A stretch of 64,000 nt of DNA, taken from positions 6,876,561-6,940,560 of the forward strand of contig AP018180.1 in assembly GCA_002368155.1 (NCBI GenBank). Reading direction: 5' to 3'. The notes under the pieces were generated by a model. The model saw only the letters and a program-made list of their open reading frames with translations. It was not told where the DNA came from and made no database searches. Positions 1 through 64,000 of this stretch are shown here, in pieces (position 1 is the first letter of the stretch; every line of letters starts with the position of its first letter). The position numbers were made by a program, and so were the translations under genes. This stretch comes from Nostoc carneum NIES-2107. Lineage in GTDB: Bacteria > Cyanobacteriota > Cyanobacteriia > Cyanobacteriales > Nostocaceae.

Positions 1-774
1 CGACTCTTGCCAAATTGCTTCTTTGAGCAAGTAAGCACGAGTAGCGATATTATCTCGCTGCATTTTTTTTGTAATCCATTCAGAATCTTGGTTAGATGGA
101 CCCAAATGCCAAGCATCTAGAAAATCTTGTTTAAGGATCTCAATAAAAAGCTCTAAGGGATGACTAAACGCATAGTTAATTTTATTCTTTCTTGCCCAGC
201 GTTTAATATTTTTCTCACCTTTCAGCAAAATTTGGTAACAAGCAATATCTATCTCTCTGGTCAATTGAAGGTTTTTAATAGTAGTTTCTGGGATGTTATA
301 GCTAAGAATACCACCTTCTTCTAAAGGATCTTGCATCAGTCCTATCAGTTGATGCGCTATAGCTAATCCTCTCGCTTGCCAGAAGTAATGTAGCGTTTTT
401 AGCCAGTAGCCTTGGTTTTGATTCTTAGGTATAACCGATAGAGTCAAAGGAATGTCACCAATTGCCTTAGCAATTTTAAAAAACTCCTGCCCTTCGGGTG
501 TATTTGGTATGTAGATAGGGATATGTGGAATCCAACGACGTTCAATTCGCAAACGCTCATCATCTATCTTTGCAATATCAAGCCATTTCTGTATTGCTTC
601 TTGGATAAATAAATGCTGCTGCTTCATCTCAAGAGGAAGAGATAACAAGTGTTCGGGAATCAGGATTAGTGGGAGTTCTTGTAAAGCTTTAGATGCGTCA
701 ATATATCGCTTTGCTAAAGTTTGGAATTCAGCATCTGCTATCATTTTCTTGATTTTGAATAGTGAAGTGGTCAT
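1..774 (-). CDS. Hypothetical protein, 3' end outside window
   Basis: The frame is open from an ATG at 774 to the window edge, giving 258 codons with no stop, so the C-terminus is missing. I translated this from the reverse strand. The protein is soluble-looking and rich in charged and aromatic residues. It starts MTTSLFKIKKM and contains RRWIPHIPIYIPNTPEG near residue 90. There is no signal peptide or membrane segment. I do not recognise the family. It diverges from the next gene, with starts 56 bp apart, and lies beside excisionase- and primase-type genes, so it is probably accessory cargo. Codon use is AT-rich like the next gene. The reading frame is well supported; the function is unknown. 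Confidence 0.6.
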   Translation of the reverse strand, partial: MTTSLFKIKKMIADAEFQTLAKRYIDASKALQELPLILIPEHLLSLPLEMKQQHLFIQEAIQKWLDIAKIDDERLRIERRWIPHIPIYIPNTPEGQEFFKIAKAIGDIPLTLSVIPKNQNQGYWLKTLHYFWQARGLAIAHQLIGLMQDPLEEGGILSYNIPETTIKNLQLTREIDIACYQILLKGEKNIKRWARKNKINYAFSHPLELFIEILKQDFLDAWHLGPSNQDSEWITKKMQRDNIATRAYLLKEAIWQES

Positions 775-829
775 GGGCAATCACTGACAATTGATTAAAA
801 TAGAGGCAATTACTTTAACATCCACTTAT

Positions 830-1735
830 ATGTCAATAGAAGAATTTTTTACTGAGCTTGATGACCAAAATCTTTTAGATGATAATTATAAATTTCAGAA
901 AATTAAAAAAATTAAGGACTATATTGCAAAGTTACCAGATCAAAAAGTTCTCAAAGACCTATGTAAAACTGAGGATTTGCTATTCTTATGGTTCAAGATG
1001 CGTTGTTTCTATGGGCAAATTGCTAGATGTTTTTCTATTTTATACTTGGCAGAAAATCAAGAAAGCTACAATATTGAACTAACATCTGTTTTTAAGGAAG
1101 CTCTTGAGCAAAATTGGATTAAAAAAAAGGATAAAGAATTTTACGAACTGGAAGCAAAACGCATATTGAAGGAATGGAATCTAATTGAGGTTGGATTTCC
1201 ATATCTTATTGCAGAAATGCCTAACCTTCATTTTCACGAAGATACAGCACTCTTCTTCAATCTTCTTAGTAATGAAGCAACTGAACAGATTCAGCAACAT
1301 ACTAAAAGCTACTATGAAATCAATATTCATGAGCGATCTAAAATCTATGAGCGAATCTATGAAGCTGCTCGTGGGGAAACACATATTAAAAATAAATTGT
1401 TAAAAAGTCCAATTTTTTATAGATACAAGTTAAAGGAAGAAATAATAAAATTATTAAGTAGCAAGGCTCAAGCAGATCAAGATATTGAGCGACGGTTGAA
1501 GGAATTGCAAATAGCAGATAATGATTTCGATTTACTAGCAGTAGACATTTGTAAAAATCGAAACAGCAAGGGTAAATGGCTAAAATCTGAAGTTTGGAAG
1601 AATGGCGAAAGATATCTACTTAAAAAAGATGGCTTGGAAAAATATCCATTAATGGAAGAATTAAAATTGCACTTTTCTGAAAGTTCGCTACAAGAAACCA
1701 AGTTAGTCTTGCAGCAATTTATTGATGGTAATTAA
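830..1735 (+). CDS. Hypothetical protein, AT-rich
   Basis: A 301-residue frame starting at ATG 830 (MSIEEFFTEL). A TTG 39 bases upstream at 791 would add 13 residues, but it falls close to the start of the divergent gene and has no ribosome binding site, so the ATG is preferred. The protein is Lys- and Glu-rich, helical in character, and has no signal peptide or membrane segment. A repeated theme is Tyr/Glu-rich helices around residues 150-200. I do not recognise the family. It faces away from the gene ending at position 1 and could share a promoter with it. The two may be a pair of functionally linked accessory genes next to a mobile-element replication module. Confidence 0.6.
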   Translation: MSIEEFFTELDDQNLLDDNYKFQKIKKIKDYIAKLPDQKVLKDLCKTEDLLFLWFKMRCFYGQIARCFSILYLAENQESYNIELTSVFKEALEQNWIKKKDKEFYELEAKRILKEWNLIEVGFPYLIAEMPNLHFHEDTALFFNLLSNEATEQIQQHTKSYYEINIHERSKIYERIYEAARGETHIKNKLLKSPIFYRYKLKEEIIKLLSSKAQADQDIERRLKELQIADNDFDLLAVDICKNRNSKGKWLKSEVWKNGERYLLKKDGLEKYPLMEELKLHFSESSLQETKLVLQQFIDGN

Positions 1736-1984
1736 TTTTTTCATAAAAAAACTCAAGCTCTTAAGTATTAGTATTTGGGTAGATATTTTAAGAAATGTAA
1801 CATAGTTAGCTTTTAGAAGATTTGGACATTTAGCTAATAAAGTGGAGCGTACTGTTGGCTAAATTATAGTGAAAATCAACTTTTCCAATCTTCTGAGGAT
1901 AAGAATTATTGTTGAAATTCTGGCTTTACAAAACTTTATTTGATAGCACTTATCCAACATTGGAGATTTTTGGGCTTATTTTGG
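1736..1984. other. Gene-free AT-rich spacer
   Basis: No convincing gene is seen. The stretch is AT-rich with short T- and A-runs just after the preceding stop. With the remnant at 1985-2152 it makes up the 460-base gap before the excisionase-like gene. Confidence 0.5.
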
Positions 1985-2152
1985 GTGAGTGAAGTTCAAC
2001 AGTTCCGTTACTTGTAATTGAAGAGTTTGTAACAGGGTAAGTAAAAATCCCTTGAAACTCATCTACTTAAAGTATCTGTAGAGCTTCCTGAAAATTCTCA
2101 ATCTAGAGATTACTTTGATATGAGGATCGCAAAGCAATTGCAAAGTCACTAA
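1985..2152 (+). pseudogene. Possible remnant of tyrosine-integrase N-terminus
   Basis: One frame, 56 codons with three in-frame stops, reads VSEVQQFRYL, then LKSL, then QGK, then KSLETHLLKVSVELPENSQS followed by RDYFDMRIAKQLQSH. The order (EVxVQQFR, then a QGK turn, then S-L, then LPxxxxxRxxxxxxAKQ) resembles the arm-type DNA-binding N-terminus of phage-like integrases, in which a beta hairpin with QGKR is followed by a helix ending in A-K-Q-I-E. It lies 43 bases upstream of an excisionase-like gene, where an integrase is often found. The reading depends on accepting three stops and could be chance. I see no C-terminal catalytic domain in the window. Confidence 0.3.
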
Positions 2153-2195
2153 TACTCAAGATATTTCCTTATGCCTGCAAATCTTAAAGGGTTTT

Positions 2196-2450
2196 ATGTC
2201 TTTTTCATTCTGCAACAAACATTTTCTAGCGCAACACATTGGGTATAGTTCACATAGTCTTAAAGCAATACGGCAACGTGGCGAATGGATCGAAGGAATT
2301 CATTATGTTCGAGAGAATTCTAGAACAATTCGCTATAATTTCGAGCTTTGCCTCAACTGGCTTGCCAATAAGCACAACCCAGAAGCACACAAGGAAGAAA
2401 TTACGCGCTATTTGGCAAATTTAGAAAGACATAAAAACTCAGAAACCTAA
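2196..2450 (+). CDS. Small excisionase-like DNA-binding protein
   Basis: An 84-residue protein starting MSFSFCNKHFLAQHIGYSS. The pattern of a short helix (LAQHIGYSSHSLKAIRQRG) followed by W-x-E-G-x-H-Y-V and a strand (TIRYNFELCLNWLANK) is typical of small winged-helix excisionase or directionality factors in cyanobacterial and phage elements. In these, W-x-x-G-x-H-Y is followed by a sentence like R-x-x-R-Y-N. An AAAGGG sequence lies 5 bases before the ATG and is a plausible ribosome binding site. It sits 103 bp upstream of the primase gene on the same strand, the usual order in integrated elements. The family call is by resemblance, and a general MerR-like regulator is an alternative. Confidence 0.65.
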   Translation: MSFSFCNKHFLAQHIGYSSHSLKAIRQRGEWIEGIHYVRENSRTIRYNFELCLNWLANKHNPEAHKEEITRYLANLERHKNSET

Positions 2451-2553
2451 AAGGTGACTTTTATGCTCACTACCAAGAACATTGCTGTTCCAAGGCAGTT
2501 TAAATACTACTTGATTTATCTCCTAGTACCAATTACTAAAAGAGGAATTGAAA

Positions 2554-5052
2554 ATGGATGAAATCCAGAAAGAAGCGATCGCTGCTACTAACAGCGATCG
2601 CCGATCCAAAAACAAAAATTCTGACCAAAATTCTAACAGAAATACTACAAGATCGCTTCAGGAACTTCGTCAAAATTTGAAATTACTACCTGAAGATTGG
2701 GCACTTGTCGCAGTGGGGAATAATAAAGCTCCATTGGGAAAGAACTGGCAAAAGACACCGTTGTCAAGACAAGAATTTGAAGCAGCATTTAAACTTAAGG
2801 AATTCAAATGTCTAACAGTGGAAACAAAGGATGGCAAAATAACTAATCCATCTATTTACTGGTTGTTTGCATTTGGCGTTCTTTGTGGAACTCCATCAAA
2901 TGGGTTACTATTCGTTGACCACGATGGAACAAGTTGTGATGACCTAATTCAGGAAATCTCAGGACAATCCCTGGAAGAAGCATTACCAAAAACGGTTACT
3001 GTAACATCAGGTAGAGAAGGACGCTATCAGGCTATTTATCGGGTACCCAAAAAGTATTGGGGAGCGATCAAAACCATAAGAATCAAAACAGATACCCAAG
3101 GAGAGGATGGTAAACCCGAACAACTGGAGCTTCGTTGGGATGGCAGTCAGTCTGTTGTTGTTGGATATCACCCTATTACAGGTGGTTATCAATGGTGGTC
3201 AGGTCAGTCTCCTGCGGAATGTGAAATTGCAACAGCTCCTCTATGGATAATCGAGCAAATGCTGGGGAATAAACTTCCACATCAAGCTACTCAATTGAAA
3301 TCAAAGACCTCAAGTAATTTACAAACATGGACTGACAAGGATTGGGCTTTGTCTTACCTCAGTGCAATTCCTCCAGCAGAGGACTACGATACTTGGCTTG
3401 ACGTTGGAATGGCTTTACACTCTGTTAGCCCAGAATTTTTACCTGAGTGGGAGAACTGGAGCCGAGGAGCTAGTAACTATGAGGAAAATGCCTGTGCAGA
3501 GCGTTGGCAATCTTTCACATCTGGTAAAGGAATTGGGCTAGGCACATTAGGATTCTTCGCAAAAGAGAATGGCTGGCAATCTCCATTTGGTACTAGCAGA
3601 AGCGAGAGCAAGGATGATCCACAGTCTTTATCACTATGCCTTGAAGAATCAGAAGATATAGAGGAACTAGCTCAAGAAGTTCAAAATCTTCTAGAACTAA
3701 CTCAAAAAGCTGCACCTGTTCAATCATTACTTTCTTCGCACCTGACGATCCCCTTAATAGATCTCGCCAAACGTTTCAATGTTCCTCTGGAAACTTTTAT
3801 TGGGGTTTTCTTACCTGTTGCAGCTTCTTTATTAAGAGTTAATACCTGTATCAAAATTGCTGCTGCTACAAACTATTTTGTACCTCCAATTCTGTGGATG
3901 GGTTTGGTTGGAGAGACAGGTGCTACAAAATCACCGATTTTCAATAGCATATTGAATCCGCTTGAGGAGTTCCAGGCAGATGCTGAAGATAATTATCAGC
4001 ATGACCTAGCACAGTTTAAACAAGAGTTTGCCAAATGGGAGAAACTCCCGAAAGATGAGAAAGGAGATATGCCTATTGAACCAGTTCCACGAGAGTATTA
4101 CCTTCAAGATGCAACTATGGAGGCGATCGCTGATTGCTTGAACAAGCAACCAAATCGAGGAGTTATTCTTGCGATCGATGAATTGGCAGGATTCTTTGCT
4201 GGATTTAATAAGTATCGCTCTTCAGGTCAAGGTAATGATCGCCAGACATGGCTGTCTGTTTATAATGGTCAATCTATCAAAATTAACCGCAAAACTGGAC
4301 CTAGAGTCTCAATATCTCGTACATCTGTAAGTGTAGTAGGAACAATCCAGCCCTGTGTTTTGCGAAAGCATATGGGTAACTTAAAGGAAGAGGACGGGTT
4401 TTGGTCTCGATATATGTGGATTCAGTTACCGTTAACTAAGATGCCACGACCATCTCAGGAAGCAACTCATAACCTCTCAGCATTGCTTCAAAACCTTTAC
4501 AAAAACTTAGAGAAATTGGCTCCTAAGACTTACCAACTGGATCAAAGTGGACAACAAATATGGGGGGATTGGCATGACTGGTGTGAAGAAGAGAAATTTA
4601 CCGAACCAAATTCCGCATTGAGAGCCATTTATCCAAAAGCAAGAGAAAGAGCAGCTAGAATTGCTCTCATCGTCCATTGTGTGAATGCAGTTGTTGAAGA
4701 TCGTATACCGGAAACCATTGTGGAAAGTGAGTTATTGGAAGCAGCGATCGCATTTACAAAGTGGTTGATTGGTCAAGATCGTCTTATTTATGCTGACTCT
4801 GGTATAACAATTCATCGAGATTCATCAACAATTACCCGTTTTATAGAACGGTTTAAGGGAAAGGATTGGATTAAGGCAAGGCAAGTTACTCATTGGTCAT
4901 CAAGTTGCGAGAAACTAACTGCTGATGCAGCTAGAGCATTCATGAAACAGGTTGTTAATTTGGGTTATGCAGTTGACAATAAACAGCCTGGTAGAGCTTA
5001 CCAAATCAAAATCAAAGATAACTCCGGTAACACTGGTAACAATGCACCTTAA
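2554..5052 (+). CDS. Primase/polymerase-DUF3987 replication protein
   Basis: An 832-residue multidomain replication protein of the kind found on integrated plasmids and phage satellites. A prim-pol type N-terminal domain (about residues 40-240) shows the acidic motif LFVDHDG and a following basic motif GREGRYQAIYRV. A PriCT-2 type segment (about 260-345) has DYDTWLDVGMALHS, then W-x-x-W-S, ending GLGTLGFFAKENGW. A DUF3987 ATPase-like domain (about 390-760) has a variant P-loop GETGATKS and an acidic Walker-B-like stretch VILAIDELAGFF. The ATG at 2554 is preferred over TTG 2548 because AGAGG at 2541-2545 is correctly spaced. The C-terminus is built by GGTAAC repeats (SGNTGNN) that continue past the stop. 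It probably unwinds and primes the element's DNA. Confidence 0.85.
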   Translation: MDEIQKEAIAATNSDRRSKNKNSDQNSNRNTTRSLQELRQNLKLLPEDWALVAVGNNKAPLGKNWQKTPLSRQEFEAAFKLKEFKCLTVETKDGKITNPSIYWLFAFGVLCGTPSNGLLFVDHDGTSCDDLIQEISGQSLEEALPKTVTVTSGREGRYQAIYRVPKKYWGAIKTIRIKTDTQGEDGKPEQLELRWDGSQSVVVGYHPITGGYQWWSGQSPAECEIATAPLWIIEQMLGNKLPHQATQLKSKTSSNLQTWTDKDWALSYLSAIPPAEDYDTWLDVGMALHSVSPEFLPEWENWSRGASNYEENACAERWQSFTSGKGIGLGTLGFFAKENGWQSPFGTSRSESKDDPQSLSLCLEESEDIEELAQEVQNLLELTQKAAPVQSLLSSHLTIPLIDLAKRFNVPLETFIGVFLPVAASLLRVNTCIKIAAATNYFVPPILWMGLVGETGATKSPIFNSILNPLEEFQADAEDNYQHDLAQFKQEFAKWEKLPKDEKGDMPIEPVPREYYLQDATMEAIADCLNKQPNRGVILAIDELAGFFAGFNKYRSSGQGNDRQTWLSVYNGQSIKINRKTGPRVSISRTSVSVVGTIQPCVLRKHMGNLKEEDGFWSRYMWIQLPLTKMPRPSQEATHNLSALLQNLYKNLEKLAPKTYQLDQSGQQIWGDWHDWCEEEKFTEPNSALRAIYPKARERAARIALIVHCVNAVVEDRIPETIVESELLEAAIAFTKWLIGQDRLIYADSGITIHRDSSTITRFIERFKGKDWIKARQVTHWSSSCEKLTADAARAFMKQVVNLGYAVDNKQPGRAYQIKIKDNSGNTGNNAP

Positions 5053-5352
5053 CTGCTTTGTGCAATAGAGTTTGAATCTGGTAACAAGAGTGCTAACAGA
5101 CTGGTAACAGAAAGTGATGTAAGGCTTGAATGCTTTAAATAGACAGACTCCTGGTGACGGTAACAATGCTCATCAATTATTTGACAATAAGGAGTATGGT
5201 GTTACCGTCGTTGTCTCTCTGTTCAACTTACCTGATATCAAAGGGTGCAGTAAGTTTCAGGGCAAGGTTGTTACCCGATAGTTACCAAGTTTGTTACCAC
5301 TCTAGAAGGTTCCTCAGCTAAAGAACCTACAGGATTTTGTTACCAAGTTACC
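5026..5352. repeat. Array of 11 GGTAAC/GTTACC hexamers
   Basis: GGTAAC starts at 5026, 5035, 5080, 5103 and 5159. Its complement GTTACC starts at 5201, 5270, 5281, 5293, 5339 and 5347. The left copies all read GGTAAC and the right copies all read GTTACC, so the array is inverted about roughly 5182. The two innermost copies form a perfect 10-bp inverted repeat (GACGGTAACA at 5156-5165 and TGTTACCGTC at 5200-5209). The array begins inside the primase 3' end and runs through the gene-free stretch behind it. It looks like iterons of a replication origin or an initiator-binding region. A decayed extension of a repetitive protein tail is the alternative. Confidence 0.7.
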
Positions 5353-5470
5353 AACTTTCAATTCTCTTAGCTGGGCGATCAAGTTTATTTGGTAGAGTCA
5401 ATGTCCAACTTCCCAAAGATGAAAGTCCTACTCTAGGCTTAGGCGAGAGATTGTGATTGTTATTTCTTAC
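5353..5470. other. Gene-free spacer
   Basis: Together with 5053-5352 and 5471-5693 this is a 640-base stretch without an intact gene. Between the hexamer array and the transposase-like fragment I see no gene or strong hairpin. Confidence 0.5.
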
Positions 5471-5557
5471 TATGCTGAAACAAAGTTATCTCTGGAAGAC
5501 CTCATCACAGCAGTATTTTGCAATGTAGATGAACTATTCAAGGAAAAGAGCAACTAG
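5471..5557 (+). pseudogene. Possible transposase N-terminal fragment
   Basis: A 28-residue frame ending at TAG reads YAETKLSLEDLITAVFCNVD then ELFKEKSN. The SLEDLITAVFCxVD core resembles the start of IS982-type transposases (usually L-x-x-L-x-T-x-F-C-x-V-D-D-F). There is no start codon in frame and no continuation, so at most it is a short relic. A chance match remains possible. Confidence 0.3.
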
Positions 5558-5693
5558 AAACTATCTTATATAAGAGAAATTAATATATATTTAGGATTCA
5601 ATTAGTTCAACCAATTCAACCAAAACTTCAACCAATCAACTAACTAATAAAAAACAGGTTAAAGCCTGAAACCCTTATCCTATCTATAAAAAA

Positions 5694-5780
5694 CGGAGAG
5701 GGAGGGATTCGAACCCTCGTAGAAGTTGCCTCCTAACAGCATTTCCAGTGCTGCGCCTTCAACCACTCGGCCACCTCTCC
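5694..5780 (-). tRNA. tRNA-Ser (anticodon GGA)
   Basis: Read on the minus strand it folds as a class II tRNA of 87 nt. The 7-bp acceptor stem is GGAGAGG with CCTCTCC, discriminator G. The D-arm has GCCGAGTGGTTGAAGGC. The anticodon loop CTGGAAA gives anticodon GGA, which reads UCC and UCU. There is a long variable arm, and the T-arm is GAGGG-TTCGAAT-CCCTC. CCA is not encoded. Its 3' end points at the primase-bearing region, the usual geometry for an element integrated at a tRNA 3' end. I did not find a second copy of the tRNA 3' segment in the window. Confidence 0.95.
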
Positions 5781-5874
5781 AGGTGCCACGATTTACAATT
5801 CTAAGATGAAATCGCAAAAAATGCAAAGATAATTAAGAAGATATTTGAGAAAAAATCAAAAATTCCCAATCATC

Positions 5875-6243
5875 ATGTCCCAAACATACAAGATTAGAGT
5901 TCGCGATCGCAATACTGGCAAGGAATACACCCTTCAAGTGCCGGAAGACCGATACATTTTGCACAGTGCTGAACAACAAGGAACAGAATTGCCGTTTTCT
6001 TGCCGCAATGGTGCTTGTACTACTTGTGCTGTGCGGGTACTGTCGGGAGAAATTTACCAGCCAGAGGCAATTGGACTATCGCCAGAGTTGCGGCGCAAGG
6101 GATATGCCTTATTATGTGTGAGTTATCCCCGCTCGGATATCGAAGTGGAAACACAAGACGAAGATGAAGTTTATGAACTTCAGTTTGGACGCTTTTTTGC
6201 ACGGGGTAAAGTGAGGGCGGGTTTACCGTTGGATGAAGATTAA
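5875..6243 (+). CDS. Plant-type [2Fe-2S] ferredoxin family protein
   Basis: A 122-residue soluble electron carrier. The cluster ligands are the standard set C43, C48, C51 and C81, in SCRNGACTTC and LLCVSYP. The domain starts MSQTYKIRVRD, matching the family. A TTG 30 bases upstream is in frame but gives an untypical leader, so ATG 5875 is used. The protein is longer than the classic photosynthetic ferredoxin (about 98 residues), with an extra C-terminal segment (YELQFGRFFARGKVRAGLPLD). Such an extension is seen in FdC2-like ferredoxins of cyanobacteria and plants. The region after the third Cys (YQPEAIGLSPEL) also differs from PetF. It is therefore probably a specialised ferredoxin, not PetF; the partner is unknown. 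Confidence 0.85.
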   Translation: MSQTYKIRVRDRNTGKEYTLQVPEDRYILHSAEQQGTELPFSCRNGACTTCAVRVLSGEIYQPEAIGLSPELRRKGYALLCVSYPRSDIEVETQDEDEVYELQFGRFFARGKVRAGLPLDED

Positions 6244-6356
6244 ACAATTAAAAATACACAATTCAAAATCACGAGATGCAATCTTGGCAATCCTGGCTAT
6301 TGATTAGTGGCTGTCGGCAGGGTAGATATAACGGTGTGAAGGTACAAATTCAGGCT

Positions 6357-6902
6357 ATGGCAGTGCATTTTGGCGTATTAGTGCGAAAAATATTAATTTT
6401 GGCTTGCCTATTACTGCTAGTGAGTTGTCAAGGCAAAACTCAGCCTACAGCTAATCAAGCACAGGTAAAAGTGGCGCGGGTGGTGAGTGGGCAAAGTTTG
6501 GAAGTTTTAGGCATGGCTGAACAACCAAACTTAATTTCCCAGGTGCGATTAATTGGTATTGAAGCACCAGATCTCCGCCAGCGCCCTTGGGGTGATGATG
6601 CCAAAGACGAATTAGAGAAGATGATTGGAGGCGCAGAACAAAATGTCACCCTAGAGTTTGACATTGAAGGCAAAGACAAAATTGGTCGGACTGTAGCCTA
6701 TGTATGGAAAGATAAATTGTTGTTAAACGAAGAAATAGTCAAAAAAGGCTATGCATTATTTGTACCGCGATCGCCTAATCATAAATACGACCAGCGTTTA
6801 GAACGCGCCCAACAATGGGCAAGAATCATGGGGCAAGGCATTTGGCAACCAGAAAAACCCATGCGCCTGACTCCCGCCGAGTTTCGCCGGCAGTATCGGT
6901 GA
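6357..6902 (+). CDS. Thermonuclease-family lipoprotein
   Basis: A 181-residue staphylococcal-nuclease-like protein with a lipoprotein signal. After two basic residues comes a hydrophobic run ILILACLLLL ending in the lipobox LVSC. The nuclease OB-fold follows. Residues matching the catalytic arginines are in RLIGIEAPD and KIGRTVAYV. The glutamate that activates water in the classic enzyme falls in RQRPWGDDAKDEL and may be replaced. The C-terminus RLERAQQWARIMGQGIWQ is typical of the family. A longer frame from 6276 exists, but it would put 27 residues before a good signal peptide. It probably degrades nucleic acid at the cell surface or in the periplasm, or is a degenerate member. Confidence 0.8.
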   Translation: MAVHFGVLVRKILILACLLLLVSCQGKTQPTANQAQVKVARVVSGQSLEVLGMAEQPNLISQVRLIGIEAPDLRQRPWGDDAKDELEKMIGGAEQNVTLEFDIEGKDKIGRTVAYVWKDKLLLNEEIVKKGYALFVPRSPNHKYDQRLERAQQWARIMGQGIWQPEKPMRLTPAEFRRQYR

Positions 6903-6903
6903 G

Positions 6904-7050
6904 TGGGGGATGGGGACTGGGGACTGGGGATTGGGGACTGGGGATTGGGGACAAGGGGAGAAATTACTATTACCAATTAATTACCCACCATTACCAATTA
7001 CCAATTACCAATTACCCAATGACAAAAGACAAATGACAAACGACAAATAA
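6904..7050. repeat. Heptad short tandem repeats
   Basis: Tandem 7-mers of three kinds in a row: GGGGACT/GGGGATT (about 6904-6952), CCAATTA/CCATTAC (about 6967-7017) and GACAAAT/GACAAAC (about 7021-7050). This is typical intergenic filler of heterocystous cyanobacteria (STRR sequences). Confidence 0.85.
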
Positions 7051-7053
7051 CAA

Positions 7054-7866
7054 ATGACAAACCTACAAATCTTTCTAGATATAGCTACAGAAGCGGCTTT
7101 GTCTGCTGGTGAGGTTTTGCAAGGCTATTGGGGGAAGTTGGAAGACGCAATTACGGAAAAAGGCCGTCCTGGTGATTTAGTTACCGCTGCTGATAAGGCT
7201 TCGGAAGTGGTGGTTTTGGAAGTTTTGCGTCGCCATTTTCCCCAGCATTCAATTTTGGCTGAGGAATCTGGGAAATTAGGCAATCAAGATAGTGAATATC
7301 TTTGGGCAATTGACCCTTTAGATGGCACTACTAACTATGCTCACCAATATCCTTGTTTTGCCGTTTCTATTGGGTTGCTAATTAATGGCGTTCCCCAAGT
7401 AGGTGTAATTTATAATCCTGCTAGCAATGAGTTATTTCGGGCGGCTGCTGGTTTGGGTGCTACACGCAATCGTCGCCCCATAAAAGTTTCCGATAGTTCT
7501 GAATTGAGGAAAAGTCTCCTAGTCACTGGCTTTGCCTACGATCGCAGAGAAACCTCTGATAATAATTATGCAGAATTTTGTCATCTCACCCATTTAACCC
7601 AAGGTGTCAGGCGTAGTGGTTCCGCCGCAATGGATTTAGCTTATGTAGCCTGTGGGCGATTTGACGGTTACTGGGAAAGGGGACTTTCCCCTTGGGATAT
7701 GGCTGCGGGTATTATCCTCGTCCAAGAAGCTGGCGGCAAGGTCACAGCCTACGATCGCACTCCTTTCAAAATGGAAACCGGAAGAATCCTCGCTACTAAT
7801 GGCTACCTGCACGACACCCTCAGCCATGAATTAATGAATATTCCGCCGTTATCAAGTTGGAAATGA
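7054..7866 (+). CDS. Inositol monophosphatase family phosphatase
   Basis: A 270-residue Mg2+-dependent, Li+-sensitive-type phosphatase of the IMPase/SuhB superfamily. The metal and substrate motifs are all present: AEESG (metal ligand Glu), WAIDPLDGTTNYAH (the signature DPxDGTxN) and ERGLSPWDMAAG near the C-terminus. The length matches the family. The likely substrate is myo-inositol-1-phosphate or a related sugar phosphate such as histidinol phosphate. Cyanobacteria carry several paralogues, and sequence alone does not decide between them. No signal peptide is present, so it should be cytoplasmic. Its start directly follows a GACAAAT heptad block with no obvious Shine-Dalgarno sequence. Confidence 0.88.
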   Translation: MTNLQIFLDIATEAALSAGEVLQGYWGKLEDAITEKGRPGDLVTAADKASEVVVLEVLRRHFPQHSILAEESGKLGNQDSEYLWAIDPLDGTTNYAHQYPCFAVSIGLLINGVPQVGVIYNPASNELFRAAAGLGATRNRRPIKVSDSSELRKSLLVTGFAYDRRETSDNNYAEFCHLTHLTQGVRRSGSAAMDLAYVACGRFDGYWERGLSPWDMAAGIILVQEAGGKVTAYDRTPFKMETGRILATNGYLHDTLSHELMNIPPLSSWK

Positions 7867-8006
7867 GAATGGGGAATGGGGCATGGGGCATTGGGCATGG
7901 GTAATGAGTAATGAGTAATGAGTAATGGGTAATAGGAATTTCTCCCCTTGTCACCCTCCGCTTCCCATAAGGTTCGGTTAATAATTTTTCGTCGTGATTT
8001 TGGGGT
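7867..8006. repeat. Heptad repeats in gene-free stretch
   Basis: This is the first part of a 400-base gap. GGGGCAT/GGGCATG and then TAATGAG heptads fill about 7868-7935. The rest shows no gene. Confidence 0.7.
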
Positions 8007-8036
8007 TGTAGAGACGCGATTCATCGCGTCTCTACA
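8007..8036. repeat. Palindrome, GAGACGCGAT type
   Basis: A perfect 14-bp inverted repeat (TGTAGAGACGCGAT, 2-nt loop, ATCGCGTCTCTACA). Related copies occur in this window at 12779-12800, at 37163-37186 and, degenerate, inside a coding sequence at 35910-35931. It belongs to a dispersed palindromic repeat family of Nostocales and could form a strong hairpin in RNA. Confidence 0.85.
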
Positions 8037-8114
8037 GGATTTAAATGTCAATCGATTTGTCTTATCCGAATCGTATGGCTTCCGCTTCCTCTACTTTCCC
8101 CATCTCCCTGTGTT

Positions 8115-8176
8115 CCAATTACCAATTACCAAACCCCAATACCCAGTCCCCAATCCCCAATCCCCAATCCCCAATG
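8115..8176. repeat. Heptad repeats CCAATTA / CCCCAAT
   Basis: Tandem CCAATTA followed by CCCCAAT units, the complement of the GGGGATT type found elsewhere in the window. They fill the last part of the gap before the J-domain gene. Confidence 0.8.
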
Positions 8177-8267
8177 TATGACTTTTAACCCTTAGCTACT
8201 GAACGATCTATGGGATAGCGAAGTAAACTAGAAGCATTATTTTGCTAACTTTGGTGCATATCCCTTT

Positions 8268-9239
8268 ATGTCATTAAGAATAGATCGTGGTCTTTTTAAA
8301 TATGATTTCATAGATCATCACGCGGTTTTGTGCGTTGCTGTTGATGCTGATGTGAAAGAGATCCGCAAACGCTATCTCTCAATTGCTAGGCGTTTGCATC
8401 CTGATGCTAATAATAATGTGAATCCTACGGATAAGCACTTAGCCAGTGAATTGTTATCTAAGTTGGTTAACCCTGCTTATGAGAAAATTACGGCAGAGAG
8501 AAGTCGCGCAGAATACATGATTATTCTGTCTCATATGGGTAAGCGATTAGTGCAAGAGTTTACTTCGGTAGAACTACATACTGAGACGGGGAAAAAGTTA
8601 GCAACTGCTCCGGAATCAACGATAGATTCACTGTACAAAAGTGCGATCGCCAAAATCGCTGAAACTCAATTTGAGAATTTGCACCATGTACCGCAAGTAA
8701 TTGCCCAAATTAGCGAGCTGAATTTAGTTTACTTAATGCGGACTGCGGGTAAATCATTAGCAACGCCTACCCCGCTGATGCAATCCACAATGAACTCAGC
8801 TCCACCTCCGCCCAATCCTGCTACTAATACAGCCGCGCCACCACCTCCACCAGCAGCAGCACCAGAATCTTCAGTGGTGGAACATTATCTGCGTCGCGCG
8901 CAAACTTTAATTGACAAAAACCAATTTCCGCAAGCTCAGGTGGAATTGCAAGATGCGCTGAAATTAGAACCGAAGAATAGTAGATGCCATAGCCTGATAG
9001 GATTGGTGTATTTGAAGCAAAATCGGCTCAAAATGGCAAAGATTCATTTTGATAATGCTTTAAAATTAGACCCCAATGACCAAACAGCTTTGTCTTGGAA
9101 ACCAAAAATAGATAAGGCTTTAAGTCAGCAATCTGGTGGTGCTAAAGTAACTACACCTCCTAATTCGACTGGTAAACAACCAGATAAGTCGGGAGGTGGC
9201 GGTTTGTTTGGTGGTTTGTTTGGTGGGAAGAAAAAGTAA
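8268..9239 (+). CDS. J-domain and TPR protein
   Basis: A 323-residue protein with an N-terminal DnaJ domain (about residues 15-85) carrying the Hsp70-stimulating HPD at 44-46 (RRLHPDA). A central helical part follows, then a Pro/Ala-rich linker (about 170-205). Next are two to three TPR motifs (about 210-280; ALKLEPKNSRCHSLIGLVYL is one) and a Gly-rich tail GGGGLFGGLFGGKKK. It lacks the zinc-finger and substrate domains of DnaJ, so it is a specialised co-chaperone that would recruit DnaK to TPR-bound partners. It overlaps hisZ by one base (TAATG), which implies translational coupling. The client is unknown. Confidence 0.85.
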   Translation: MSLRIDRGLFKYDFIDHHAVLCVAVDADVKEIRKRYLSIARRLHPDANNNVNPTDKHLASELLSKLVNPAYEKITAERSRAEYMIILSHMGKRLVQEFTSVELHTETGKKLATAPESTIDSLYKSAIAKIAETQFENLHHVPQVIAQISELNLVYLMRTAGKSLATPTPLMQSTMNSAPPPPNPATNTAAPPPPPAAAPESSVVEHYLRRAQTLIDKNQFPQAQVELQDALKLEPKNSRCHSLIGLVYLKQNRLKMAKIHFDNALKLDPNDQTALSWKPKIDKALSQQSGGAKVTTPPNSTGKQPDKSGGGGLFGGLFGGKKK

Positions 9240-10450
9240 TGGTGTATCAACCAGCAGCGGGAGCTAGAGATTTATTACCTTTAGATGTGGCGCAAAAACG
9301 CTGGATTGAAGATAGGTTACAGCAAGTATTTCATCGTTGGGGATATCACAGGATTATTACCTCAACTTTGGAACGGATGGATACCCTGATGGCGGGGGAA
9401 GCAATTCAACGCCAAACGGTAATTCATCTGCAAAATTCTGAAGATGAAGAATTAGGGCTGCGTCCAGAATTGACAGCTTCGATCGCGCGCACTGTTGTCA
9501 CGCGCATGGCAGGTGTAACTTATCCGCAAAGGCTGTATTACAATGCCAATGTCTTCCGCCGCATCTGGGAAAATCGGCATAATCGTCAGCAAGAGTTTTA
9601 TCAAGCTGGGGTAGAATTGCTCGGTGCTGCTGGATTGCTAGCAAATGCGGAAGCATTGTTGTTAGTCGCAGATTGTTTAACAGCGCTTTCGGTGCAGCGA
9701 TGGTATTTAATTTTAGGTGAAGCGGGAATTACCCGATCGCTGTTGAGTGTATTTCCGGCTCACCTACAGGGTAAAGTTCGTAGTGCGATCGCTAATTTAG
9801 ATCGCATTGCTATCGAGAATTTACCTCTCAGTGAAGAACTACGCGATCGCGCCAAACTCATCTTAGATTTACGCGGTCAAAGTACCGAAGTTTTGCGAAA
9901 AGTCCAGACTTTAGATTTAGATCAAGCTCAACAAGAAGCGGTTAATAACCTCGCATCCTTAGTGAATTTGCTGGAATCGCAGGGAGATTATCCTTTAATT
10001 CTCGACCTCAGCTTGATTGAAACTATCGATTATTACACAGGTATTGTCTTTGAAGTAGTCAGCGATACCGCTGGACAAGTCCAGGTTTTAGGGCGAGGTG
10101 GTCGCTACGACAAGCTTTTAGGGCTATATCATCCCCAAGGCGAAGATATTCCGGGGGTAGGTTTCGCCCTCAACATCGAAGATTTATACCAAATTATCCA
10201 AGCTAATCAGCAATTACCGCAAGCACCCCCAGCTAGCGATTGGTTAATCGTACCAGAGACAGCCAATGCTGATGCCGCTGCCTTTGCCTACGCCCAAAAG
10301 CTCCGGGATTCTAGCGAGATAGTGCGAGTAGAAATTGATTTAGGGGGAAGAGATAGCGAAGCCATCAGAAAATACGCACGCGATCGCGGAATTGCTCAAA
10401 TCGCCTGGATTAAAGCCGATGGTTCACCCACTATAGAATCATTGTCTTAG
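9239..10450 (+). CDS. hisZ: ATP phosphoribosyltransferase regulatory subunit HisZ
   Basis: A 403-residue histidyl-tRNA-synthetase paralogue that acts as regulatory subunit of the short-form HisG, the first step of histidine synthesis. The class II synthetase core is clear: GARDLLPLDVAQKR at the N-terminus (motif 1 region), YYNANVFRRIWENRHNRQQEFYQAGVELLG (motif 2 region) and VLGRGGRYDKLLG (motif 3 region). It lacks the full anticodon-binding domain of HisS, which fits HisZ. Its start overlaps the stop of the J-domain gene by one base, so the two are probably one transcript. HisG is not in the window. Confidence 0.9.
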   Translation: MVYQPAAGARDLLPLDVAQKRWIEDRLQQVFHRWGYHRIITSTLERMDTLMAGEAIQRQTVIHLQNSEDEELGLRPELTASIARTVVTRMAGVTYPQRLYYNANVFRRIWENRHNRQQEFYQAGVELLGAAGLLANAEALLLVADCLTALSVQRWYLILGEAGITRSLLSVFPAHLQGKVRSAIANLDRIAIENLPLSEELRDRAKLILDLRGQSTEVLRKVQTLDLDQAQQEAVNNLASLVNLLESQGDYPLILDLSLIETIDYYTGIVFEVVSDTAGQVQVLGRGGRYDKLLGLYHPQGEDIPGVGFALNIEDLYQIIQANQQLPQAPPASDWLIVPETANADAAAFAYAQKLRDSSEIVRVEIDLGGRDSEAIRKYARDRGIAQIAWIKADGSPTIESLS

Positions 10451-10514
10451 TTAGGAAATATATCTAATTGCTAGGCTAGAAAAAGCTGACTTTAAAGAGA
10501 GGGAATCAAGAATA

Positions 10515-10742
10515 ATGCCACACACAATTGTTACCGATGTCTGTGAGGGCATCGCTGACTGCGTAGATGCTTGTCCAGTAGCTTGCATTCATGACGGCCC
10601 AGGAAAAAACGTCAAAGGCACCGATTGGTACTGGATAGACTTCGCCACCTGCATAGATTGTGGCATCTGTCTCCAAGTATGCCCAGTAGAAGGTGCGATC
10701 GTTCCCGAAGAACGCCCCGATTTGCAGAAGACTCCAGAATAA
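10515..10742 (+). CDS. Bacterial-type 4Fe-4S ferredoxin
   Basis: A 75-residue soluble ferredoxin with eight cysteines. C10, C16, C20 and C24 are in the first half and C46, C49, C52 and C56 in the second (CIDCGICLQVCP). The second motif is the classic CxxCxxCxxxC. The first is spaced C-x5-C-x3-C-x3-C, so one cluster may be bound atypically or be a [3Fe-4S]. The ATG at 10515 follows AGAGAGGG. A conserved acidic, tryptophan-containing loop (GTDWYWIDFATC) joins the two halves. It is common in cyanobacteria; its redox partner is not evident here. It lies 65 bp after hisZ and may be co-transcribed. Confidence 0.88.
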   Translation: MPHTIVTDVCEGIADCVDACPVACIHDGPGKNVKGTDWYWIDFATCIDCGICLQVCPVEGAIVPEERPDLQKTPE

Positions 10743-10743
10743 G

Positions 10744-10942
10744 AGGCGGGGGGCAGGGAGCAGGGAGCAGAGGGGAATGAGGAAGATGTAGACGCTTTGC
10801 GCCTACTCTACGAGAACGCCTAAAGGCGAACCCGCAGGGTGGGAGATGAGGGAGAAATTCCAATTACCAATTACCCATTACCAATTACCAATTACCTTCT
10901 CCATGCCCCATGCCCCATGCCCATACCTAATAACAAATGACA
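10744..10942. repeat. Heptad and REP-like repeats between genes
   Basis: GGCAGGGAGCAGGGAGCAG units are followed by a dispersed GC-rich repeat at about 10788-10843 with short internal inverted repeats (GGCG/CGCC and TAGAG-type arms). CCAATTA/CCATTAC, GCCCCAT and GACAAAT heptads then run to the next start codon. No gene is seen. Confidence 0.8.
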
Positions 10943-10943
10943 A

Positions 10944-11672
10944 ATGATAAATGACTATTTACTAGAAGTTCAAAATGTTCATGCAGGATACATTAAAGAT
11001 GTAGATATCCTGCAAGGTGTGAATTTTCAAGTTGCAGCGGGGGAATTGGTAACAGTGATTGGCCCCAACGGTGCGGGTAAATCTACCTTGGCGAAGACGA
11101 TTTTTGGACTCTTAACTCCCCATACAGGCACGATTACTTTTAAAGGTGAAAATATTGGCGGGCTCAAGTCAAATCAAATAGTGCAACGGGGAATGTGCTA
11201 TGTACCGCAAATCGCTAATGTTTTCCCTTCCTTGAGTATTGAAGAAAATTTAGAAATGGGGGCTTTTGTGCGGAATATTCCCCTCAAGCCCCTCAAAGAT
11301 AAAATATTTACCATGTTTCCTAGGTTAAGCGATCGCCGTCGTCAACGTGCAGGTACGCTTTCCGGTGGAGAACGGCAGATGTTGGCAATGGGTAAAGCTT
11401 TGATGCTGGAACCGAGTTTGCTGCTGTTAGATGAACCCTCTGCGGCTTTATCCCCCATCCTAGTTACACAAGTATTTGACCAAATCAAGGAAATTAACCA
11501 GAGTGGTACTGCCATAGTTCTAGTAGAACAAAACGCCCGTAAAGCCTTAGAAATGGCTGACCGTGGTTACGTACTAGAATCTGGACGCGATGCCATCTCC
11601 GGCCCCGGTAGAGATTTATTGAACGACCCGAAAGTGGCAGAACTGTATCTAGGCGCAGGGAAGGGGCATTAG
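10944..11672 (+). CDS. LivF-type amino-acid ABC transporter ATPase
   Basis: A 242-residue ABC ATPase of the branched-chain/neutral amino acid class (LivF; NatE in cyanobacteria). It shows Walker A GPNGAGKST, the signature LSGGERQMLAMGKAL, Walker B LLLLDEPSAAL and switch histidine region replaced by LVEQNARKAL, as in LivF proteins. It would power uptake with permeases and a LivG-type partner that are not in this window, so it is an isolated subunit gene, as natE commonly is. The start follows a GACAAATGATAAATGAC heptad tract, so its ribosome binding site is unclear. Soluble, on the cytoplasmic face of the inner membrane. Confidence 0.88.
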   Translation: MINDYLLEVQNVHAGYIKDVDILQGVNFQVAAGELVTVIGPNGAGKSTLAKTIFGLLTPHTGTITFKGENIGGLKSNQIVQRGMCYVPQIANVFPSLSIEENLEMGAFVRNIPLKPLKDKIFTMFPRLSDRRRQRAGTLSGGERQMLAMGKALMLEPSLLLLDEPSAALSPILVTQVFDQIKEINQSGTAIVLVEQNARKALEMADRGYVLESGRDAISGPGRDLLNDPKVAELYLGAGKGH

Positions 11673-11815
11673 GGGACGAGGGGATTAGGGACTGGGGACT
11701 GGGGACTGGGAAAGCAGAGGAAGCAGAGGAAGCAGGGGTGCAGGGGAGAATAGCCATTACTCATTACTCATTACTCATTACTCATTACCCATGCCCAATG
11801 CCCAATGCCCCACGC
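11673..11815. repeat. Heptad repeats
   Basis: GGGGACT units, then GGAAGCAGA units, then CTCATTA and CCCAATG units, filling the gap between the ABC ATPase and the carbonic anhydrase genes. Confidence 0.8.
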
Positions 11816-11917
11816 CCAAAAATTAAATAACTTTTAAACCGTGTAAGCGGGTACTCTTGCATCCCCTTAAAGTCTGATATCTTCCAGGCAAGCACGAAAC
11901 GGTTGTTAGGTAGAGGA

Positions 11918-12664
11918 ATGGCTAGAATTAATGGGTTTATTGGTCGTCGGAATTTTATACATTTAGCCGGTGTAGGTAGCATTGGTATTGGGGCTTTGAT
12001 TGGCGCTGGTGGTATCCTGTGGAATAAGGAGCCTTCTTTAGCTGATCAAGCCTCAAATGATGATTTTGCTGAAAAACCGCAACCAGTTAATCCACAAGCA
12101 GCATTAAAAATTTTGCTCGCCGGAAATCAGCGATTTGTTGAAGGAAAGCGTCTGAATCCTCATCAATCGAAATTGCGTTTACAAGAAACTGTTGCAGCTC
12201 AATATCCATTTGCAGCAATATTAGGTTGTGCTGATTCTCGAGTACCAGCAGAAATTATTTTCGATCAGGGATTAGGGGATTTATTTGTAGTGCGAGTAGC
12301 TGGTAATGTAGCTTCGCCAGAGGCTATTGGTAGCTTGGAATATGCGACATCAGTATTAGGAGCGCAACTAATTTTAGTTCTCGGTCATAGTAAATGTGGT
12401 GCGGTAAAAGCTGCGATTGAAGGTAAACCACTACCGGGAAGAATTGGTGTTTTTGTGGAAGAAATTAAACCTGCTGTAGAAATAGCAAAAAATAAATCTG
12501 GCAGTTTAGAAAAAAATACTATTGTTGCTAATATTCAATATCAAGCAGATAATTTAGCCAAGAAGTCAACAATTTTAGGCAACTTAATTAAAGAAGGTAA
12601 ATTGAAAATTGTTGGGTGTCGTTATGATTTGGCTACGGGAGAAGTGAGCATAACGAGGGGCTAG
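11918..12664 (+). CDS. Exported beta-carbonic anhydrase
   Basis: A 248-residue beta-class carbonic anhydrase that interconverts CO2 and bicarbonate. Zinc ligands are in CADSRVP (Cys, Asp-Arg dyad) and HSKCGA (His and Cys). The N-terminus carries a twin-arginine-like signal (GRRNFIHLAG) followed by a glycine-rich hydrophobic stretch, which predicts Tat export to the periplasm. This resembles the extracellular EcaB type of Synechocystis, but I do not assign that symbol firmly. ATG 11918 is used; a TTG at 11903 adds only five residues. It probably helps capture of inorganic carbon or CO2 leak control. No carboxysome or bicarbonate transporter genes lie next to it. Confidence 0.88.
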   Translation: MARINGFIGRRNFIHLAGVGSIGIGALIGAGGILWNKEPSLADQASNDDFAEKPQPVNPQAALKILLAGNQRFVEGKRLNPHQSKLRLQETVAAQYPFAAILGCADSRVPAEIIFDQGLGDLFVVRVAGNVASPEAIGSLEYATSVLGAQLILVLGHSKCGAVKAAIEGKPLPGRIGVFVEEIKPAVEIAKNKSGSLEKNTIVANIQYQADNLAKKSTILGNLIKEGKLKIVGCRYDLATGEVSITRG

Positions 12665-12689
12665 TACCGCAAGGCGGAAGTCTAAATTA

Positions 12690-12762
12690 ATCCCAATTCA
12701 AATAATGTTTGCGACACATCAATATATTCTAGAGGGCAAGGCAGTGCCATTGCCCCTACAAG
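12690..12762. repeat. MITE-like repeat, truncated copy
   Basis: This shares a long block (CAAATAATG, then GCGACA, CAATATATTCTAGAGGGC, then AAGGCAGTGCC) with copies at 15236, 17259 and 47531. The left end is like the family terminus ATACCAATTC. The right terminus is missing, and a GAGACGCGAT palindrome follows instead. Confidence 0.75.
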
Positions 12763-12778
12763 ACGTTGAAATTTTGTA

Positions 12779-12800
12779 GAGACGCGATTAATCGCGTCTC
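12779..12800. repeat. Palindrome, GAGACGCGAT type
   Basis: Ten-base arms GAGACGCGAT and ATCGCGTCTC with a 2-nt centre. It is the same family as 8007-8036. Confidence 0.85.
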
Positions 12801-12879
12801 CTTATCGCGTTCCACCACTCGATAAAATATTTTATTGGGTACAAAAGTAGAAATATTTCAGTTACCATTTTGGCTGTGT

Positions 12880-12904
12880 AGAGATGTTGCAATGCAACAT
12901 CTCT
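12880..12904. repeat. Palindrome, AGAGATGTTGCA type
   Basis: Perfect 12-bp arms around one base (AGAGATGTTGCA / TGCAACATCTCT). It lies 41 bp before the four-helix-bundle gene. It is likely a dispersed palindromic repeat, though it could fold in the leader RNA. Confidence 0.8.
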
Positions 12905-12945
12905 TTGATAATATATGGCTCAGAGCAATGATTGAGGATTGCTAA

Positions 12946-13305
12946 ATGACAGAATTTAGAAATATTCCAGAGTGGGAAAAAGCCCATGAACTGACAGTTG
13001 CAGTTTATCAGGTGACTGGGGATTTCCCGGATGATGAATTATTGGGCTTAACGCAACAAATACGTTTAGCTTCGGCGGCTATTCCGATTAAAATTGCTCA
13101 AGGATGCGATCGCGATGATCGAGAAGCACAACTGGATTTTTTGCAATTGGCGAAGGATGCAGCAATTGAGGTGGAATATTACCTGTTGCTTTGCTATGAG
13201 TTGCAACTGCTGCAAAGTTCTAGTTACGATCGCTTGGTCAGTGGTGTTGTGGAAGTGAAAGAATTACTGACAAGTAAGATTGACAAACTGAGTCGGAATT
13301 TTTAA
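12946..13305 (+). CDS. Four-helix-bundle protein (S23-type)
   Basis: A 119-residue all-helical protein of the family first seen in ribosomal intervening sequences (TIGR02436-like). The hallmarks are the opening FRNIPEWEKAHELTVAVYQVT, the middle LTQQIRLASAAIPIKIAQG (usually LxxQIRRAAxSIxxNIAEG) and a helix with EVEYYLLLCYEL. It is soluble, with no signal. These proteins form rings of bundles; their role is not established. Its stop overlaps the start of the JAMM peptidase gene by one base (TAATG), so the two are translated together, though a functional link is not obvious. Confidence 0.85.
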   Translation: MTEFRNIPEWEKAHELTVAVYQVTGDFPDDELLGLTQQIRLASAAIPIKIAQGCDRDDREAQLDFLQLAKDAAIEVEYYLLLCYELQLLQSSSYDRLVSGVVEVKELLTSKIDKLSRNF

Positions 13306-13763
13306 TGGTTCTCCAACTCCTCCCCGAACATTTACAAATTATCCGCACCCATGCTGAAAGCACTTACCCAGATGAATGCTGCGGTATAATTCTGGGTCAT
13401 ATCACCCTTGAGGGGAAAACTGTAGTCGAAATTATGCCTACAGAAAATGCTTGGAATACAGAAGCAAGTAATTTTTCTGGCGATCGCACTACCGAAACTG
13501 AAAGGCGACGATATGCGATCGCACCTCAAGTTATGTTACAAGCACAAAGGAAAGCACGCGATCGCTCTCTCAACATTATCGGTATTTACCATTCCCACCC
13601 CGATGCAGCGGCAATTCCTTCAGAGTGCGATCGCCTCTATGCTTGGCCTGAATACTCGTATATAATAGTTTCCGTTCAAAAAGGTAAAGCTGAAACACTC
13701 CAAAGCTGGAGTCTAGATGAAAGCCATCAATTCCAACCAGAAACGATTAACAACATAATTTAA
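13305..13763 (+). CDS. JAMM (M67) metallopeptidase
   Basis: A 152-residue single-domain JAMM/MPN+ zinc peptidase. The full motif is visible: Glu in ECCGIILG, then HSHPD followed by seven residues to SECD (E-x(n)-H-x-H-x10-D pattern). Bacterial members such as Mec+ and QbsD trim C-terminal residues from ubiquitin-like sulfur carriers to expose the diglycine. The next gene on the same strand, 66 bp away, encodes a MoeB-type activating enzyme with a rhodanese domain, which fits this role well. Zinc-dependent and cytoplasmic. Confidence 0.88.
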   Translation: MVLQLLPEHLQIIRTHAESTYPDECCGIILGHITLEGKTVVEIMPTENAWNTEASNFSGDRTTETERRRYAIAPQVMLQAQRKARDRSLNIIGIYHSHPDAAAIPSECDRLYAWPEYSYIIVSVQKGKAETLQSWSLDESHQFQPETINNII

Positions 13764-13829
13764 ACAACCGATCAATACGGATATCATTTTTCGCTACGAT
13801 AAATAATCCGCCCTCCACTTGAAATTGCT

Positions 13830-15002
13830 ATGCTCAATCCCAATCTGGATGAAATCCAGTTGACTAAAGACGACTACGAACGCTACTCCCGCCACCTGAT
13901 TTTGCCGGAGGTGGGACTAGAGGGACAAAAACGCCTGAAAGCCGCCAGTGTACTGTGTATCGGTACGGGTGGACTGGGTGCGCCACTGCTGTTATATTTG
14001 GCAGCTGCGGGTGTGGGACGCATCGGTATTGTTGATTTCGATGTTGTCGATACTTCTAACCTGCAACGCCAAGTCATTCACGGGACATCCTGGGTAGGTA
14101 AACCCAAAATTCAATCCGCTAAGGATAGAATTCTGGAGATTAACCCCTTCTGTCAGGTTGATTTGCATGAAGTGCGCCTCAGTTCCGAAAATGCGCTGAG
14201 TATTTTGGAAGCCTATGATATTGTCGTCGATGGTACTGATAATTTCCCGACAAGGTATTTAGTCAACGATGCTTGTGTGTTGCTCAACAAGCCTAACGTT
14301 TACGGCTCGATTTTCCGCTTTGAAGGACAAGCCACAGTATTTAACTACGAAGGCGGGCCGAACTATCGTGACTTGTATCCCGAACCACCACCACCAGGAA
14401 TGGTTCCCTCTTGTGCAGAAGGTGGGGTGTTAGGAATATTGCCGGGAATTATCGGTGTGATCCAAGCCACGGAAACTGTGAAAATTATTCTGGGACAAGG
14501 TAACACTTTAAGCGGACGGCTGCTGCTGTACAACGCCTTGGAAATGAAATTCCGCGAATTGAAGCTGCGTCCTAACCCCATTCGCCCAGTTATTGAAAAA
14601 CTGATAGACTACGAAGAATTCTGCGGTATTCCCCAAGCTAAAGCTGAGGAAGCGAAACAGCAGCAAGAAATTCAAGAAATGACTGTGACGGAATTGAAAC
14701 AGTTATTAGATAGCGGTGCAAAAGACTTTGTACTGTTAGATGTGCGTAACCCCCATGAATACGAAATTGCCAAAATACCTGGTTCCGTCTTAGTACCATT
14801 ACCAGATATTGAAAATGGCGATGGCGTAAAACAAGTCAAAGAAATACTCAACGGTCACCGCTTAATTGCTCATTGTAAAATGGGCGGGCGATCGGCAAAA
14901 GCCCTGAGCATTCTTAAAGAATCTGGGATTGTTGGGACAAACGTCAAAGGTGGAATCACCGCTTGGAGTCGAGAAGTAGATTCTTCCGTTCCCGAGTATT
15001 AA
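13830..15002 (+). CDS. moeB: MoeB-type adenylyltransferase with rhodanese domain
   Basis: A 390-residue E1-like enzyme. The N-terminal ThiF/MoeB domain (about residues 10-260) binds ATP (GTGGLGAP; R-x-x-x-Q in NLQRQVIHG) and adenylates the C-terminus of small sulfur carriers (MoaD or ThiS type). A C-terminal rhodanese domain (about 285-388) has the persulfide loop CKMGGRSA. This architecture matches human MOCS3 and cyanobacterial MoeB, which transfer sulfur to molybdopterin synthase or other carriers. It is preceded by the JAMM peptidase gene, suggesting one sulfur-carrier pathway. The carrier itself is not in the window. Confidence 0.9.
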   Translation: MLNPNLDEIQLTKDDYERYSRHLILPEVGLEGQKRLKAASVLCIGTGGLGAPLLLYLAAAGVGRIGIVDFDVVDTSNLQRQVIHGTSWVGKPKIQSAKDRILEINPFCQVDLHEVRLSSENALSILEAYDIVVDGTDNFPTRYLVNDACVLLNKPNVYGSIFRFEGQATVFNYEGGPNYRDLYPEPPPPGMVPSCAEGGVLGILPGIIGVIQATETVKIILGQGNTLSGRLLLYNALEMKFRELKLRPNPIRPVIEKLIDYEEFCGIPQAKAEEAKQQQEIQEMTVTELKQLLDSGAKDFVLLDVRNPHEYEIAKIPGSVLVPLPDIENGDGVKQVKEILNGHRLIAHCKMGGRSAKALSILKESGIVGTNVKGGITAWSREVDSSVPEY

Positions 15003-15235
15003 ATTTTGGTTGACGGTTGACGGTTGACGGTTGACTGGGAAGAGAAAATTTTATCCCTGAGTTTGGGGATTTTTCCTTGATTGACTGATTTGGATAAAAT
15101 ATCAGCAATTCGTAGGGGTACAGCAATGCTGTACCCTTATTTCGTCGTTGGGTGTGTTGTCGCCAAGCTTGTCGGTTAAGGGGAAAAAGGGGAATGGGAA
15201 AGGGGAAAGAAAAAACCTTTAGGAACTTCCAACTA
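15003..15235. repeat. Heptads and spacer before element nest
   Basis: Three TTGACGG units lie directly after the moeB stop (about 15008-15031), followed by unremarkable spacer with GGGAAAGG runs. No gene is seen. Confidence 0.6.
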
Positions 15236-15297
15236 CTTCCAATGCAAATAATGTTGGCGACAAATCAATATATTCTAGAGGGCAAGGCAGTGCCCAG

Positions 15298-17135
15298 TGG
15301 TGTCAACTTAAGCTAAAAGCTATAGAGGGCGGGCGTTGTATAAATACCTCGCGCCCTCATCCCCTAACCCCTTCTCCCTCAGGGAGAAGGGGAATTGAAT
15401 CTCTTGCTCCCCTCTCCTGGGAGGCTATCCATTACCCGGATCTTTCTTAACAAACAGACAAAATACTTAAAATTAGACCGAAACGGTTGATGGGTATAGT
15501 TTTGAGGGAAAATATAGTTGTGGGTGATGACGCATCATGCAAAAATGGGCAGAGTCAGAATTACAACAGGCAGACTTAGGGGATGCAAGGAGAAACAAAC
15601 GGCTAATACGTATTGTGGAAGACTTAGCATCCCAGCCAGCTAGTAGCGTACCTCAAGCTTGTGGAGATATAGCGGCGACAAGTGCAGCGTATGATTTTTG
15701 GAATTCACCATATTTTCAGCCATCAGATATCCGGAATGCCCACATCAAAAGTACAATTGAAAGAATTAAAGAACATCAAGTAATATTGGCAATTCAAGAC
15801 ACAACAAATATAGACTTAACAAACCATCCAGCAACAAGTGGTATTGGTTATCTCGACCATAGGAAATCATCAGGCTTAAAGGTACATTCAACATTTGCAG
15901 CGACAATTAAAGGAGTACCACTGGGAATTATTGATCAACAGGTTTGGTCTAGAGAAGCAGAAAATCTAGGAATTGCGAAAAAACGCCGTCAACGAGAAAC
16001 ACAAGAAAAAGAAAGTCAACGTTGGTTAGATGGATTATCAGCAACACAAACGTTGATACCAAAAGAAATTCAAATAGTAACAATAGGAGATTCCGAGGCA
16101 GATATATTTGACTTATTCAGCCTCAAACGCCCAGAAAACTCAGATTTACTGATTCGTGGTACTCACAATCGTAAAGTAGACCATTGTGCAAAATATCTAC
16201 ACCTTGCCATCAGACAAACCGAAGCCTGCGGTACTCTAACAGTAGAAGTTAAACGCAATCCAGAACATAGCGCTAGAAGCGCAAATTTAACAATTAGGTT
16301 CGCAACTTTTGATATTCAAGTACCATTACATCACATCGGTCGGCAGCAGCTAAAACCTGTGAAGTTACAAGTGATTCTGGCACTTGAAGAAAACCCGCCA
16401 GCGGGGATTGATCCAATTAGTTGGTTGTTGATTACTAGTCTGAAGATTAATGATTTAGAAGATGCAGCCCGTTGTGTGAAATGGTACACATATCGTTGGT
16501 TAATAGAACGCTATCACTATGCTTTAAAAAGTGGCTGTGGAATTGAAAAATTACAACTCGAAACTGCTCGGCGCATAAATATGGCATTAGCCACCTACTC
16601 AATTGTGGCATGGCGTTTATTATGGCTGACTTATGAAGCACGAGTTCATCCCGACCCGCCTTGTGACACAGTTTTAGAACCGAACGAATGGCAATCTTTA
16701 TGTGCCACTATCAATAAAAATCCTATTCCACCAGTTCAGCCACCATCTTTACGCCAAGCAGTACGGATGATTGCCAGTCTTGGTGGCTTTTTAGGTCGCA
16801 AGGGTGATGGTGAACCTGGGGTGAAAACCATTTGGCTTGGGCTGCGACGATTACATGATATCGCCGCTACTTGGAAACTTCTCCATCCTGATTCTCCTTT
16901 GACATCAAAGTAGTTTACCATTGCCTCCCGAAGCTACGCGATCGCACTCTACCTTAGTACATTTTCTTTCTCCAAAGTCAATCATGCTTTTGTTGTTTAC
17001 TTCTGTCATTCGCTCAGATTCTGGCTTACAGCAATGTTAAGAAAGATGTGGGTAATGGATAGCCCACAGGGAGAGGGGCTGGGGGTGAGGGCAAAAACCT
17101 TGCTACAAAGCGGGTTTCACGTTAAGTTGACACCA
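15298..17135. mobile_element. IS4-type insertion sequence
   Basis: The outer ends are perfect 14-bp inverted repeats TGGTGTCAACTTAA (15298-15311, complement at 17122-17135). A second pair of inverted repeats lies inside: 15423-15452 and 17035-17064 match at 28 of 30 bases (GGCTATCCATTACCC, then ATCTTTCTTAACA). The transposase gene lies between. Either this is one element with bipartite ends, or an IS (15423-17064) inside a non-autonomous repeat. No direct target duplication is visible; the flanks are the two arms of a palindrome. Confidence 0.75.
15537..16913 (+). CDS. IS4-family (Tn5-like) transposase
   Basis: A 458-residue DDE transposase of the Tn5/IS50-like branch of IS4. The N-terminus WAESELQQADLGDARRNKRL is the DNA-binding start typical of the group. 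The first catalytic Asp is in ILAIQDTT, the second in IVTIGDSEADI, and the Glu in the YRWLIERYHYALKSG block (Y-x2-R/L-x3-E-like signature). The C-terminal part (about 390-450) matches the dimerisation domain seen in Tn5. The frame is intact and full length, so the element may still be active. It starts at ATG 15537, inside ends described separately. Confidence 0.9.
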   Translation: MQKWAESELQQADLGDARRNKRLIRIVEDLASQPASSVPQACGDIAATSAAYDFWNSPYFQPSDIRNAHIKSTIERIKEHQVILAIQDTTNIDLTNHPATSGIGYLDHRKSSGLKVHSTFAATIKGVPLGIIDQQVWSREAENLGIAKKRRQRETQEKESQRWLDGLSATQTLIPKEIQIVTIGDSEADIFDLFSLKRPENSDLLIRGTHNRKVDHCAKYLHLAIRQTEACGTLTVEVKRNPEHSARSANLTIRFATFDIQVPLHHIGRQQLKPVKLQVILALEENPPAGIDPISWLLITSLKINDLEDAARCVKWYTYRWLIERYHYALKSGCGIEKLQLETARRINMALATYSIVAWRLLWLTYEARVHPDPPCDTVLEPNEWQSLCATINKNPIPPVQPPSLRQAVRMIASLGGFLGRKGDGEPGVKTIWLGLRRLHDIAATWKLLHPDSPLTSK

Positions 17136-17258
17136 ATGGGCACTGCCTTGCCCCTACAATCTGTCGCGTTCTTTTTTCAAATTGGTATAAAAAAATATAC
17201 TATCGCTTTCTTGGCAGGGGGAGAATAAAAAGATTCTCGGACTATATTTGGATAATTT

Positions 17259-17396
17259 ATACCAATTCAAATAATGTTAGCGACAGATAAATTCTTTGTA
17301 GGGGCACGGCACCAATAAGATATTTGATATGCCAAAAGATTGTGGATGCCGTGCCCCTACCTACCCATCTGTTGCGTTCTTTTTTCAAAATGGTAT
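17259..17396. repeat. MITE-like repeat, complete copy
   Basis: A 138-bp unit with imperfect 30-bp terminal inverted repeats (both begin ATACCA and reach GC[AG]ACAGAT) and a perfect 14-bp inner stem (GTAGGGGCACGGCA at 17298-17311 with its complement at 17347-17360). It has no coding capacity. It lies between the split copy and the caspase-GUN4 gene. Confidence 0.8.
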
Positions 17397-17606
17397 TATT
17401 TTCTGGAAGTCCTTTAACCTTTTCCCCAAAACCAATTTTGAGTTCAAAACGGTTAACCGAGTAGTATTGACGCATCAACAACAGTTGAACCACCTGCGTT
17501 AGCCGCAAGCCTAACCATCCTAACTCTACGGAATTCTTCAGCTTTATCTTGTCTAAAATATAGAATTAGAGAAAATTCTGTATTTTAACGGAACTAAGCA
17601 AGCAAA
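17397..17606. promoter_or_regulatory. Upstream region of caspase-GUN4 gene
   Basis: There is no gene in this 210-base spacer. An AT-rich inverted repeat (AGAATT at 17562-17567, AATTCT at 17574-17579) lies 28 bp before the ATG and may mark the promoter or operator. No clear -35 element is seen. Confidence 0.3.
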
Positions 17607-19223
17607 ATGGCGAAATATGCATTGCTAATTGGCGCTAGTGAATATGATTCTCCGAAGATAAATAATTTATCTGGAGTAGTCAAAGATATTGAAGCAATGC
17701 AGCGTGTTTTGGAGAATTTAGAGATAGGCGGCTTTAAGGAAGTCAAAGTTTTGCTTAGTCCTAATTCTGATACCATGCGCTCAGAAATTGAGCAGTTGTT
17801 CATGGAAAAATGTCAAAAAGATGACGTAGTACTGCTTTATTTTTCTGGACATGGCTACAGACATGAGGACGGAAGTTTATTTTTTGTCAGCCGCAATACT
17901 CAAATCAATCCCCAAGGTTTAGTCAGAATTGGTACAGCAGTAGATGCTAAATTCATCCATCAAAATTACATGAGTCGCAGTAAATCTAAGCGACAAGTAT
18001 TAATTCTTGACTGTTGCTTTAGCGGTGCTTTTGCTGAGGGGATGAGTGCTAAAGAAATTTCCAATCTCAACATTACAAATGAAATTGTTGAGCAATTAGG
18101 TGGTGAAGGTAGAGCTGTGTTAACCTCTTCCACAGCTACACAAAAATCCTTTGAAGATTCAGGAGGCGGAGTTTACACCCGCTATTTAATTGAGGGAATT
18201 GAAACAGGCGCATCTGATAGTGATAACGATGGTTTTGTTACTGTAGCTGAACTGCATGAATATGCCAAGCGCAAGGTGCTGGAAGCAAAACCAGCGATGA
18301 AACCAGAAATCTTTGCAGTCAAAGAAGGTTATACAATTCGCCTAGCTAAAGCACCAATAGGCAATCCACAATTAGAGTATCGCAAAGAAGTTGAGCAACG
18401 TGTTAGAAATGGTCGCGTTTCGGTTGTGGGACGCAGGGTTTTAATTCGTAGACAAAGCGAGTTGGGGTTAAACTCGGAAGTAACAGCAGCGATAGAAGAA
18501 GAAGTTCTCAAACCATTTCGTGAGTTAGAAGCAAGCTTGCAGGAATACGAACAAACCCTGACTGAAGCATTGGAAGAAGAACCGATTCTTAGTGATGGAA
18601 CTCTTGATGATTTACAGCGATTACAACAGATTCTTAAACTGCGAGATGAGGATGTTGCACCAATAAATAATCGCTTGATTCCTCAGCAGCTAATCTCAGC
18701 AATTGACTCTAAGCAACCGAAACCCCAAGAAGAAGATGACCTTAGTTCAGAAAAAGGCGTAGATTATACGAGACTACGCGACCTATTAGCAGCAAACAAA
18801 TGGAAAGATGCTGATATGGAAACATATTTAGTGATGGTTCAGGCTATAGGTCAGAATAATGGTCATTACTTTACAACAGAAGAATTATTAAACTTTCCTT
18901 GTACTGACCTCCGCACGATTGATCGCCTATGGACAAAATATAGCAATGGACGATTTGGCTTCAGCGTTCAGAAAGAAATTTACTCGAATGTTGGCGGTAA
19001 GCTAGACGGTAAATATGACGAGGAAGCCTGGAAACAATTTGGCGATCGCGTAGGATGGAAAGTGGAAAGCAACTGGATTGATTACGATAAAGTTGTTTTT
19101 GATACCTCAGTACCAGAGGGATATCTCCCTATTTTATGTAGGCGTTCGTTCGTTGTCATTTTTGGGAATGTGTCGTGGTCGTTTGTAGTCCTCTTCTCTC
19201 GCATCAAGACTTGTAAAGTCTAA
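17607..19223 (+). CDS. Caspase-like peptidase fused to GUN4 domain
   Basis: A 538-residue protein. A metacaspase-type C14 domain (about residues 1-245) carries the dyad His82 (YFSGHGY) and Cys137 (DCCFSGAF). A calcium-loop-like segment DSDNDGFVTVAEL lies near residue 206. A helical linker (about 265-380) repeats the pattern EEVLxPFRELEASLQEYEQ, also seen in the second caspase at 38377. A GUN4-type domain (about 390-505; DYTRLRDLLAANKWKDAD and RFGFSVQKEIY) follows, then a tail ending LFSRIKTCKV. GUN4 binds Mg-porphyrins, so tetrapyrrole or bilin sensing coupled to proteolysis is plausible, but that is inference. Cytoplasmic; no signal peptide. Its neighbours are mobile elements. Confidence 0.85.
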   Translation: MAKYALLIGASEYDSPKINNLSGVVKDIEAMQRVLENLEIGGFKEVKVLLSPNSDTMRSEIEQLFMEKCQKDDVVLLYFSGHGYRHEDGSLFFVSRNTQINPQGLVRIGTAVDAKFIHQNYMSRSKSKRQVLILDCCFSGAFAEGMSAKEISNLNITNEIVEQLGGEGRAVLTSSTATQKSFEDSGGGVYTRYLIEGIETGASDSDNDGFVTVAELHEYAKRKVLEAKPAMKPEIFAVKEGYTIRLAKAPIGNPQLEYRKEVEQRVRNGRVSVVGRRVLIRRQSELGLNSEVTAAIEEEVLKPFRELEASLQEYEQTLTEALEEEPILSDGTLDDLQRLQQILKLRDEDVAPINNRLIPQQLISAIDSKQPKPQEEDDLSSEKGVDYTRLRDLLAANKWKDADMETYLVMVQAIGQNNGHYFTTEELLNFPCTDLRTIDRLWTKYSNGRFGFSVQKEIYSNVGGKLDGKYDEEAWKQFGDRVGWKVESNWIDYDKVVFDTSVPEGYLPILCRRSFVVIFGNVSWSFVVLFSRIKTCKV

Positions 19224-19680
19224 CAGTTAGCGATTAGCGATCGCCCCAGCTTGAACGAAATGCGATCGCCAATCAACTTTTGTCATCAACCTTACAAGAT
19301 TAAGCCTTAAAGTTACAACAATAACCCTTAAACCTCGACCATTAAGGCTTATTGTTGAAGCGATCGCACTTAACCCTGCATGAAAGTGCAGAGGTTGAGC
19401 CTGTTGTAGGCATCACCTACGCAGTCATAATCGCATATTGCTGAAACTTAAACACATCATTTCTGTGAAAATCAGCCCTGAGTAATAAAATTCAGAAAAA
19501 TCACTGGTATAAATCAAAAATTTTGTCACAAAATTGCGATTTTTGCTGAACCGGAATATAGCTTAATTGAGCCAAACTAGCTTTTGAGAGCTATTGACGG
19601 AGTAGAATATGGCTCGTAAGCAACGTAATCCCGGATTCTAGAAAAAGCTCAGTTCAGAGTCACCAGGATGAAAGCAATTA
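19224..19680. other. Gene-free stretch with HIP1 sites and a hairpin
   Basis: A 457-base gap. It holds several GCGATCGC or near-HIP1 sites and one long inverted repeat (19316-19331 with 19342-19357, 15 of 16 bases, 10-nt loop). The hairpin could end transcription from the caspase gene. No open frame of note. Confidence 0.6.
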
Positions 19681-20811
19681 CTAGGAAATTGATCCTTCAA
19701 TTCCCTGAACATACCAATCCATTTTCTCTTGTAGTTGATCGTCAAGCGCTTTACCTTTGGGTACGCGTAGTACCCCCTTTTGGTCTTTGATTGGGCCATC
19801 AAAAGGATGGGCTGTACCTTGAATAAACTGTTCGCGCTTGGCGTTGACTAATTGCTGAACATCGTTAGGAATCCCCTGATTCATGGGGGAAATATCTACC
19901 ATACCTTGAGCAATACCACTCCAAGTCTGTTGTGGCTTCCAGGTATTATTCATCACAGCTAAGGCTGTATCTATATAAAATTTTCCCCATTTATTAATTG
20001 CGGCTGTTAGGTGTGCTTTCGCACCAAAGCTACTCATATCACTGTTGTAACCAAAAGCATAAATACCTTTGGCGGCTGCTAATTGCATAGCAGCAGTCGA
20101 GTCAGTATGCTGTGTCAGAACATCTGCACCCAAATTAATCAAAGCTTGGGCTGTTTCCCTTTCTTTCGCAGGGTGATACCAATTTTGCACCCATAGCACT
20201 CTCACTTTTGCTAGAGGATTGGTAGTTCGCAATCCTAGAGTGAATGCATTTATTCCGCGAATGACTTCAGGAATGGGGTATGCGCCAATAAAACCAATAA
20301 TATTTGATTTTGTCATTTTGCCGGCAATCATACCGGTTAAGTAACGCGGTTCTTCAAAGCGTCCGGAGTAAGTGCCGACATTGGCAGCAAGTTGAGAACC
20401 TGTACAATGTTCAAATATCACTTGGGGAAATTCCTTGGCTACTTTCATTGTGGCGTTCATGTAGCTCAAGGAAGTTGTAAAAATTAATTTGCTAGCATCT
20501 GTTGCTAGTTGGCGAATTACCCTTTCTGCATCAGCTTCACTGACATTTTCAATAAAAGTAGTTTTCACCTTATCCTGAAGATTAGCTTCCATTTCTCTAC
20601 GACCTAAATCGTGAGCATAAGTCCAGCCAAAATCTCCTACAGGCCCTAAATAAACAAACCCCACCTTTAGCGGTTCGTTGACTACTACAGGTGAGGCTGT
20701 TGGGGTGACATCGCTTTGCAATTGGGAATTTCTTCTACCTTGAATACAGCTAGTTAAGGCAAAGCTTGATCCCGTGAAAGTTGCATACTTAAGAAAATTC
20801 CGACGATCCAT
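19681..20811 (-). CDS. BMP-family substrate-binding protein
   Basis: A 376-residue periplasmic-binding protein of the BMP/PnrA family, which in other bacteria feeds nucleosides or related compounds to ABC transporters. The N-terminus has a double arginine and a lipoprotein-like or Tat-like signal (MDRRNFLKYATF, then SSFALTSC). The mature part begins KVGFVYLGPVGDFGWTYAHDLGR and includes IGFIGAYPIPEV and DVLTQHTDST, typical of the family. The start MDRRNF (20811) is preferred over a longer frame that adds 21 untypical residues. No ABC ATPase or permease for it is found nearby, so its partners lie elsewhere. Confidence 0.85.
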   Translation of the reverse strand: MDRRNFLKYATFTGSSFALTSCIQGRRNSQLQSDVTPTASPVVVNEPLKVGFVYLGPVGDFGWTYAHDLGRREMEANLQDKVKTTFIENVSEADAERVIRQLATDASKLIFTTSLSYMNATMKVAKEFPQVIFEHCTGSQLAANVGTYSGRFEEPRYLTGMIAGKMTKSNIIGFIGAYPIPEVIRGINAFTLGLRTTNPLAKVRVLWVQNWYHPAKERETAQALINLGADVLTQHTDSTAAMQLAAAKGIYAFGYNSDMSSFGAKAHLTAAINKWGKFYIDTALAVMNNTWKPQQTWSGIAQGMVDISPMNQGIPNDVQQLVNAKREQFIQGTAHPFDGPIKDQKGVLRVPKGKALDDQLQEKMDWYVQGIEGSIS

Positions 20812-21122
20812 TGTAGGTAATTGAAATTCAACCAAAGTTAAAGGCAGCCAGATTAGTGGTCTACCTACAGGCATTCAAGAATCAACAGTCAAGAGTTATC
20901 TAAATTACAGATAACGATATAAGCAGCCTAGCACCGTGATTTACTGATGATAGCAATTACCTAGCCGAGTATGCGATCGCGCTTCCTGTATTAACGTTGG
21001 ATTTCAGTACAGGTAATAGGTAATGGGTCATGGGTCAGATTTTTTTTGCAATTACCAATTACCAATTACCGATTACCGATTACCAAATTCAGACAAGATA
21101 ACTAACAACTTAGTATATTATT
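20812..21122. repeat. Gap with heptad repeats
   Basis: A 311-base gap. CCAATTA and CCGATTA heptads occupy about 21050-21086. Nothing else of note is seen; promoter elements for the BMP gene should lie near 20880. Confidence 0.6.
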
Positions 21123-21494
21123 TTAGTTATTCCATAAATAGCGAGCGCCTAAAAGTAGCAAAAAGATGCCATACAGCTTCTTCATTGTCTCGCTACTAAT
21201 AAAAGGCTGATTGGCAAACAATGCCCCAAATAAATTGCCGACTACTAAACCGACTGCAATAATTACAGCATATTTAATATTTAGTTGACCATTGCGATAG
21301 TAAACTGCTGCTCCTAAAATCCCAATTGGTAAAATTTGTGCAGCAATGGAAGTACCTGTGGCAAATTTTTGATCCAATCCTATCAGTAATACCATTGCTG
21401 GTACCATAATTGCCCCACCACCAATTCCAAACATCCCGCCAGCAATGCCAGCCACCAAACCAATTAGCAACATTTGAATGAGAATATTAGACAT
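21123..21494 (-). CDS. TauE/SafE-type membrane protein, half size
   Basis: A 123-residue integral membrane protein with about four hydrophobic segments. The GMFGIGGGAIMVPAMVLL motif is the hallmark of the TauE/SafE (DUF81) family of sulfite/organic-anion exporters. Family members usually have two such halves (about 250 residues). This one has a single half and ends cleanly at GARYLWNN, so it is likely a natural half-size protein that works as a dimer, not a truncation. ATG 21494 is used; a TTG two codons upstream is also possible. The substrate is unknown. Confidence 0.82.
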   Translation of the reverse strand: MSNILIQMLLIGLVAGIAGGMFGIGGGAIMVPAMVLLIGLDQKFATGTSIAAQILPIGILGAAVYYRNGQLNIKYAVIIAVGLVVGNLFGALFANQPFISSETMKKLYGIFLLLLGARYLWNN

Positions 21495-21622
21495 AATCAA
21501 TGGTCTTTGATTTTTAATTACAATCTGTCATCTATCATTGATAAGCAATTTTTCTGGCACTGCTCACCATTTGATATTTATGGGTTTTGGGCAAATATTA
21601 GACAATATCTACGCTACTTACT

Positions 21623-22588
21623 TCACCAATTGATTTTATGAGAAAAAATTGCTTTGGGTAGCATTCCATGAATGCCTTTTTGAGGGCTGTTGACAACTTG
21701 GGTAATGCGAAAATTCACTGCTAAACTGCACAATACATACGCCTCTTCGGGCGATAAATTTGTAAAGCGCTCCAAGAAATCAATCATATTTTTCAAGGCT
21801 AATTCTAAGGCGGCATCTAAGGTTTCACCAAAACCCATTGTGATGATATCAGTAAGAGTTTCTGCGATTGGTGTTGTGAAATGCAAATCTTTACGTAAAG
21901 TGAGCTTAATTTTACCGTTCATCGAAGTTTCAATAGCGGTAACATTAACTTCACCATCTCCCTGAGCCGCATGACCATCACCAATAGAAAATAAAGCACC
22001 TGGAACAAAAATTGGTAAAAATATCCGAGAACCTGCTTGTAGTTCTCGGTTATCAATATTACCGCCGTAATAGCCTGGTGGAATAGAAATTCGTGATTTT
22101 TCGGGAGTTGCAACACCAAGGATACCAAAAAATGGTTTGAGGGGAATTTTAATGCCGCTATTTGTGGGAAATTCCGCAATCTTGTTTTCTAAATCGAGGG
22201 GAATAAATCTCAAAGCAGGTTGAGGAAAGATTTCTGGTAAAGCGCCCCAACCAGGACGAATGGCGTTGAAGCCTACAGGTAAACTGGGTGCGATCGCAGT
22301 TAATTCTACTTCCAAAACATCCCCTGGTTCGGCATCGTGCACATAAATAGGGCCAGTGAGTAAATGCGGCCCGCCAGCAATTTTACGTTCCGCCGCTAAA
22401 TTATGGCAGATATCGAGAAATTCTGGTGTGAGAAACTCCGGTGGCGCTTTGTCGTACACATAATAACCACTGTAAGTTTCTACCTCAATCGTGTCACCTG
22501 AATCAACAGTGAGTGCTGGTGCTAGTAAATGAGAAAAACCACTGAGATGTACTGTATCTTTGGTTGCTTTTAAAATGTGATGTGTCAT
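21623..22588 (-). CDS. Acetamidase/formamidase family enzyme
   Basis: A 321-residue hydrolase of the FmdA_AmdA family, which releases ammonia from short amides such as formamide or acetamide. It begins MTHHILKATKDTVHLSGFS, characteristic of the family. GPIYVHDAEPGDVLEVEL, HAAQGDGEV and the C-terminal LSPEEAYVLCSLAVNFRITQ are conserved blocks; the histidine and acidic residues of HxxQGDGE contribute to the metal site. A frame 14 codons longer exists, but the MTHH start matches homologues. Cytoplasmic. It may provide nitrogen from amides; the half-size TauE gene lies 128 bp downstream on the same strand. Confidence 0.88.
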   Translation of the reverse strand: MTHHILKATKDTVHLSGFSHLLAPALTVDSGDTIEVETYSGYYVYDKAPPEFLTPEFLDICHNLAAERKIAGGPHLLTGPIYVHDAEPGDVLEVELTAIAPSLPVGFNAIRPGWGALPEIFPQPALRFIPLDLENKIAEFPTNSGIKIPLKPFFGILGVATPEKSRISIPPGYYGGNIDNRELQAGSRIFLPIFVPGALFSIGDGHAAQGDGEVNVTAIETSMNGKIKLTLRKDLHFTTPIAETLTDIITMGFGETLDAALELALKNMIDFLERFTNLSPEEAYVLCSLAVNFRITQVVNSPQKGIHGMLPKAIFSHKINW

Positions 22589-22969
22589 CGGAGCATCATT
22601 GATATTGAAAAAATCTTGGCAACACATCAATTCTCTGTAGAGACATAAAGCTTTACGCCTCTACACAGATTTTGCCTGAGTCATAGCCAAAATTGCTTAT
22701 TTTTAAGAATATAGGTAAAACTTGAAACCTAGACTGGGTTTCACCCTGCTAGGCTAGAACCCCTAATAGGCGATCGCATCATAGGGATTTGGCAATTCAC
22801 AATCATAATGATTTCATCCTTTTTCTTTGTTATTTTCCTGTGTATTACTGATTCTCTATCTTCATAAATAAATTTCTAAATAAAATAGGATTCCTATATA
22901 TCAAAAATTACATATTTTCCGTGTATACACCGCAGTCACTTATAACTTGTTTTTAATAATATAAACATA
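22589..22969. other. Gene-free stretch upstream of acetamidase
   Basis: No gene is seen. A palindromic repeat built on TGTAGAG/CTCTACA lies at about 22634-22667. A perfect 10-bp palindrome GTGTATACAC is at 22921-22930. AT-rich sequence follows. Confidence 0.5.
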
Positions 22970-23091
22970 TTCACGTCTGTGAGTGTGGCTAATTAAAGTT
23001 AGTCACTGTTGCTGATTGTTGGGAAGGTGTAAGGACAACCCTTCTAGGGGTTTTCCTGCATGACGGGCATCTCCAAGAGATGCCCTTTTTT
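22970..23091 (+). ncRNA. Candidate small RNA with multi-hairpin fold
   Basis: The stretch ends in a textbook Rho-independent terminator (23065-23091). Before it lie two further hairpins. One is AGTG-UG-GGCUAA... pairing with UUAGUCACU (about 22982-23008). The other is AACCC-UUCUA-GGGGUU (about 23037-23053) within GGAC/UUCC arms. AT-rich sequence with TATAA-like hexamers lies just upstream. No open frame covers it. It could be a free small RNA or the attenuator leader of the gene at 23153. The 5' end is a guess. Confidence 0.4.
23065..23091 (+). terminator. Rho-independent terminator
   Basis: A perfect 9-bp stem GGGCATCTC / GAGATGCCC with a 3-nt CAA loop, followed directly by six T. It is one of the strongest terminators in the window, yet no gene on the plus strand ends before it. 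This is why a small RNA is suspected. Confidence 0.9.
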
Positions 23092-23152
23092 ATGTATGTT
23101 CTTACTCATCAAATTATCAAGAATATAGCATTAAAAAACTCAGGATTTTTCC

Positions 23153-23518
23153 ATGAAATCATGCTCTTCAGAGTTGGGAATTTTCACATCTTCTTTGGGT
23201 TTATTGACGCTCAGTTTTGTTATATCTCTGCCTGCTAAAGCAGCGATTGTTTGTGAAACAGGTACTATTAATAATTACTCTAATGGTTCATTAGCAACTT
23301 GTATTCTGAGCCACGATATAAATTTACAAATCTCCAATTCTCGCACAGGCGGATCAAATTTTTCTTGTAAAGCCAAAAGTTATATCTTTTTTGATGAAAA
23401 AGGACAGTTAAAAAGTTGCCAGCTTGCAGAGGAAATAAAAATTATTCAAGGTAATTTAGTAGAAACTTGCCCAGCAGAATACAGGGTAGATATTGCAATT
23501 GCTGAGGATGGTAGTTGA
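23153..23518 (+). CDS. Small secreted cysteine-containing protein
   Basis: A 121-residue protein with a clear Sec signal peptide (hydrophobic core LLTLSFVISLP, cleavage after AKA, about residue 30). The mature part is about 90 residues with five cysteines (CETG, CILS, CKAKS, CQLA, CPAEY). This suggests disulfide bonds in the periplasm or outside the cell. I do not recognise a named family. It resembles short cyanobacterial exported proteins with a repeated strand pattern (SNGSLATCILSHD, GQLKSCQLAEE). It lies after the candidate small RNA and next to an IS element. Confidence 0.7.
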   Translation: MKSCSSELGIFTSSLGLLTLSFVISLPAKAAIVCETGTINNYSNGSLATCILSHDINLQISNSRTGGSNFSCKAKSYIFFDEKGQLKSCQLAEEIKIIQGNLVETCPAEYRVDIAIAEDGS

Positions 23519-23628
23519 GCAATTGATTGTCACCGTTATTAGAGATATCGTCTGGTACACCCGGATTTTTCACAAATCTTTGCTGTAATATCCATCAATC
23601 CTTTATTTATGGGTTGAAATTAAAAGGC

Positions 23629-25090
23629 TATTAACAATACTGTAGCCAAATTACGAGGGTTCAACGGCTGTAGAAGCATTGTGAATACGACCAAGAGAGG
23701 TAAGCTTGGCAAAAATCTGGGATAATAAAATAGGCTCTGGTGGTTCTGGAAGCATTTTTAACATTTCCCGAACATATCGAAAACCACGACAATAAGCCAG
23801 AAGATCAACAATGCCAGAGCCAGGATTATCTTGACGGAACTGAGCTAGAAGATAATGAGATAAATTGACCATAAAAAATGAAAGGTTGACAGCATTAGTC
23901 ACAGCAGTTTGACCCCTGTTCATGAAATCTTCCAATCCCCAAAATTGTTTGGCATCACGAAAATTAAATTCGATTTGGAAGCGCAGTTTATAGTAGTCGA
24001 TTATTTTCTCGTATGATAAACTTAGGTCACTAGAAAACAAAATTATGTGACTGCGATCATCTGTTTTCAGATTAGTTCTTACCAAAATCACTACATTCAG
24101 AGGCTGGGCAAATTCTTTGTGAAGGAGAGTGCATTGATAAGTATCTGTTTGGATATCTTCTTCAATACTACTTTGATGCAAATATTCCTGGGGAATATTA
24201 CGCCAGTCCAGCTTATCACCGTATTTACGACGAGAACGATGATTGGGGTCAGAATGTTGGTAAGGTATATATAACGCAGAATCGTGGCGCAACTTGGAAA
24301 TTATGTGTAACTTTACCTGCCTAGCCATCTGCAAAGCATTATTGTTCCCAAAGTGACCATCTACGACTAAGTAAGTGAGAGGAAGAAAGTTAGCTATTAA
24401 CTTAAATAGCTCATTAATCATCTTCTGAATTCTTAGTAATTCAGCTGTAAAAATCACCTCCTGTTTATTTTTGTTCTTACTTCCTTTTGGTCGTCCGCGC
24501 CCACGTTTTTCTTGTGGTTTTATTTCTGGGCTTGGTGAGACAATACTTTTTTCTACATCGCTCTTGATTACCTGTTCTATCTGAATCGGAAATGAGTGTC
24601 TTTTTTGAACACTGACTAATGATAATGTAAAAAAAGAAAGACCCGATATTGGTTTACTTATTAGACTGGAAAAGAACCTATCTAATCCATAAGTTTTTTT
24701 CCCGGCTTTGCTTATTACTACTTCGTCTCCTGCCAACAAATAAACATCATTTGGGCAAAACAAATGCCGTCGAAAAAATACCCACAACACCGTTGCCCAC
24801 GGTATGACTGTACGAAAGAATCTGATTACCGACCGATAACTACCACCACTAAGCGTCCAACGCGAAATTCCCAACATCGTTACTCGCCCACTCATGGCTA
24901 ACATCGCCATAATGATCTGGCTCAATTGCCGCATCGTCGTCACTTTTATTTCTGGTAGCAGGCATTGCAACAGTGCTAGTATGTCAAACATGGGCTGTGT
25001 GTGGCTTTCGAGTTGTTGTTTTGGAAGACTATAACTCTACTACATCAGCCCTCTTTTTATACTCTTTTTTTGGCTACAGTATTGTATTAA
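23629..25090. mobile_element. IS4-family insertion sequence with TSD
   Basis: The element proper is 23635-25084 (1450 bp). Perfect 16-bp terminal inverted repeats CAATACTGTAGCCAAA (23635-23650) and TTTGGCTACAGTATTG (25069-25084) flank a single transposase gene. Both sides carry the direct repeat TATTAA (23629-23634 and 25085-25090), the target duplication. The ends and duplication are undamaged, so the insertion is probably recent. Confidence 0.92.
23651..24991 (-). CDS. IS4-family transposase
   Basis: A 446-residue DDE transposase. The first Asp is in LLAGDEVVISKAGKKTYGLD and the second in YLVVDGHFGNN. The Glu is in the exact IS4 signature Y-x2-R-x3-E-x6-K (YKLRFQIEFNFRDAK). A basic AT-hook-like insertion (RGRGRPKGSKNKNK) lies near residue 168. 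Its stop codon lies just inside the left terminal repeat and its start 78 bp inside the right one. The frame is complete. The neighbouring three-gene defence-type operon begins 160 bp beyond the right end. Confidence 0.9.
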   Translation of the reverse strand: MFDILALLQCLLPEIKVTTMRQLSQIIMAMLAMSGRVTMLGISRWTLSGGSYRSVIRFFRTVIPWATVLWVFFRRHLFCPNDVYLLAGDEVVISKAGKKTYGLDRFFSSLISKPISGLSFFTLSLVSVQKRHSFPIQIEQVIKSDVEKSIVSPSPEIKPQEKRGRGRPKGSKNKNKQEVIFTAELLRIQKMINELFKLIANFLPLTYLVVDGHFGNNNALQMARQVKLHIISKLRHDSALYIPYQHSDPNHRSRRKYGDKLDWRNIPQEYLHQSSIEEDIQTDTYQCTLLHKEFAQPLNVVILVRTNLKTDDRSHIILFSSDLSLSYEKIIDYYKLRFQIEFNFRDAKQFWGLEDFMNRGQTAVTNAVNLSFFMVNLSHYLLAQFRQDNPGSGIVDLLAYCRGFRYVREMLKMLPEPPEPILLSQIFAKLTSLGRIHNASTAVEPS

Positions 25091-25188
25091 AGGAAATAAT
25101 AACGCCAGGAAACGTAGGTAAAATTAAACTATACGCTACGTGGTCAGGCGCGCTCGAAATAAAAACTAAAAATTTATACCCATATGGG

Positions 25189-25236
25189 TTGACAATGTAA
25201 TTTACATCATTTAGTGTAAACACTTATTGATGTAAA
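25189..25236 (+). promoter_or_regulatory. Putative promoter and operator of pPIWI_RE operon
   Basis: TTGACA at 25189-25194 and TAGTGT at 25212-25217, 17 bases apart, form a plausible sigma-70 promoter. Three overlapping dyads cover it: ATGTAA-T-TTACAT (25195-25207), AGTGT-AA-ACACT (25213-25224) and the 9-bp pair TTTACATCA (25201-25209) / TGATGTAAA (25228-25236). The shared TGTAA half-site suggests cooperative repressor binding. No regulator gene is adjacent. Confidence 0.5.
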
Positions 25237-25244
25237 GTAAATAT

Positions 25245-26765
25245 ATGAAATTTGAAAGCGTGCGTCAATGGCAGGGAACTGCAGAGGTACTGACAAAAGA
25301 ACTTAAACACCAAATTGAACAACTGAGACTGTCAGTAGAGTCACCTGCCTTGCGAACCGTGCGGTCGTGGAGAGCAAAGCAACTTCTATCACAACCCAAA
25401 GGACAAGAATTTGGATTTCGGCAAATTTTGGAAGGATTGGCAACAAGTTTACTGTTAAAGAAAGGTTGGACACTAGCAGCGATCGCGCAAGTATTACCTT
25501 CTTTCTCTGAAGATACTTTGGAGTTGCAAATTCTGGCGGAAGCTCAAGGTCAAGACCCCACATGGCTACCCACCATCACAACAACTTCTTTACCGTTACC
25601 AACTGGACACAGACCAGCGACGGATCTGGCTGAAGATGCCGTAGTTTTGTTAGCACAAGGAATTATCCGCCAATATGACCGAGTGCTACCGAGACAACAA
25701 ATTGTCCGTCAAGAGGATAGTACATTGCCGCCAGAACTCTATCAAGCAATGTGCAAATTAGGTCGTCTCTATATTGAAGAAGGACAATGCGATCGCGCGG
25801 CTTGTGTACACACTGTTTTAGATAACGCACGCTACCCGCTTGGTTCTGAGCGTTGGGGGTTAGGAATATTTAGCCAATCAGACTTTCGCTTTGCTAACGC
25901 AACTATCATTGATCCAGATTTGCGAGTTCCTACATCAGATTGTGCCGAGATTGCCAACCTCAGTGGCGGTTTTGGGGAAAATAATGTCATTGAACATCGC
26001 CTTTATACTGACTTATGCGACGCAACTCAAAGGTTGGGTGGTCGCCGTCAACATAAGGCTTACACTGCACTACGAGAGTTGCTTGGTAGGTATTCTCTGA
26101 TTGGACAACGCCAACTATTTGATTACTTGGTTGATAATGACTTAACTCCTTTACAGGGAATGATTCTTGATAATTTTTTCGATTTAGTACCGGATATTTG
26201 GCTAATTGATGGTTTAGCAAACCGTTGCGCCCACTGTGGCACACTTATGCGACCTCACCCTAACAATAGACTTTTTCCACAAGGGCGTTGTCCCATTCGC
26301 CAGTGTATTGGTCATGAATTGCCAAAAGTATCTGAGACACTAGATCCAGACAAAGATATTTTACGAATTGCCAAGTCGCAAATTCTCACCTACTGGACAG
26401 GCCCAGCCATTGATGAATTAAAGATATTTGATACAGCTAGACAAAACGGATTAGATGCTGAACTTTATCCAGAGTCGGATTTATGCGATATAGCGATTAA
26501 TGAAAAAGCAATTGGCATTGATGCTAAATCCTACACAAGTCCGGTGACTTTGGCTTTGCGTCTCAATCGTAGTATTGGCGGTTTGATTTATTATCGTCGT
26601 CGGATTTTGGCTGTGAGCGATCGCTTAATTGAAGATAACCCAAGCTACATTTCCACCCTCAAATCAACACTTGATAAAAAAGGTGATGCGGCGAGTTTAG
26701 AGATTATGTCAGTTTCCTCAGTAATTGAGTTTTTAAAGAAGATGCCCTATGCGAACCAAACCTGA
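25245..26765 (+). CDS. pPIWI_RE-associated PD-(D/E)xK nuclease
   Basis: A 506-residue protein and the first gene of the three-gene operon. The C-terminal nuclease domain has the pattern D415 (LCDIAI), D426 and K428 (GIDAKSY), a restriction-endonuclease-fold active site (D-x10-DxK). A zinc-ribbon-like set C328, C331, C349 and C354 lies just before it. The N-terminal 320 residues are helical, without a motif I recognise, and probably form the accessory domain described for this family. It overlaps the helicase start by 17 bases, so the two are translationally coupled. Predicted role: the DNA-cutting arm of the system. The family call rests on context and the active site together. Confidence 0.82.
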   Translation: MKFESVRQWQGTAEVLTKELKHQIEQLRLSVESPALRTVRSWRAKQLLSQPKGQEFGFRQILEGLATSLLLKKGWTLAAIAQVLPSFSEDTLELQILAEAQGQDPTWLPTITTTSLPLPTGHRPATDLAEDAVVLLAQGIIRQYDRVLPRQQIVRQEDSTLPPELYQAMCKLGRLYIEEGQCDRAACVHTVLDNARYPLGSERWGLGIFSQSDFRFANATIIDPDLRVPTSDCAEIANLSGGFGENNVIEHRLYTDLCDATQRLGGRRQHKAYTALRELLGRYSLIGQRQLFDYLVDNDLTPLQGMILDNFFDLVPDIWLIDGLANRCAHCGTLMRPHPNNRLFPQGRCPIRQCIGHELPKVSETLDPDKDILRIAKSQILTYWTGPAIDELKIFDTARQNGLDAELYPESDLCDIAINEKAIGIDAKSYTSPVTLALRLNRSIGGLIYYRRRILAVSDRLIEDNPSYISTLKSTLDKKGDAASLEIMSVSSVIEFLKKMPYANQT

Positions 26766-29700
26766 TTTTTGGAAAGGTGCAGAGCGAATTTGTTGGCTTT
26801 GCGTCTTCATGGAAGAATTTATCGGCACTAATTCACTGGAGTATGCGCCAGTAGTCATGTCAGGTATGGCGAGCATTTTAAATGCACCTACCTTTGCACA
26901 AGCTCGTCAGGCTATTTTCAATATGCGTCAGATGTCACTGGCTTATGTAACACATCAGTCAGTGAAGCACGCGATCGCTCTCTATAACAATTATCATTAC
27001 TCCAACAATACTCAAGGAACCTATGAAATTGATATTGAAACACTTCAGTTTCAAAGGACTGACGCTTTAGAAGATTCGTCAATTACAAAGGCGCGGCAAA
27101 TTCTGAGTAACCCTTTGCCATACGAAACTTATGGTTTTACAGTTGCTGATCCTCGTCAGCCAATGGCTGTGGCGTTAGGTGAAGACTCAACCTCCGTGAA
27201 GTTAGACATTCCGCGTATCTCTGCCCCGATTGCTACACGTCGTACCCATTCCCTCAACCGCCAACCAAGAGGAAAGATTTGCATTCCCCTAAAAGAACTG
27301 CACGATTTGGCTCGTGAAATGGACGAACGTGAACAGCAAGATCCTGAACGACGATTAGGTAATTGGGCTGATCGCTTTGAACGCTTTGACCTGATGGTAT
27401 CGGAGGCTGGAAAAGGACTGCGGAAAGAAGATGATGTGTTGGAATTGGAGGATATCAAACACTTAATTGGTTTACCTGGGTCAGGTAAAACAACATTGTT
27501 GGTGTTGATAGCTGTCTGGTTGGGGCTACATGACTATAAAGCCATGTTTGTGTTTCCCTCTATTGAAGTTGCTAGACAGTACATGGCTGATTTGGCATTT
27601 CATCAAGTTAAAGTGGGAATGCTTGTCGGTCAAGGTGATGAAACTCGTCGTCGCCACGCAGATAATATTGCCGAAGCGATCGCCGCTATAGGAAATAATG
27701 GTGGTTTTGCTTACAGCTTAGAACAGGCGGAAGTTTTTGGACTCAACTGCGTTCTACCAGCCTTTTCTACTGCTGATATGTCTTTTTGGGGCTTTGGTTA
27801 TGCACCTTGTAATGAGATATTGCAAGGAGGGGGGAAACAGGGAAAGATGAAAAAATGCCTGTGTCCCCTTTGGACAATGTGCGGTCGCAACAAAGCACAG
27901 CGAGATTTATTAGATGCCAATATTTGGGTTGGTCATGTGCGATCGCTTGATACGCAAATATCACCCCATGCAGCTTACGAACAATTACGATATTTTGAAT
28001 TAATTGCCCGTACCTTTGACCTAGTGGTTTTCGACGAAGGCGACATGGTGCAGAAAGTATTAGATGATTATGGGGCTGCAACTTTAAGTATTTCCGGCTC
28101 AGAACACTCAATTCATAAAGTAATTCTTGAACAAATTCATAATCGCTTTGCTCGTGGTGAAAACTATCGATTATTTGATCGGGATATAGAACTTTACAGC
28201 CGTGACTTAGCGGAATTTGGCAATCATAATACCTCTTTGATTACCACTATCCATAATATGTCAGGGTCGCGGGTAAAAGAACGCTACGAAAATCAATTGC
28301 TCACTGTATTACGGATTGTTAGCGAACTCTTGAATAGTGTTAAAAAATCCACTAAACAAGATGAAATTGATGAACAAGAAGCCAAAACAGAAGTTACCAG
28401 AAGTCGAGCCTTAGCTGAATTTTGGGAAAAAGCAGCATATAACGCCTTTTATGACCGTACAGGAGTTAATAATCCTCAAGATTTTAAAGCAGATTTTTGG
28501 CCTCATTATATAGGCATAAATAAAGATACCTTAGAACAGCAATGGAAAACTCTCATTGAGCATTTTCGCCGCTACTTAGCTGAAAATCTGATTAAACAAC
28601 GTGACGCGATTGTCCAAGAAATTATCGATTTATTTTTCAAACTCTATTTTCCCAAGCATCAATTAAATATCGAAGCAGAGGATTTAATTAAACTACTAAT
28701 AACTGTTACATTCGTAATTCTGGGTTATCAGCGAATTGTACCAGGGACAAGAACAATGGTTGCAGAAGGTTTTATTCGTGAACCCATTGTAGAATCCACT
28801 GCATCACCAGAACTCAGAAAATTTATTCCCGAAAGCATTTTAGGTTCATTTTCTGGTGTGCGATACAGTTTTTTCAAAGCACTAACAACGCGCACTGCTG
28901 CTAGAAATATGGAGTTATCTTACATTACATTTGTAGGTGCGCCTCGGATGTTAATGCACCGCTTTCATCGGTTGTTAGAGGCAGATAATGGACAAGCCAG
29001 TCCAACTATTTTAATTACCTCAGCTACATCATTTTTACAAGCCAGTCCTGCTTATCATATTAACGCCGGGCCACATTATTTACTCAAAGCACGTCAGCCA
29101 AAAAATCAGACATCAGCAAAAAGCACTTATTATTTCAAATGGTTTTCAGATAGTCAACGGGGCGACCAACCTCTACTATACAGTGGCGCAGGCGATCGCA
29201 ACCTGCAAACACGTAATCTTCAACTGATAGTAGATGCTCTTATTAAAGGAGGAACGACTAAATCTGAAATTTACAAAGCCATGAATAAATTTGATGTCAA
29301 GTCTGGTATTCGCCGTAAAGCAGCTTTAGTTGTTAATGGTTATGACCAAGCACGCGATATCAAAAAATATATCAATACCTATTATCCTGATGTTGGTAGG
29401 CATACAAAAGCAGTTGTGAAGTCTCTAAGAGAAGGGGAACAACCAAAGGATTTTGTCACTTCTGCTCAATGTGAAGCATTAGGAGATGATGAAAATTGCC
29501 ACATTTTAATTTTTCCCATGCTGGCAATTGGTAGAGGTGTCAACATCGTTTTTACCAAAGGGGAAAGAAAACTAGATGCAGCAATTGGATCAATTTATTT
29601 CCTCACTCGTCCTCACCCTACTAAAGATGATATGCAGCTTTTGTATAGTTTGACAGGGCGAGCAACACAAGAATTTGATAGTCGAGTTTTTAGTGAAACA

Positions 29701-30174
29701 GAAGATTTGAATGCCATAGCAACAGCTTGGCAACAATCAAGAAAAGACCTCTGGTTAACTGCCAATAGATTGTTACGTGAACCCTTAATGGCAAGCCGTT
29801 TGGGGCCTGAACTATTCAAATCATTTACGGCTAATCAAATGGTAGCTATTCTGCAAACAATTGGTCGAGGAATGCGAAATGGATGCCCAGTATCAGTTTA
29901 CTTTGTTGATGCAGCTTGGGCTAAAAAATCAACAGAAGATAAACCCGATTCTGGACGAGATAGTATGCTGGTTCAGATGCGAATTATTTTAGAAGAATGT
30001 GTTAACCATGAAGACCCTGTAATTCGAGAAATTTATCAAGAACTGTATAGCGCATTTCTAGAACCTTTACAGCGCATTCAAGGAGTAATTTACCCAGATG
30101 AATTACATTCCTTAGAAGAATCGGCGGATGAAGAAGAGGGTTTTGACGATTTTTCAACAATATTGGAGATGTAA
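26749..30174 (+). CDS. DinG/XPD-like Fe-S helicase of pPIWI_RE system
   Basis: A 1141-residue superfamily 2 helicase. The P-loop is at 241-249 (GLPGSGKTT) and the Walker B acidic box at 429-432 (DEGD). Motif VI is near the C-terminus (QTIGRGMRNG). Four cysteines at 354, 370, 372 and 378 lie between Walker A and B, followed by a W-V-G-H block. This is the position of the [4Fe-4S] domain in XPD and DinG helicases. About 230 residues precede the helicase core and form an extra domain typical of the pPIWI_RE island. Expected to unwind DNA or RNA-DNA hybrids 5' to 3'. The stop is 2 bases before the next ATG. Confidence 0.85.
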   Translation: MRTKPDFWKGAERICWLCVFMEEFIGTNSLEYAPVVMSGMASILNAPTFAQARQAIFNMRQMSLAYVTHQSVKHAIALYNNYHYSNNTQGTYEIDIETLQFQRTDALEDSSITKARQILSNPLPYETYGFTVADPRQPMAVALGEDSTSVKLDIPRISAPIATRRTHSLNRQPRGKICIPLKELHDLAREMDEREQQDPERRLGNWADRFERFDLMVSEAGKGLRKEDDVLELEDIKHLIGLPGSGKTTLLVLIAVWLGLHDYKAMFVFPSIEVARQYMADLAFHQVKVGMLVGQGDETRRRHADNIAEAIAAIGNNGGFAYSLEQAEVFGLNCVLPAFSTADMSFWGFGYAPCNEILQGGGKQGKMKKCLCPLWTMCGRNKAQRDLLDANIWVGHVRSLDTQISPHAAYEQLRYFELIARTFDLVVFDEGDMVQKVLDDYGAATLSISGSEHSIHKVILEQIHNRFARGENYRLFDRDIELYSRDLAEFGNHNTSLITTIHNMSGSRVKERYENQLLTVLRIVSELLNSVKKSTKQDEIDEQEAKTEVTRSRALAEFWEKAAYNAFYDRTGVNNPQDFKADFWPHYIGINKDTLEQQWKTLIEHFRRYLAENLIKQRDAIVQEIIDLFFKLYFPKHQLNIEAEDLIKLLITVTFVILGYQRIVPGTRTMVAEGFIREPIVESTASPELRKFIPESILGSFSGVRYSFFKALTTRTAARNMELSYITFVGAPRMLMHRFHRLLEADNGQASPTILITSATSFLQASPAYHINAGPHYLLKARQPKNQTSAKSTYYFKWFSDSQRGDQPLLYSGAGDRNLQTRNLQLIVDALIKGGTTKSEIYKAMNKFDVKSGIRRKAALVVNGYDQARDIKKYINTYYPDVGRHTKAVVKSLREGEQPKDFVTSAQCEALGDDENCHILIFPMLAIGRGVNIVFTKGERKLDAAIGSIYFLTRPHPTKDDMQLLYSLTGRATQEFDSRVFSETEDLNAIATAWQQSRKDLWLTANRLLREPLMASRLGPELFKSFTANQMVAILQTIGRGMRNGCPVSVYFVDAAWAKKSTEDKPDSGRDSMLVQMRIILEECVNHEDPVIREIYQELYSAFLEPLQRIQGVIYPDELHSLEESADEEEGFDDFSTILEM

Positions 30175-30176
30175 AA

Positions 30177-33100
30177 ATGATTAATAACTTTGATAATGAA
30201 ATTGAATTGGAAGAAGATTTATTTGCAGAAGAGGAAGAGGAAGAAACTGAAGGTGATTTAGTCTCAGATACATTGTATATCCAGCCAGGGGCAAGCAAAT
30301 CAATTGCAAAATTTCCTTTAGCTTTTAGCGTACCAGATAAACTACCCCCAATTATAGTAGAGGGTTGCACTCTTACTTGGACAAAACCAGCGTTGCAATG
30401 TTTTGGCGAGATTCAACAAGGAGCTAATGTCAAAAATCTTCCTTATGGCTCATTGCGAAATTTTCTACAGATAGTCTTAAAAGATGCAGCAAGAATTGAA
30501 CCAGAGATAGGTCTTAGCAAAAGTGCATTTTATCATGCTAACAAGGGAGATGAGCCAGAACCTTTTGTTTACATTACTGGTGGTAATGAAGAAGAAATCA
30601 ATAGAATGCTTCGCCCAATTATTGATGATTGGTTGACAAACTATCTCAAACCATTTGCTGAAAAAGAGGATATATCAATAGGGATTATTGAACGCTTGGA
30701 AGATTTGCAAGAAACAGGAGAGTTGATAAAAGTTTCTGCATTCAAATCTCAAGTATTACCTTGGGGTTGGAATTCAAAGACGGATACAACTCAACCTAAA
30801 GATAAATATGCCTATCGAATGCTGGCAGATTATGTAGCTCGTCAACTTGCTGGACAAGTTATTTTTCCAGATTTAAGGCCGATGAAACGGGTTATTTTCA
30901 GCAATGGTACATTTTCTTCTGGTATTGCAGAACTGATTACAGATCCGATCACTTTAGATAACAAAAAGGGAAAATTCAGTTTTGTAGTGAAATTGGAAGT
31001 TATTACTTATCCATCTTTACATCAACCTTTATTAAAAGTTGAGGTTTCTAAACGTCGGTGGTTAACTCAGTTAAAAGCTCCTGAATATGACCGTAGAAAT
31101 ATTAGCGGTTTCATATTTTCTCAAGAGCATACTGATCGCGCCTTTAGCTATCAAGTCAAAGCTGAGGTAGACAAAAACAGCAAAAAGGGTAAAAACAAAA
31201 AGCAAGAGAAGGTAAAATGGGTTTGGAGAACAGATAAGGATTTTGAAATCCTGCGGAGAAAATTAAATCTGGGGTCATCTAGTGATGGACAAGAAATCGC
31301 TTTAGGTTCAGCCTCTACTGATAGCTGTCAGGTACTTCTAACTTACCGTAATGGACTTCAAGATAATTCAGAAGATGACGAAGAAACTTCAGAAAAATAC
31401 GGTATCGAAACAGGTGTACCAGAGATTGATAAATTAGATGCGTTTGAAGCGATCGCTGAAATTCTTCAACCACTAGGAATGGAAATATTTGATAAATATT
31501 CTTTGGTTAAACAAAGCCATGACTTGAAGGAAACAAAGAAAGCGACACGTATGATTAATCTTCCTACACTGCTTGGTGGTGTTTTGGAAGCTCTTGAAAC
31601 AAATACCAACTTAGAGTTTACTCCAAAATATCTCGATCAACTCAACGAGGAACAAATTGATGACTTGCTAAGTAAATATTTTGGCATTCGTTTAGAAGGT
31701 ATTCATTGGGGAATAAAAGCTCTTCAATTCAAAGGACGCACAAAGAATCAAACGGCTGAACTTCAAGACTTAATTCAAGCAAACCAGACGGCGATGCAGA
31801 GATTGTATCCCAATGAACGACCTTTATTATTTATCTTTTATGAACCTGAATTACAAACAGAAGTGAAACTGTTGCAGAAGGTTACTCAACTTCTGTGGGG
31901 AGACACACTTAAAGTAGAAATTAGTCGCTTGCCAGAAAATACCCACGGAACAAGAGAAAGTTTACTAGGAAAAGAGTTGAAGGCTAAAGAGCGATCGCGG
32001 GAGAGAATTAAAGCATGGGAGTCCACAGCACAACAGATTAAAAAGCTCAATCAGCCAACTTTCTGCTTAATAATGGCGCGGCAGTTTTATCCAAATTCTA
32101 ATGGACAAAACAATGTCAAACCTGACGATAAAATTAATAAACCATCAACCCGCAAAGCATTAGCAATGGCTGGTGCTGGTGTGCAGTTCCTATTACCCAT
32201 TGGAAAAATACGCAATACAAACCGTCTTAAACTTGCAGATTTTTTCCATAGGATGCAGTCAGCATTAAAAGATTTAATCTTTGCCCATTCTGGCCGCATT
32301 GATGGTGTAGAAGAAAAAATTGATAAGTACCTGCAAAATATTTCACCGGAAGCAAGACCAAAAGAAATTATTGTAATTACAATCGTCCGTAAACAAAAAG
32401 GTCGCGTTCGTGGCAAAATAGAAAGTACATTTTTACCAATAGCTATCCATATCAATGTGGATACAGGTAAATGTGAATTTTGCTGTGCTTATGATAAAGG
32501 AAATTTAGTAATCAGTTCATGGATTAGTTTTTCTGATGCGCGAGCTTTTGTTGCTGAACTTACTCCTATTAAATTGGCTGATAAAGAAGAGGTACGCCAG
32601 ACCAGATTCATGGACTTTGTGGAACAGGTTGTTTCTGATTCTGTGGAAAGAGGTAAACAACCATTGGTTATGATTGATTCTTCCAACTGTGTTCAACTAT
32701 GGCCTTGGTTAGCTGATATTAGAATAAATGCTAATCAAATTAACCTTGGCCAGCAGTATGAAAACATGGAGGTTAACTGGCAAGGAGCACGTATAATTCG
32801 CATACGCCAAGAACTAGCACCTGGCATTATTGAAAAAAAATCCAGACATTTAATAGAAACTTCTATAGAAGATACCAGAACTAAAGAAGAACTAAAAAAA
32901 CTGCCACCTGACATAGAAATTCCTTCAGCATCTAGTGCAACTGGCTTATTTCGACTCAGCGCGACTAACAAAACTGGATGCGTAGCTTATCTATCTGTGG
33001 CGCGTGAACTACCACAAAGAAAACCTCGTGGGCAAAGTTGCTATCGATCAACCTACAGTCTAGATAAAAAAACTAATTTACTCACTAAACAAGCTCCGTT

Positions 33101-33332
33101 TGCAGGTCGCTGGCCTACTCCCAACCCCCTTGAAATTGTCGTTACCTTGCGCCAACCAGAAGATAATCCTGATGACTTAGCAGCCCTTGTGGAGTCACTG
33201 CGCTATGGCTTTGGTCACTACAGTGATTGGACGGCCTTACCTGCTCCCTTATTTTTTGAGCGTGTTGTACGCGATTACATCAGCGATTTTACAATTGAAG
33301 ACGAAGAAACTGAAGTGGAATCAGACTCCTAG
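30177..33332 (+). CDS. pPIWI_RE family Argonaute-like protein
   Basis: A 1051-residue protein whose end matches the RNase H/PIWI domain of the pPIWI_RE family, named for a conserved Arg and Glu. A basic RIIRIR block at 872-877 and Glu986 in the PNPLEIVV block, followed by LAALVESLRYGFGHYSDWTALPAPLF, correspond to these. The middle (about 530-640; LLFIFYEPEL) is consistent with a MID-like domain. The N-terminus is acidic (EEEEEET) and then continues into the large N-terminal X-type region. Family members are predicted to bind a guide nucleic acid without the usual catalytic tetrad, leaving cutting to the linked nuclease. Third gene of the operon. Confidence 0.87.
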   Translation: MINNFDNEIELEEDLFAEEEEEETEGDLVSDTLYIQPGASKSIAKFPLAFSVPDKLPPIIVEGCTLTWTKPALQCFGEIQQGANVKNLPYGSLRNFLQIVLKDAARIEPEIGLSKSAFYHANKGDEPEPFVYITGGNEEEINRMLRPIIDDWLTNYLKPFAEKEDISIGIIERLEDLQETGELIKVSAFKSQVLPWGWNSKTDTTQPKDKYAYRMLADYVARQLAGQVIFPDLRPMKRVIFSNGTFSSGIAELITDPITLDNKKGKFSFVVKLEVITYPSLHQPLLKVEVSKRRWLTQLKAPEYDRRNISGFIFSQEHTDRAFSYQVKAEVDKNSKKGKNKKQEKVKWVWRTDKDFEILRRKLNLGSSSDGQEIALGSASTDSCQVLLTYRNGLQDNSEDDEETSEKYGIETGVPEIDKLDAFEAIAEILQPLGMEIFDKYSLVKQSHDLKETKKATRMINLPTLLGGVLEALETNTNLEFTPKYLDQLNEEQIDDLLSKYFGIRLEGIHWGIKALQFKGRTKNQTAELQDLIQANQTAMQRLYPNERPLLFIFYEPELQTEVKLLQKVTQLLWGDTLKVEISRLPENTHGTRESLLGKELKAKERSRERIKAWESTAQQIKKLNQPTFCLIMARQFYPNSNGQNNVKPDDKINKPSTRKALAMAGAGVQFLLPIGKIRNTNRLKLADFFHRMQSALKDLIFAHSGRIDGVEEKIDKYLQNISPEARPKEIIVITIVRKQKGRVRGKIESTFLPIAIHINVDTGKCEFCCAYDKGNLVISSWISFSDARAFVAELTPIKLADKEEVRQTRFMDFVEQVVSDSVERGKQPLVMIDSSNCVQLWPWLADIRINANQINLGQQYENMEVNWQGARIIRIRQELAPGIIEKKSRHLIETSIEDTRTKEELKKLPPDIEIPSASSATGLFRLSATNKTGCVAYLSVARELPQRKPRGQSCYRSTYSLDKKTNLLTKQAPFAGRWPTPNPLEIVVTLRQPEDNPDDLAALVESLRYGFGHYSDWTALPAPLFFERVVRDYISDFTIEDEETEVESDS

Positions 33333-33496
33333 AGGTAATTCTCAGTTTTGCTGGATTGTATGATTTCCTCAGAAGCTAGCTTAGTAGAGACTTTAATTTC
33401 CTTGGTATAAGGCAGGACAACAGCCTGCCAGGGTGTAAGCACTCGGTAGAATGGTTTTGTCTGTAATCAAAAATTCATGCCTCCGTAGCCAAGCTT
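33333..33496. terminator. Weak hairpin after pPIWI_RE operon
   Basis: A 6-bp stem GGCAGG (33411-33416) / CCTGCC (33424-33429) lies 80 bp after the operon's last stop. There is no T-run, so termination here is uncertain. Confidence 0.35.
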
Positions 33497-34018
33497 ATGC
33501 TCACAACAGCTGATTTTCTTCAATATACCCAATGGTCAGGGATTGCCACGTTGGTATTTGCCGCTTTAGCAGTCCTGAGTTTTATTTTCAAATGGGGTAT
33601 CCGCTTTCGGCTGGTGGGTACAACTGGCTTTATGCTAGTGGTCACAGCTGGTTTATTTGCACTTTCATTAGTACCTTTAAGTCGGACTGTGATTCCTGGT
33701 GCAGTCCGCTACTCTCTGGTTTATGACAATGGTTCCACACAAGCCGTCATTGCCATCACACCCAAAATTACCACCTCAGAATTAGATGCAACTTTGCGTC
33801 AAGCGGCTAGTAATCTCTATTCTTATGGACGTTTAGGAACTAAGGCTGATAGTCAGCTGACAATTCGCGCCCGGACTTTGACCCACCCAGAACCAGGGTT
33901 AACTGTACCTGTATACTTGGGTCAAGTGAAGCGATCACTCGTTAGTCGCGAAGACTCTAATATCACTGTGGAAGTTTACCCAGAAAAATTTGCTCAGTTG
34001 CCAAAGCCTACAGCTTAG
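33497..34018 (+). CDS. ycf51: Ycf51 family membrane protein
   Basis: A 173-residue protein conserved in cyanobacteria and some plastids (Ycf51, DUF2518). It starts MLTTADFLQYTQWSGIATLVFA with two transmembrane segments (about residues 14-35 and 38-62, the second GTTGFMLVVTAGLFALSLVPL). A soluble C-terminal domain follows, with YSLVYDNGSTQAVI and LRQAASNLYSYGRLG. The function is not established; a thylakoid or inner membrane location is likely. It is on the same strand as the pPIWI_RE operon, but 164 bp away and probably separate. Confidence 0.88.
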   Translation: MLTTADFLQYTQWSGIATLVFAALAVLSFIFKWGIRFRLVGTTGFMLVVTAGLFALSLVPLSRTVIPGAVRYSLVYDNGSTQAVIAITPKITTSELDATLRQAASNLYSYGRLGTKADSQLTIRARTLTHPEPGLTVPVYLGQVKRSLVSREDSNITVEVYPEKFAQLPKPTA

Positions 34019-34774
34019 AAATGTTGGCAAAATCAGGTAAAGCCTAACAAAAGGCATTTTTTGGCTTCATCTTCCAGTTCAATCTTGGCAATACATCAAT
34101 TTTAGGGGCGCAAAGTTTTGTGCCCCTATTTACGTAGCGATCGCATTCTCTGTTTCCTGAATTGTCTGGGATTGTGTTGTTTAAACTAGTTAAGCAATCA
34201 ATATTCTTCCATCCAAAGATTTATATTGTTGATGTATGGCAAGGTTTTTGCAGAAATATCTAGCTTGATTGAGTAAGTATATTCTTGTAAATAAAAGTAA
34301 TTTTTTCTGTTATCAGGAAAACATAGTTTTTTTTGTATTTCAGTATACAATAATGATTTTTTTTAGTTTAAGATATTAACTTAGCAATTCCAGTAATAAG
34401 AAAAAGTTAATCAACCTGTCGGTAATCGGTGATGGTAGTAGGAAAAATTATTGGCTGTTCCTTAAAGCCCAAACCCGAATACCCAAAGACTTTTCCTCAG
34501 TATCTGGGAGTGGTATTGTTAATTAACTATACGGTTATTCAAAACTTTGATAGTTCGGAATTTCAGGATAATGGGCAACATAGAATTAAGCCATGCTGTC
34601 AAACTGCTTCACCAGTTGGCAACAGGCTTAGTTGATGTCATTCCCCAATTTTATTAGTTGAGTCATCAGAATTGCTGATAGTGGCAAACAGCTTAACTTA
34701 TAACTATCCGGCATCATCATCTATTTGCGCTTTTAAGTTGTTAAGAAATATCAAGGTTTTGGCAAACTAGTTAT
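34019..34774. other. Gene-free stretch, 756 bp
   Basis: There is a hairpin-capable palindrome AGGGGC / GCCCCT at 34104-34109 and 34122-34127 with an AT-rich loop. The rest is AT-rich. A 68-codon frame at 34429-34635 lacks a ribosome binding site and a family match and is not called. No RNA gene is recognised. Confidence 0.6.
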
Positions 34775-35965
34775 ATGCCCAATCAAATTTCTACTCAAAC
34801 CTTGTCTACTCAAACACCTAGTTCATTATTGACGCTGGCGATCGCGCCAGCAAAAGTAATTCGTGGTTCCAGCATATTACAGACGGCATCAGCAGAGATT
34901 GCGCGTTTGGGGAGTCGTCCCTTAATTGTGGCGGGAAAGCAAACTCTGGCGATTACCAAAGAGAGTTTGCAGCCAATTTTAGAACAAGAACATCTAGATA
35001 TCGCGGCAGCTGATTATGGTGCAGATTGCTGTGAAGCTAGCTTGGAATCTTTGCGGAAAGCAGCAAAAGCACATAAAGCTGATTTGATTATCGGTGTTGG
35101 TGGTGGTAAAGCACTGGATACAGCAAAGTTAGTAGCCCATCAGTTGCAATTACCAGTGGTAACAATTCCCACCTCTGCGGCTACCTGTGCAGCTTGGTCG
35201 GCGCTGTCGAATGTCTATTCTGAGACAGGGGCGTTTCTTTATGATGTGGCGCTATCTCGCTGTCCAGATTTGCTAATCCTCGATTACGACTTAATTAAAA
35301 CCGCACCACAGCATACCTTAGTCGCGGGAATTGGAGATGCGATCGCCAAGTGGTACGAAGCGTCAGTTAGTAGTGGACATTCCCAACAAACTTTAATTAT
35401 TGGTGCTGTGCAGCAAGCACGAGTTTTGCGCGATATTTTATTGCAAAAGTCAGTCGCCGCCTTGCAAGCGCCTGGTAGTGAAGATTGGCAAGCAGTCGTA
35501 GATGCTTCAGTATTAATGGCTGGGGTAGTTGGGGGACTAGGAGGCGCACAGTGTCGTACCGTTGCCGCCCATGCAGTGCATAATGGTTTAACTCACATTG
35601 CCGGACATAGCAGTATTCATGGTGAAAAAGTTGCCTATGGCATCTTAGTGCAACTGCGTTTAGAAGAAATGGTACAAGGCAATCAACTAGCAGCCACATC
35701 CAGACAACAGCTAGTGAAATTCTATGCAGAGATTGGATTGCCACAAAAATTAAGTGATTTGGGATTAGGCAACATTACCCTAGCTGAACTGCAAACTGCT
35801 GCGGAAATCGCCCTCAATCCAAATTCCGATATCCACCGACTACCGTTTAAAGTAGCGCTGGAACAGTTAATGGCGGCGATGGTTTCTACCACTGCACCAG
35901 TAGATAATCGAGATGCGACAAATCGCGTCTCAGTCAGGGGTATCAGTGACGAGGTTGAGCAATGA
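34775..35965 (+). CDS. Iron-containing alcohol dehydrogenase family protein
   Basis: A 396-residue group III dehydrogenase of the glycerol-dehydrogenase-like branch. The nucleotide-binding motif is IIGVGGGKALDTAKLVA. TIPTSAATCAAWSALSNVYS and the metal-site histidines (HNGLTHIAGHSSIHGEKVAYG) follow. The substrate is not decided by sequence; glycerol or another polyol is the family guess. It overlaps the following aminotransferase by four bases (ATGA), a tight coupling. The last roughly 17 residues (NRDATNRVSVRG onwards) are encoded by a degenerate copy of a dispersed palindrome, so the native C-terminus was probably extended or replaced. Confidence 0.85.
   Translation: MPNQISTQTLSTQTPSSLLTLAIAPAKVIRGSSILQTASAEIARLGSRPLIVAGKQTLAITKESLQPILEQEHLDIAAADYGADCCEASLESLRKAAKAHKADLIIGVGGGKALDTAKLVAHQLQLPVVTIPTSAATCAAWSALSNVYSETGAFLYDVALSRCPDLLILDYDLIKTAPQHTLVAGIGDAIAKWYEASVSSGHSQQTLIIGAVQQARVLRDILLQKSVAALQAPGSEDWQAVVDASVLMAGVVGGLGGAQCRTVAAHAVHNGLTHIAGHSSIHGEKVAYGILVQLRLEEMVQGNQLAATSRQQLVKFYAEIGLPQKLSDLGLGNITLAELQTAAEIALNPNSDIHRLPFKVALEQLMAAMVSTTAPVDNRDATNRVSVRGISDEVEQ
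35910..35931. repeat. Palindrome inside coding sequence
   Basis: GAGATGCGA and TCGCGTCTC match at 8 of 9 bases, the same family as 8007-8036, 12779-12800 and 37163-37186. Here it lies within the 3' end of the dehydrogenase gene and encodes RDATNRVS. Confidence 0.75.
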
Positions 35966-37146
35966 GTTTGGATTGGATTGTCCCAGCAGAACGTATACAG
36001 AAGCTACCACCTTATGTATTTGCTCGTCTAGATGAGCTAAAGGCAAAAGCGAGGGAGCAAGGGTTAGATTTGATTGATTTGGGGATGGGAAACCCGGATG
36101 GCCCAACACCGCAACCGGTGGTAGAAGCAGCAATGGCAGCTTTGCAGAATCCCGCCAATCATGGCTATCCGCCCTTTGAAGGAACTGCAAATTTCCGTCG
36201 TGCCATTACTAATTGGTACGATCGCCGTTACGGTGTCTCTCTGGATCCCGATAGTGAAGCTTTGCCCCTACTGGGTTCCAAAGAAGGATTAGCTCATTTA
36301 GCGATCGCCTACATCAACCCTGGTGATATCGTTCTGGTACCATCTCCTGCTTACCCTGCCCATTTTCGTGGCCCGGTAATTGCTGGTGGACAAGTTTACA
36401 GCTTGATTCTCAAGCCAGAAAATGACTGGTTAATTGATTTAGGGTCAATTCCCGATGAAGTGGCACAAAAAGCCAAAATCCTCTATTTCAACTATCCCAG
36501 CAATCCCACCGCAGCCACCGCACCTCGGGAATTTTTTGAAGAAATCGTTGCTTTTGCTAGAAAACACGAAATTCTCTTAGTACATGACTTGTGTTATGCC
36601 GAGTTAGCCTTTGATGGTTATCAACCCACTAGCTTATTAGAAATTCCTGGTGCCAAGGAAATTGGTGTAGAGTTTCACACCTTATCCAAAACCTACAATA
36701 TGGCAGGTTGGCGCGTCGGGTTTGTGGTGGGGAATCGCCATGTCATCCAAGGTTTGCGGACTTTAAAAACCAACTTAGACTATGGCATTTTTGCTGCTTT
36801 ACAAACAGCCGCAGAAACAGCCTTACAACTACCAGATGTATATTTGCATGAAGTCCAACAACGCTACCGCACCCGTCGCGATTTCCTAATTGAAGGGTTA
36901 GGCAAGTTAGGTTGGGATATTCCCAAAACCAAAGCCACAATGTATCTCTGGGTGAAATGTCCTGTAGGCGTTGGTTCTACAGATTTTGCCCTAGATGTCT
37001 TGCAACAAACCGGCGTTGTCGTCACTCCCGGTAATGCCTTTGGCGTTGCCGGCGAAGGATATGTCAGGATCAGTTTAATTGCAGATTGCGATCGCTTGGG
37101 TGAAGTTCTGCACAGATTTAAACAAGCTGGTATCCATTATCAGTAA
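35962..37146 (+). CDS. PLP-dependent class I/II aminotransferase
   Basis: A 394-residue fold-type I aminotransferase. The PLP lysine is in HTLSKTYNMAGWRVGF. YFNYPSNPTAA and LLVHDLCYAELAF hold the Asn and Asp that hold the cofactor ring, and a C-terminal Arg for the carboxylate is in GYVRISLI. It resembles the aspartate/LL-diaminopimelate aminotransferase-like group that cyanobacteria carry; a DapL-like role is possible but the exact substrates cannot be read here. It overlaps the dehydrogenase gene by ATGA, so the pair may act in one pathway. Cytoplasmic. Confidence 0.87.
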   Translation: MSLDWIVPAERIQKLPPYVFARLDELKAKAREQGLDLIDLGMGNPDGPTPQPVVEAAMAALQNPANHGYPPFEGTANFRRAITNWYDRRYGVSLDPDSEALPLLGSKEGLAHLAIAYINPGDIVLVPSPAYPAHFRGPVIAGGQVYSLILKPENDWLIDLGSIPDEVAQKAKILYFNYPSNPTAATAPREFFEEIVAFARKHEILLVHDLCYAELAFDGYQPTSLLEIPGAKEIGVEFHTLSKTYNMAGWRVGFVVGNRHVIQGLRTLKTNLDYGIFAALQTAAETALQLPDVYLHEVQQRYRTRRDFLIEGLGKLGWDIPKTKATMYLWVKCPVGVGSTDFALDVLQQTGVVVTPGNAFGVAGEGYVRISLIADCDRLGEVLHRFKQAGIHYQ

Positions 37147-37162
37147 TGAGTGCTGAGTTGCA

Positions 37163-37186
37163 ACAGACGCGATTAATCGCGTCTGT
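37163..37186. repeat. Palindrome, GAGACGCGAT-like
   Basis: Eleven-base arms ACAGACGCGAT and ATCGCGTCTGT around TA, a variant of the dispersed family seen at 8007. Confidence 0.85.
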
Positions 37187-37220
37187 ACAAGAGTGTTGAG
37201 TGCTAAATTACAAATACAGA

Positions 37221-37263
37221 CAATACCTTCGCCAAGAGTTTTACTAAATTAGCGAAGGTATTG
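37221..37263. terminator. Hairpin between convergent genes
   Basis: Perfect 12-bp arms CAATACCTTCGC / GCGAAGGTATTG with a 19-nt loop, lying between the convergent aminotransferase and DUF2214 genes. It probably ends both transcripts. Confidence 0.55.
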
Positions 37264-37326
37264 ATTTAAGAAATTGACTAGTCCTGATCCTTTCCCCTTT
37301 CTCCCTTTCCCTTTTACCCTTGTTTC

Positions 37327-37782
37327 TTAAAACACCCCAATTCCTCTGGCCATAACAGCCGCTAGTAAAGGGATTAAAGTAAACCCGAATAACTCTCCTC
37401 TAATCATCCAAGAAATTCGCTGCACCTTTGCTAATTCCAAACTCGGTGTTTTGCCATTGCGTAAATCTTTAATCCAAGACAAAAAAGAGAACGTGGGATA
37501 TAAAGACAGCAAACTTACCAAGATAAAAATGCTCACCTTCATATAGAAAACCGAATTGCTGAGATAGTAATCGGTTCCTTTGCCAAAGTAAACGACTCGC
37601 AGAATCCCTGTAATCAGAATCATCGTGGCAGATAAGCCATAAACCGCATCAGCCATTACAACTTTCCAGGCTGACTCTAGGCTAAAATCCTTCTTCAAAA
37701 ATTGGCTTTCTACAATCAAAGCACCAAAAGCCAGCATGAACCCTAAGTAATGCAAATAAGCCGTAATAGCACTTCCCCACAT
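37327..37782 (-). CDS. DUF2214 membrane protein
   Basis: A 151-residue inner-membrane protein with four predicted transmembrane helices, beginning MWGSAITAYLHYLGFMLAFGALIVESQFLK. The conserved His in the first helix (YLHYLGFM) and the block ADAVYGLSATMILITGILRVVYFGKGTDYYLSN are typical of DUF2214. Its function is not established. It diverges from arsR across a 261-bp spacer that contains an imperfect 18-bp palindrome (37888-37905) and a REP-like repeat. Confidence 0.85.
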   Translation of the reverse strand: MWGSAITAYLHYLGFMLAFGALIVESQFLKKDFSLESAWKVVMADAVYGLSATMILITGILRVVYFGKGTDYYLSNSVFYMKVSIFILVSLLSLYPTFSFLSWIKDLRNGKTPSLELAKVQRISWMIRGELFGFTLIPLLAAVMARGIGVF

Positions 37783-37950
37783 CGGTTTTTTATCCGTTAT
37801 CGCTCAATTTAAACTGCAACAAAACATAGCAAAGCTGGATGTTTGAATAGGTAATCAACGCCACCATGATTTTGCTACGTTATTCAATATAGCTAATTAA
37901 CTATATAAAAGTTCAGTAATTACGATAGAGAAAATTATCTTCATGTGAGT

Positions 37951-37986
37951 AGCGATTCCCTTCGGGATAGCTCCGCTTCACGCACC
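37951..37986. repeat. REP-like dispersed repeat
   Basis: A GC-rich unit (GCGATTCCCTTCGGGATAGC, then TCCGCTTCACGC) with a short internal CCC-TTC-GGG hairpin, a form often dispersed in Nostocales genomes. Confidence 0.6.
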
Positions 37987-38002
37987 TGAGCAATATTTTC
38001 TA

Positions 38003-38035
38003 GTTCACAATAAAGGTAGATTACCCTTATCGAAC
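38003..38035 (+). promoter_or_regulatory. Dyad upstream of arsR
   Basis: ATAAAGGTA (38010-38018) and TACCCTTAT (38022-38030) match at 8 of 9 positions, with further GTTC/GAAC arms at 38003-38006 and 38032-38035. It ends 8 bp before the ATG. It is a likely autoregulatory operator, but differs from the ATCAA-N6-TTGAT sites before arsB. Confidence 0.45.
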
Positions 38036-38043
38036 TCTAATTG

Positions 38044-38367
38044 ATGCCAACATCCACTGCTAGCACTCCCCATTTAATTGTTGCCGGCTTTCATGCGCTT
38101 TCCGACCCCTTAAGGATTAGCGTGTTGGAACTGCTCCGACAGCGAGAACTTTGTGTATGTGATTTATGCGATGCTTTGGAGGTAAGTCAATCAAAGCTTT
38201 CCTTTCATCTCAAAACCTTAAAGGAAGCTGGCTTAGTTAACTCACGTCAAGAAGGACGCTGGATTTATTACAGCCTAAATTTGCCACAATTTAACGTTTT
38301 AATGGATTATTTAGCAGATTTACAAAATCAGAGTTTAATTGTGCCTACCCGTTCTTGTTGCGATTAG
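38044..38367 (+). CDS. arsR: ArsR family arsenite-sensing repressor
   Basis: A 107-residue winged-helix repressor. The metal site is the classic arsenite motif ELCVCDLC, with cysteines 37, 39 and 42 at the start of the DNA-binding region. The recognition helix is in VSQSKLSFHLKTLKEAGLV and the wing in SRQEGRWIYYSL. As(III) binding to the cysteines would release DNA. ATG 38044 is used; a TTG one codon upstream is possible. It lies 7 kb from the arsB-arsI-arsC operon on the same strand, separated by a caspase/trypsin/pentapeptide cluster. Its stop is 9 bp from the convergent caspase gene. Confidence 0.92.
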   Translation: MPTSTASTPHLIVAGFHALSDPLRISVLELLRQRELCVCDLCDALEVSQSKLSFHLKTLKEAGLVNSRQEGRWIYYSLNLPQFNVLMDYLADLQNQSLIVPTRSCCD

Positions 38368-38376
38368 AACAAGGTA

Positions 38377-39630
38377 TCAGTTTCCTGGTTTTTTGGGAGC
38401 CTCATAGTAATTTATTTGACCCGAACCACTAAGAGCAGTAATATTGCTGTCTGAGATATTGAAGGTGTTCGAGTACTGTTGCTGTGGAGAACTGACATCC
38501 TTAGATTCAGCAGGAGATTGAGGATTTACTGTTGGCGCTTCAGCTACAGGTTTGGTTTGTTCTTGTTGGGGAATGATACGTGCTGCAATTGGCGCTATAT
38601 CTTCGTCACCAAGACCTAAAATTTGCTGTAACTTTTTTAATTCACTGCGAGTACTTTCACTTAAAATCGGCTCTTGTTGAACTACCTCAACTAGCACCTG
38701 CTCATACTGCTGTAATTTCTTTTTGTACTCCCGATGAGGCTGCAAAACCTCAGTTTCAATAGCGCTAAGTTCCTCTGGATGCAATCCCAAACTTTCACCA
38801 AATGCATCTAATACTTTTCGCCCAACAAAAGAAATCTCCCCTTGGCTGGCGTAAGCTTCAACTTCTTTGCGGTATCTCAACTTGGCATCGCCTATAGGAG
38901 CTTGAGCTAGTATAATTTTGTACCCTTCTTTCACTGCATAGATTTCTGGCTTCATAGCTGGTGCTGCTGCTTGCACTTTGTTTTTGGCATATTCATGCAA
39001 CTCATCTACAGAAATTACGCCATTGCCATCTCGATCCGCCATTCCGGTTTCAATACCTTCAACTAGATAGCGAGTATAAATTGAGAGGTCTGAGCCTTGC
39101 TGCTCGAATGAATATTGGGTTGAGGTAGAAGAGGTGAGAATAACTCGCCCTTCTCCACCTAATTGAGTTTTGATATCAACAGCACCGTCATCTTTAGCTA
39201 ATAAACCCTCAACAAATGCGCCACTAAAGCAACAATCAAGAATCACCACTTGGCGTTTTGAGCGGCTGTTGCTCATAATGTCATGGACAAAACTAGTAGC
39301 AACTGCTGTGGATTTGCGGAGTGCGCCGCGATCATCTTTGCGTGTCAAGCGTGTCGCAAAGTAAAGCCTACCCGCATCATCTTTAATGCCATGTCCCGAG
39401 AAAAACAATAACACTAAGTCATCCTTAGCACGACCAGAGAACAAAGTTTCAATCGCCTCTTGCATTTCCAGGGGATCGGGATTATGCAGGATTTGGATAT
39501 TTGAAAAATTGCCAATTTCCGGGTGTTGTAAAATACGCTGTATCGCCAGCACATCATTTTCAGCCGCAGGTAGAGGAGTTAAACCAGGCTGATATTGGCT
39601 TACTTCAATGAGCAGTGCTAATTTTGCCAT
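38377..39630 (-). CDS. Caspase-like peptidase with C-terminal GSGQI motif
   Basis: A 417-residue protein. The C14 domain (about residues 1-245) has His80 (FFSGHG) and Cys134 (DCCFSGAF), and a calcium-loop-like DRDGNGVISVDEL. The helical segment that follows (LRYRKEVEAYA, then EYKKKLQQYEQ) resembles the caspase at 17607. A Pro/Ser-rich linker leads to the C-terminal 30 residues, which hold the motif N-x-F-x-I-x2-S-x-I-T-x-L-x-GSGQI-x-Y-x-EA. The same motif occurs in the pentapeptide protein at 43021. It is probably co-transcribed with the upstream trypsin-like gene (53 bp gap). Cytoplasmic. Likely an effector protease of a cell-death-type system. Confidence 0.85.
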   Translation of the reverse strand: MAKLALLIEVSQYQPGLTPLPAAENDVLAIQRILQHPEIGNFSNIQILHNPDPLEMQEAIETLFSGRAKDDLVLLFFSGHGIKDDAGRLYFATRLTRKDDRGALRKSTAVATSFVHDIMSNSRSKRQVVILDCCFSGAFVEGLLAKDDGAVDIKTQLGGEGRVILTSSTSTQYSFEQQGSDLSIYTRYLVEGIETGMADRDGNGVISVDELHEYAKNKVQAAAPAMKPEIYAVKEGYKIILAQAPIGDAKLRYRKEVEAYASQGEISFVGRKVLDAFGESLGLHPEELSAIETEVLQPHREYKKKLQQYEQVLVEVVQQEPILSESTRSELKKLQQILGLGDEDIAPIAARIIPQQEQTKPVAEAPTVNPQSPAESKDVSSPQQQYSNTFNISDSNITALSGSGQINYYEAPKKPGN

Positions 39631-39683
39631 TTTATTAACAATAAATTTATCAATAATTTAGGGATGAGCGACGCTGATCAAAT

Positions 39684-42600
39684 TTAAGTTTTCTGCTGTT
39701 TGGAGATTTTAATCGGTGGCGAAGGGAAGCAGGTTGCTTGTCCAACAATCTTACCAGGCTTGCCATTGACAAGATTACGCACATCCTTGTCGTCATCTAG
39801 TCGCCAGTAACCAACCAAGTCTTTCTCTTTTCCTGTCAACCTTCGAGACATATTGGCTTTAATCTCATCCTGAGTACGCGCTACTTTCCAGAGTCGGACA
39901 TCAGCGATCGCCACACTATAATAAATCTCTTTCTCTTCTTTGCAACCAATCTTGAGAGGTTCTGTAAGTTGCACTAAAGGCCCTGTAAATAAGCCAATAC
40001 TCTTAGCTTTCCCAGCAAAAATAATAGTTTTAGATTGCCCTTCTATTACACAGTCCTGGATTCTACCGTCAATATAAATCGAAATTTCCCCAGATTCTTG
40101 ATTCCAAGTAAAAGCAATATGATGCCACACCTGATCCTGTGGAGCATTTTCTTTTGTATAAACGGTAGTTGTTTCTGATAAATTTTGCATAACTACACGA
40201 ATTTTTCCGTTGTCCCAAGATAGAGAATAGCCATTTTTTTCTCTATCGACTCTACTCACAATGAAACAACTACCAAATTTGTGCTTCAACCAAGCTTCAA
40301 CAGTAATTACTGGATTGACATTGAGAGTTTCATCATTGCCACAATCTACATAATTGTTTTTATCATCAAATTTTAAAGACGATGGTAATAGGGGAGCAGG
40401 AAAGTTAGATTGGCGTAACCATTTTGGCTCTCCATAAATTTCTAGAATCTGATGATTATTCGTAGATATGAGACTATTTATTTTATTTCCCCTGCCTTCT
40501 TCAAATTGCCACTGACTAATCAGAACATTCTTCTCATCCTTTAGGCAAACTTTCGCCATCGCACCTCTAAAGAAACTCCACAAATTACCTTTACAGGGAA
40601 AATCTGGAATAGAAAGGTTTTTATTTGAGTAGGCACCAATAATTATCGGACTTCCTTTAGTAATATCAATATTTAAGGCTGCATTTTTGGTCGTCTGTTG
40701 AATTATTCGCAAATCTTGATTATTTGGTTTTTGGCACAAATTTAATTTACTGGAATGTCCGTTAATTTGAATATCTATTTTTAAATTTTCGTTTTCTTTT
40801 CTATAAGTTAGATTAATTTGATTAAACTCACCAAAATTAACTACTTCTTCAGTCTCATAGTCATAAGACTGAATTACAGTAATCAATTTCTGCGTCAGCG
40901 GCCCACAAACACCATCTGGTTTCAAGCCAAAATCTTTTTGAAATTCCTTGACAGCATTGCTGGTTTCTTTATCATAGATACCATTCAGTTGACCATTATA
41001 ATAATCAAGATTCATTAACAAGTTCTGAAGCCCTTTAACTATTTCTCCTTGACTAGGATTTTCAGAAACAGGAATTTTTAAATTGTTTTTTTCATAAGGT
41101 AGCTGATCAAGAGCATCATAGTTAAGTTCATATAAACCCAAAAAGGTAATTTGGGAATTTAAATAATTTAATATTTGCGGATCTATATCACTAATATCTT
41201 GTGTGGGATCAAAGTGAATGTTTTCTTCTTGCAAATTTACAACGAATTGTTGTAATGCATTTTTAGTAGCATCATCATATATACCATTCACGCAAATATT
41301 ATAGCTAAGAATTTTCAGAATACTTTGCAGATTAAATATAAATTCTTGCGCTCTACTGTCTTCTTGAGGTATTTCTAGGGGGAGAGTTGGGAGTGTATAC
41401 ATTTTTCGGGAAAAGATAATTTTTCCCTGTTTATTTATATATACTCGTAAAGCATCATAACCTAGTGTTGCTATACAGTTATTAGAAAAAGCCTGGTAGA
41501 ACTTACTAAATACTGTACTTTCAACTTCATTAGAGTAAGGACAAATCAAAGCCTCAATACTAAATCCATTACTAAATTGAGGTTGCTCAAGGAATTGACA
41601 ATCTTCCGCATTCTTTAAAAGCACATAATCATTAAATCCATCTAATTCGATAGCAAATGCTAGAGGCGGATTATTTAGCTGTTCCGAGGTAATAACAAAA
41701 TCTTCAATAAAATTTCTGAGTTTCCGATAATGAAAACTCTTTTTCTTTAAATCTTCAACGATACGACAAATTCTGATACCTTGTTGAGCAACTATTTCCA
41801 CTTGATGATTTTGCTCGTTTTCATGGTAATCTTTAGGTACAGCTGCATGATGTAATGCTACTGCTTCCCATTTACTATTAACAACTAAACCGCCAGAAGA
41901 ACCATAATCAGAATCTACTTTATATCTGAGAAAATTTTTATATAAGCCATTTTCAATAACTTTATTATTACTAATATCAATCTTTTTTTGCTTACCTTTA
42001 GGATGGTGAACAATAAATATATTATCGCCACTATTTGTTTCTTTTTCTAGCTTAGATAAAAGCTCTAAATCTTGAGAATTGAGATTACTTTTTATCTCTG
42101 GGGTTAACCCAGGGAAAATATTGATATCGTTTTCAATCAGCTGAATCCAATCAAAATAATACCCAGCTTGTCTAGTGAACATACTAGATTTTAGTTGTAT
42201 AAGCGTGTAATCTAAACTTGGCTCATTTACAAATAAGATTTCTGGATCTAGCTCATAATCTAGAGTTTGCTGCGTATAACCCAGACTATCTTCAGTGTAG
42301 TTAAATTGGGCAACACATTGACTAGCTATTTTTTTATCGCTGATCACGTGATGATTAGTAATTAAATGAGTAACACCAACTAAAAATCCAGTTCCTATGG
42401 GAATAGGATTAAGAACAGACAGTTGGCTTTCAGAAATATTTTTTAGTTTTTCTAAGTAAAACAAACCCTTTAAAGGCTCATCACTTGGTGCTTCACTTTC
42501 TAGCAATAATTTATTAAATATCTCATCTGGTATAGAAAATATCTCTTTTATTTTTGCTGGTTGATTGAAATTATTATCATCCCTTCGTTTATCAATCTCC

Positions 42601-42938
42601 TGCTTAATATATTCTATAAAATCTCGAAAATCTTTAAGAGGAAAGAATCTCGCAATTCGACATACAGCTAAACTGCGTTTCATCCCCACTTGTAGAGAGG
42701 AGACAGGGAGAATATCCCGCTCATCAGAACCTACAGAAACTGATGATTTTTGATTATTGAGCAAGCGCAATCTTTCTTTAACAATTGCTAATATTTTGTC
42801 TTTATCTTCTAAAGCAAGGTTGATTAAAAAGTCTGGTTTTTCAGGTATACCAGAGAGGAATTCCCAACCTCCTAGTCCACCTTGCTTAATCCAATGTGCT
42901 TGAGAAAGCGAGGTAAATACATCAAAATTAATTTGCAT
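39684..42938 (-). CDS. Trypsin-like protease with LamG and PG-binding-type domains
   Basis: A 1084-residue multidomain protein. A trypsin-fold domain (about residues 170-395) has His197 (TNHHV), Asp243 (LDYTL) and Ser348 (GSSGG), so the triad is complete. The first 150 residues are a separate helical domain of unknown type. After the protease comes a LamG-like fold whose strands (about 428-515 and 698-850) are interrupted by two peptidoglycan-binding-1-like repeats (about 530-595 and 630-690; NGIYDxxTxNA). A complete second LamG (about 870-1075; VITVEAWLKHKF, VWHHIAFTW) ends the protein. No signal peptide, so probably cytoplasmic. The LamG parts may bind a ligand that switches the protease. 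Confidence 0.82.
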   Translation of the reverse strand: MQINFDVFTSLSQAHWIKQGGLGGWEFLSGIPEKPDFLINLALEDKDKILAIVKERLRLLNNQKSSVSVGSDERDILPVSSLQVGMKRSLAVCRIARFFPLKDFRDFIEYIKQEIDKRRDDNNFNQPAKIKEIFSIPDEIFNKLLLESEAPSDEPLKGLFYLEKLKNISESQLSVLNPIPIGTGFLVGVTHLITNHHVISDKKIASQCVAQFNYTEDSLGYTQQTLDYELDPEILFVNEPSLDYTLIQLKSSMFTRQAGYYFDWIQLIENDINIFPGLTPEIKSNLNSQDLELLSKLEKETNSGDNIFIVHHPKGKQKKIDISNNKVIENGLYKNFLRYKVDSDYGSSGGLVVNSKWEAVALHHAAVPKDYHENEQNHQVEIVAQQGIRICRIVEDLKKKSFHYRKLRNFIEDFVITSEQLNNPPLAFAIELDGFNDYVLLKNAEDCQFLEQPQFSNGFSIEALICPYSNEVESTVFSKFYQAFSNNCIATLGYDALRVYINKQGKIIFSRKMYTLPTLPLEIPQEDSRAQEFIFNLQSILKILSYNICVNGIYDDATKNALQQFVVNLQEENIHFDPTQDISDIDPQILNYLNSQITFLGLYELNYDALDQLPYEKNNLKIPVSENPSQGEIVKGLQNLLMNLDYYNGQLNGIYDKETSNAVKEFQKDFGLKPDGVCGPLTQKLITVIQSYDYETEEVVNFGEFNQINLTYRKENENLKIDIQINGHSSKLNLCQKPNNQDLRIIQQTTKNAALNIDITKGSPIIIGAYSNKNLSIPDFPCKGNLWSFFRGAMAKVCLKDEKNVLISQWQFEEGRGNKINSLISTNNHQILEIYGEPKWLRQSNFPAPLLPSSLKFDDKNNYVDCGNDETLNVNPVITVEAWLKHKFGSCFIVSRVDREKNGYSLSWDNGKIRVVMQNLSETTTVYTKENAPQDQVWHHIAFTWNQESGEISIYIDGRIQDCVIEGQSKTIIFAGKAKSIGLFTGPLVQLTEPLKIGCKEEKEIYYSVAIADVRLWKVARTQDEIKANMSRRLTGKEKDLVGYWRLDDDKDVRNLVNGKPGKIVGQATCFPSPPIKISKQQKT

Positions 42939-42961
42939 AGATGTTCTGTTAGCTAAAAAGG

Positions 42962-42997
42962 TTTGTATTTAGTATTTATAGTATATATTAATACAAA
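42962..42997. promoter_or_regulatory. Divergent promoter region with dyad
   Basis: The 82-bp spacer between two divergent genes holds TTTGTATT (42962-42969) and its exact complement AATACAAA (42990-42997), with a TATAGTATATAT core between them. It is a likely shared operator/promoter for the protease and pentapeptide genes. Confidence 0.4.
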
Positions 42998-43020
42998 ATA
43001 TCAGAAGTAATGGTATTGGT

Positions 43021-45027
43021 ATGCAAGGTAATAATCAACAGAGTTTAAAAATCAAAAAAATCCTAGGTCGATTGTATGCACAAGAAAATATAGAAACTGA
43101 TATGAGTGGCGCAATTGCTGGGCAAAGTACCTATGGCAAAGTTTTCTTACTATTTTTAGTAACTTTTATTTGCATTTTATTGAGTATTGTATCAGGATAC
43201 TTAGGCGGAATTACAAGCTTATATATCAGTGTAGACACTCAACTACGTTTAGGGTATTCACTGATGATTTTCGTTTTAGCTATCTGGTTTTTGACTACGA
43301 TTTATCAGGGTGGGAGTAGGTCGATACTATCAGCTATTTTAGCTGTATTCGTAGCTATCACAGGAGCAAGTATATTTGCAAGATTAGGTTTATTAAAACT
43401 ACATGAGCAGTTTTTTTTCACAACTTCAGTATTAATAATAGTAGGGTTAGTAATATGTAACAGTTGCTTTTATTTATTCCGTTTTACTGCTGCCTTGTTT
43501 GATATTTTGCTCCCTAAACATCGCTCGGTATGGATAACTTCTAGGCTGGCAAGTATTTTAATTTATTCCTTGGCTGCGAAAATTGGCTCTGATGTAGCAT
43601 TCTCTGCTGCGAAAAATAATGCGGCTTGGCTGAAGGAAATTTTGCCGAAATTACCAGAGATAGAACAATTAACCCTAAATAAAATTGCTATTTCTAGTGG
43701 AATTTTATTAACTTTAATACTAACTCTCAGTAGCTGGTGGGTTAATTATCACCAAAATGTACCTTGGCGCTATCCTGATTTGCTACGTTCCTGGGTATTA
43801 GCTGTTGGTTCTTGGTGTGGTACTTCTTTCCAAAACTTAGATTTAAGCGGAGTAAATTTTCACAAAGCTAAGTTAGCGAACACTGACTTGCGAGCCAAAA
43901 AACTTTATCGCACTTGTTTCCAAGGTGTCACCGGATTGGAAAGAGCTAGAGTTGATAGCCGCTATATGGATTTAGAAAATCCTCAAGTCCAAAAACTTTT
44001 AACTCACGGATATTCCGAAACAAAGGACTTGCGTGACCTCAATTTGCGAGGAGCTTATTTGCAAAATGCAGATTTACGTCAACTAGATTTTACTGATACC
44101 GATTTGACTGGCGCAGATTTACAAAATGCAGATTTGCGAGGCAGTATTTTGGTGCGAACTCAAGTTATTGGGGTAGATTTTACTGGCGCAAATTTAACGG
44201 GGATTTGTATTCAAGATTGGAGTGTGAATAGCCAAACTAATTTTACGAATGTGGAATGTGAATACATCTATCGCAAATTAAATGACAAAGGCGAGCCAAG
44301 CGATCGCTATCCTTTAGAAGGGCAGAGTTTTGCACCCAGAGAGTTTGAATCCCTGTATCAAGAAGTGGGTAATGTTGTGGAATTAGTTTTTAAAGAAGGT
44401 GTTAACTGGCGCGCTTTTGCCTTTACTTTGCAAAAGCTACAGATAGAAGATGATGGGTTAGGCTTAGAACTCAAGGGTATTGAAAGACGTGGTGATTTGT
44501 GGGTGGTCAAGGTGAAGCATAATGAGAACGCACCCAAAGAAATTGTGGAACAGCGCCTGAATGGTCTTTACCCCGAAATGCTGAATCTGCTGGCGACAAA
44601 AGAACAACAAATTAATAAGCTATTAGGTATTGCCGCAGATCAAGCAGAAGCTTTAAAAGGTTATAGTAAACAGCCTTTTGGTAATCATTTTTTCATTACT
44701 GGTAGTACGATAACTAACCTTGCTGGCTCTGGTCAAATTGATTACGATGAAGCAGCTGATCAAGTTCGCAGCATTGTTGCTCATGGTAGTAATTTAGATG
44801 CAGCCCATGCCAAAGCTCAAAATCTCTTAAATCAACTGCAAGGACAGAGTGTCGCTACTACCTCGGATCAACAAGCAGAACTCATCCAACAAGTTATTCT
44901 CACTGAAGCCAATAAAGATCCTTTTTTCAAGCAGTTTTTGCTGCAACAAGGTCAGCAAATTACTACCACAATGCCAGAAAGTGCGATGAATAAAGCTATG
45001 CAAGCCGCAATCTCTCAACTTAGGTAA
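43021..45027 (+). CDS. Membrane pentapeptide-repeat protein with GSGQI motif
   Basis: A 668-residue protein. The N-terminal half (about residues 35-250) has five to six transmembrane helices. A pentapeptide-repeat block (about 275-420; A(D/N)LxN/xADLR units such as LQNADLRQLDFTD) follows. The soluble C-terminal part has helical segments, and residues 554-578 carry the F-x-I-x2-S-x-I-T-x-L-x-GSGQI-x-Y-x-EA motif shared with the caspase at 38377. A Gln-rich tail ends the protein. It is likely an inner-membrane anchor or receptor in the same system. It is expressed divergently from the protease gene through an 82-bp spacer. Neither end seems truncated. Confidence 0.8.
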   Translation: MQGNNQQSLKIKKILGRLYAQENIETDMSGAIAGQSTYGKVFLLFLVTFICILLSIVSGYLGGITSLYISVDTQLRLGYSLMIFVLAIWFLTTIYQGGSRSILSAILAVFVAITGASIFARLGLLKLHEQFFFTTSVLIIVGLVICNSCFYLFRFTAALFDILLPKHRSVWITSRLASILIYSLAAKIGSDVAFSAAKNNAAWLKEILPKLPEIEQLTLNKIAISSGILLTLILTLSSWWVNYHQNVPWRYPDLLRSWVLAVGSWCGTSFQNLDLSGVNFHKAKLANTDLRAKKLYRTCFQGVTGLERARVDSRYMDLENPQVQKLLTHGYSETKDLRDLNLRGAYLQNADLRQLDFTDTDLTGADLQNADLRGSILVRTQVIGVDFTGANLTGICIQDWSVNSQTNFTNVECEYIYRKLNDKGEPSDRYPLEGQSFAPREFESLYQEVGNVVELVFKEGVNWRAFAFTLQKLQIEDDGLGLELKGIERRGDLWVVKVKHNENAPKEIVEQRLNGLYPEMLNLLATKEQQINKLLGIAADQAEALKGYSKQPFGNHFFITGSTITNLAGSGQIDYDEAADQVRSIVAHGSNLDAAHAKAQNLLNQLQGQSVATTSDQQAELIQQVILTEANKDPFFKQFLLQQGQQITTTMPESAMNKAMQAAISQLR

Positions 45028-45098
45028 TTGAAAAAGTGCGATCGCTAAAAGAAAATTCGGTTGAGAGAGAAACATCAAAGGATAAGCCTAGCTAATAC

Positions 45099-45114
45099 AT
45101 CAACTTTTTTTGAT
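45099..45114. promoter_or_regulatory. ArsR operator (site 1)
   Basis: A perfect ATCAA-N6-TTGAT site (spacer CTTTTT). This is the motif reported for ArsR binding at the Synechocystis arsBHC promoter. Confidence 0.75.
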
Positions 45115-45144
45115 GAATTTTTGTGTATAGTCCTCTACCTGCGA

Positions 45145-45174
45145 TTGACATATCAACTTTTTTTGAAATGATAG
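45145..45174 (+). promoter_or_regulatory. Putative arsB promoter
   Basis: TTGACA at 45145-45150 with a TGATAG-like -10 at 45169-45174 (18-base spacing). The second ArsR site lies between the two hexamers, so ArsR binding would block polymerase. The -10 is weak. Confidence 0.5.
45152..45167. promoter_or_regulatory. ArsR operator (site 2, one mismatch)
   Basis: ATCAA-N6-TTGAA: the last base departs from the consensus. It lies within the putative promoter. Confidence 0.6.
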
Positions 45175-45335
45175 AGACATAGCTTCAATACCACCTGTAT
45201 CGGTAATGCCAATGAACGCAGCACAGCCATAGCGATCGCTTTTGGGATGCGCGCTACCTAATAATCAACTCAAACTCAGCATTTTCAGCTTCATCTCAAA
45301 CACTGAGGTTTTGAGGGAATGCGATCGCCTAACCC

Positions 45336-45351
45336 ATCAATTTTTATTGAT
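45336..45351. promoter_or_regulatory. ArsR operator (site 3)
   Basis: A perfect ATCAA-N6-TTGAT site (spacer TTTTTA), 42 bp before the arsB start. It is on the far side of a HIP1 site from the others. Three sites in 253 bp allow cooperative repression. Confidence 0.7.
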
Positions 45352-45393
45352 GTATACCACTTCTCTAAAATTCGCCCACTAATTCAAATCTCG

Positions 45394-46545
45394 ATGAATA
45401 CAAATCCACAGATAAAAAAAGCACCTGTACAAGCAGGAAGCCAGCTAAGTTTCTTTGAAAAATACCTCACAATTTGGGTATTTTTATGCATTTTTATAGG
45501 CATAGCATTAGGAAGATTATTTCCCAAAGTAGCAGTAATACTGGATGCAATCAGTCTTTATCAAGTATCAATTCCCATTGCAATCTGTCTATTTTTCATG
45601 ATGTATCCCATCATGGTAAAAATTGATTTTAGCCAAGCTGCTAATGCAATTCGCGCTCCTAAACCTGTAATTCTCACATTGGTTGTGAACTGGTTAATTA
45701 AACCATTTACGATGGTAGTATTTGCTCAGTTCTTTATAGGATGGTTATTTCGTCCTTTAATTACAGGTAGCGAATTAATTCATGGTAGTGAAGTAGCATT
45801 AACAAATTCTTATATTGCGGGGACAATTTTATTGGGTATTGCTCCTTGTACAGCAATGGTATTGCTGTGGGGGTATCTTTCCTATGGTAATCAAGGTCAC
45901 ACCTTGGTGATGGTAGCAGTTAATTCTCTAACAATGTTGTTTTTATATGCACCTTTAGGCAGGTGGTTATTAGCAGCAAATGATTTAACAGTTCCGTGGC
46001 AAACAATAGTTTTATCGGTGTTAATTTATGTCGGCTTGCCATTAATAGCAGGAATGTATAGCCGTTACTGGATTTTGAAACATAAAGGTAGAGATTGGTT
46101 TGAGAGAAAATTTTTAAAATATCTTAGTCCAATTGCCATTACAGCATTGTTAATTACTTTGATTTTGCTATTTGCATTTAAAGGAGAATTAATAGTTAGC
46201 AATCCCTTACACATCTTGTTAATTGCTGTGCCGCTATTTATCCAAACTAATTTCATTTTCTTCATTAGTTATGTCATAGCTTTAAAGCTAAATTTAGCTT
46301 ATGAAGATGCAGCACCCGCAGCATTAATAGGAGCCAGTAATCACTTTGAAGTTGCGATCGCAACAGCTGTAATGCTGTTTGGTTTAAATTCTGGTGCAGC
46401 ACTTGCAACAGTAGTAGGCGTTTTAATCGAAGTCCCAGTTATGTTGATGCTAGTGGAATTTTGCAAACGAACAGCAGCTTGGTTTCCACGAGAACCAGAA
46501 AAAGCAACATTGCGAGATCCCCGTTGTACTAGTTCTTTCCATTAA
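45394..46545 (+). CDS. arsB: ACR3-family arsenite efflux permease
   Basis: A 383-residue membrane protein with ten hydrophobic segments. It belongs to the ACR3 class, not the ArsB of E. coli. Family hallmarks are [11 protein letters not shown], the Cys of [15 protein letters not shown] that coordinates As(III), and [18 protein letters not shown]. It exports arsenite, using the proton gradient. ATG 45394 is chosen over a 25-codon longer frame, which would run into operator site 3. The genes arsI and arsC follow at spacings of 11 and 88 bp, so all three are one operon. Cyanobacterial annotations call it arsB or acr3. Confidence 0.92.
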
Positions 46546-46556
46546 GGAGTAAATTT

Positions 46557-47012
46557 ATGTCAGTTCTCAAAACTCACGTGGCTTTGAACGTTACTAATAT
46601 TGAAAAATCAGTAGAATTTTACCGAGCGATGTTTAGTGTAGAACCCGTGAAATATAAAGCTGACTACGCTAAATTCGATATTTCCAACCCAGCCTTAAAC
46701 CTGACATTGAACCTAACTGATAGTGTGCAATCAGGCGGTGCATTATCTCATTTAGGTGTGCAGGTAGAAACTACACAAGCAGTAGAAGCTGCAATCCAAC
46801 GATTTAAGGAAGCTGGACTAGCATTGTTTACCGAAGAGGATACTAACTGCTGCTATGCTTTGCAAGATAAGGTATGGGTAACCGATCCCGATGGTAATCG
46901 CTGGGAAGTATTTGTAGTCAAGGTAGCAGATACAGCACCAGAGGAGAATCTTAAAGCTAATACCAATTCTTCAGAAGTAGCACCAAGTATGCAAAAGCCT
47001 TGTTGCGCTTAA
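46557..47012 (+). CDS. arsI: ArsI-type organoarsenical C-As lyase
   Basis: A 151-residue vicinal-oxygen-chelate (VOC) dioxygenase. The metal ligands H7 (KTHVAL), H65 (LSHLG) and E117 (RWEVF) and the arsenic-binding pair C98-C99 (DTNCCYALQDKVWVTDPDGN) all match ArsI, which cleaves the carbon-arsenic bond of trivalent methylarsenite to release arsenite. A second cysteine pair lies at the very C-terminus (KPCCA). AAGGAG lies 7 bases before the ATG. It follows arsB closely, so released arsenite can be pumped out. Fe(II)-dependent; cytoplasmic. Confidence 0.9.
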   Translation: MSVLKTHVALNVTNIEKSVEFYRAMFSVEPVKYKADYAKFDISNPALNLTLNLTDSVQSGGALSHLGVQVETTQAVEAAIQRFKEAGLALFTEEDTNCCYALQDKVWVTDPDGNRWEVFVVKVADTAPEENLKANTNSSEVAPSMQKPCCA

Positions 47013-47100
47013 AAAAGCGATCGCTATGCATAGATATAAAGTTTAGAGCAGCGATTTTTGCTGCTCTACCTTTTGTTAACAAAGAATAAGCAAAAATATC

Positions 47101-47505
47101 ATGAAACGCGTAATGTTTGTTTGCAAAAAGAATTCCCGGCGTTCCCAAATGGCAGAGGGTTTTGCACGTACTTTCGGAGAGGGAAAAATTCTTGTCTCTA
47201 GTTCTGGTTTAGCTGCAAGTGAGGTAGATCCCGTGACTATAGAAGTGATGTCAGAAATTGGAATTGATATCAGCCATCAAACTTCTCAAGCTTTAAGCGA
47301 CTTTAACCCCCAAGATTATGATGCTGTAATTTCTTTATGTGGTTGTGGGGTAAACTTACCGCAAGAGTGGGTATTACGCGAAGTCTTTGAAGATTGGCAG
47401 CTTGACGATCCCGAAGGCGAATCAATTGCTACCTTTCGCCGCGTTCGCGATGAAGTCAAGCAAAGAGTTGTGAATTTAATTGAGACTCTTTGTGCAACAG
47501 TTTGA
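47101..47505 (+). CDS. arsC: Arsenate reductase, LMW phosphatase type
   Basis: A 134-residue enzyme of the low-molecular-weight tyrosine phosphatase fold. The catalytic loop is CKKNSRRSQ (Cys8, CX5R), with Cys80 and Cys82 in LCGCGVNLP. It matches the Synechocystis-type arsenate reductase that uses glutathione and glutaredoxin. It converts As(V) to As(III), the substrate of ArsB upstream. The C-terminal region DWQLDDPEGESIATFRRVRDEV holds the general acid Asp. It is the third gene of the operon. A MITE-like repeat follows 26 bp after the stop. Confidence 0.9.
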   Translation: MKRVMFVCKKNSRRSQMAEGFARTFGEGKILVSSSGLAASEVDPVTIEVMSEIGIDISHQTSQALSDFNPQDYDAVISLCGCGVNLPQEWVLREVFEDWQLDDPEGESIATFRRVRDEVKQRVVNLIETLCATV

Positions 47506-47530
47506 ATCTATGGAGTTAATCTAAAATCGA

Positions 47531-47630
47531 ATACCAAATCAAATAATGTTTGCGACACATCAATATATTCTAGAGGGCAAGGCAGTGCCTTGCCCCTACC
47601 ATCTGGCGCATTTTATTGTCAAACTAGTAT
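47531..47630. repeat. MITE-like repeat, complete short copy
   Basis: A 100-bp copy: left end ATACCAAATC, right end GACTAGTAT-like, with the inner stem GGGCAAGGCA / TGCCTTGCCC almost without loop. It is the same family as 12690, 15236 and 17259. Confidence 0.8.
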
Positions 47631-47700
47631 AAAACCTAAAATCCAAAATTGTATGACCAGCTTGTTAAAATTAGGCGACACCTAATAAAGAAAATAGGCA

Positions 47701-47928
47701 ATGCAAAAAAAAGTTAAAGTAAAACCTAATTCCAAACAGCAAAAAATTGAAGAACAAGCTGATGGTAGTTTGAATGTACATTTAAAATCTCCACCAGTAG
47801 ATGGAAAAGCTAATGAAGAGTTAATTAAATTACTAGCTGAAAAATTTAATGTACCAAAATCTTATATTAGGATTAAATCTGGTGCTACTTCTCGGCAAAA
47901 GTTGGTAGAAATTGACACTGAAACTTAG
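47701..47928 (+). CDS. DUF167 (YggU/UPF0235) family protein
   Basis: A 75-residue protein with the family pattern [12 protein letters not shown], then [22 protein letters not shown], then [14 protein letters not shown]. The family has a small alpha/beta fold and is widely conserved. Its function is unknown, though several members are found near RNA or membrane proteins. It is separate from the arsC gene by 195 bp including a MITE-like copy. Confidence 0.88.
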
Positions 47929-48011
47929 TATTTCAATCCATGCATGACAGTCTCAATGGATTTTTGACTCAGCAATCACAACTAGGAACTCAGCACTTTC
48001 AAATCAGTGGT

Positions 48012-48052
48012 CAGTTAACAGTGATTAATTGAAAGTTAACCTCTGTTAACTG
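48012..48052. terminator. Hairpin between convergent genes
   Basis: Ten-base arms CAGTTAACAG / CTGTTAACTG with a 21-nt loop between the convergent YggU-type and GST genes. It may end both transcripts; there is no T-run. Confidence 0.4.
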
Positions 48053-48076
48053 ATAACTGGTAAAAAAATCATACTG

Positions 48077-48688
48077 TCATTCTTGGTGAATGGTTATATA
48101 CCCAGGTTGAGATTTAACACGTTCTATCCAAGCTTGGATAGCAGGAAATTGTGTTAAATCAAAACCACCTTCATCAGCTACATGGGTGTAAGCAAACAAA
48201 GCAATATCAGCAATAGTATAGCGATCGCCCACAAAAAAGCTGCGATCGCTTAAATGATTTTCCATCACTTTCAAGGCAGCGTAACCCTTATCAAGCCTAG
48301 ATTTCATCGTTTCTTGGTGTTTTTCAGGCTTGCCTAAAATAGAGATTAAAAATCTTGATGTGGCGATAAAAGGTTCATGGCTATTTTGTTCAAAAAATAA
48401 CCATTGCAGTACCTGAGCGCGCAGAAACCTATCATAAGGTAGAAATTCTGTGCCTTCACTTAAATACAGCAAGATAGCATTTGATTCTGCTAAATATTTC
48501 CCTGGTTCAATCTCCAAAAGGGGAATTTTACCGTTAGGATTTTTACTCAAAAATTCGGGTGTTCGAGTCTCGCCTTTAGTGATGTTGAGTTCAATTCTCT
48601 CAAATGGCATACCGATTTGCGTCAAGAGAAGACGAATCTTATAGCCATTACCTGAAGGTAAAAAATCGTACAGCCGCAATGTTTCCAT
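48077..48688 (-). CDS. Glutathione S-transferase
   Basis: A 203-residue two-domain GST. The thioredoxin-like N-domain (about 1-78) starts METLRLYDFLPSGNGYKIRLLL, where the Ser in SGNGYK is the likely catalytic residue. It contains NPNGKIPLLEI and AESNAILLYL, which bind the glutathione backbone. The all-helical C-domain has the FVGDRYTIADIALFAYTHVADEGG block. The length and motifs are standard. It conjugates or reduces substrates with glutathione; the specific substrate is unknown. Cytoplasmic. It is convergent with the YggU-type gene. Confidence 0.9.
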   Translation of the reverse strand: METLRLYDFLPSGNGYKIRLLLTQIGMPFERIELNITKGETRTPEFLSKNPNGKIPLLEIEPGKYLAESNAILLYLSEGTEFLPYDRFLRAQVLQWLFFEQNSHEPFIATSRFLISILGKPEKHQETMKSRLDKGYAALKVMENHLSDRSFFVGDRYTIADIALFAYTHVADEGGFDLTQFPAIQAWIERVKSQPGYITIHQE

Positions 48689-48891
48689 GCCAAAAATATA
48701 ATAGGGAATATGAGCGAAAGAAGGGGGGGTTTAAAATACAATATCTTACCAAATGATTTTCAAAAAACCGGATATTTTTTTATTTATATTCAGCATCAGA
48801 GTGAAAATAGAATTATCTGAAGAAATAAAAAAATATCGATGATTGATCGGATTTATACGTCTAATTTTAATCTGCGATCGCAAATAAAACT

Positions 48892-49575
48892 ATGTGTGGA
48901 AGATTTACTTTAAAGCAAACAGCCGCAGCATTAGCGCAAGCTTTTGATTTGGAAACAGTGCCCGATTTAGCAGCGCAATATAACATTGCACCTACGCAAA
49001 TGATAGCAACGGTACTACATAAACCCGAAAGCGATCGGCGCGAATTTCAGCAGTTACGTTGGGGGTTAATCCCCTCATGGTCAAAAGATCCCAGCATAGG
49101 GGCCAAACTCATCAATGCTAGGGCAGAAACTGTTGCCGAAAAACCCTCTTTTCGTTCAGCGTTTAAGCGTCGGCGCTGTTTAGTGCTGGCGGATGGCTTC
49201 TTTGAATGGCAAAAAAAACAAAACAAAAAACAGCCATTTTATTTTCGTCTTCAAAATGAAAAACCCTTTGCTTTTGCTGGATTGTGGGAGAAATGGCAAT
49301 CGGCTTCAGGAGAAGAAATAGACTCTTGTACCATTTTGACCACAGCAGCGAACGAATTACTCGAACCCATCCACGATCGGATGCCCGTGATTCTGGCTCC
49401 TGAAGATTACAATCAGTGGTTAGATCCCCAACTGGAAAGCCCTGAAGTACTAGAACCGCTATTACGTCCTTATCCAGCCGCGTCAATGACTAGCTACCCA
49501 GTTAGCACCTTAGTCAATAAACCTCAGCACAACAGTCCAGACTGTGTTGTGCCAATCAACGACAACAATACCTGA
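48892..49575 (+). CDS. SRAP (HMCES/YedK) family protein
   Basis: A 227-residue protein that shields abasic sites in single-stranded DNA by forming a covalent thiazolidine link. The catalytic Cys2 (MCGRFTL) becomes the N-terminus after Met removal. The other active-site residues are in INARAETVAEKPSF (Asn and Glu) and IHDRMPVIL (His). RWGLIPSW and CLVLADGFFEWQ are also conserved. The start is fixed by the required Cys2. Cytoplasmic. A HIP1-like GCGATCGC lies just before the ATG. Confidence 0.93.
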   Translation: MCGRFTLKQTAAALAQAFDLETVPDLAAQYNIAPTQMIATVLHKPESDRREFQQLRWGLIPSWSKDPSIGAKLINARAETVAEKPSFRSAFKRRRCLVLADGFFEWQKKQNKKQPFYFRLQNEKPFAFAGLWEKWQSASGEEIDSCTILTTAANELLEPIHDRMPVILAPEDYNQWLDPQLESPEVLEPLLRPYPAASMTSYPVSTLVNKPQHNSPDCVVPINDNNT

Positions 49576-49794
49576 CAAATTTAGTTAAATTAGTTATTAA
49601 CTATACGGATGGCAAAATTACCACGTGGATATAATTCGCGGCTCCCCCCTTTCATATGGTTGGCTTTAGAGGGAAAATAAGGGTGTTCGCCTATGCCCAC
49701 AAGACGTAGAGAATTATTATCGCGTCTCAACAACGGCTAAACAAACTCTCCGGGCATTGTTCACGCCAATAGCTGCAATCTCACAGAGGCAAAT

Positions 49795-50316
49795 ATGCCA
49801 AGAACCCAGAAAAACGATAACTTTATTGACAAATCCTTTACAGTCATGGCAGATATCATTCTCAAGATACTGCCAACTAACAAAAAAGCTAAAGAAGCGT
49901 TTGTTTATTATCGAGATGGCATGTCGGCCCAAGCAGAAGGCGAATATGCTGAAGCCTTAGAATACTATGAAGAAGCACTCACATTAGAGGAAGATGCCAG
50001 CGATCGCGGCTATATCCTCTACAATATGGGCTTAATCTATGCCAGCAACGGCGACCATGACAAAGCTTTAGAATTGTACCATCAGGCAATTGAGTTAAAC
50101 CCACGTCTACCCCAAGCCTTAAACAACATCGCCGTAATTTATCATTACCAAGGCGAAAAAGCCAAAGAAGCTGGGGATAATGATGGTGGTGAAGCTTTGT
50201 TTGACCAAGCCGCAGACTATTGGATTCGCGCCATTCGTATGGCTCCCAATAACTATATTGAAGCTCAGAACTGGCTGAAAACCACTGGGCGATCGCAAAT
50301 TGACGTATTCTTTTAG
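49795..50316 (+). CDS. ycf3: Photosystem I assembly protein Ycf3
   Basis: A 173-residue thylakoid-associated chaperone for photosystem I assembly, essential for PSI accumulation in plants and important in cyanobacteria. It starts [21 protein letters not shown], the invariant Ycf3 opening. Three TPR motifs follow ([60 protein letters not shown]), each helix-turn-helix. The C-terminal [21 protein letters not shown] is also conserved. The length agrees with the family (about 170). Confidence 0.95.
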
Positions 50317-50394
50317 CCCAGAGTCAAGAGTCAATAGTGTTGACTTTTGACTCTTGACTTTTGACCCTTTAAACCTTTGACCTTTGACACAATA

Positions 50395-50685
50395 ATGATT
50401 GATCGTGAATTAGTCCATAAAGTAGCCCTACTTGCTCGTTTAGAATTAACCTCCCAAGAGGAGGAGCAATTCACCACCCAGCTAGGCAGTATTCTAGATT
50501 ACATAGAGCAGTTAAGTGAACTCGATGTCAGTAATGTACCCCCAACAACCAGGGCTATTGATGTCAGCAATGTGACAAGAGAGGATGAATTACAACCCTA
50601 TCCTGACCGAGAAGCCATCCTCAGCTGTGCGCCAGAACAAGAAGGAGAATTTTTTAAAGTACCAAAAATTCTTAATGCTGATTAG
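50395..50685 (+). CDS. gatC: Aspartyl/glutamyl-tRNA amidotransferase subunit C
   Basis: A 96-residue GatC, the small subunit of the GatCAB complex that amidates Glu-tRNA(Gln) and Asp-tRNA(Asn). It begins [19 protein letters not shown] and has [29 protein letters not shown] and [32 protein letters not shown], all standard. The ATG at 50395 is used; an upstream start six codons earlier is not needed. TTTGACC/CTTTTGA-type heptads lie immediately upstream. GatA and GatB are not in this window. Confidence 0.93.
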
Positions 50686-50762
50686 TTATTAGTCATTAGT
50701 CATTAGTCATTTGCTAATGACTGGTACTCAATTAAAATATTTGATTTTTAAAGTTCGCGTAG

Positions 50763-50789
50763 GATGCGTTAGCGATAGCGTAACGCATC
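50763..50789. repeat. Palindromic repeat GATGCGTTA
   Basis: Nine-base arms GATGCGTTA / TAACGCATC around GCGATAGCG, a GC-rich palindrome of the dispersed type. It sits in a 334-base gap (50686-51019) that otherwise holds TTAGTCA heptads (about 50690-50710) and AT-rich sequence; no gene is seen. Confidence 0.75.
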
Positions 50790-51019
50790 AGTGCCAAAGC
50801 TGAAATTTTTCAGAAATCAAACCGGATTCCTATAATTAGAAAAAGTCTTTAATAAGCCTAAAACAGCGCATTCAAGTTGTACATTAGGTCGCGTAATAGA
50901 ATTTTGCTTCAAAACCCTTACTTTCATTTAACTTTTATTTAATAAATAAGTTTTAATTTTATTTGAGATTTCTGCAAAAGCCTGAATCGAAAATCCAAAA
51001 TTGTTATCAGGAGATGCTT

Positions 51020-51988
51020 ATGGGTTTGGGAATCCTCAAAGATGGTAAATGGGTGTCGGAACGGGATCAGGAAGATTCCCAAGGGAAATTTATCCGCCCA
51101 TCAACCACTTTTCGCAATAAAATTACAGCAGACGGTTCTAGTGGATTTAAAGCTGAACCAGGGCGATATCATTTATATATTTCTTGGGCTTGTCCTTGGG
51201 CTTGTCGCACTGCAATTCTCCGTCAGTTAAAAGGATTGACAGATGTAATTGGTTTATCGGTAGTTGCTGCAGAAATTGCTCAAAATAGCTGGGAATTTAA
51301 TGATGAAGCAGGCGCGATTCCCGATACAGTGAATAACGCTAACTATCTATGGCAAATTTATCTTAAAGCCGACCCCAACTACAGCGGTAGGGTAACAGTC
51401 CCAGTTTTATGGGATATCAAAGAAAAGACCATCGTTAATAATGAATCTCGCGAAATCATTCGGATGTTTGATACAGAATTCAATGATTTTGCCAAAGCTG
51501 ATGTTGACTTTTATCCTCAAGATTTACAAAAGATAATTGACGAAACCATTGATAAAATTTATCAACCCATAAATAATGGTGTTTACCGGGCGGGATTTGC
51601 CACTACTCAATCAGCTTATGATGAGGCGGTAACAGAATTATTTGCTGCACTCGATTACTGGGAACAAGTATTAGATAAACAACGCTATCTCTGCGGTGAT
51701 AGAATTACCGAAGCTGACTGGTGTATGTTTACTACCCTATTTCGCTTTGATGCTGTTTATTATGTGCATTTCAAATGCAACGTACGGCGAATTGTGGAAT
51801 ATCCTAATCTGTGGAATTACCTCAAAGAACTCTACCAAGTACCGGGAGTTAAAGAAACTTGTAATCTAGATCATATCAAACGGCATTATTATCGGAGTCA
51901 TCCCAAGGTTAACCCGACGCGCATTGTACCGAAAGGGCCGTTGATTGATTTTGATACACCACATAACCGCGATCGCATCTCTGTATGA
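51020..51988 (+). CDS. Glutathionyl-hydroquinone reductase family protein
   Basis: A 322-residue Xi-class glutathione transferase (YqjG/ECM4 group). The catalytic loop YISWACPWACRTAI contains the reactive cysteine (CPWA). NNESREIIRMFDTEFND binds glutathione and CGDRITEADWCMFTTLFRFD is the C-domain block. It probably reduces glutathionyl-quinones. ATG 51020 is chosen because AGGAG at 51009-51013 is 6 bases upstream; the frame is open further. Cytoplasmic. No co-transcribed partner. Confidence 0.9.
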   Translation: MGLGILKDGKWVSERDQEDSQGKFIRPSTTFRNKITADGSSGFKAEPGRYHLYISWACPWACRTAILRQLKGLTDVIGLSVVAAEIAQNSWEFNDEAGAIPDTVNNANYLWQIYLKADPNYSGRVTVPVLWDIKEKTIVNNESREIIRMFDTEFNDFAKADVDFYPQDLQKIIDETIDKIYQPINNGVYRAGFATTQSAYDEAVTELFAALDYWEQVLDKQRYLCGDRITEADWCMFTTLFRFDAVYYVHFKCNVRRIVEYPNLWNYLKELYQVPGVKETCNLDHIKRHYYRSHPKVNPTRIVPKGPLIDFDTPHNRDRISV

Positions 51989-52024
51989 TCTGCTTGTTGC
52001 TGAGGGCGATCGCTCTAAAAATTC

Positions 52025-52042
52025 AGCCCGCCTTTGCGGGCT
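52025..52042. terminator. Bidirectional terminator
   Basis: A strong stem AGCCCGC-CTTT-GCGGGCT between convergent genes. On the minus strand it is followed by an AATTTTT stretch, which suits termination of the lipoprotein gene. Confidence 0.7.
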
Positions 52043-52067
52043 AAATTATTAAATTATTTAACAACTG

Positions 52068-52460
52068 CTATTTAGGTGCAGAGAACCCAGCTTTTTCTGC
52101 TGTTGCTGTATCTTTAAAGCAGATATCAGGTTTAACTTTGGCATAATCAGGCGCTTTCGCAATGTGGTAGATATTGCCTCGCTTTTTGGTAATCTTCCCT
52201 TTAATTGGTGCATTACTAGGACAAGCCGTTTCTCCTTCAGGCTTGACACCTAGCTTTTGTGCTTCTGCGGGAATTACAGTTTGATTTGTAGATGTTGAAG
52301 TAGCACTCTTAGCCGTAGGCTTCGTTTGAGAAACAGCAGTAGGATTTTCAGTGTTACTGCTAGCAGATTCTCCCGATTTTTGACCACAACTTGCTAGCAT
52401 TAAAACAGTTAATAAAGTTAGCCCAATCCCAAATTGACGAGCCGAAATTTGAGTTTTCAT
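52068..52460 (-). CDS. Lipoprotein with small Cys-containing (sunset-like) domain
   Basis: A 130-residue protein. The N-terminal hydrophobic run FGIGLTLLTVLML ends in lipobox LASC, so it is a lipid-anchored exported protein. A Ser/Thr/Asn-rich linker follows. The C-terminal domain (about 85-130) has C-P-S-N-A-P-I-K-G, then RGNIYHIAKAPDYAKVKPDICF and TATAEKAGF, resembling the small sunset-type domain often found at the end of exported nucleases. It carries two cysteines. ATG 52460 is used, with AGGAG upstream. The ligand is unknown. Confidence 0.78.
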   Translation of the reverse strand: MKTQISARQFGIGLTLLTVLMLASCGQKSGESASSNTENPTAVSQTKPTAKSATSTSTNQTVIPAEAQKLGVKPEGETACPSNAPIKGKITKKRGNIYHIAKAPDYAKVKPDICFKDTATAEKAGFSAPK

Positions 52461-52570
52461 TGACAGTCTGCTCCTCATAAAAATAGCTAATAAATTTTAG
52501 ATTTTAAATTTTAAATTGTTTAATTCTTCAATCCAAAATTTAACCCCTAAAATTTGCAAAACAAACAATA

Positions 52571-52921
52571 CTAGCCAACTCCTACTTCATCAGTCACAAC
52601 ATCAGTAGCACCACTAACTCCACCAGCAATCTCTACTAATTGATTTAAAATGTCTTGATCTGGTACTTTTCCTTTTAAAACTACCGTACTGCCTAACTGA
52701 GCAACATAAATTGTACTAATGTCATCAAAGCGAGAATCTTCATCAAAAGCCAACGCAACTCTTTTTGCTAAACCACTTTGATCATATTCCCCATTTAGTC
52801 CTACTCGCTCAAGCGGAATGCTTTCGCCTTCAGAAGATTTCTCAGCCACTAAAGTTGGCTCAGGGTTCACTTGAGCATCTTCTGGTTTTTCCATGCCAAA
52901 GAGTCTTTGTAACCAACCCAT
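52571..52921 (-). CDS. BON-domain protein
   Basis: A 116-residue protein starting MGWLQRLFGMEK, then a charged linker, then one BON domain (about 50-112) with KRVALAFDEDSRFDDISTIYVAQLGSTVVLKGKVPD and the usual ending VSGATDVVTDEV. BON domains bind phospholipids or act as periplasmic protein modules, but no signal peptide is evident here, so location is unclear. ATG 52921 has AGGAG upstream. It is upstream of the lipoprotein gene on the same strand and may be co-transcribed (110-bp gap). Confidence 0.83.
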   Translation of the reverse strand: MGWLQRLFGMEKPEDAQVNPEPTLVAEKSSEGESIPLERVGLNGEYDQSGLAKRVALAFDEDSRFDDISTIYVAQLGSTVVLKGKVPDQDILNQLVEIAGGVSGATDVVTDEVGVG

Positions 52922-53483
52922 AACTCTATTATCTCCTTGCAAAATGTCAGATTTACACAAGTATTTTCACTTGTTTGATATCTAGATTATTATAAGTAAT
53001 CTTATGTACAAAAATATTGAAAAAATAATATAGAATTTAAAATATACCCTGTACAACATTAGATTAACTAAGTAAACAATAGTTAAATTTATAATTTTTC
53101 CTATTCTAATCAGGTACAAATTTATCGGCGTTTATATGCGTTTATCCTCTTCCATCTGCGGTTAATTTTTATTGCTGTAACTCACCAATAGGGGAAGCCA
53201 TATAAACTATTTTGTATATTACATAAATTTCCTCATTTCCTCCTTAAACGGAGATGTTACAGCTTCAGCCAGCCTCAACGCTGAGGTTCATGTGGCTTTT
53301 AACTCTCAAGTACCAGTTAATTCACTGATAATCCTCTCAACTGTGTTAGTTTGCCTTGATCCTTGACCTTACCAGGAACATTTAACACCACATTGGCGAC
53401 AAATAACTGAGGTGCGTTTGTAGATTTGTTAACGCACCTCAATTTATCATAGGGATCAGAACACTCTTGAGGGATTGAGGACG
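52922..53483. other. Gene-free stretch with hairpins
   Basis: A 562-bp gap between divergent genes. It holds a stem CCTCA-ACGC-TGAGG within longer AGCCA/TGGCT arms (about 53264-53295), followed by TTTT. There is also a perfect 11-bp hairpin TGAGGTGCGTT / AACGCACCTCA (53408-53418, 53431-53441). Either could end a short RNA. No coding frame is seen. Confidence 0.5.
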
Positions 53484-54194
53484 ATGACGCTGAACAACCA
53501 ACTTAAAACAGTATGTGTTCAACCTCTTAGTTACTTAACACTGAGCATGATCACGACAATGATTAGCGCGTCATCAGTGTTAGCGGTAACATTGCAAAAT
53601 TCTTTTCATTCCCCAGAACAGTCTGCTGAAAGATTAACTCCACAGCGCAACGTCAACATTACAGAGCCAAAAATCGCACAATTACAGCAAGACACAGTTC
53701 TTCAAGAGCGATCGCAGTTTATTCAACAAGCTAATGCTCAATACAGTCAAGGTGATTTTAAAGGAGCAGAGGAAAGTTTACGTAAATTTCTCAAAAGATT
53801 CCCCGAAGACGCATTTGGTCACTATCAACTGGGAAATGTACTTTTTCGGCAAAATAGGCTAGAGGAAGCAATTACCTCTTACCAAGAAGCCATCCGCCTT
53901 AAACCCAAATATGCCCTAGCTTATAATGCGATCGGTATTGTTTACGCTAGCCAAAGCCGTTGGGATGAGGCTATGAGCGAATATCGCAAAGCTTTGGAAA
54001 TCAATTCTGATTATGCCGATGCATTAACAAATTTAGCACTAGCATTATGGCAAACAAATAAACGCGATGAAGCTTTAACTTCTCTCAAAAAGGCTATAAA
54101 TATTTTCAAGTCGCAAAATAGAAAGGAAAAAGCTTCCCAAGTTGAACAAATTTTGCAAAAAATCCAAAATTCCGATAACCCTGGTGTTTCATGA
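53484..54194 (+). CDS. Exported TPR protein
   Basis: A 236-residue protein with an N-terminal signal-like segment (LSMITTMISASSVLAVTL, with a probable cleavage near VLA). Three to four TPR motifs follow (about 85-215; AFGHYQLGNVLFRQNRLEEAI, ALAYNAIGIVYASQSRWDEAM, ADALTNLALALWQTNKRDEAL). TPRs mediate protein contacts in assembly or scaffolding. The mature start is Ser/Gln-rich. It is probably periplasmic or thylakoid-lumenal; the role is unknown. The ATG at 53484 has GAGG just upstream. Confidence 0.82.
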   Translation: MTLNNQLKTVCVQPLSYLTLSMITTMISASSVLAVTLQNSFHSPEQSAERLTPQRNVNITEPKIAQLQQDTVLQERSQFIQQANAQYSQGDFKGAEESLRKFLKRFPEDAFGHYQLGNVLFRQNRLEEAITSYQEAIRLKPKYALAYNAIGIVYASQSRWDEAMSEYRKALEINSDYADALTNLALALWQTNKRDEALTSLKKAINIFKSQNRKEKASQVEQILQKIQNSDNPGVS

Positions 54195-54254
54195 TTACAA
54201 AATTTCATTGCTAGATGGGTAATTTGAATTCACCATCTAGCAATAAATAAACTT

Positions 54255-55049
54255 TCAAAACAATTTCCATCCATGTTTATTGAAAAAATAAATTGCTGAT
54301 TGAATATTCACCATTGTTAACTTCAGCGATTTATATGAGCCTTTCGCCCAATGATGAAAAATATGCACATGAGGATAAAAGATAGTTTTGTATTTTTTAG
54401 CCATTCTTAGAGTTATATCTGCATCTTCAAGATACATAAAAATCTTTTCATCAAAATATCCAATTTCATCTAAATACTTTCTGCGGAATAACATAAAACA
54501 ACCAGAAAGGTATGGTACATCAATAATTTTGTTATAGCCAGTGTCTCTCATCTCATACCAGTCCAGATGCTTTTTGTAAAATTCTTGTAATTTTTTTGGT
54601 AGAAACCGCCTTGCAAAGAGTAAAAACACACTTGGATAACGTTTACAGAGATACTGAAGTTCACCTTTGGGATAATATATCTTAGGTGAAATTAAACCGA
54701 TTTCTTGATTCTCCTGGAGATATTGCAACAATATAGGTAAAACATCTTGATCAAAATAAATATCAGGATTAAGAATTAAATGATAATCACTATTTGGAAT
54801 TTTAGATAAAGCTATGTTATGAGCTTTCCCAAATCCAAGATTTATACCTTGAGTATGATGATACTCTATATCTAGATCAGTAAAAATTATTGCTAATTCC
54901 GCAGTAGGAGAATTATCTATCACATATAACTTCACATTTACTGGACTTTCAAGAACTGATATAACAGCCTTACGCACCATCTCCTGGTCATTTTTGTACA
55001 AAACTAAAGAAGCGCTGAGGGTTACTGAATTATCTATAATACTTGCCAT
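54255..55049 (-). CDS. GT2 family glycosyltransferase, WbbL-like
   Basis: A 264-residue GT-A fold transferase. The nucleotide-sugar part starts SASLVLYKNDQEMV. The variant DxD is LNPDIYF and the acceptor side has GCFMLFRRKYLDEIGYFDEKIFMYLEDADITLR. The sequence resembles rhamnosyl/galactosyltransferases of polysaccharide clusters. No membrane segment. It is the last gene on the minus-strand polysaccharide cluster; the others upstream are spaced by up to 120 bp. It probably adds one sugar during repeat-unit assembly at the inner membrane. Confidence 0.85.
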   Translation of the reverse strand: MASIIDNSVTLSASLVLYKNDQEMVRKAVISVLESPVNVKLYVIDNSPTAELAIIFTDLDIEYHHTQGINLGFGKAHNIALSKIPNSDYHLILNPDIYFDQDVLPILLQYLQENQEIGLISPKIYYPKGELQYLCKRYPSVFLLFARRFLPKKLQEFYKKHLDWYEMRDTGYNKIIDVPYLSGCFMLFRRKYLDEIGYFDEKIFMYLEDADITLRMAKKYKTIFYPHVHIFHHWAKGSYKSLKLTMVNIQSAIYFFNKHGWKLF

Positions 55050-55138
55050 TAAAAGTAAATCTTGAAATTTATATATTTACTGCGTATCATTCATTTGCTT
55101 TAAATACAGTACTACTTACTTGGCAATTACAACAAATA

Positions 55139-56254
55139 CTATAACGATTCATAAACCTTGCGAGTCTCTTCTGCACATATATCCCAACTAAACTTAGTAG
55201 CTCTGGCTAATCCTTGTTGAGATAATTGATTCACTAAATTATCATCCAGCAATAATTGCTGCAAAGCATTAGCTAGTCCCTGTGTATCGTCAGGAGCAAT
55301 TAAAATTGCTGCATCTCCCGCAACCTCAGGCATAGAAGAGATATTAGTTGTAACCACTGGGGTTCCACATTGCATCGCCTCCAACACTGGTAAACCAAAT
55401 CCCTCATATATAGAAGGATAAACAAAAACCCTACTACCATTGTATAAACCTATTAAATCTGGTTCTGGTATATGACCTAAAAAGTGAACCCTATCTTGTA
55501 AACCCAGTGAACTGACTCGCTCAAATATCTCATCATACATCCAAGCTTTTTTACCAACTATAACCAGTGGTATATCTATAAAATCTGCTGCTATTTTTGC
55601 ATAGGCTTCAATCAAAATAGGAACATTCTTGCGTGGTTCTAAAGCTCCAACATAATAAATATACTTTTTATGTTTCAAGTTATAGCGATTACATATCTGC
55701 TCAATATCTGAATTCGGTAGTACACGGAAGTTTTTATTAGCTGCTAATGGAATAGTAATAATTTTGTTAGCTTCAATCTTCAGTAATCTTATAGCATCTT
55801 GGCGTGTACTTTCTGAAATCGCGATCAGCTTATCAGCATGTTGAGCATTCCAAGACATCATTAGTGGAAAAAAAATCCGTTGTATAGGTCTATGCTTTTC
55901 AGGTATTAGCTGAAACGTCATATCACAAAAGGTTACCACTGACTTACAAGGCTTAATAATGGGCGCTGTGTAATGTGGTGAATGTAAGATTTCAATTCGC
56001 CATCTTTTAATTGCTAATGGTAAACCAGTCTGTTCCCAAAGTAAGCGAAGTGCCTTACTCGAAATATCCACAGTTATAAAATGGAAATTAGGATTACTAA
56101 TACGCCATTCTTGGATATGCTCTGCTTTTGCAAATATATAATAATTATTTTTAATATCAACTTTACTTAAACTCTGAACCAGACTGAAGATATAGTTACC
56201 AGCACCAACTCGATTGCTAGGTATAGCAGTGGCATCAAAACCAATGTTTAACAT
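55139..56254 (-). CDS. GT4 family glycosyltransferase
   Basis: A 371-residue GT-B-fold transferase of family 4. The start MLNIGFDATAIPSNRVGAGNYIFSL is typical of mannosyltransferase-like members. The YVGALEPRKNVPILIEAY and VFVYPSIYEGFGLPVLEAMQCGTPVVTTN blocks are the GT4 donor-binding core, with the ExFGxxxxE motif. It acts in the cytoplasm on lipid-linked sugars. It lies between the terminal GT2 gene and the O-antigen-ligase-like gene. Confidence 0.88.
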   Translation of the reverse strand: MLNIGFDATAIPSNRVGAGNYIFSLVQSLSKVDIKNNYYIFAKAEHIQEWRISNPNFHFITVDISSKALRLLWEQTGLPLAIKRWRIEILHSPHYTAPIIKPCKSVVTFCDMTFQLIPEKHRPIQRIFFPLMMSWNAQHADKLIAISESTRQDAIRLLKIEANKIITIPLAANKNFRVLPNSDIEQICNRYNLKHKKYIYYVGALEPRKNVPILIEAYAKIAADFIDIPLVIVGKKAWMYDEIFERVSSLGLQDRVHFLGHIPEPDLIGLYNGSRVFVYPSIYEGFGLPVLEAMQCGTPVVTTNISSMPEVAGDAAILIAPDDTQGLANALQQLLLDDNLVNQLSQQGLARATKFSWDICAEETRKVYESL

Positions 56255-56373
56255 AAATCATTTCTGAATATTTACTTATCTATTTAATATCTTTAGTTTT
56301 TAATAGATATTTATTAAATATAATATACAAAGCTAATGACTTTTAAAAATAACACATTTGCTATTTTTATTTA

Positions 56374-57723
56374 TTATAAATTATCGTCTACAGATAAATA
56401 ACCTTGAGAAACTTTGTGTGCTTTCAAGAAAAGATAGTTAGCATATAAAAATGCTAAACCTATCCAGTAGTAAAAGCTCCAATTTGAATCTACAAATATT
56501 GAATGAGTAATTAAAGATGCAACACAAGCGGAACTTGATGCAGTTAAAGTAATTATAGGTTCTAACTGAGACCTCAATGCAGTCTTACAGTTGACAATAG
56601 CAGCCTTGATAATAGCCAGCAGGATAGTGAAATAAACAGTTATCCCTATTATTCCTAATTCTACAGCAATCGTCATAATAGCATTATTAGCACCAATTCC
56701 ATCGGCTACTATCCTCATTTGATTTATTCCCCAACCTAGCAGTGGTTTTTCCATAAATAACTCTTGGGCTAAAGTTATAGCATTTGCGCGGTCACCTGCT
56801 GAGGTCGCACCCCACTCATTATCAAATTTGTCCAGCCAAACTATTTTATAAACTTCTGCTAAAATTTCTGGAAAAAGTAAAATGCTGCTTAATAATGTGA
56901 TAATTATCAGAATAATAATTATTAGATTTTTATTTTTTTTGTTTAGAGTAACTGAATTATTAGTGAGTGATACATAAATTAAATAACCTATGCAGACTGA
57001 AAACCATGCAGCAGTCGAAAAGGAAAAAAAGAGTGCTAATCCTTGGATTAAAATCATTAACTTTAACCGCCGAATAGTTATTGTTTTAACTAATGTCGAG
57101 TAACCTAAAGTTGCAAAGATTGATAATTCTAAAAAATTTGCAAACCAACCTGGTTCAATAAACATTGATTGGCAACGAGGTATTCTCAATCCTAACAATC
57201 CAATATATTGTTTTGCAAAACCTAAAGCTCCATAATATACGAGCTTGTAATCATAATCAACTAAACCTTCAATTGCTGTTTCATTAAACTCTGAAATTGG
57301 TTGTATATCAAAAATAGCAACACCTAAAACTAGGAGCAAACTTTGAGCAGAAAATAGCACTCCCATGAATGCTATTACTTGCAGTAGCTGTTTTAAATAA
57401 TTTTTGTCATTGCAAAGATAAATAATGATTAGAAAAACTATTACCTTAAAAAACATAGAAATAAGTAACCTAGCACCAAACCCTGGATCTGGAGCATATC
57501 CTAATGACAAGGCAGAGTATACAAAAAAAATACATAAAGGTACGTAAATATTTAAGCTAATGAAGTTAAGTTGACGTGCAATAATCTTCCTGGCAATGAT
57601 GAATATTACCATAATCCATATGGATACTAAAGCAACTAATGGGTATTCAGGTAAAATTAAGAAAAGACCATTAGGTTGACCAAATACAGATAATATAACA
57701 ATCAAATAAATTAAATAATTCAT
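56374..57723 (-). CDS. O-antigen ligase/polymerase-like membrane protein
   Basis: A 449-residue protein with about ten to twelve transmembrane helices. A large loop in the C-terminal half contains EWGATSAGDRANAITLAQELFMEKPLLGWGINQMR; the R and the PLLGxG block are the hallmark of Wzy polymerases and WaaL ligases. It probably polymerises the repeat units flipped by the Wzx-like protein at 62023 (a ligase role is the alternative). AT-rich like its neighbours. Confidence 0.85.
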   Translation of the reverse strand: MNYLIYLIVILSVFGQPNGLFLILPEYPLVALVSIWIMVIFIIARKIIARQLNFISLNIYVPLCIFFVYSALSLGYAPDPGFGARLLISMFFKVIVFLIIIYLCNDKNYLKQLLQVIAFMGVLFSAQSLLLVLGVAIFDIQPISEFNETAIEGLVDYDYKLVYYGALGFAKQYIGLLGLRIPRCQSMFIEPGWFANFLELSIFATLGYSTLVKTITIRRLKLMILIQGLALFFSFSTAAWFSVCIGYLIYVSLTNNSVTLNKKNKNLIIIILIIITLLSSILLFPEILAEVYKIVWLDKFDNEWGATSAGDRANAITLAQELFMEKPLLGWGINQMRIVADGIGANNAIMTIAVELGIIGITVYFTILLAIIKAAIVNCKTALRSQLEPIITLTASSSACVASLITHSIFVDSNWSFYYWIGLAFLYANYLFLKAHKVSQGYLSVDDNL

Positions 57724-57805
57724 CTAATTTCTTCTCTAATTAATGCCAAGAGTTTATTTTTACTAGCTTAAAGTATAAATTTTAAAATATTAATTAAAGC
57801 TGTTA

Positions 57806-58987
57806 CTATTGATGGCAAAGCTTATCATAAATGTCACTTACTCTAGTTGCAATTTTTTCTCGGCTATGCTCTGCAAAAACGTAGTTTTGAGCTTGCTCAC
57901 TCAGTTGCACCCTTAAGCTTTGTTCATTAACAAGTCTAATGAGTGCTTGTGCAAGTGCATCAACATCATTGGGAGCGACTAAAATACCTGTCTCTAAATT
58001 TTTTATTTCTTCGCTAATCGTACCTACATCACTGGCAACAATAGCTAATCCAGCCGCCATAGCTCGCATCAAAACTCCACTGGAAGAATATCCTGGACTT
58101 TGAATGTAAGGTAGTACAAATATATCGGAATTCTGCAAAGTAGCATCTACAGAAATCGGTTCAATGTAACCAAGTACTTCAATAGCTGCTTTTACGGGAG
58201 ACTTGTCAATATTATTGAGAATTGAATTGACATATGTCTGGTTGATATTATTTTCTAAAAGACCTCCAGCTAGGAGTAGTTTTACATTTTGTTTACTTCT
58301 AGTAACTACTTGAGTGAAAGCATTCAACAGAATTTCAATGCCTTTATTTGCTCCCCAAAAACCCATGAATAGTATACTTAATGTTTCGGATATAGGTTTA
58401 ATTTTCTTTTTCTGCAATAAACCTTCCGAATGAAAATTAATGTGGGGAAGACTTTGGATATTAGCTTGTTTACCTACAATTTGGCTAAGAGCTCTTGCAC
58501 CTAAATCTGAAAGCACAAATGAACAGGCTGCACTAGATAAAACAAACCGAATAGTTGATCTACCTAAAAAGGTATAATCTAATACACGACAAGCATGTCG
58601 AATTAATTTTGCATTCAAGCCACAACTCAAATAGTATAAAGCTGGTGCGATTACTAAAGGTGGGTCATGAACTGTAATGCAATATGGTAAGTGTGGTAGT
58701 AACCGTTTAATCCAAAACAAAGTATAAAATTCTCTATGCTGTGCATATCCAATTTCTGCATGTACTAGGGCAACATTTTGGAAAATACCATCAGTCTGCC
58801 ACTGTTTAACTTGCCGATAAAGAGTCAAAATATCACTGATAGAATTCCCTGTAATTTGTTGTTGATTAACAATTTCTAAATGCCAATCTGTATACTCTTC
58901 AATCGCCTGTTTGTAGGAAACAGCATAATCTGCTATTCCGTTGCGTATTGGAGGAGAAGGCGTTAGATATAATACTTTACGATTCAT
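57806..58987 (-). CDS. GT4 family glycosyltransferase
   Basis: A 393-residue GT-B glycosyltransferase. MNRKVLYLTPSPPIRNGIADYAVSY opens the fold and ILFMGFWGANKGIEILLNAF, DIFVLPYIQSPGYSSSGVLMRAMAAGLAIVAS complete the donor site (conserved Ser/Gly-rich loop in place of E-G-x-G). The start at 58987 overlaps the acyltransferase stop as ATGA, which fits better than a start six codons earlier. It is cytoplasmic and probably extends the repeat unit. Confidence 0.87.
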   Translation of the reverse strand: MNRKVLYLTPSPPIRNGIADYAVSYKQAIEEYTDWHLEIVNQQQITGNSISDILTLYRQVKQWQTDGIFQNVALVHAEIGYAQHREFYTLFWIKRLLPHLPYCITVHDPPLVIAPALYYLSCGLNAKLIRHACRVLDYTFLGRSTIRFVLSSAACSFVLSDLGARALSQIVGKQANIQSLPHINFHSEGLLQKKKIKPISETLSILFMGFWGANKGIEILLNAFTQVVTRSKQNVKLLLAGGLLENNINQTYVNSILNNIDKSPVKAAIEVLGYIEPISVDATLQNSDIFVLPYIQSPGYSSSGVLMRAMAAGLAIVASDVGTISEEIKNLETGILVAPNDVDALAQALIRLVNEQSLRVQLSEQAQNYVFAEHSREKIATRVSDIYDKLCHQ

Positions 58988-59550
58988 TGCATTAAAGGTT
59001 TCCAAATCGGATTATATTCTAAGTTTTTTTCCCGCTCACCTATAATTGTTGCTGGTACACCTGCAACAATTTTGTAAGCAGGTACACTCTTCGTAACCAC
59101 TGCTCCTGCTGCTACAACAACACCTTTTTCCAGCGTTACACCTGGTAATATCGTAGCTCTAGTACTAATCCAAACATAGTCACCAATAGTTACTGCTGCA
59201 CGTTCTTCTGCAAATATGGGAGAATTTACATCATGTTGAGCCGTATATATTTGTACATAAGGGGAAATATTAACTTGCGAGCCAATATACAGACCACCGC
59301 GACTATCTAACACACATTCACGATTAATCATTGTGCGATCGCCAATTATTAAATTACCGCGGAAATATACATAGCAGTTCATTTGAATAGCTACGTCTTT
59401 ACCTAATTGATACCCTAGTAGATATCTATAGATCCAATACCTAAATGTGTAAGATGGTACTTTATTGAATACATGATTACAAAAGTAATAAAATATGCCT
59501 GAATAAGCTTCAGCTAGACGAGAACGTTCTGAGTTAACTGAATTGTGCAT
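58984..59550 (-). CDS. Hexapeptide-repeat acyltransferase
   Basis: A 188-residue left-handed beta-helix acyltransferase of the WbbJ/maltose-acetyltransferase group. Hexapeptide turns include IGDRTMINRECVLDSRGGLYIGSQVNISPYVQIYTAQHDVNSP and VTIGDYVWISTRATILPGVTLEKGVVVAAGAVVTKSVP. The His in AQHDVNSP is the catalytic base. It would acetylate a sugar of the polymer. It overlaps both neighbours (4 bases and 17 bases), so the three genes are tightly coupled. Confidence 0.88.
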   Translation of the reverse strand: MHNSVNSERSRLAEAYSGIFYYFCNHVFNKVPSYTFRYWIYRYLLGYQLGKDVAIQMNCYVYFRGNLIIGDRTMINRECVLDSRGGLYIGSQVNISPYVQIYTAQHDVNSPIFAEERAAVTIGDYVWISTRATILPGVTLEKGVVVAAGAVVTKSVPAYKIVAGVPATIIGEREKNLEYNPIWKPLMQ

Positions 59551-60409
59551 GAAGATAACCCTTCAAAAAACCCAGAAATCTGCGAGGTAATGCAACTGGA
59601 AGTAACCAGAGCGGACAATGTCGCCAGAAAAAGCGTGTTGTCTCCACTATATTGGTTGGAGAACGCCGAGAAATATATGCTTCAATGAGCTTTTTAAAAC
59701 CCTTACGAAATCCGTAGCGAGGAAAACTATTAGGATTTTCGCTATCCCAAACAATACTTTGGGGATGCACTACAATCTTGATTCCAGCAGCCTTAGCTCG
59801 GAGATAAAAATCTGCATCCCCATGATAATGAGGAAATGAAATTGAATCAAACATACCAATTTTTTTAAAAATAGAACTTGCAATTAGTACACCTTGACCA
59901 CCTAAAAAATCAGCATCAATCATCTGCTGATATTGACCCTTATATTCATTTCTATAGTCTTTTAGAAAAGGGCCTCCTTTAAACCAGTTAATTCCTGCAC
60001 CAGCATAGCCAATAATATTTGTGCCTTTAATCAAAACTAAGGAACCAACTATAGTTTGTTCAGTATTTTGTGCATAATTCAGTAAATTGTTAACAGCCCC
60101 GCTCGCTAGTACATTATCATCATTTAACAATAAAATATATTTAAACCCTTGCTCTAGTGCGGCTTTAATTCCAACATTAATTGCACCTGTCCACCACAGA
60201 TTGCCATCTCCCTCTATAATTTGTGTCTGAGGATATGCTTGCCTGACGCGCTCAGTAGTACAATCTTTCGAGCCATCATTAATGATGAATACTTGTAGCT
60301 GTACATTTTCTTGCTGATAAATTGATTCTAGACATTCCAACAATTCTTCTACACGATTATGTGTAGGAATAACTACAGCAATATCATCATTTGTTTGATA
60401 ATTAGGCAT
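59534..60409 (-). CDS. GT2 family glycosyltransferase
   Basis: A 291-residue GT-A transferase. IAVVIPTHNRVEELLECLESIYQQ and VFIINDGSKDCT bind the nucleotide; LLNDDNVLASGAV holds the DxD-like acidic block. The acceptor/base part is FPHYHGDADFYLRAKAAG. It is close to rhamnosyltransferase-like sequences but the sugar is unknown. It overlaps the acyltransferase gene by 17 bp and follows the first FkbM gene. Confidence 0.87.
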   Translation of the reverse strand: MPNYQTNDDIAVVIPTHNRVEELLECLESIYQQENVQLQVFIINDGSKDCTTERVRQAYPQTQIIEGDGNLWWTGAINVGIKAALEQGFKYILLLNDDNVLASGAVNNLLNYAQNTEQTIVGSLVLIKGTNIIGYAGAGINWFKGGPFLKDYRNEYKGQYQQMIDADFLGGQGVLIASSIFKKIGMFDSISFPHYHGDADFYLRAKAAGIKIVVHPQSIVWDSENPNSFPRYGFRKGFKKLIEAYISRRSPTNIVETTRFFWRHCPLWLLPVALPRRFLGFLKGYLHAQFS

Positions 60410-60423
60410 ATAATTAATATCCT

Positions 60424-61170
60424 CTAATTATTATTAATAAATATGCTATCTGCTTGCAGAATTTTGCCATCTTGAGGATTATACAGTTGATCGAATGCAC
60501 CAGCATAGGTAAATCCCCAGTCTTTTAGTTGAAAATAGATATCATCAAATAATGGTTGACCTTGATACAATCCTGTAAAAGATGTTTCTATAATGATGAG
60601 TTTGGCACGTTTGATAGTTGCTTTGCCACCACTTAATACTTTGTCTTCATAGCCCTGAACGTCTATTTTTATTAGCAGTGGATCGGTCAGTACAATTGTT
60701 TCTGATACTACGTCTAGCTTTTCTATTTTTACATTAATAGGATGACTATCAACTGTTTCTGGAAATGCTGTTTTGTGTAAATTTGTCATTTGCAGAAAAG
60801 ACGATGATTGTGAATAAATATTCTGTTGAAATACTAAATCTCCTGCTTGGTCACCAATACCAAGATTAAAGGCAGTAAAATTTTTTATTCCTGCCATGCT
60901 AGCTTTTAATTGATGAAAACAATCTGGTATTGGCTCAAACGAGTATATTTTTGCTTGTGGTAAAGCTGCATTAATGCTAATAGCAAACTGTCCAATATTG
61001 GCACCAATATCAATCACAGTAGCAATATTCAGTTTATGTATCCATGGTTTATTTAAAATAGCAAATGTATCTAACATTACTCCACGCTGGCGCAACATGA
61101 ATAGATATGGATTTTCCATGTAGCGTGCTAACGAATTCAACCGACGAGTAAGTTCAGTCAATATAGCCAT
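60424..61170 (-). CDS. FkbM family methyltransferase
   Basis: A 248-residue SAM-dependent O-methyltransferase. VIDIGANIGQFAISI is the SAM motif I, SFEPIPDCFHQLKA the acidic strand 2 and LIKIDVQGYEDKVLSGG the conserved D-V-x-G-x-E block of FkbM. It would put a methyl group on a sugar or a capping residue of the polysaccharide. It is followed immediately by the second FkbM gene upstream (25-bp gap), and the two are only moderately alike. Confidence 0.88.
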   Translation of the reverse strand: MAILTELTRRLNSLARYMENPYLFMLRQRGVMLDTFAILNKPWIHKLNIATVIDIGANIGQFAISINAALPQAKIYSFEPIPDCFHQLKASMAGIKNFTAFNLGIGDQAGDLVFQQNIYSQSSSFLQMTNLHKTAFPETVDSHPINVKIEKLDVVSETIVLTDPLLIKIDVQGYEDKVLSGGKATIKRAKLIIIETSFTGLYQGQPLFDDIYFQLKDWGFTYAGAFDQLYNPQDGKILQADSIFINNN

Positions 61171-61194
61171 GTTTTAATCTGTAAGATATATTAA

Positions 61195-62019
61195 TCAGTT
61201 GTAAGCAATAAAGTTATAGATTTTCTTGCCTATTTCATCATTATGTTCATCAACATTTACTAAATCCCCACTGGGGTTCAGATAATAGATTGTTAATCCT
61301 AAATTAATCAGTTCTTGCAGAAAATTATGGACTGAATATCCAAAACTAGCAGCATTGATCTCAGCGGCTTCAAACAAAATGATCATTTTATGATGTGATA
61401 ATATATTTTTTGCGCCTTCCAATACTAGGTGTTCTGCACCTTCGACATCAATCTTAATAAAATTAATTTTTCCTACGTTAAACTCTTGAATAAAATCATC
61501 TAGGCTAATTATTTCAACTGTTTGCCATTCTTTAATTTTTTGTTGAGGATGATTAGTTACCTTGAATGAATTCATAGCTCCATCATGAGAAATAGCAAAC
61601 TGAGTTTTACCTTTCTGGTTGCTTACGGCTTTTTCTATAACAGTGACATTTGACAAATTATTCACTGCAATGTTGTGGCGAAGTAAACTTAACTCACGGA
61701 GTCCTGGTTCAAAAGCGTATACATGACCTGTATGACCTATTTGTTTAGCTGCAATCACAGTATATAAACCACCATTTGCACCCACATCCAAGAAAATATC
61801 ACCTTTCTTTAGAGACTGACGCACAAATTCGATTTCAGATGTTTCAAAGCTTTGAATAAATAGAGCTTGACCTAAAGCGCTTTTAAGGGAATAATCGAAA
61901 CGAGAACCATCAATCAATGTAAAGGTTTTAATTGTATTAGGTTGTATCCAACAAATAATTTGCCACAAATACAACTTGATTCTGCGTTGTAGCTTCCAGA
62001 CAATATGCTTAATATTCAT
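61195..62019 (-). CDS. FkbM family methyltransferase
   Basis: A 274-residue member of the same family: FLDVGANGGLYTVIAAKQIGHTGHVYAFEP is motif I, NFIKIDVEGAEHLVLEGA the family block. An N-terminal basic stretch (KLQRRIKLYLWQ) with aromatic residues may touch the membrane. It is coded just before the flippase gene's end (3-bp gap). With the other FkbM it suggests at least two methylation sites, or one enzyme for each of two sugars. Confidence 0.88.
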   Translation of the reverse strand: MNIKHIVWKLQRRIKLYLWQIICWIQPNTIKTFTLIDGSRFDYSLKSALGQALFIQSFETSEIEFVRQSLKKGDIFLDVGANGGLYTVIAAKQIGHTGHVYAFEPGLRELSLLRHNIAVNNLSNVTVIEKAVSNQKGKTQFAISHDGAMNSFKVTNHPQQKIKEWQTVEIISLDDFIQEFNVGKINFIKIDVEGAEHLVLEGAKNILSHHKMIILFEAAEINAASFGYSVHNFLQELINLGLTIYYLNPSGDLVNVDEHNDEIGKKIYNFIAYN

Positions 62020-62022
62020 AAT

Positions 62023-63495
62023 TTATAAGGAAAATTTTTTGCGAATTAGCTGGAAAGTATTAGGATTAATTTTAAGAAACCATACCAATAAAACTAGGCT
62101 TTGACAGGTTAAGAGCAAAATTTTAAATGCTATTTTATCGCTAATAAAAATACTTGCTAAGAATACAGATGTAACCCAAAGCAAGGGAAAACTTAACCAT
62201 CGGCTCCACAATTTTAGAGGTATATGTAATTTTTTCATTCCGACTACAGTGAGTAACCATACTCCTAGGTATCCGACATTTCCTAATATTGCTCCTACAA
62301 GACCAATTCTATTTGCTCCTATCGCAATTAAGAAAAGTGAGACGACTCCACTAGCTAACTGAATAGCCATACATGATTTAACTGCATTCATTCCAAATAA
62401 TAGATAAAATCCTACTGCGTTTACAGAATATAGTGAATAAATTATTGTAGCGATGGAGAAGGCTAATAGATACTTAGATGAGGGGTAATTTGTCAGAACT
62501 AGAGGTAATATTAAGGGAGCAAGTATTAAAAATACAGAGCCAAGACTTAATGCCACTAAACTATTAATTTGCAGTGCTTGCTTAACTTGCGATTCAATGA
62601 ATGTGTGGTCAATATTTTTTTGTGCCATGAGACCACTGATAGCAGGTAACAGTGGTTGTACAGGTAAAGAGGAGAATGTATTAATTTGAATGGTAATATT
62701 GGTAATGGCTGCATAAATGCCAAGTACCTCTGTACCTAGTAAGGCTCCCACAATTATGCGATCGCACTGGCTAAATAAAACTCCACCTAAGGAAGTAAGC
62801 CAAGCCATCAAACTATAGCGAGCAATTAATAATATCTTTTTACGTTTCCATACTGGATGGAACTGAATCTCTCGCATCAGTAACAACCCTAGGCAAACAT
62901 GGGCAAATAAGATAAATACATTGATTATGGCCTGATACTGCATTAAAGCTAAAGTTTTTCCTCCCAATCCTGCGACCACCAACAGCCCTAAATTAATGAC
63001 TACAGACTGTAAACTGATGAGAACGTTCATCGCACCATATTGCTCATAGGCTTGTTCTATACCAATGAGTACTTGCTGCAGTAATCTAGTCCAGACTACT
63101 AGTCCAGCAATTTGCAGTGCTTGTATCGCTACTAAATGTTGTTGAGCCGCCAACTTAGGAAAGAAATTTATCAGAGTCTCTGCACTAAAACAAAGAGCGA
63201 TCGCTGCTAAAGTAGCTAATATCAACATTGCTCCGATAGTGACGGTCAAAGTCTGCAATAGACTTTCATTATCTTTCCTAGCTAAATCCTGTGATACAAA
63301 AACAGTTGTTGTTGTAGAAAGGCCAGCCTCTGCTAAATTTACCATTGCGACTACCGCAGAAGTTAGTGTCCAAAGCCCATATTCTTCAACTCCAATTAAG
63401 CGAATTAGTAAAGGTATTGTGAGTATACCTAAACCAATTCTCACTACTCCAGCAGCAGCATTGTATAGCCCATTTTTTAATAACTTATGGTTCAC
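62023..63495 (-). CDS. Wzx-like polysaccharide flippase
   Basis: A 490-residue membrane protein with twelve to fourteen hydrophobic helices, of the MATE/Wzx (polysaccharide export) family. It starts NGLYNAAAGVVRIGLGILTIPLLIRLIGVEEYGLWTL, the typical Wzx opening. ARYSLMAWLTSLGGVLFSQCDRIIVGALLGTEVLGIYAA is the second conserved block. It flips lipid-linked repeat units to the periplasm, where the Wzy-like protein (56374) polymerises them. It is the first complete gene of the cluster in the window. Confidence 0.9.
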   Translation of the reverse strand: MNHKLLKNGLYNAAAGVVRIGLGILTIPLLIRLIGVEEYGLWTLTSAVVAMVNLAEAGLSTTTTVFVSQDLARKDNESLLQTLTVTIGAMLILATLAAIALCFSAETLINFFPKLAAQQHLVAIQALQIAGLVVWTRLLQQVLIGIEQAYEQYGAMNVLISLQSVVINLGLLVVAGLGGKTLALMQYQAIINVFILFAHVCLGLLLMREIQFHPVWKRKKILLIARYSLMAWLTSLGGVLFSQCDRIIVGALLGTEVLGIYAAITNITIQINTFSSLPVQPLLPAISGLMAQKNIDHTFIESQVKQALQINSLVALSLGSVFLILAPLILPLVLTNYPSSKYLLAFSIATIIYSLYSVNAVGFYLLFGMNAVKSCMAIQLASGVVSLFLIAIGANRIGLVGAILGNVGYLGVWLLTVVGMKKLHIPLKLWSRWLSFPLLWVTSVFLASIFISDKIAFKILLLTCQSLVLLVWFLKINPNTFQLIRKKFSL

Positions 63496-63622
63496 TGATA
63501 AAATTTTAATTTTTAGTTAATTGTTGCATTTTATATTACCTTGATCGACAACTTCCCTCTTTGTTCAACTTAAGGTAACTAGAAGTAGACCCCGAACAAC
63601 AAAAGCTAAAGCATTCTATTAA

Positions 63623-64000
63623 TTACATACGAATTTTGAGTGTCTTAACATCAACTTTTCCATTTTGCGAGTGACCATTTTGATGGTAGTAACCCTTGGA
63701 ATAGTAGCCACCATAGCTGCTACCAGCAGTAACACCATTGACAACCATTCCCAAAACCCGCTGACCAGATTGTCTTAGCAGTGTTTGCGTAGCCGCAGCT
63801 GCTGCTGAGTCAACTACACCAGGACGTACAACTAGCAAAATCCCATCTACTAATTTGCCCAATATTTGGGCATCTGCAACTGCTGTTAAAGGTGGAGCGT
63901 CAATAATTACAAAGTCATAGTTACTGGTAGCCTCTTGTATCAAAGCAGCCATGCGTTTTGACTCTAATAGTGCAGCTGCATTAGGTGGAATTGTGCCAGC
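63623..64000 (-). CDS. BY-type tyrosine kinase, C-terminal part
   Basis: The frame enters from the right edge (its start is outside) and ends at 63623; 125 residues are visible. It has SNYDFVIIDAPPLTAVADAQ, the Walker A'/B region of Wzc/ExoP-type kinases, LLVVRPGVVDSAAAAAT and VLGMVVNGV. The Tyr-rich tail (SSYGGYYSKGYYHQN) is the autophosphorylation cluster. It regulates chain length and export through Wza-like channels. It belongs with the Wzx/Wzy genes that follow. A 127-bp gap separates it from the flippase gene. Confidence 0.88.
   Translation of the reverse strand, partial: AGTIPPNAAALLESKRMAALIQEATSNYDFVIIDAPPLTAVADAQILGKLVDGILLVVRPGVVDSAAAAATQTLLRQSGQRVLGMVVNGVTAGSSYGGYYSKGYYHQNGHSQNGKVDVKTLKIRM

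Follow-up and report, generated by a model that had tools for sequence, protein, structure and literature searches.

Does the region 25245-33332 of the window, by which we mean the whole 64,000-nucleotide stretch of Nostoc carneum DNA that was analysed, encode a complete pPIWI_RE island, and how would such a system act? The pPIWI_RE family, a large Argonaute-related branch that has hardly been studied, was defined in 2013 by Burroughs, Iyer and Aravind, who put forward a model of RNA-dependent restriction (PMC3702460); PADLOC carries it as 'Ppr'. An earlier note on this DNA spoke of little experimental work on the family, which stands with the exception of one relative, PsPIWI-RE of Pseudomonas stutzeri (PMC10991935, 2022), the one study that we found among the open-licence PMC matches listed. 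Statements on published systems below follow excerpts of the cited papers.

Composition of the three-gene island

The region is a complete, intact pPIWI_RE three-gene island, and its membership of the family is certain. The features of the locus are as follows.

23542-33431, no strand: stretch absent from sibling genome G002 at the same locus (DNA boundary comparison)
23633-25084, - strand: insertion sequence, outside the system (transposase 23651-24991; PF13546)
25189-25236, + strand: predicted promoter/operator (24-locus upstream alignment, shuffle test, core uniqueness)
25245-26765, + strand: nuclease subunit gene, 506 aa, with MerR-like HTH, Y region, zinc ribbon and PD-(D/E)xK domain (Pfam, PADLOC, ortholog alignment)
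25347-25517, + strand: MerR-like HTH, nuclease residues 35-91 (hhalign)
26226-26306, + strand: zinc ribbon C328, C331, C349, C354 (invariant in 26/26)
26412-26732, + strand: REase domain, residues 390-496, with D412, D415, D426, K428 (PF18154; invariant in 26/26)
26749-30174, + strand: DinG-type SF2 helicase gene with Z domain, 1141 aa (PF18155; PprDinG 1034 bits)
27469-28044, + strand: Walker A 241-248; C334, C354, C372, C378; DE(G/A)D box 429-432 (32-row alignment)
30177-33332, + strand: pPIWI_RE protein gene, 1051 aa, with X 49-454, MID 555-711 and RNase H/PIWI 732-1036 (Pfam, AF2 model, fold matches)
32379-32381, + strand: codon of T735, opposite the first catalytic Asp of Argonautes (forced global hhalign, 12/12 templates; Thr in 26/26)

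The three open reading frames all lie on the + strand, and the tight coupling claimed for them, a 17-bp overlap and then a 2-bp gap, is exact. Pfam and PADLOC models match all three proteins. Both pPIWI_RE_REase (E 2.1e-14) in the nuclease and pPIWI_RE_Z (E 4.5e-32) in the helicase score above their curated cut-offs, as do pPIWI_RE_X (E 5.4e-39), MID (E 1e-18) and RNaseH (E 7.7e-53) in the third protein, which unites these three modules. With the X, MID, RNase H and nuclease models all above their cut-offs, the family membership proposed in the earlier note is upheld. The triad proteins had no NCBIfam match above a family cut-off, and a search of solved structures by sequence returned no pPIWI_RE relative, giving weak, unrelated matches alone at E<=1.

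A scan of GTDB genomes identified 32 ortholog loci, all cyanobacterial. Together with 35 loci, the window gives 36 rows in which the three genes were sought, L030/L059 and L039/L073 being duplicate pairs. In nine rows (L052, L062, L068, L071, L075, L077, L078, L079 and L081) one or more of the genes is broken, short or partial, and some of these rows sit at contig ends. The order REase-DinG-PIWI is the same in every ortholog locus where all three genes were found. Given the family scores and the 32 ortholog loci in other cyanobacteria, chance is ruled out as an explanation of the triad; family models, ortholog loci and fold matches together bear out an intact three-gene system in a cyanobacterium, as had been suggested. 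The ortholog alignments used below hold 26 of the 36 rows, the window included, and exclude L032, the duplicate records and the majority of genes that are broken or reach a contig edge.

A nuclease, a helicase and a PIWI protein with an altered active site

In the nuclease subunit, a Y domain and a zinc ribbon precede the REase domain, as in the published definition of the island. The residues D415, D426 and K428 singled out by the earlier note are as stated and invariant in 26/26 aligned orthologs; with D412, they are also present in 13/13 of a divergent set. The pPIWI_RE_Y model does not reach its cut-off with the nuclease of the window (E 0.051) and matches at E<=1 in 25/26 orthologs, at best with 3.7e-6. 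The AF2 model is modest (mean pLDDT 63.5), and in the structure search it resembles the Hef/XPF nuclease domain best, though weakly (E 0.16). Near the N-terminus, hhalign matches residues 35-91 to MerR regulators that the genome itself encodes (E 4.1e-5, probability 70%, against E 0.18 and 0.3% for the reversed control). Pfam MerR_1 was sub-threshold on the nuclease orthologs, in 5/26, and a PDB sequence search with the subunit gave no MerR among its matches. HTH fusions to the REase, the MerR type included, have already been reported for pPIWI_RE islands (PMC3702460).

The helicase is of the DinG type and has the cysteine cluster and Z domain expected of the island. The four cysteines that the earlier note placed between Walker A and B are in fact five between Walker A and the DEGD box: C334, C354, C372 and C378 are invariant in 32/32 rows, two of which are duplicate records, and C370 is present in 19/32. 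Apart from S/A245 and G/A431, the residues of Walker A, DExD and motif VI are the same in all 32 rows. Judged by their conserved motifs, both the nuclease and the helicase look active.

For the PIWI protein, the AF2 model is of moderate confidence (mean pLDDT 68.1). Its 35 best structure matches are all Argonaute/PIWI chains, and by the model and structure search the Argonaute-type fold spans residues 46-1040. Pfam Piwi (PF02171) was not among the matches of the protein at E<=1, nor did it match anywhere in the whole N. carneum genome at E<=0.001. The basic RIIRIR block and Glu986, noted earlier as family marks, are found as R872, R875, R877 and E986, invariant in 26/26 orthologs; R875 and R877 occur in 19/20 diverse family members and E986 in 17/20. 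The conserved Arg and Glu of the RNase H extension are thus present, R875 and R877 both being candidates for the Arg.

The active site was located by comparing a 20-protein pPIWI_RE alignment with 27 cyanobacterial Argonautes (27 of 29 pAgo frames, drawn from a PF02171 search with matches in 43 of 148 genomes). In forced global hhalign, the Asp of the Argonaute GLD/GFD motif, the first catalytic residue of these proteins, falls on T735 in 12/12 of the template sequences placed first (E 3.5e-7 to 2.6e-4, probability 19-88%). In local mode the alignments were weak, with probabilities of 1-2%, another covering the C-terminus only, and the 26-ortholog profile alone, run against the Argonautes in global mode, aligned one column. 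Position 735 is Thr in 26/26 aligned orthologs, and is Asp in 0/20 diverse pPIWI_RE proteins. D834, kept in 26/26 orthologs, falls one residue off the second Argonaute Asp in the global alignment. An earlier alignment had put the first catalytic residue near 758-762; this was dropped, because the first RNase H strand lies at 730-738 by both the AF2 model and hhalign.

K655, R659, Q670 and R/K692 are kept in 18, 19, 17 and 20, respectively, of the 20 diverse members. By the spacing of the corresponding residues in human and Thermus Argonautes, we presume these to be the guide 5'-end pocket, which the PIWI protein therefore appears to have kept.

Catalytic residues survive in a subset of pPIWI_RE only (PMC3702460), and the window protein, with T735 for the first Asp, does not have both catalytic aspartates of that active subset. 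Like the window protein, PsPIWI-RE is co-encoded with a DinG helicase and a nuclease. It carries out RNA-guided DNA cleavage in vitro, and since D525A and D610A each abolished this cleavage (PMC10991935), the loss of one Asp predicts a non-slicer; in contrast to PsPIWI-RE, which cuts and needs both residues, the window protein is a predicted non-cutter. Because the first catalytic Asp is lost, we believe that the PIWI module is probably a guide-binding sensor, and we reject an active slicer for this 26-sequence clade. With T735 in place of the slicer Asp, and with D415, D426 and K428 invariant in 26/26, we assign the cutting, as a prediction, to the PD-(D/E)xK subunit.

Operator, history and distribution of the cassette

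Upstream of the nuclease gene, TTGACA at 25189-25194 is followed 17 bases on by TAGTGT at 25212-25217, a possible -10, and putative operator half-sites lie at 25201-25206 (TTTACA), 25215-25220 (TGTAAA) and 25231-25236 (TGTAAA). With the window's own letters as reference, a 34-base box outscored every one of 200 shuffles upstream of 25 of 31 orthologs; these 31 of the 36 rows exclude the duplicates L030 and L039, and L071, L075 and L078, which have no REase match. The box did not exceed the shuffles in the other six, namely L062, L068 and L077, in which the REase frame is short and the tested stretch is not the true upstream, and L063, L065 and L073, in which the half-sites are visible by eye only. 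The 20-base operator core has exactly one exact match in the 9.36-Mb genome. At two mismatches it has three places against eight for the reversed control, and only the exact match therefore counts. For each of the seven Nostocaceae orthologs compared, DNA homology with the window runs from 25189 to 33313 or 33314, boundaries by which the conserved cassette consists of the promoter and the three genes.

The operon may be autoregulated, the MerR-like domain of the nuclease acting at the operon's own predicted operator. A bolder and, in our view, improbable extension would make the nuclease both effector and repressor: it would sit idle on its own operator until a target-bound, non-cutting PIWI protein drew it off, turning the operon on and making the attack self-amplifying. 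In that case the effector itself would serve as the infection sensor of a guided restriction system.

In a tree of 31 of the 36 rows (without the duplicates L059 and L073 and without L077-L079, whose PIWI frames are <850 aa), the window copy and that of Anabaena azotica form a pair (100/99) within a Nostocaceae clade, away from the copies found in the window's own genus. Two of the latter, in Calothrix brevissima NIES-22 and in the NIES-3275/PCC 7712/PCC 7601 lineage, are plasmid-borne and diverged. Sibling G002 has 229 bp of other sequence where the window has 9,890 bp, the adjoining blocks being 94-97% identical. At the same right-hand junction, three further genomes (G003, G004 and G006) retain a PIWI gene tail of the window type, the scar of a related triad; this tail is frameshifted in G004 and G006. 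The triad has a horizontal history, most simply explained by one older insertion and later losses. Against four chosen orthologs, dN/dS is 0.10-0.13 for the REase, 0.11-0.16 for DinG and 0.22-0.29 for the PIWI gene. The cassette belongs to a Nostocaceae lineage and is under purifying selection. The insertion sequence ends 104 bp upstream of the triad promoter, and has three further copies in the same genome that are 100% identical over the matched 1.35-1.45 kb.

More widely, the pPIWI_RE RNaseH model matched in 16 of 58 genomes searched, the window's own included, and relatives occur in 17 of 72,556 plasmid records. No match was found among 50,697 phage records, and of 161 pattern matches in viral contigs none was confirmed as a relative. 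In nine Nostoc loci the triad sits at a common position close to a coaBC-like gene, so that it can be a long-term resident.

The same genome holds a second, divergent and broken pPIWI_RE triad about 480 kb away (L004:6729-15597, about 7386729-7395597). Its helicase is intact (1214 aa), its PIWI gene is split by a transposase gene (13671-14792) and its nuclease is reduced to a 72-aa remnant frame; an intact homolog is present in genome G005 (L041). Just upstream of the divergent triads, an HTH_3 gene and an IrrE-like Peptidase_M78 gene form an opposite-strand pair (L041:3764-4690, L042:4402-5408, L045:2653-3566), and in a scan for the peptidase alone an opposite-strand IrrE-like Peptidase_M78 gene was also seen upstream of the second triad (L004:6729-7271). 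Such a pair could be a protease-controlled switch.

Several other observations were made on the surroundings and on distant relatives. An acetamidase/formamidase gene (PF03069) lies near three different pPIWI_RE triads, at 21623-22630 in the window (2.6 kb away), at G005:C49:20036-21013 (~9.7 kb) and at G024:C1:5289761-5290723 (~4.4 kb); its neighbourhood is a possible hotspot. In the window, a caspase-like protease gene stands beside one for a trypsin-like/peptidoglycan-binding/LamG protein (38377-42938), with matches to the PADLOC caspase and RT-Protease_XI models. In genome G049, pPIWI_RE genes are in short frames at two places (L037:10960-12798, L040:6282-9307). Plasmids of Microvirga, Bradyrhizobium and Azospirillum encode giant pPIWI_RE proteins of 3394, 3100 and 3256 aa, respectively (L083:8899-19083, L084:8815-18117, L085:8791-18561), whose C-terminal parts of >2,000 aa are 31-37% identical over ~1,500 residues and contain an AAA_22 ATPase; a WYL gene precedes and an AAA_33 gene follows each giant gene.

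Proposed action and alternatives

With moderate confidence, we propose that this intact cyanobacterial island works as a guided, self-regulated restriction system. The PIWI protein would hold a short guide whose 5' end is seated in the MID pocket, and would pair with foreign nucleic acid or recognise an RNA/DNA hybrid. Without the first catalytic Asp it would signal and not slice. The DinG-type helicase would open the DNA or R-loop, and the PD-(D/E)xK subunit would cut the invader or DNA at large. Meanwhile, the MerR-like domain of the nuclease would bind the operon's own operator and keep expression low. Here we infer the guide type, the target, complex formation, repression and the anti-invader role alike. 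An anti-phage or anti-plasmid role is the best inference, as it is consistent with horizontal transfer, repeated loss, plasmid carriage and the prediction made for the family.

One branch of this model, which we regard as possible and on the doubtful side, is abortive infection, in which the inactive PIWI protein would find its target, the nuclease would degrade DNA indiscriminately and the cell would die. The long-B pAgo system BPAN, on which this is patterned, has the same parts on paper, an inactive Argonaute sensor and a separate PD-(D/E)XK DNase, and the tight transcriptional control predicted above would suit a toxic effector. However, BPAN uses a different type of pAgo and no helicase is named for it in the excerpted text, so that the window triad is not a member (PMC10620215), and the helicase partner points to a processive action on the target of the kind seen in DdmDE (PMC12904381).

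We think it unlikely that the triad is instead a replication or repair aid, unconnected with invaders, that resolves stalled forks or RNA/DNA hybrids of the host. This alternative is live due to the phenotype of P. stutzeri, in which deletion of PsPIWI-RE made cells filamentous and more sensitive to ciprofloxacin, read by the authors as a role in replication or division (PMC10991935); moreover, DinG helicases act on R-loops (PMC3702460), and the nine Nostoc loci are long resident near coaBC. It fits poorly with the patchy presence of the system (16/58 genomes), its horizontal placement, its loss with scars and its carriage on plasmids, and also with an operon that has a nuclease attached and no modification gene.

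That the chromosome captured a cassette mainly serving plasmids against rival plasmids, as the plasmid-borne relatives, two siblings' plasmids among them, might suggest, is improbable, since both the window copy and the nine loci near coaBC in Nostoc look chromosomal and are maintained by selection.

Returning to the guided restriction system, DdmDE likewise acts on plasmids by combining a guide sensor of Argonaute type with helicase and nuclease activities (PMC12904381). These activities belong to one protein there and to two in the window, and the likeness that we draw is one of logic. A non-cutting PIWI protein with a helicase and a nuclease is best read as closest in logic to BPAN and DdmDE, and in substance to the model of Burroughs et al. 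Indeed, the window shares with the published island the REase-DinG-PIWI order, overlapping or close gene ends, X, MID and RNaseH modules, Z domain, zinc ribbon, REase, and conserved R and E; to the account excerpted here it adds the clade-wide loss of the first Asp (26 sequences), a conserved operator, and a history of scar, absence and plasmid carriage (PMC3702460).

The locus offers a clean, compact cassette, from promoter to stop, from a cyanobacterium, and the predictions that follow are that the PIWI protein alone does not cut, that the REase does, and that the nuclease subunit binds the 48-bp operator. If our reading is right, guide sensing without slicing, together with a recruited nuclease, would be common to pPIWI_RE, long-B pAgo and DdmDE systems, and the operator would provide a handle on when such systems switch on.
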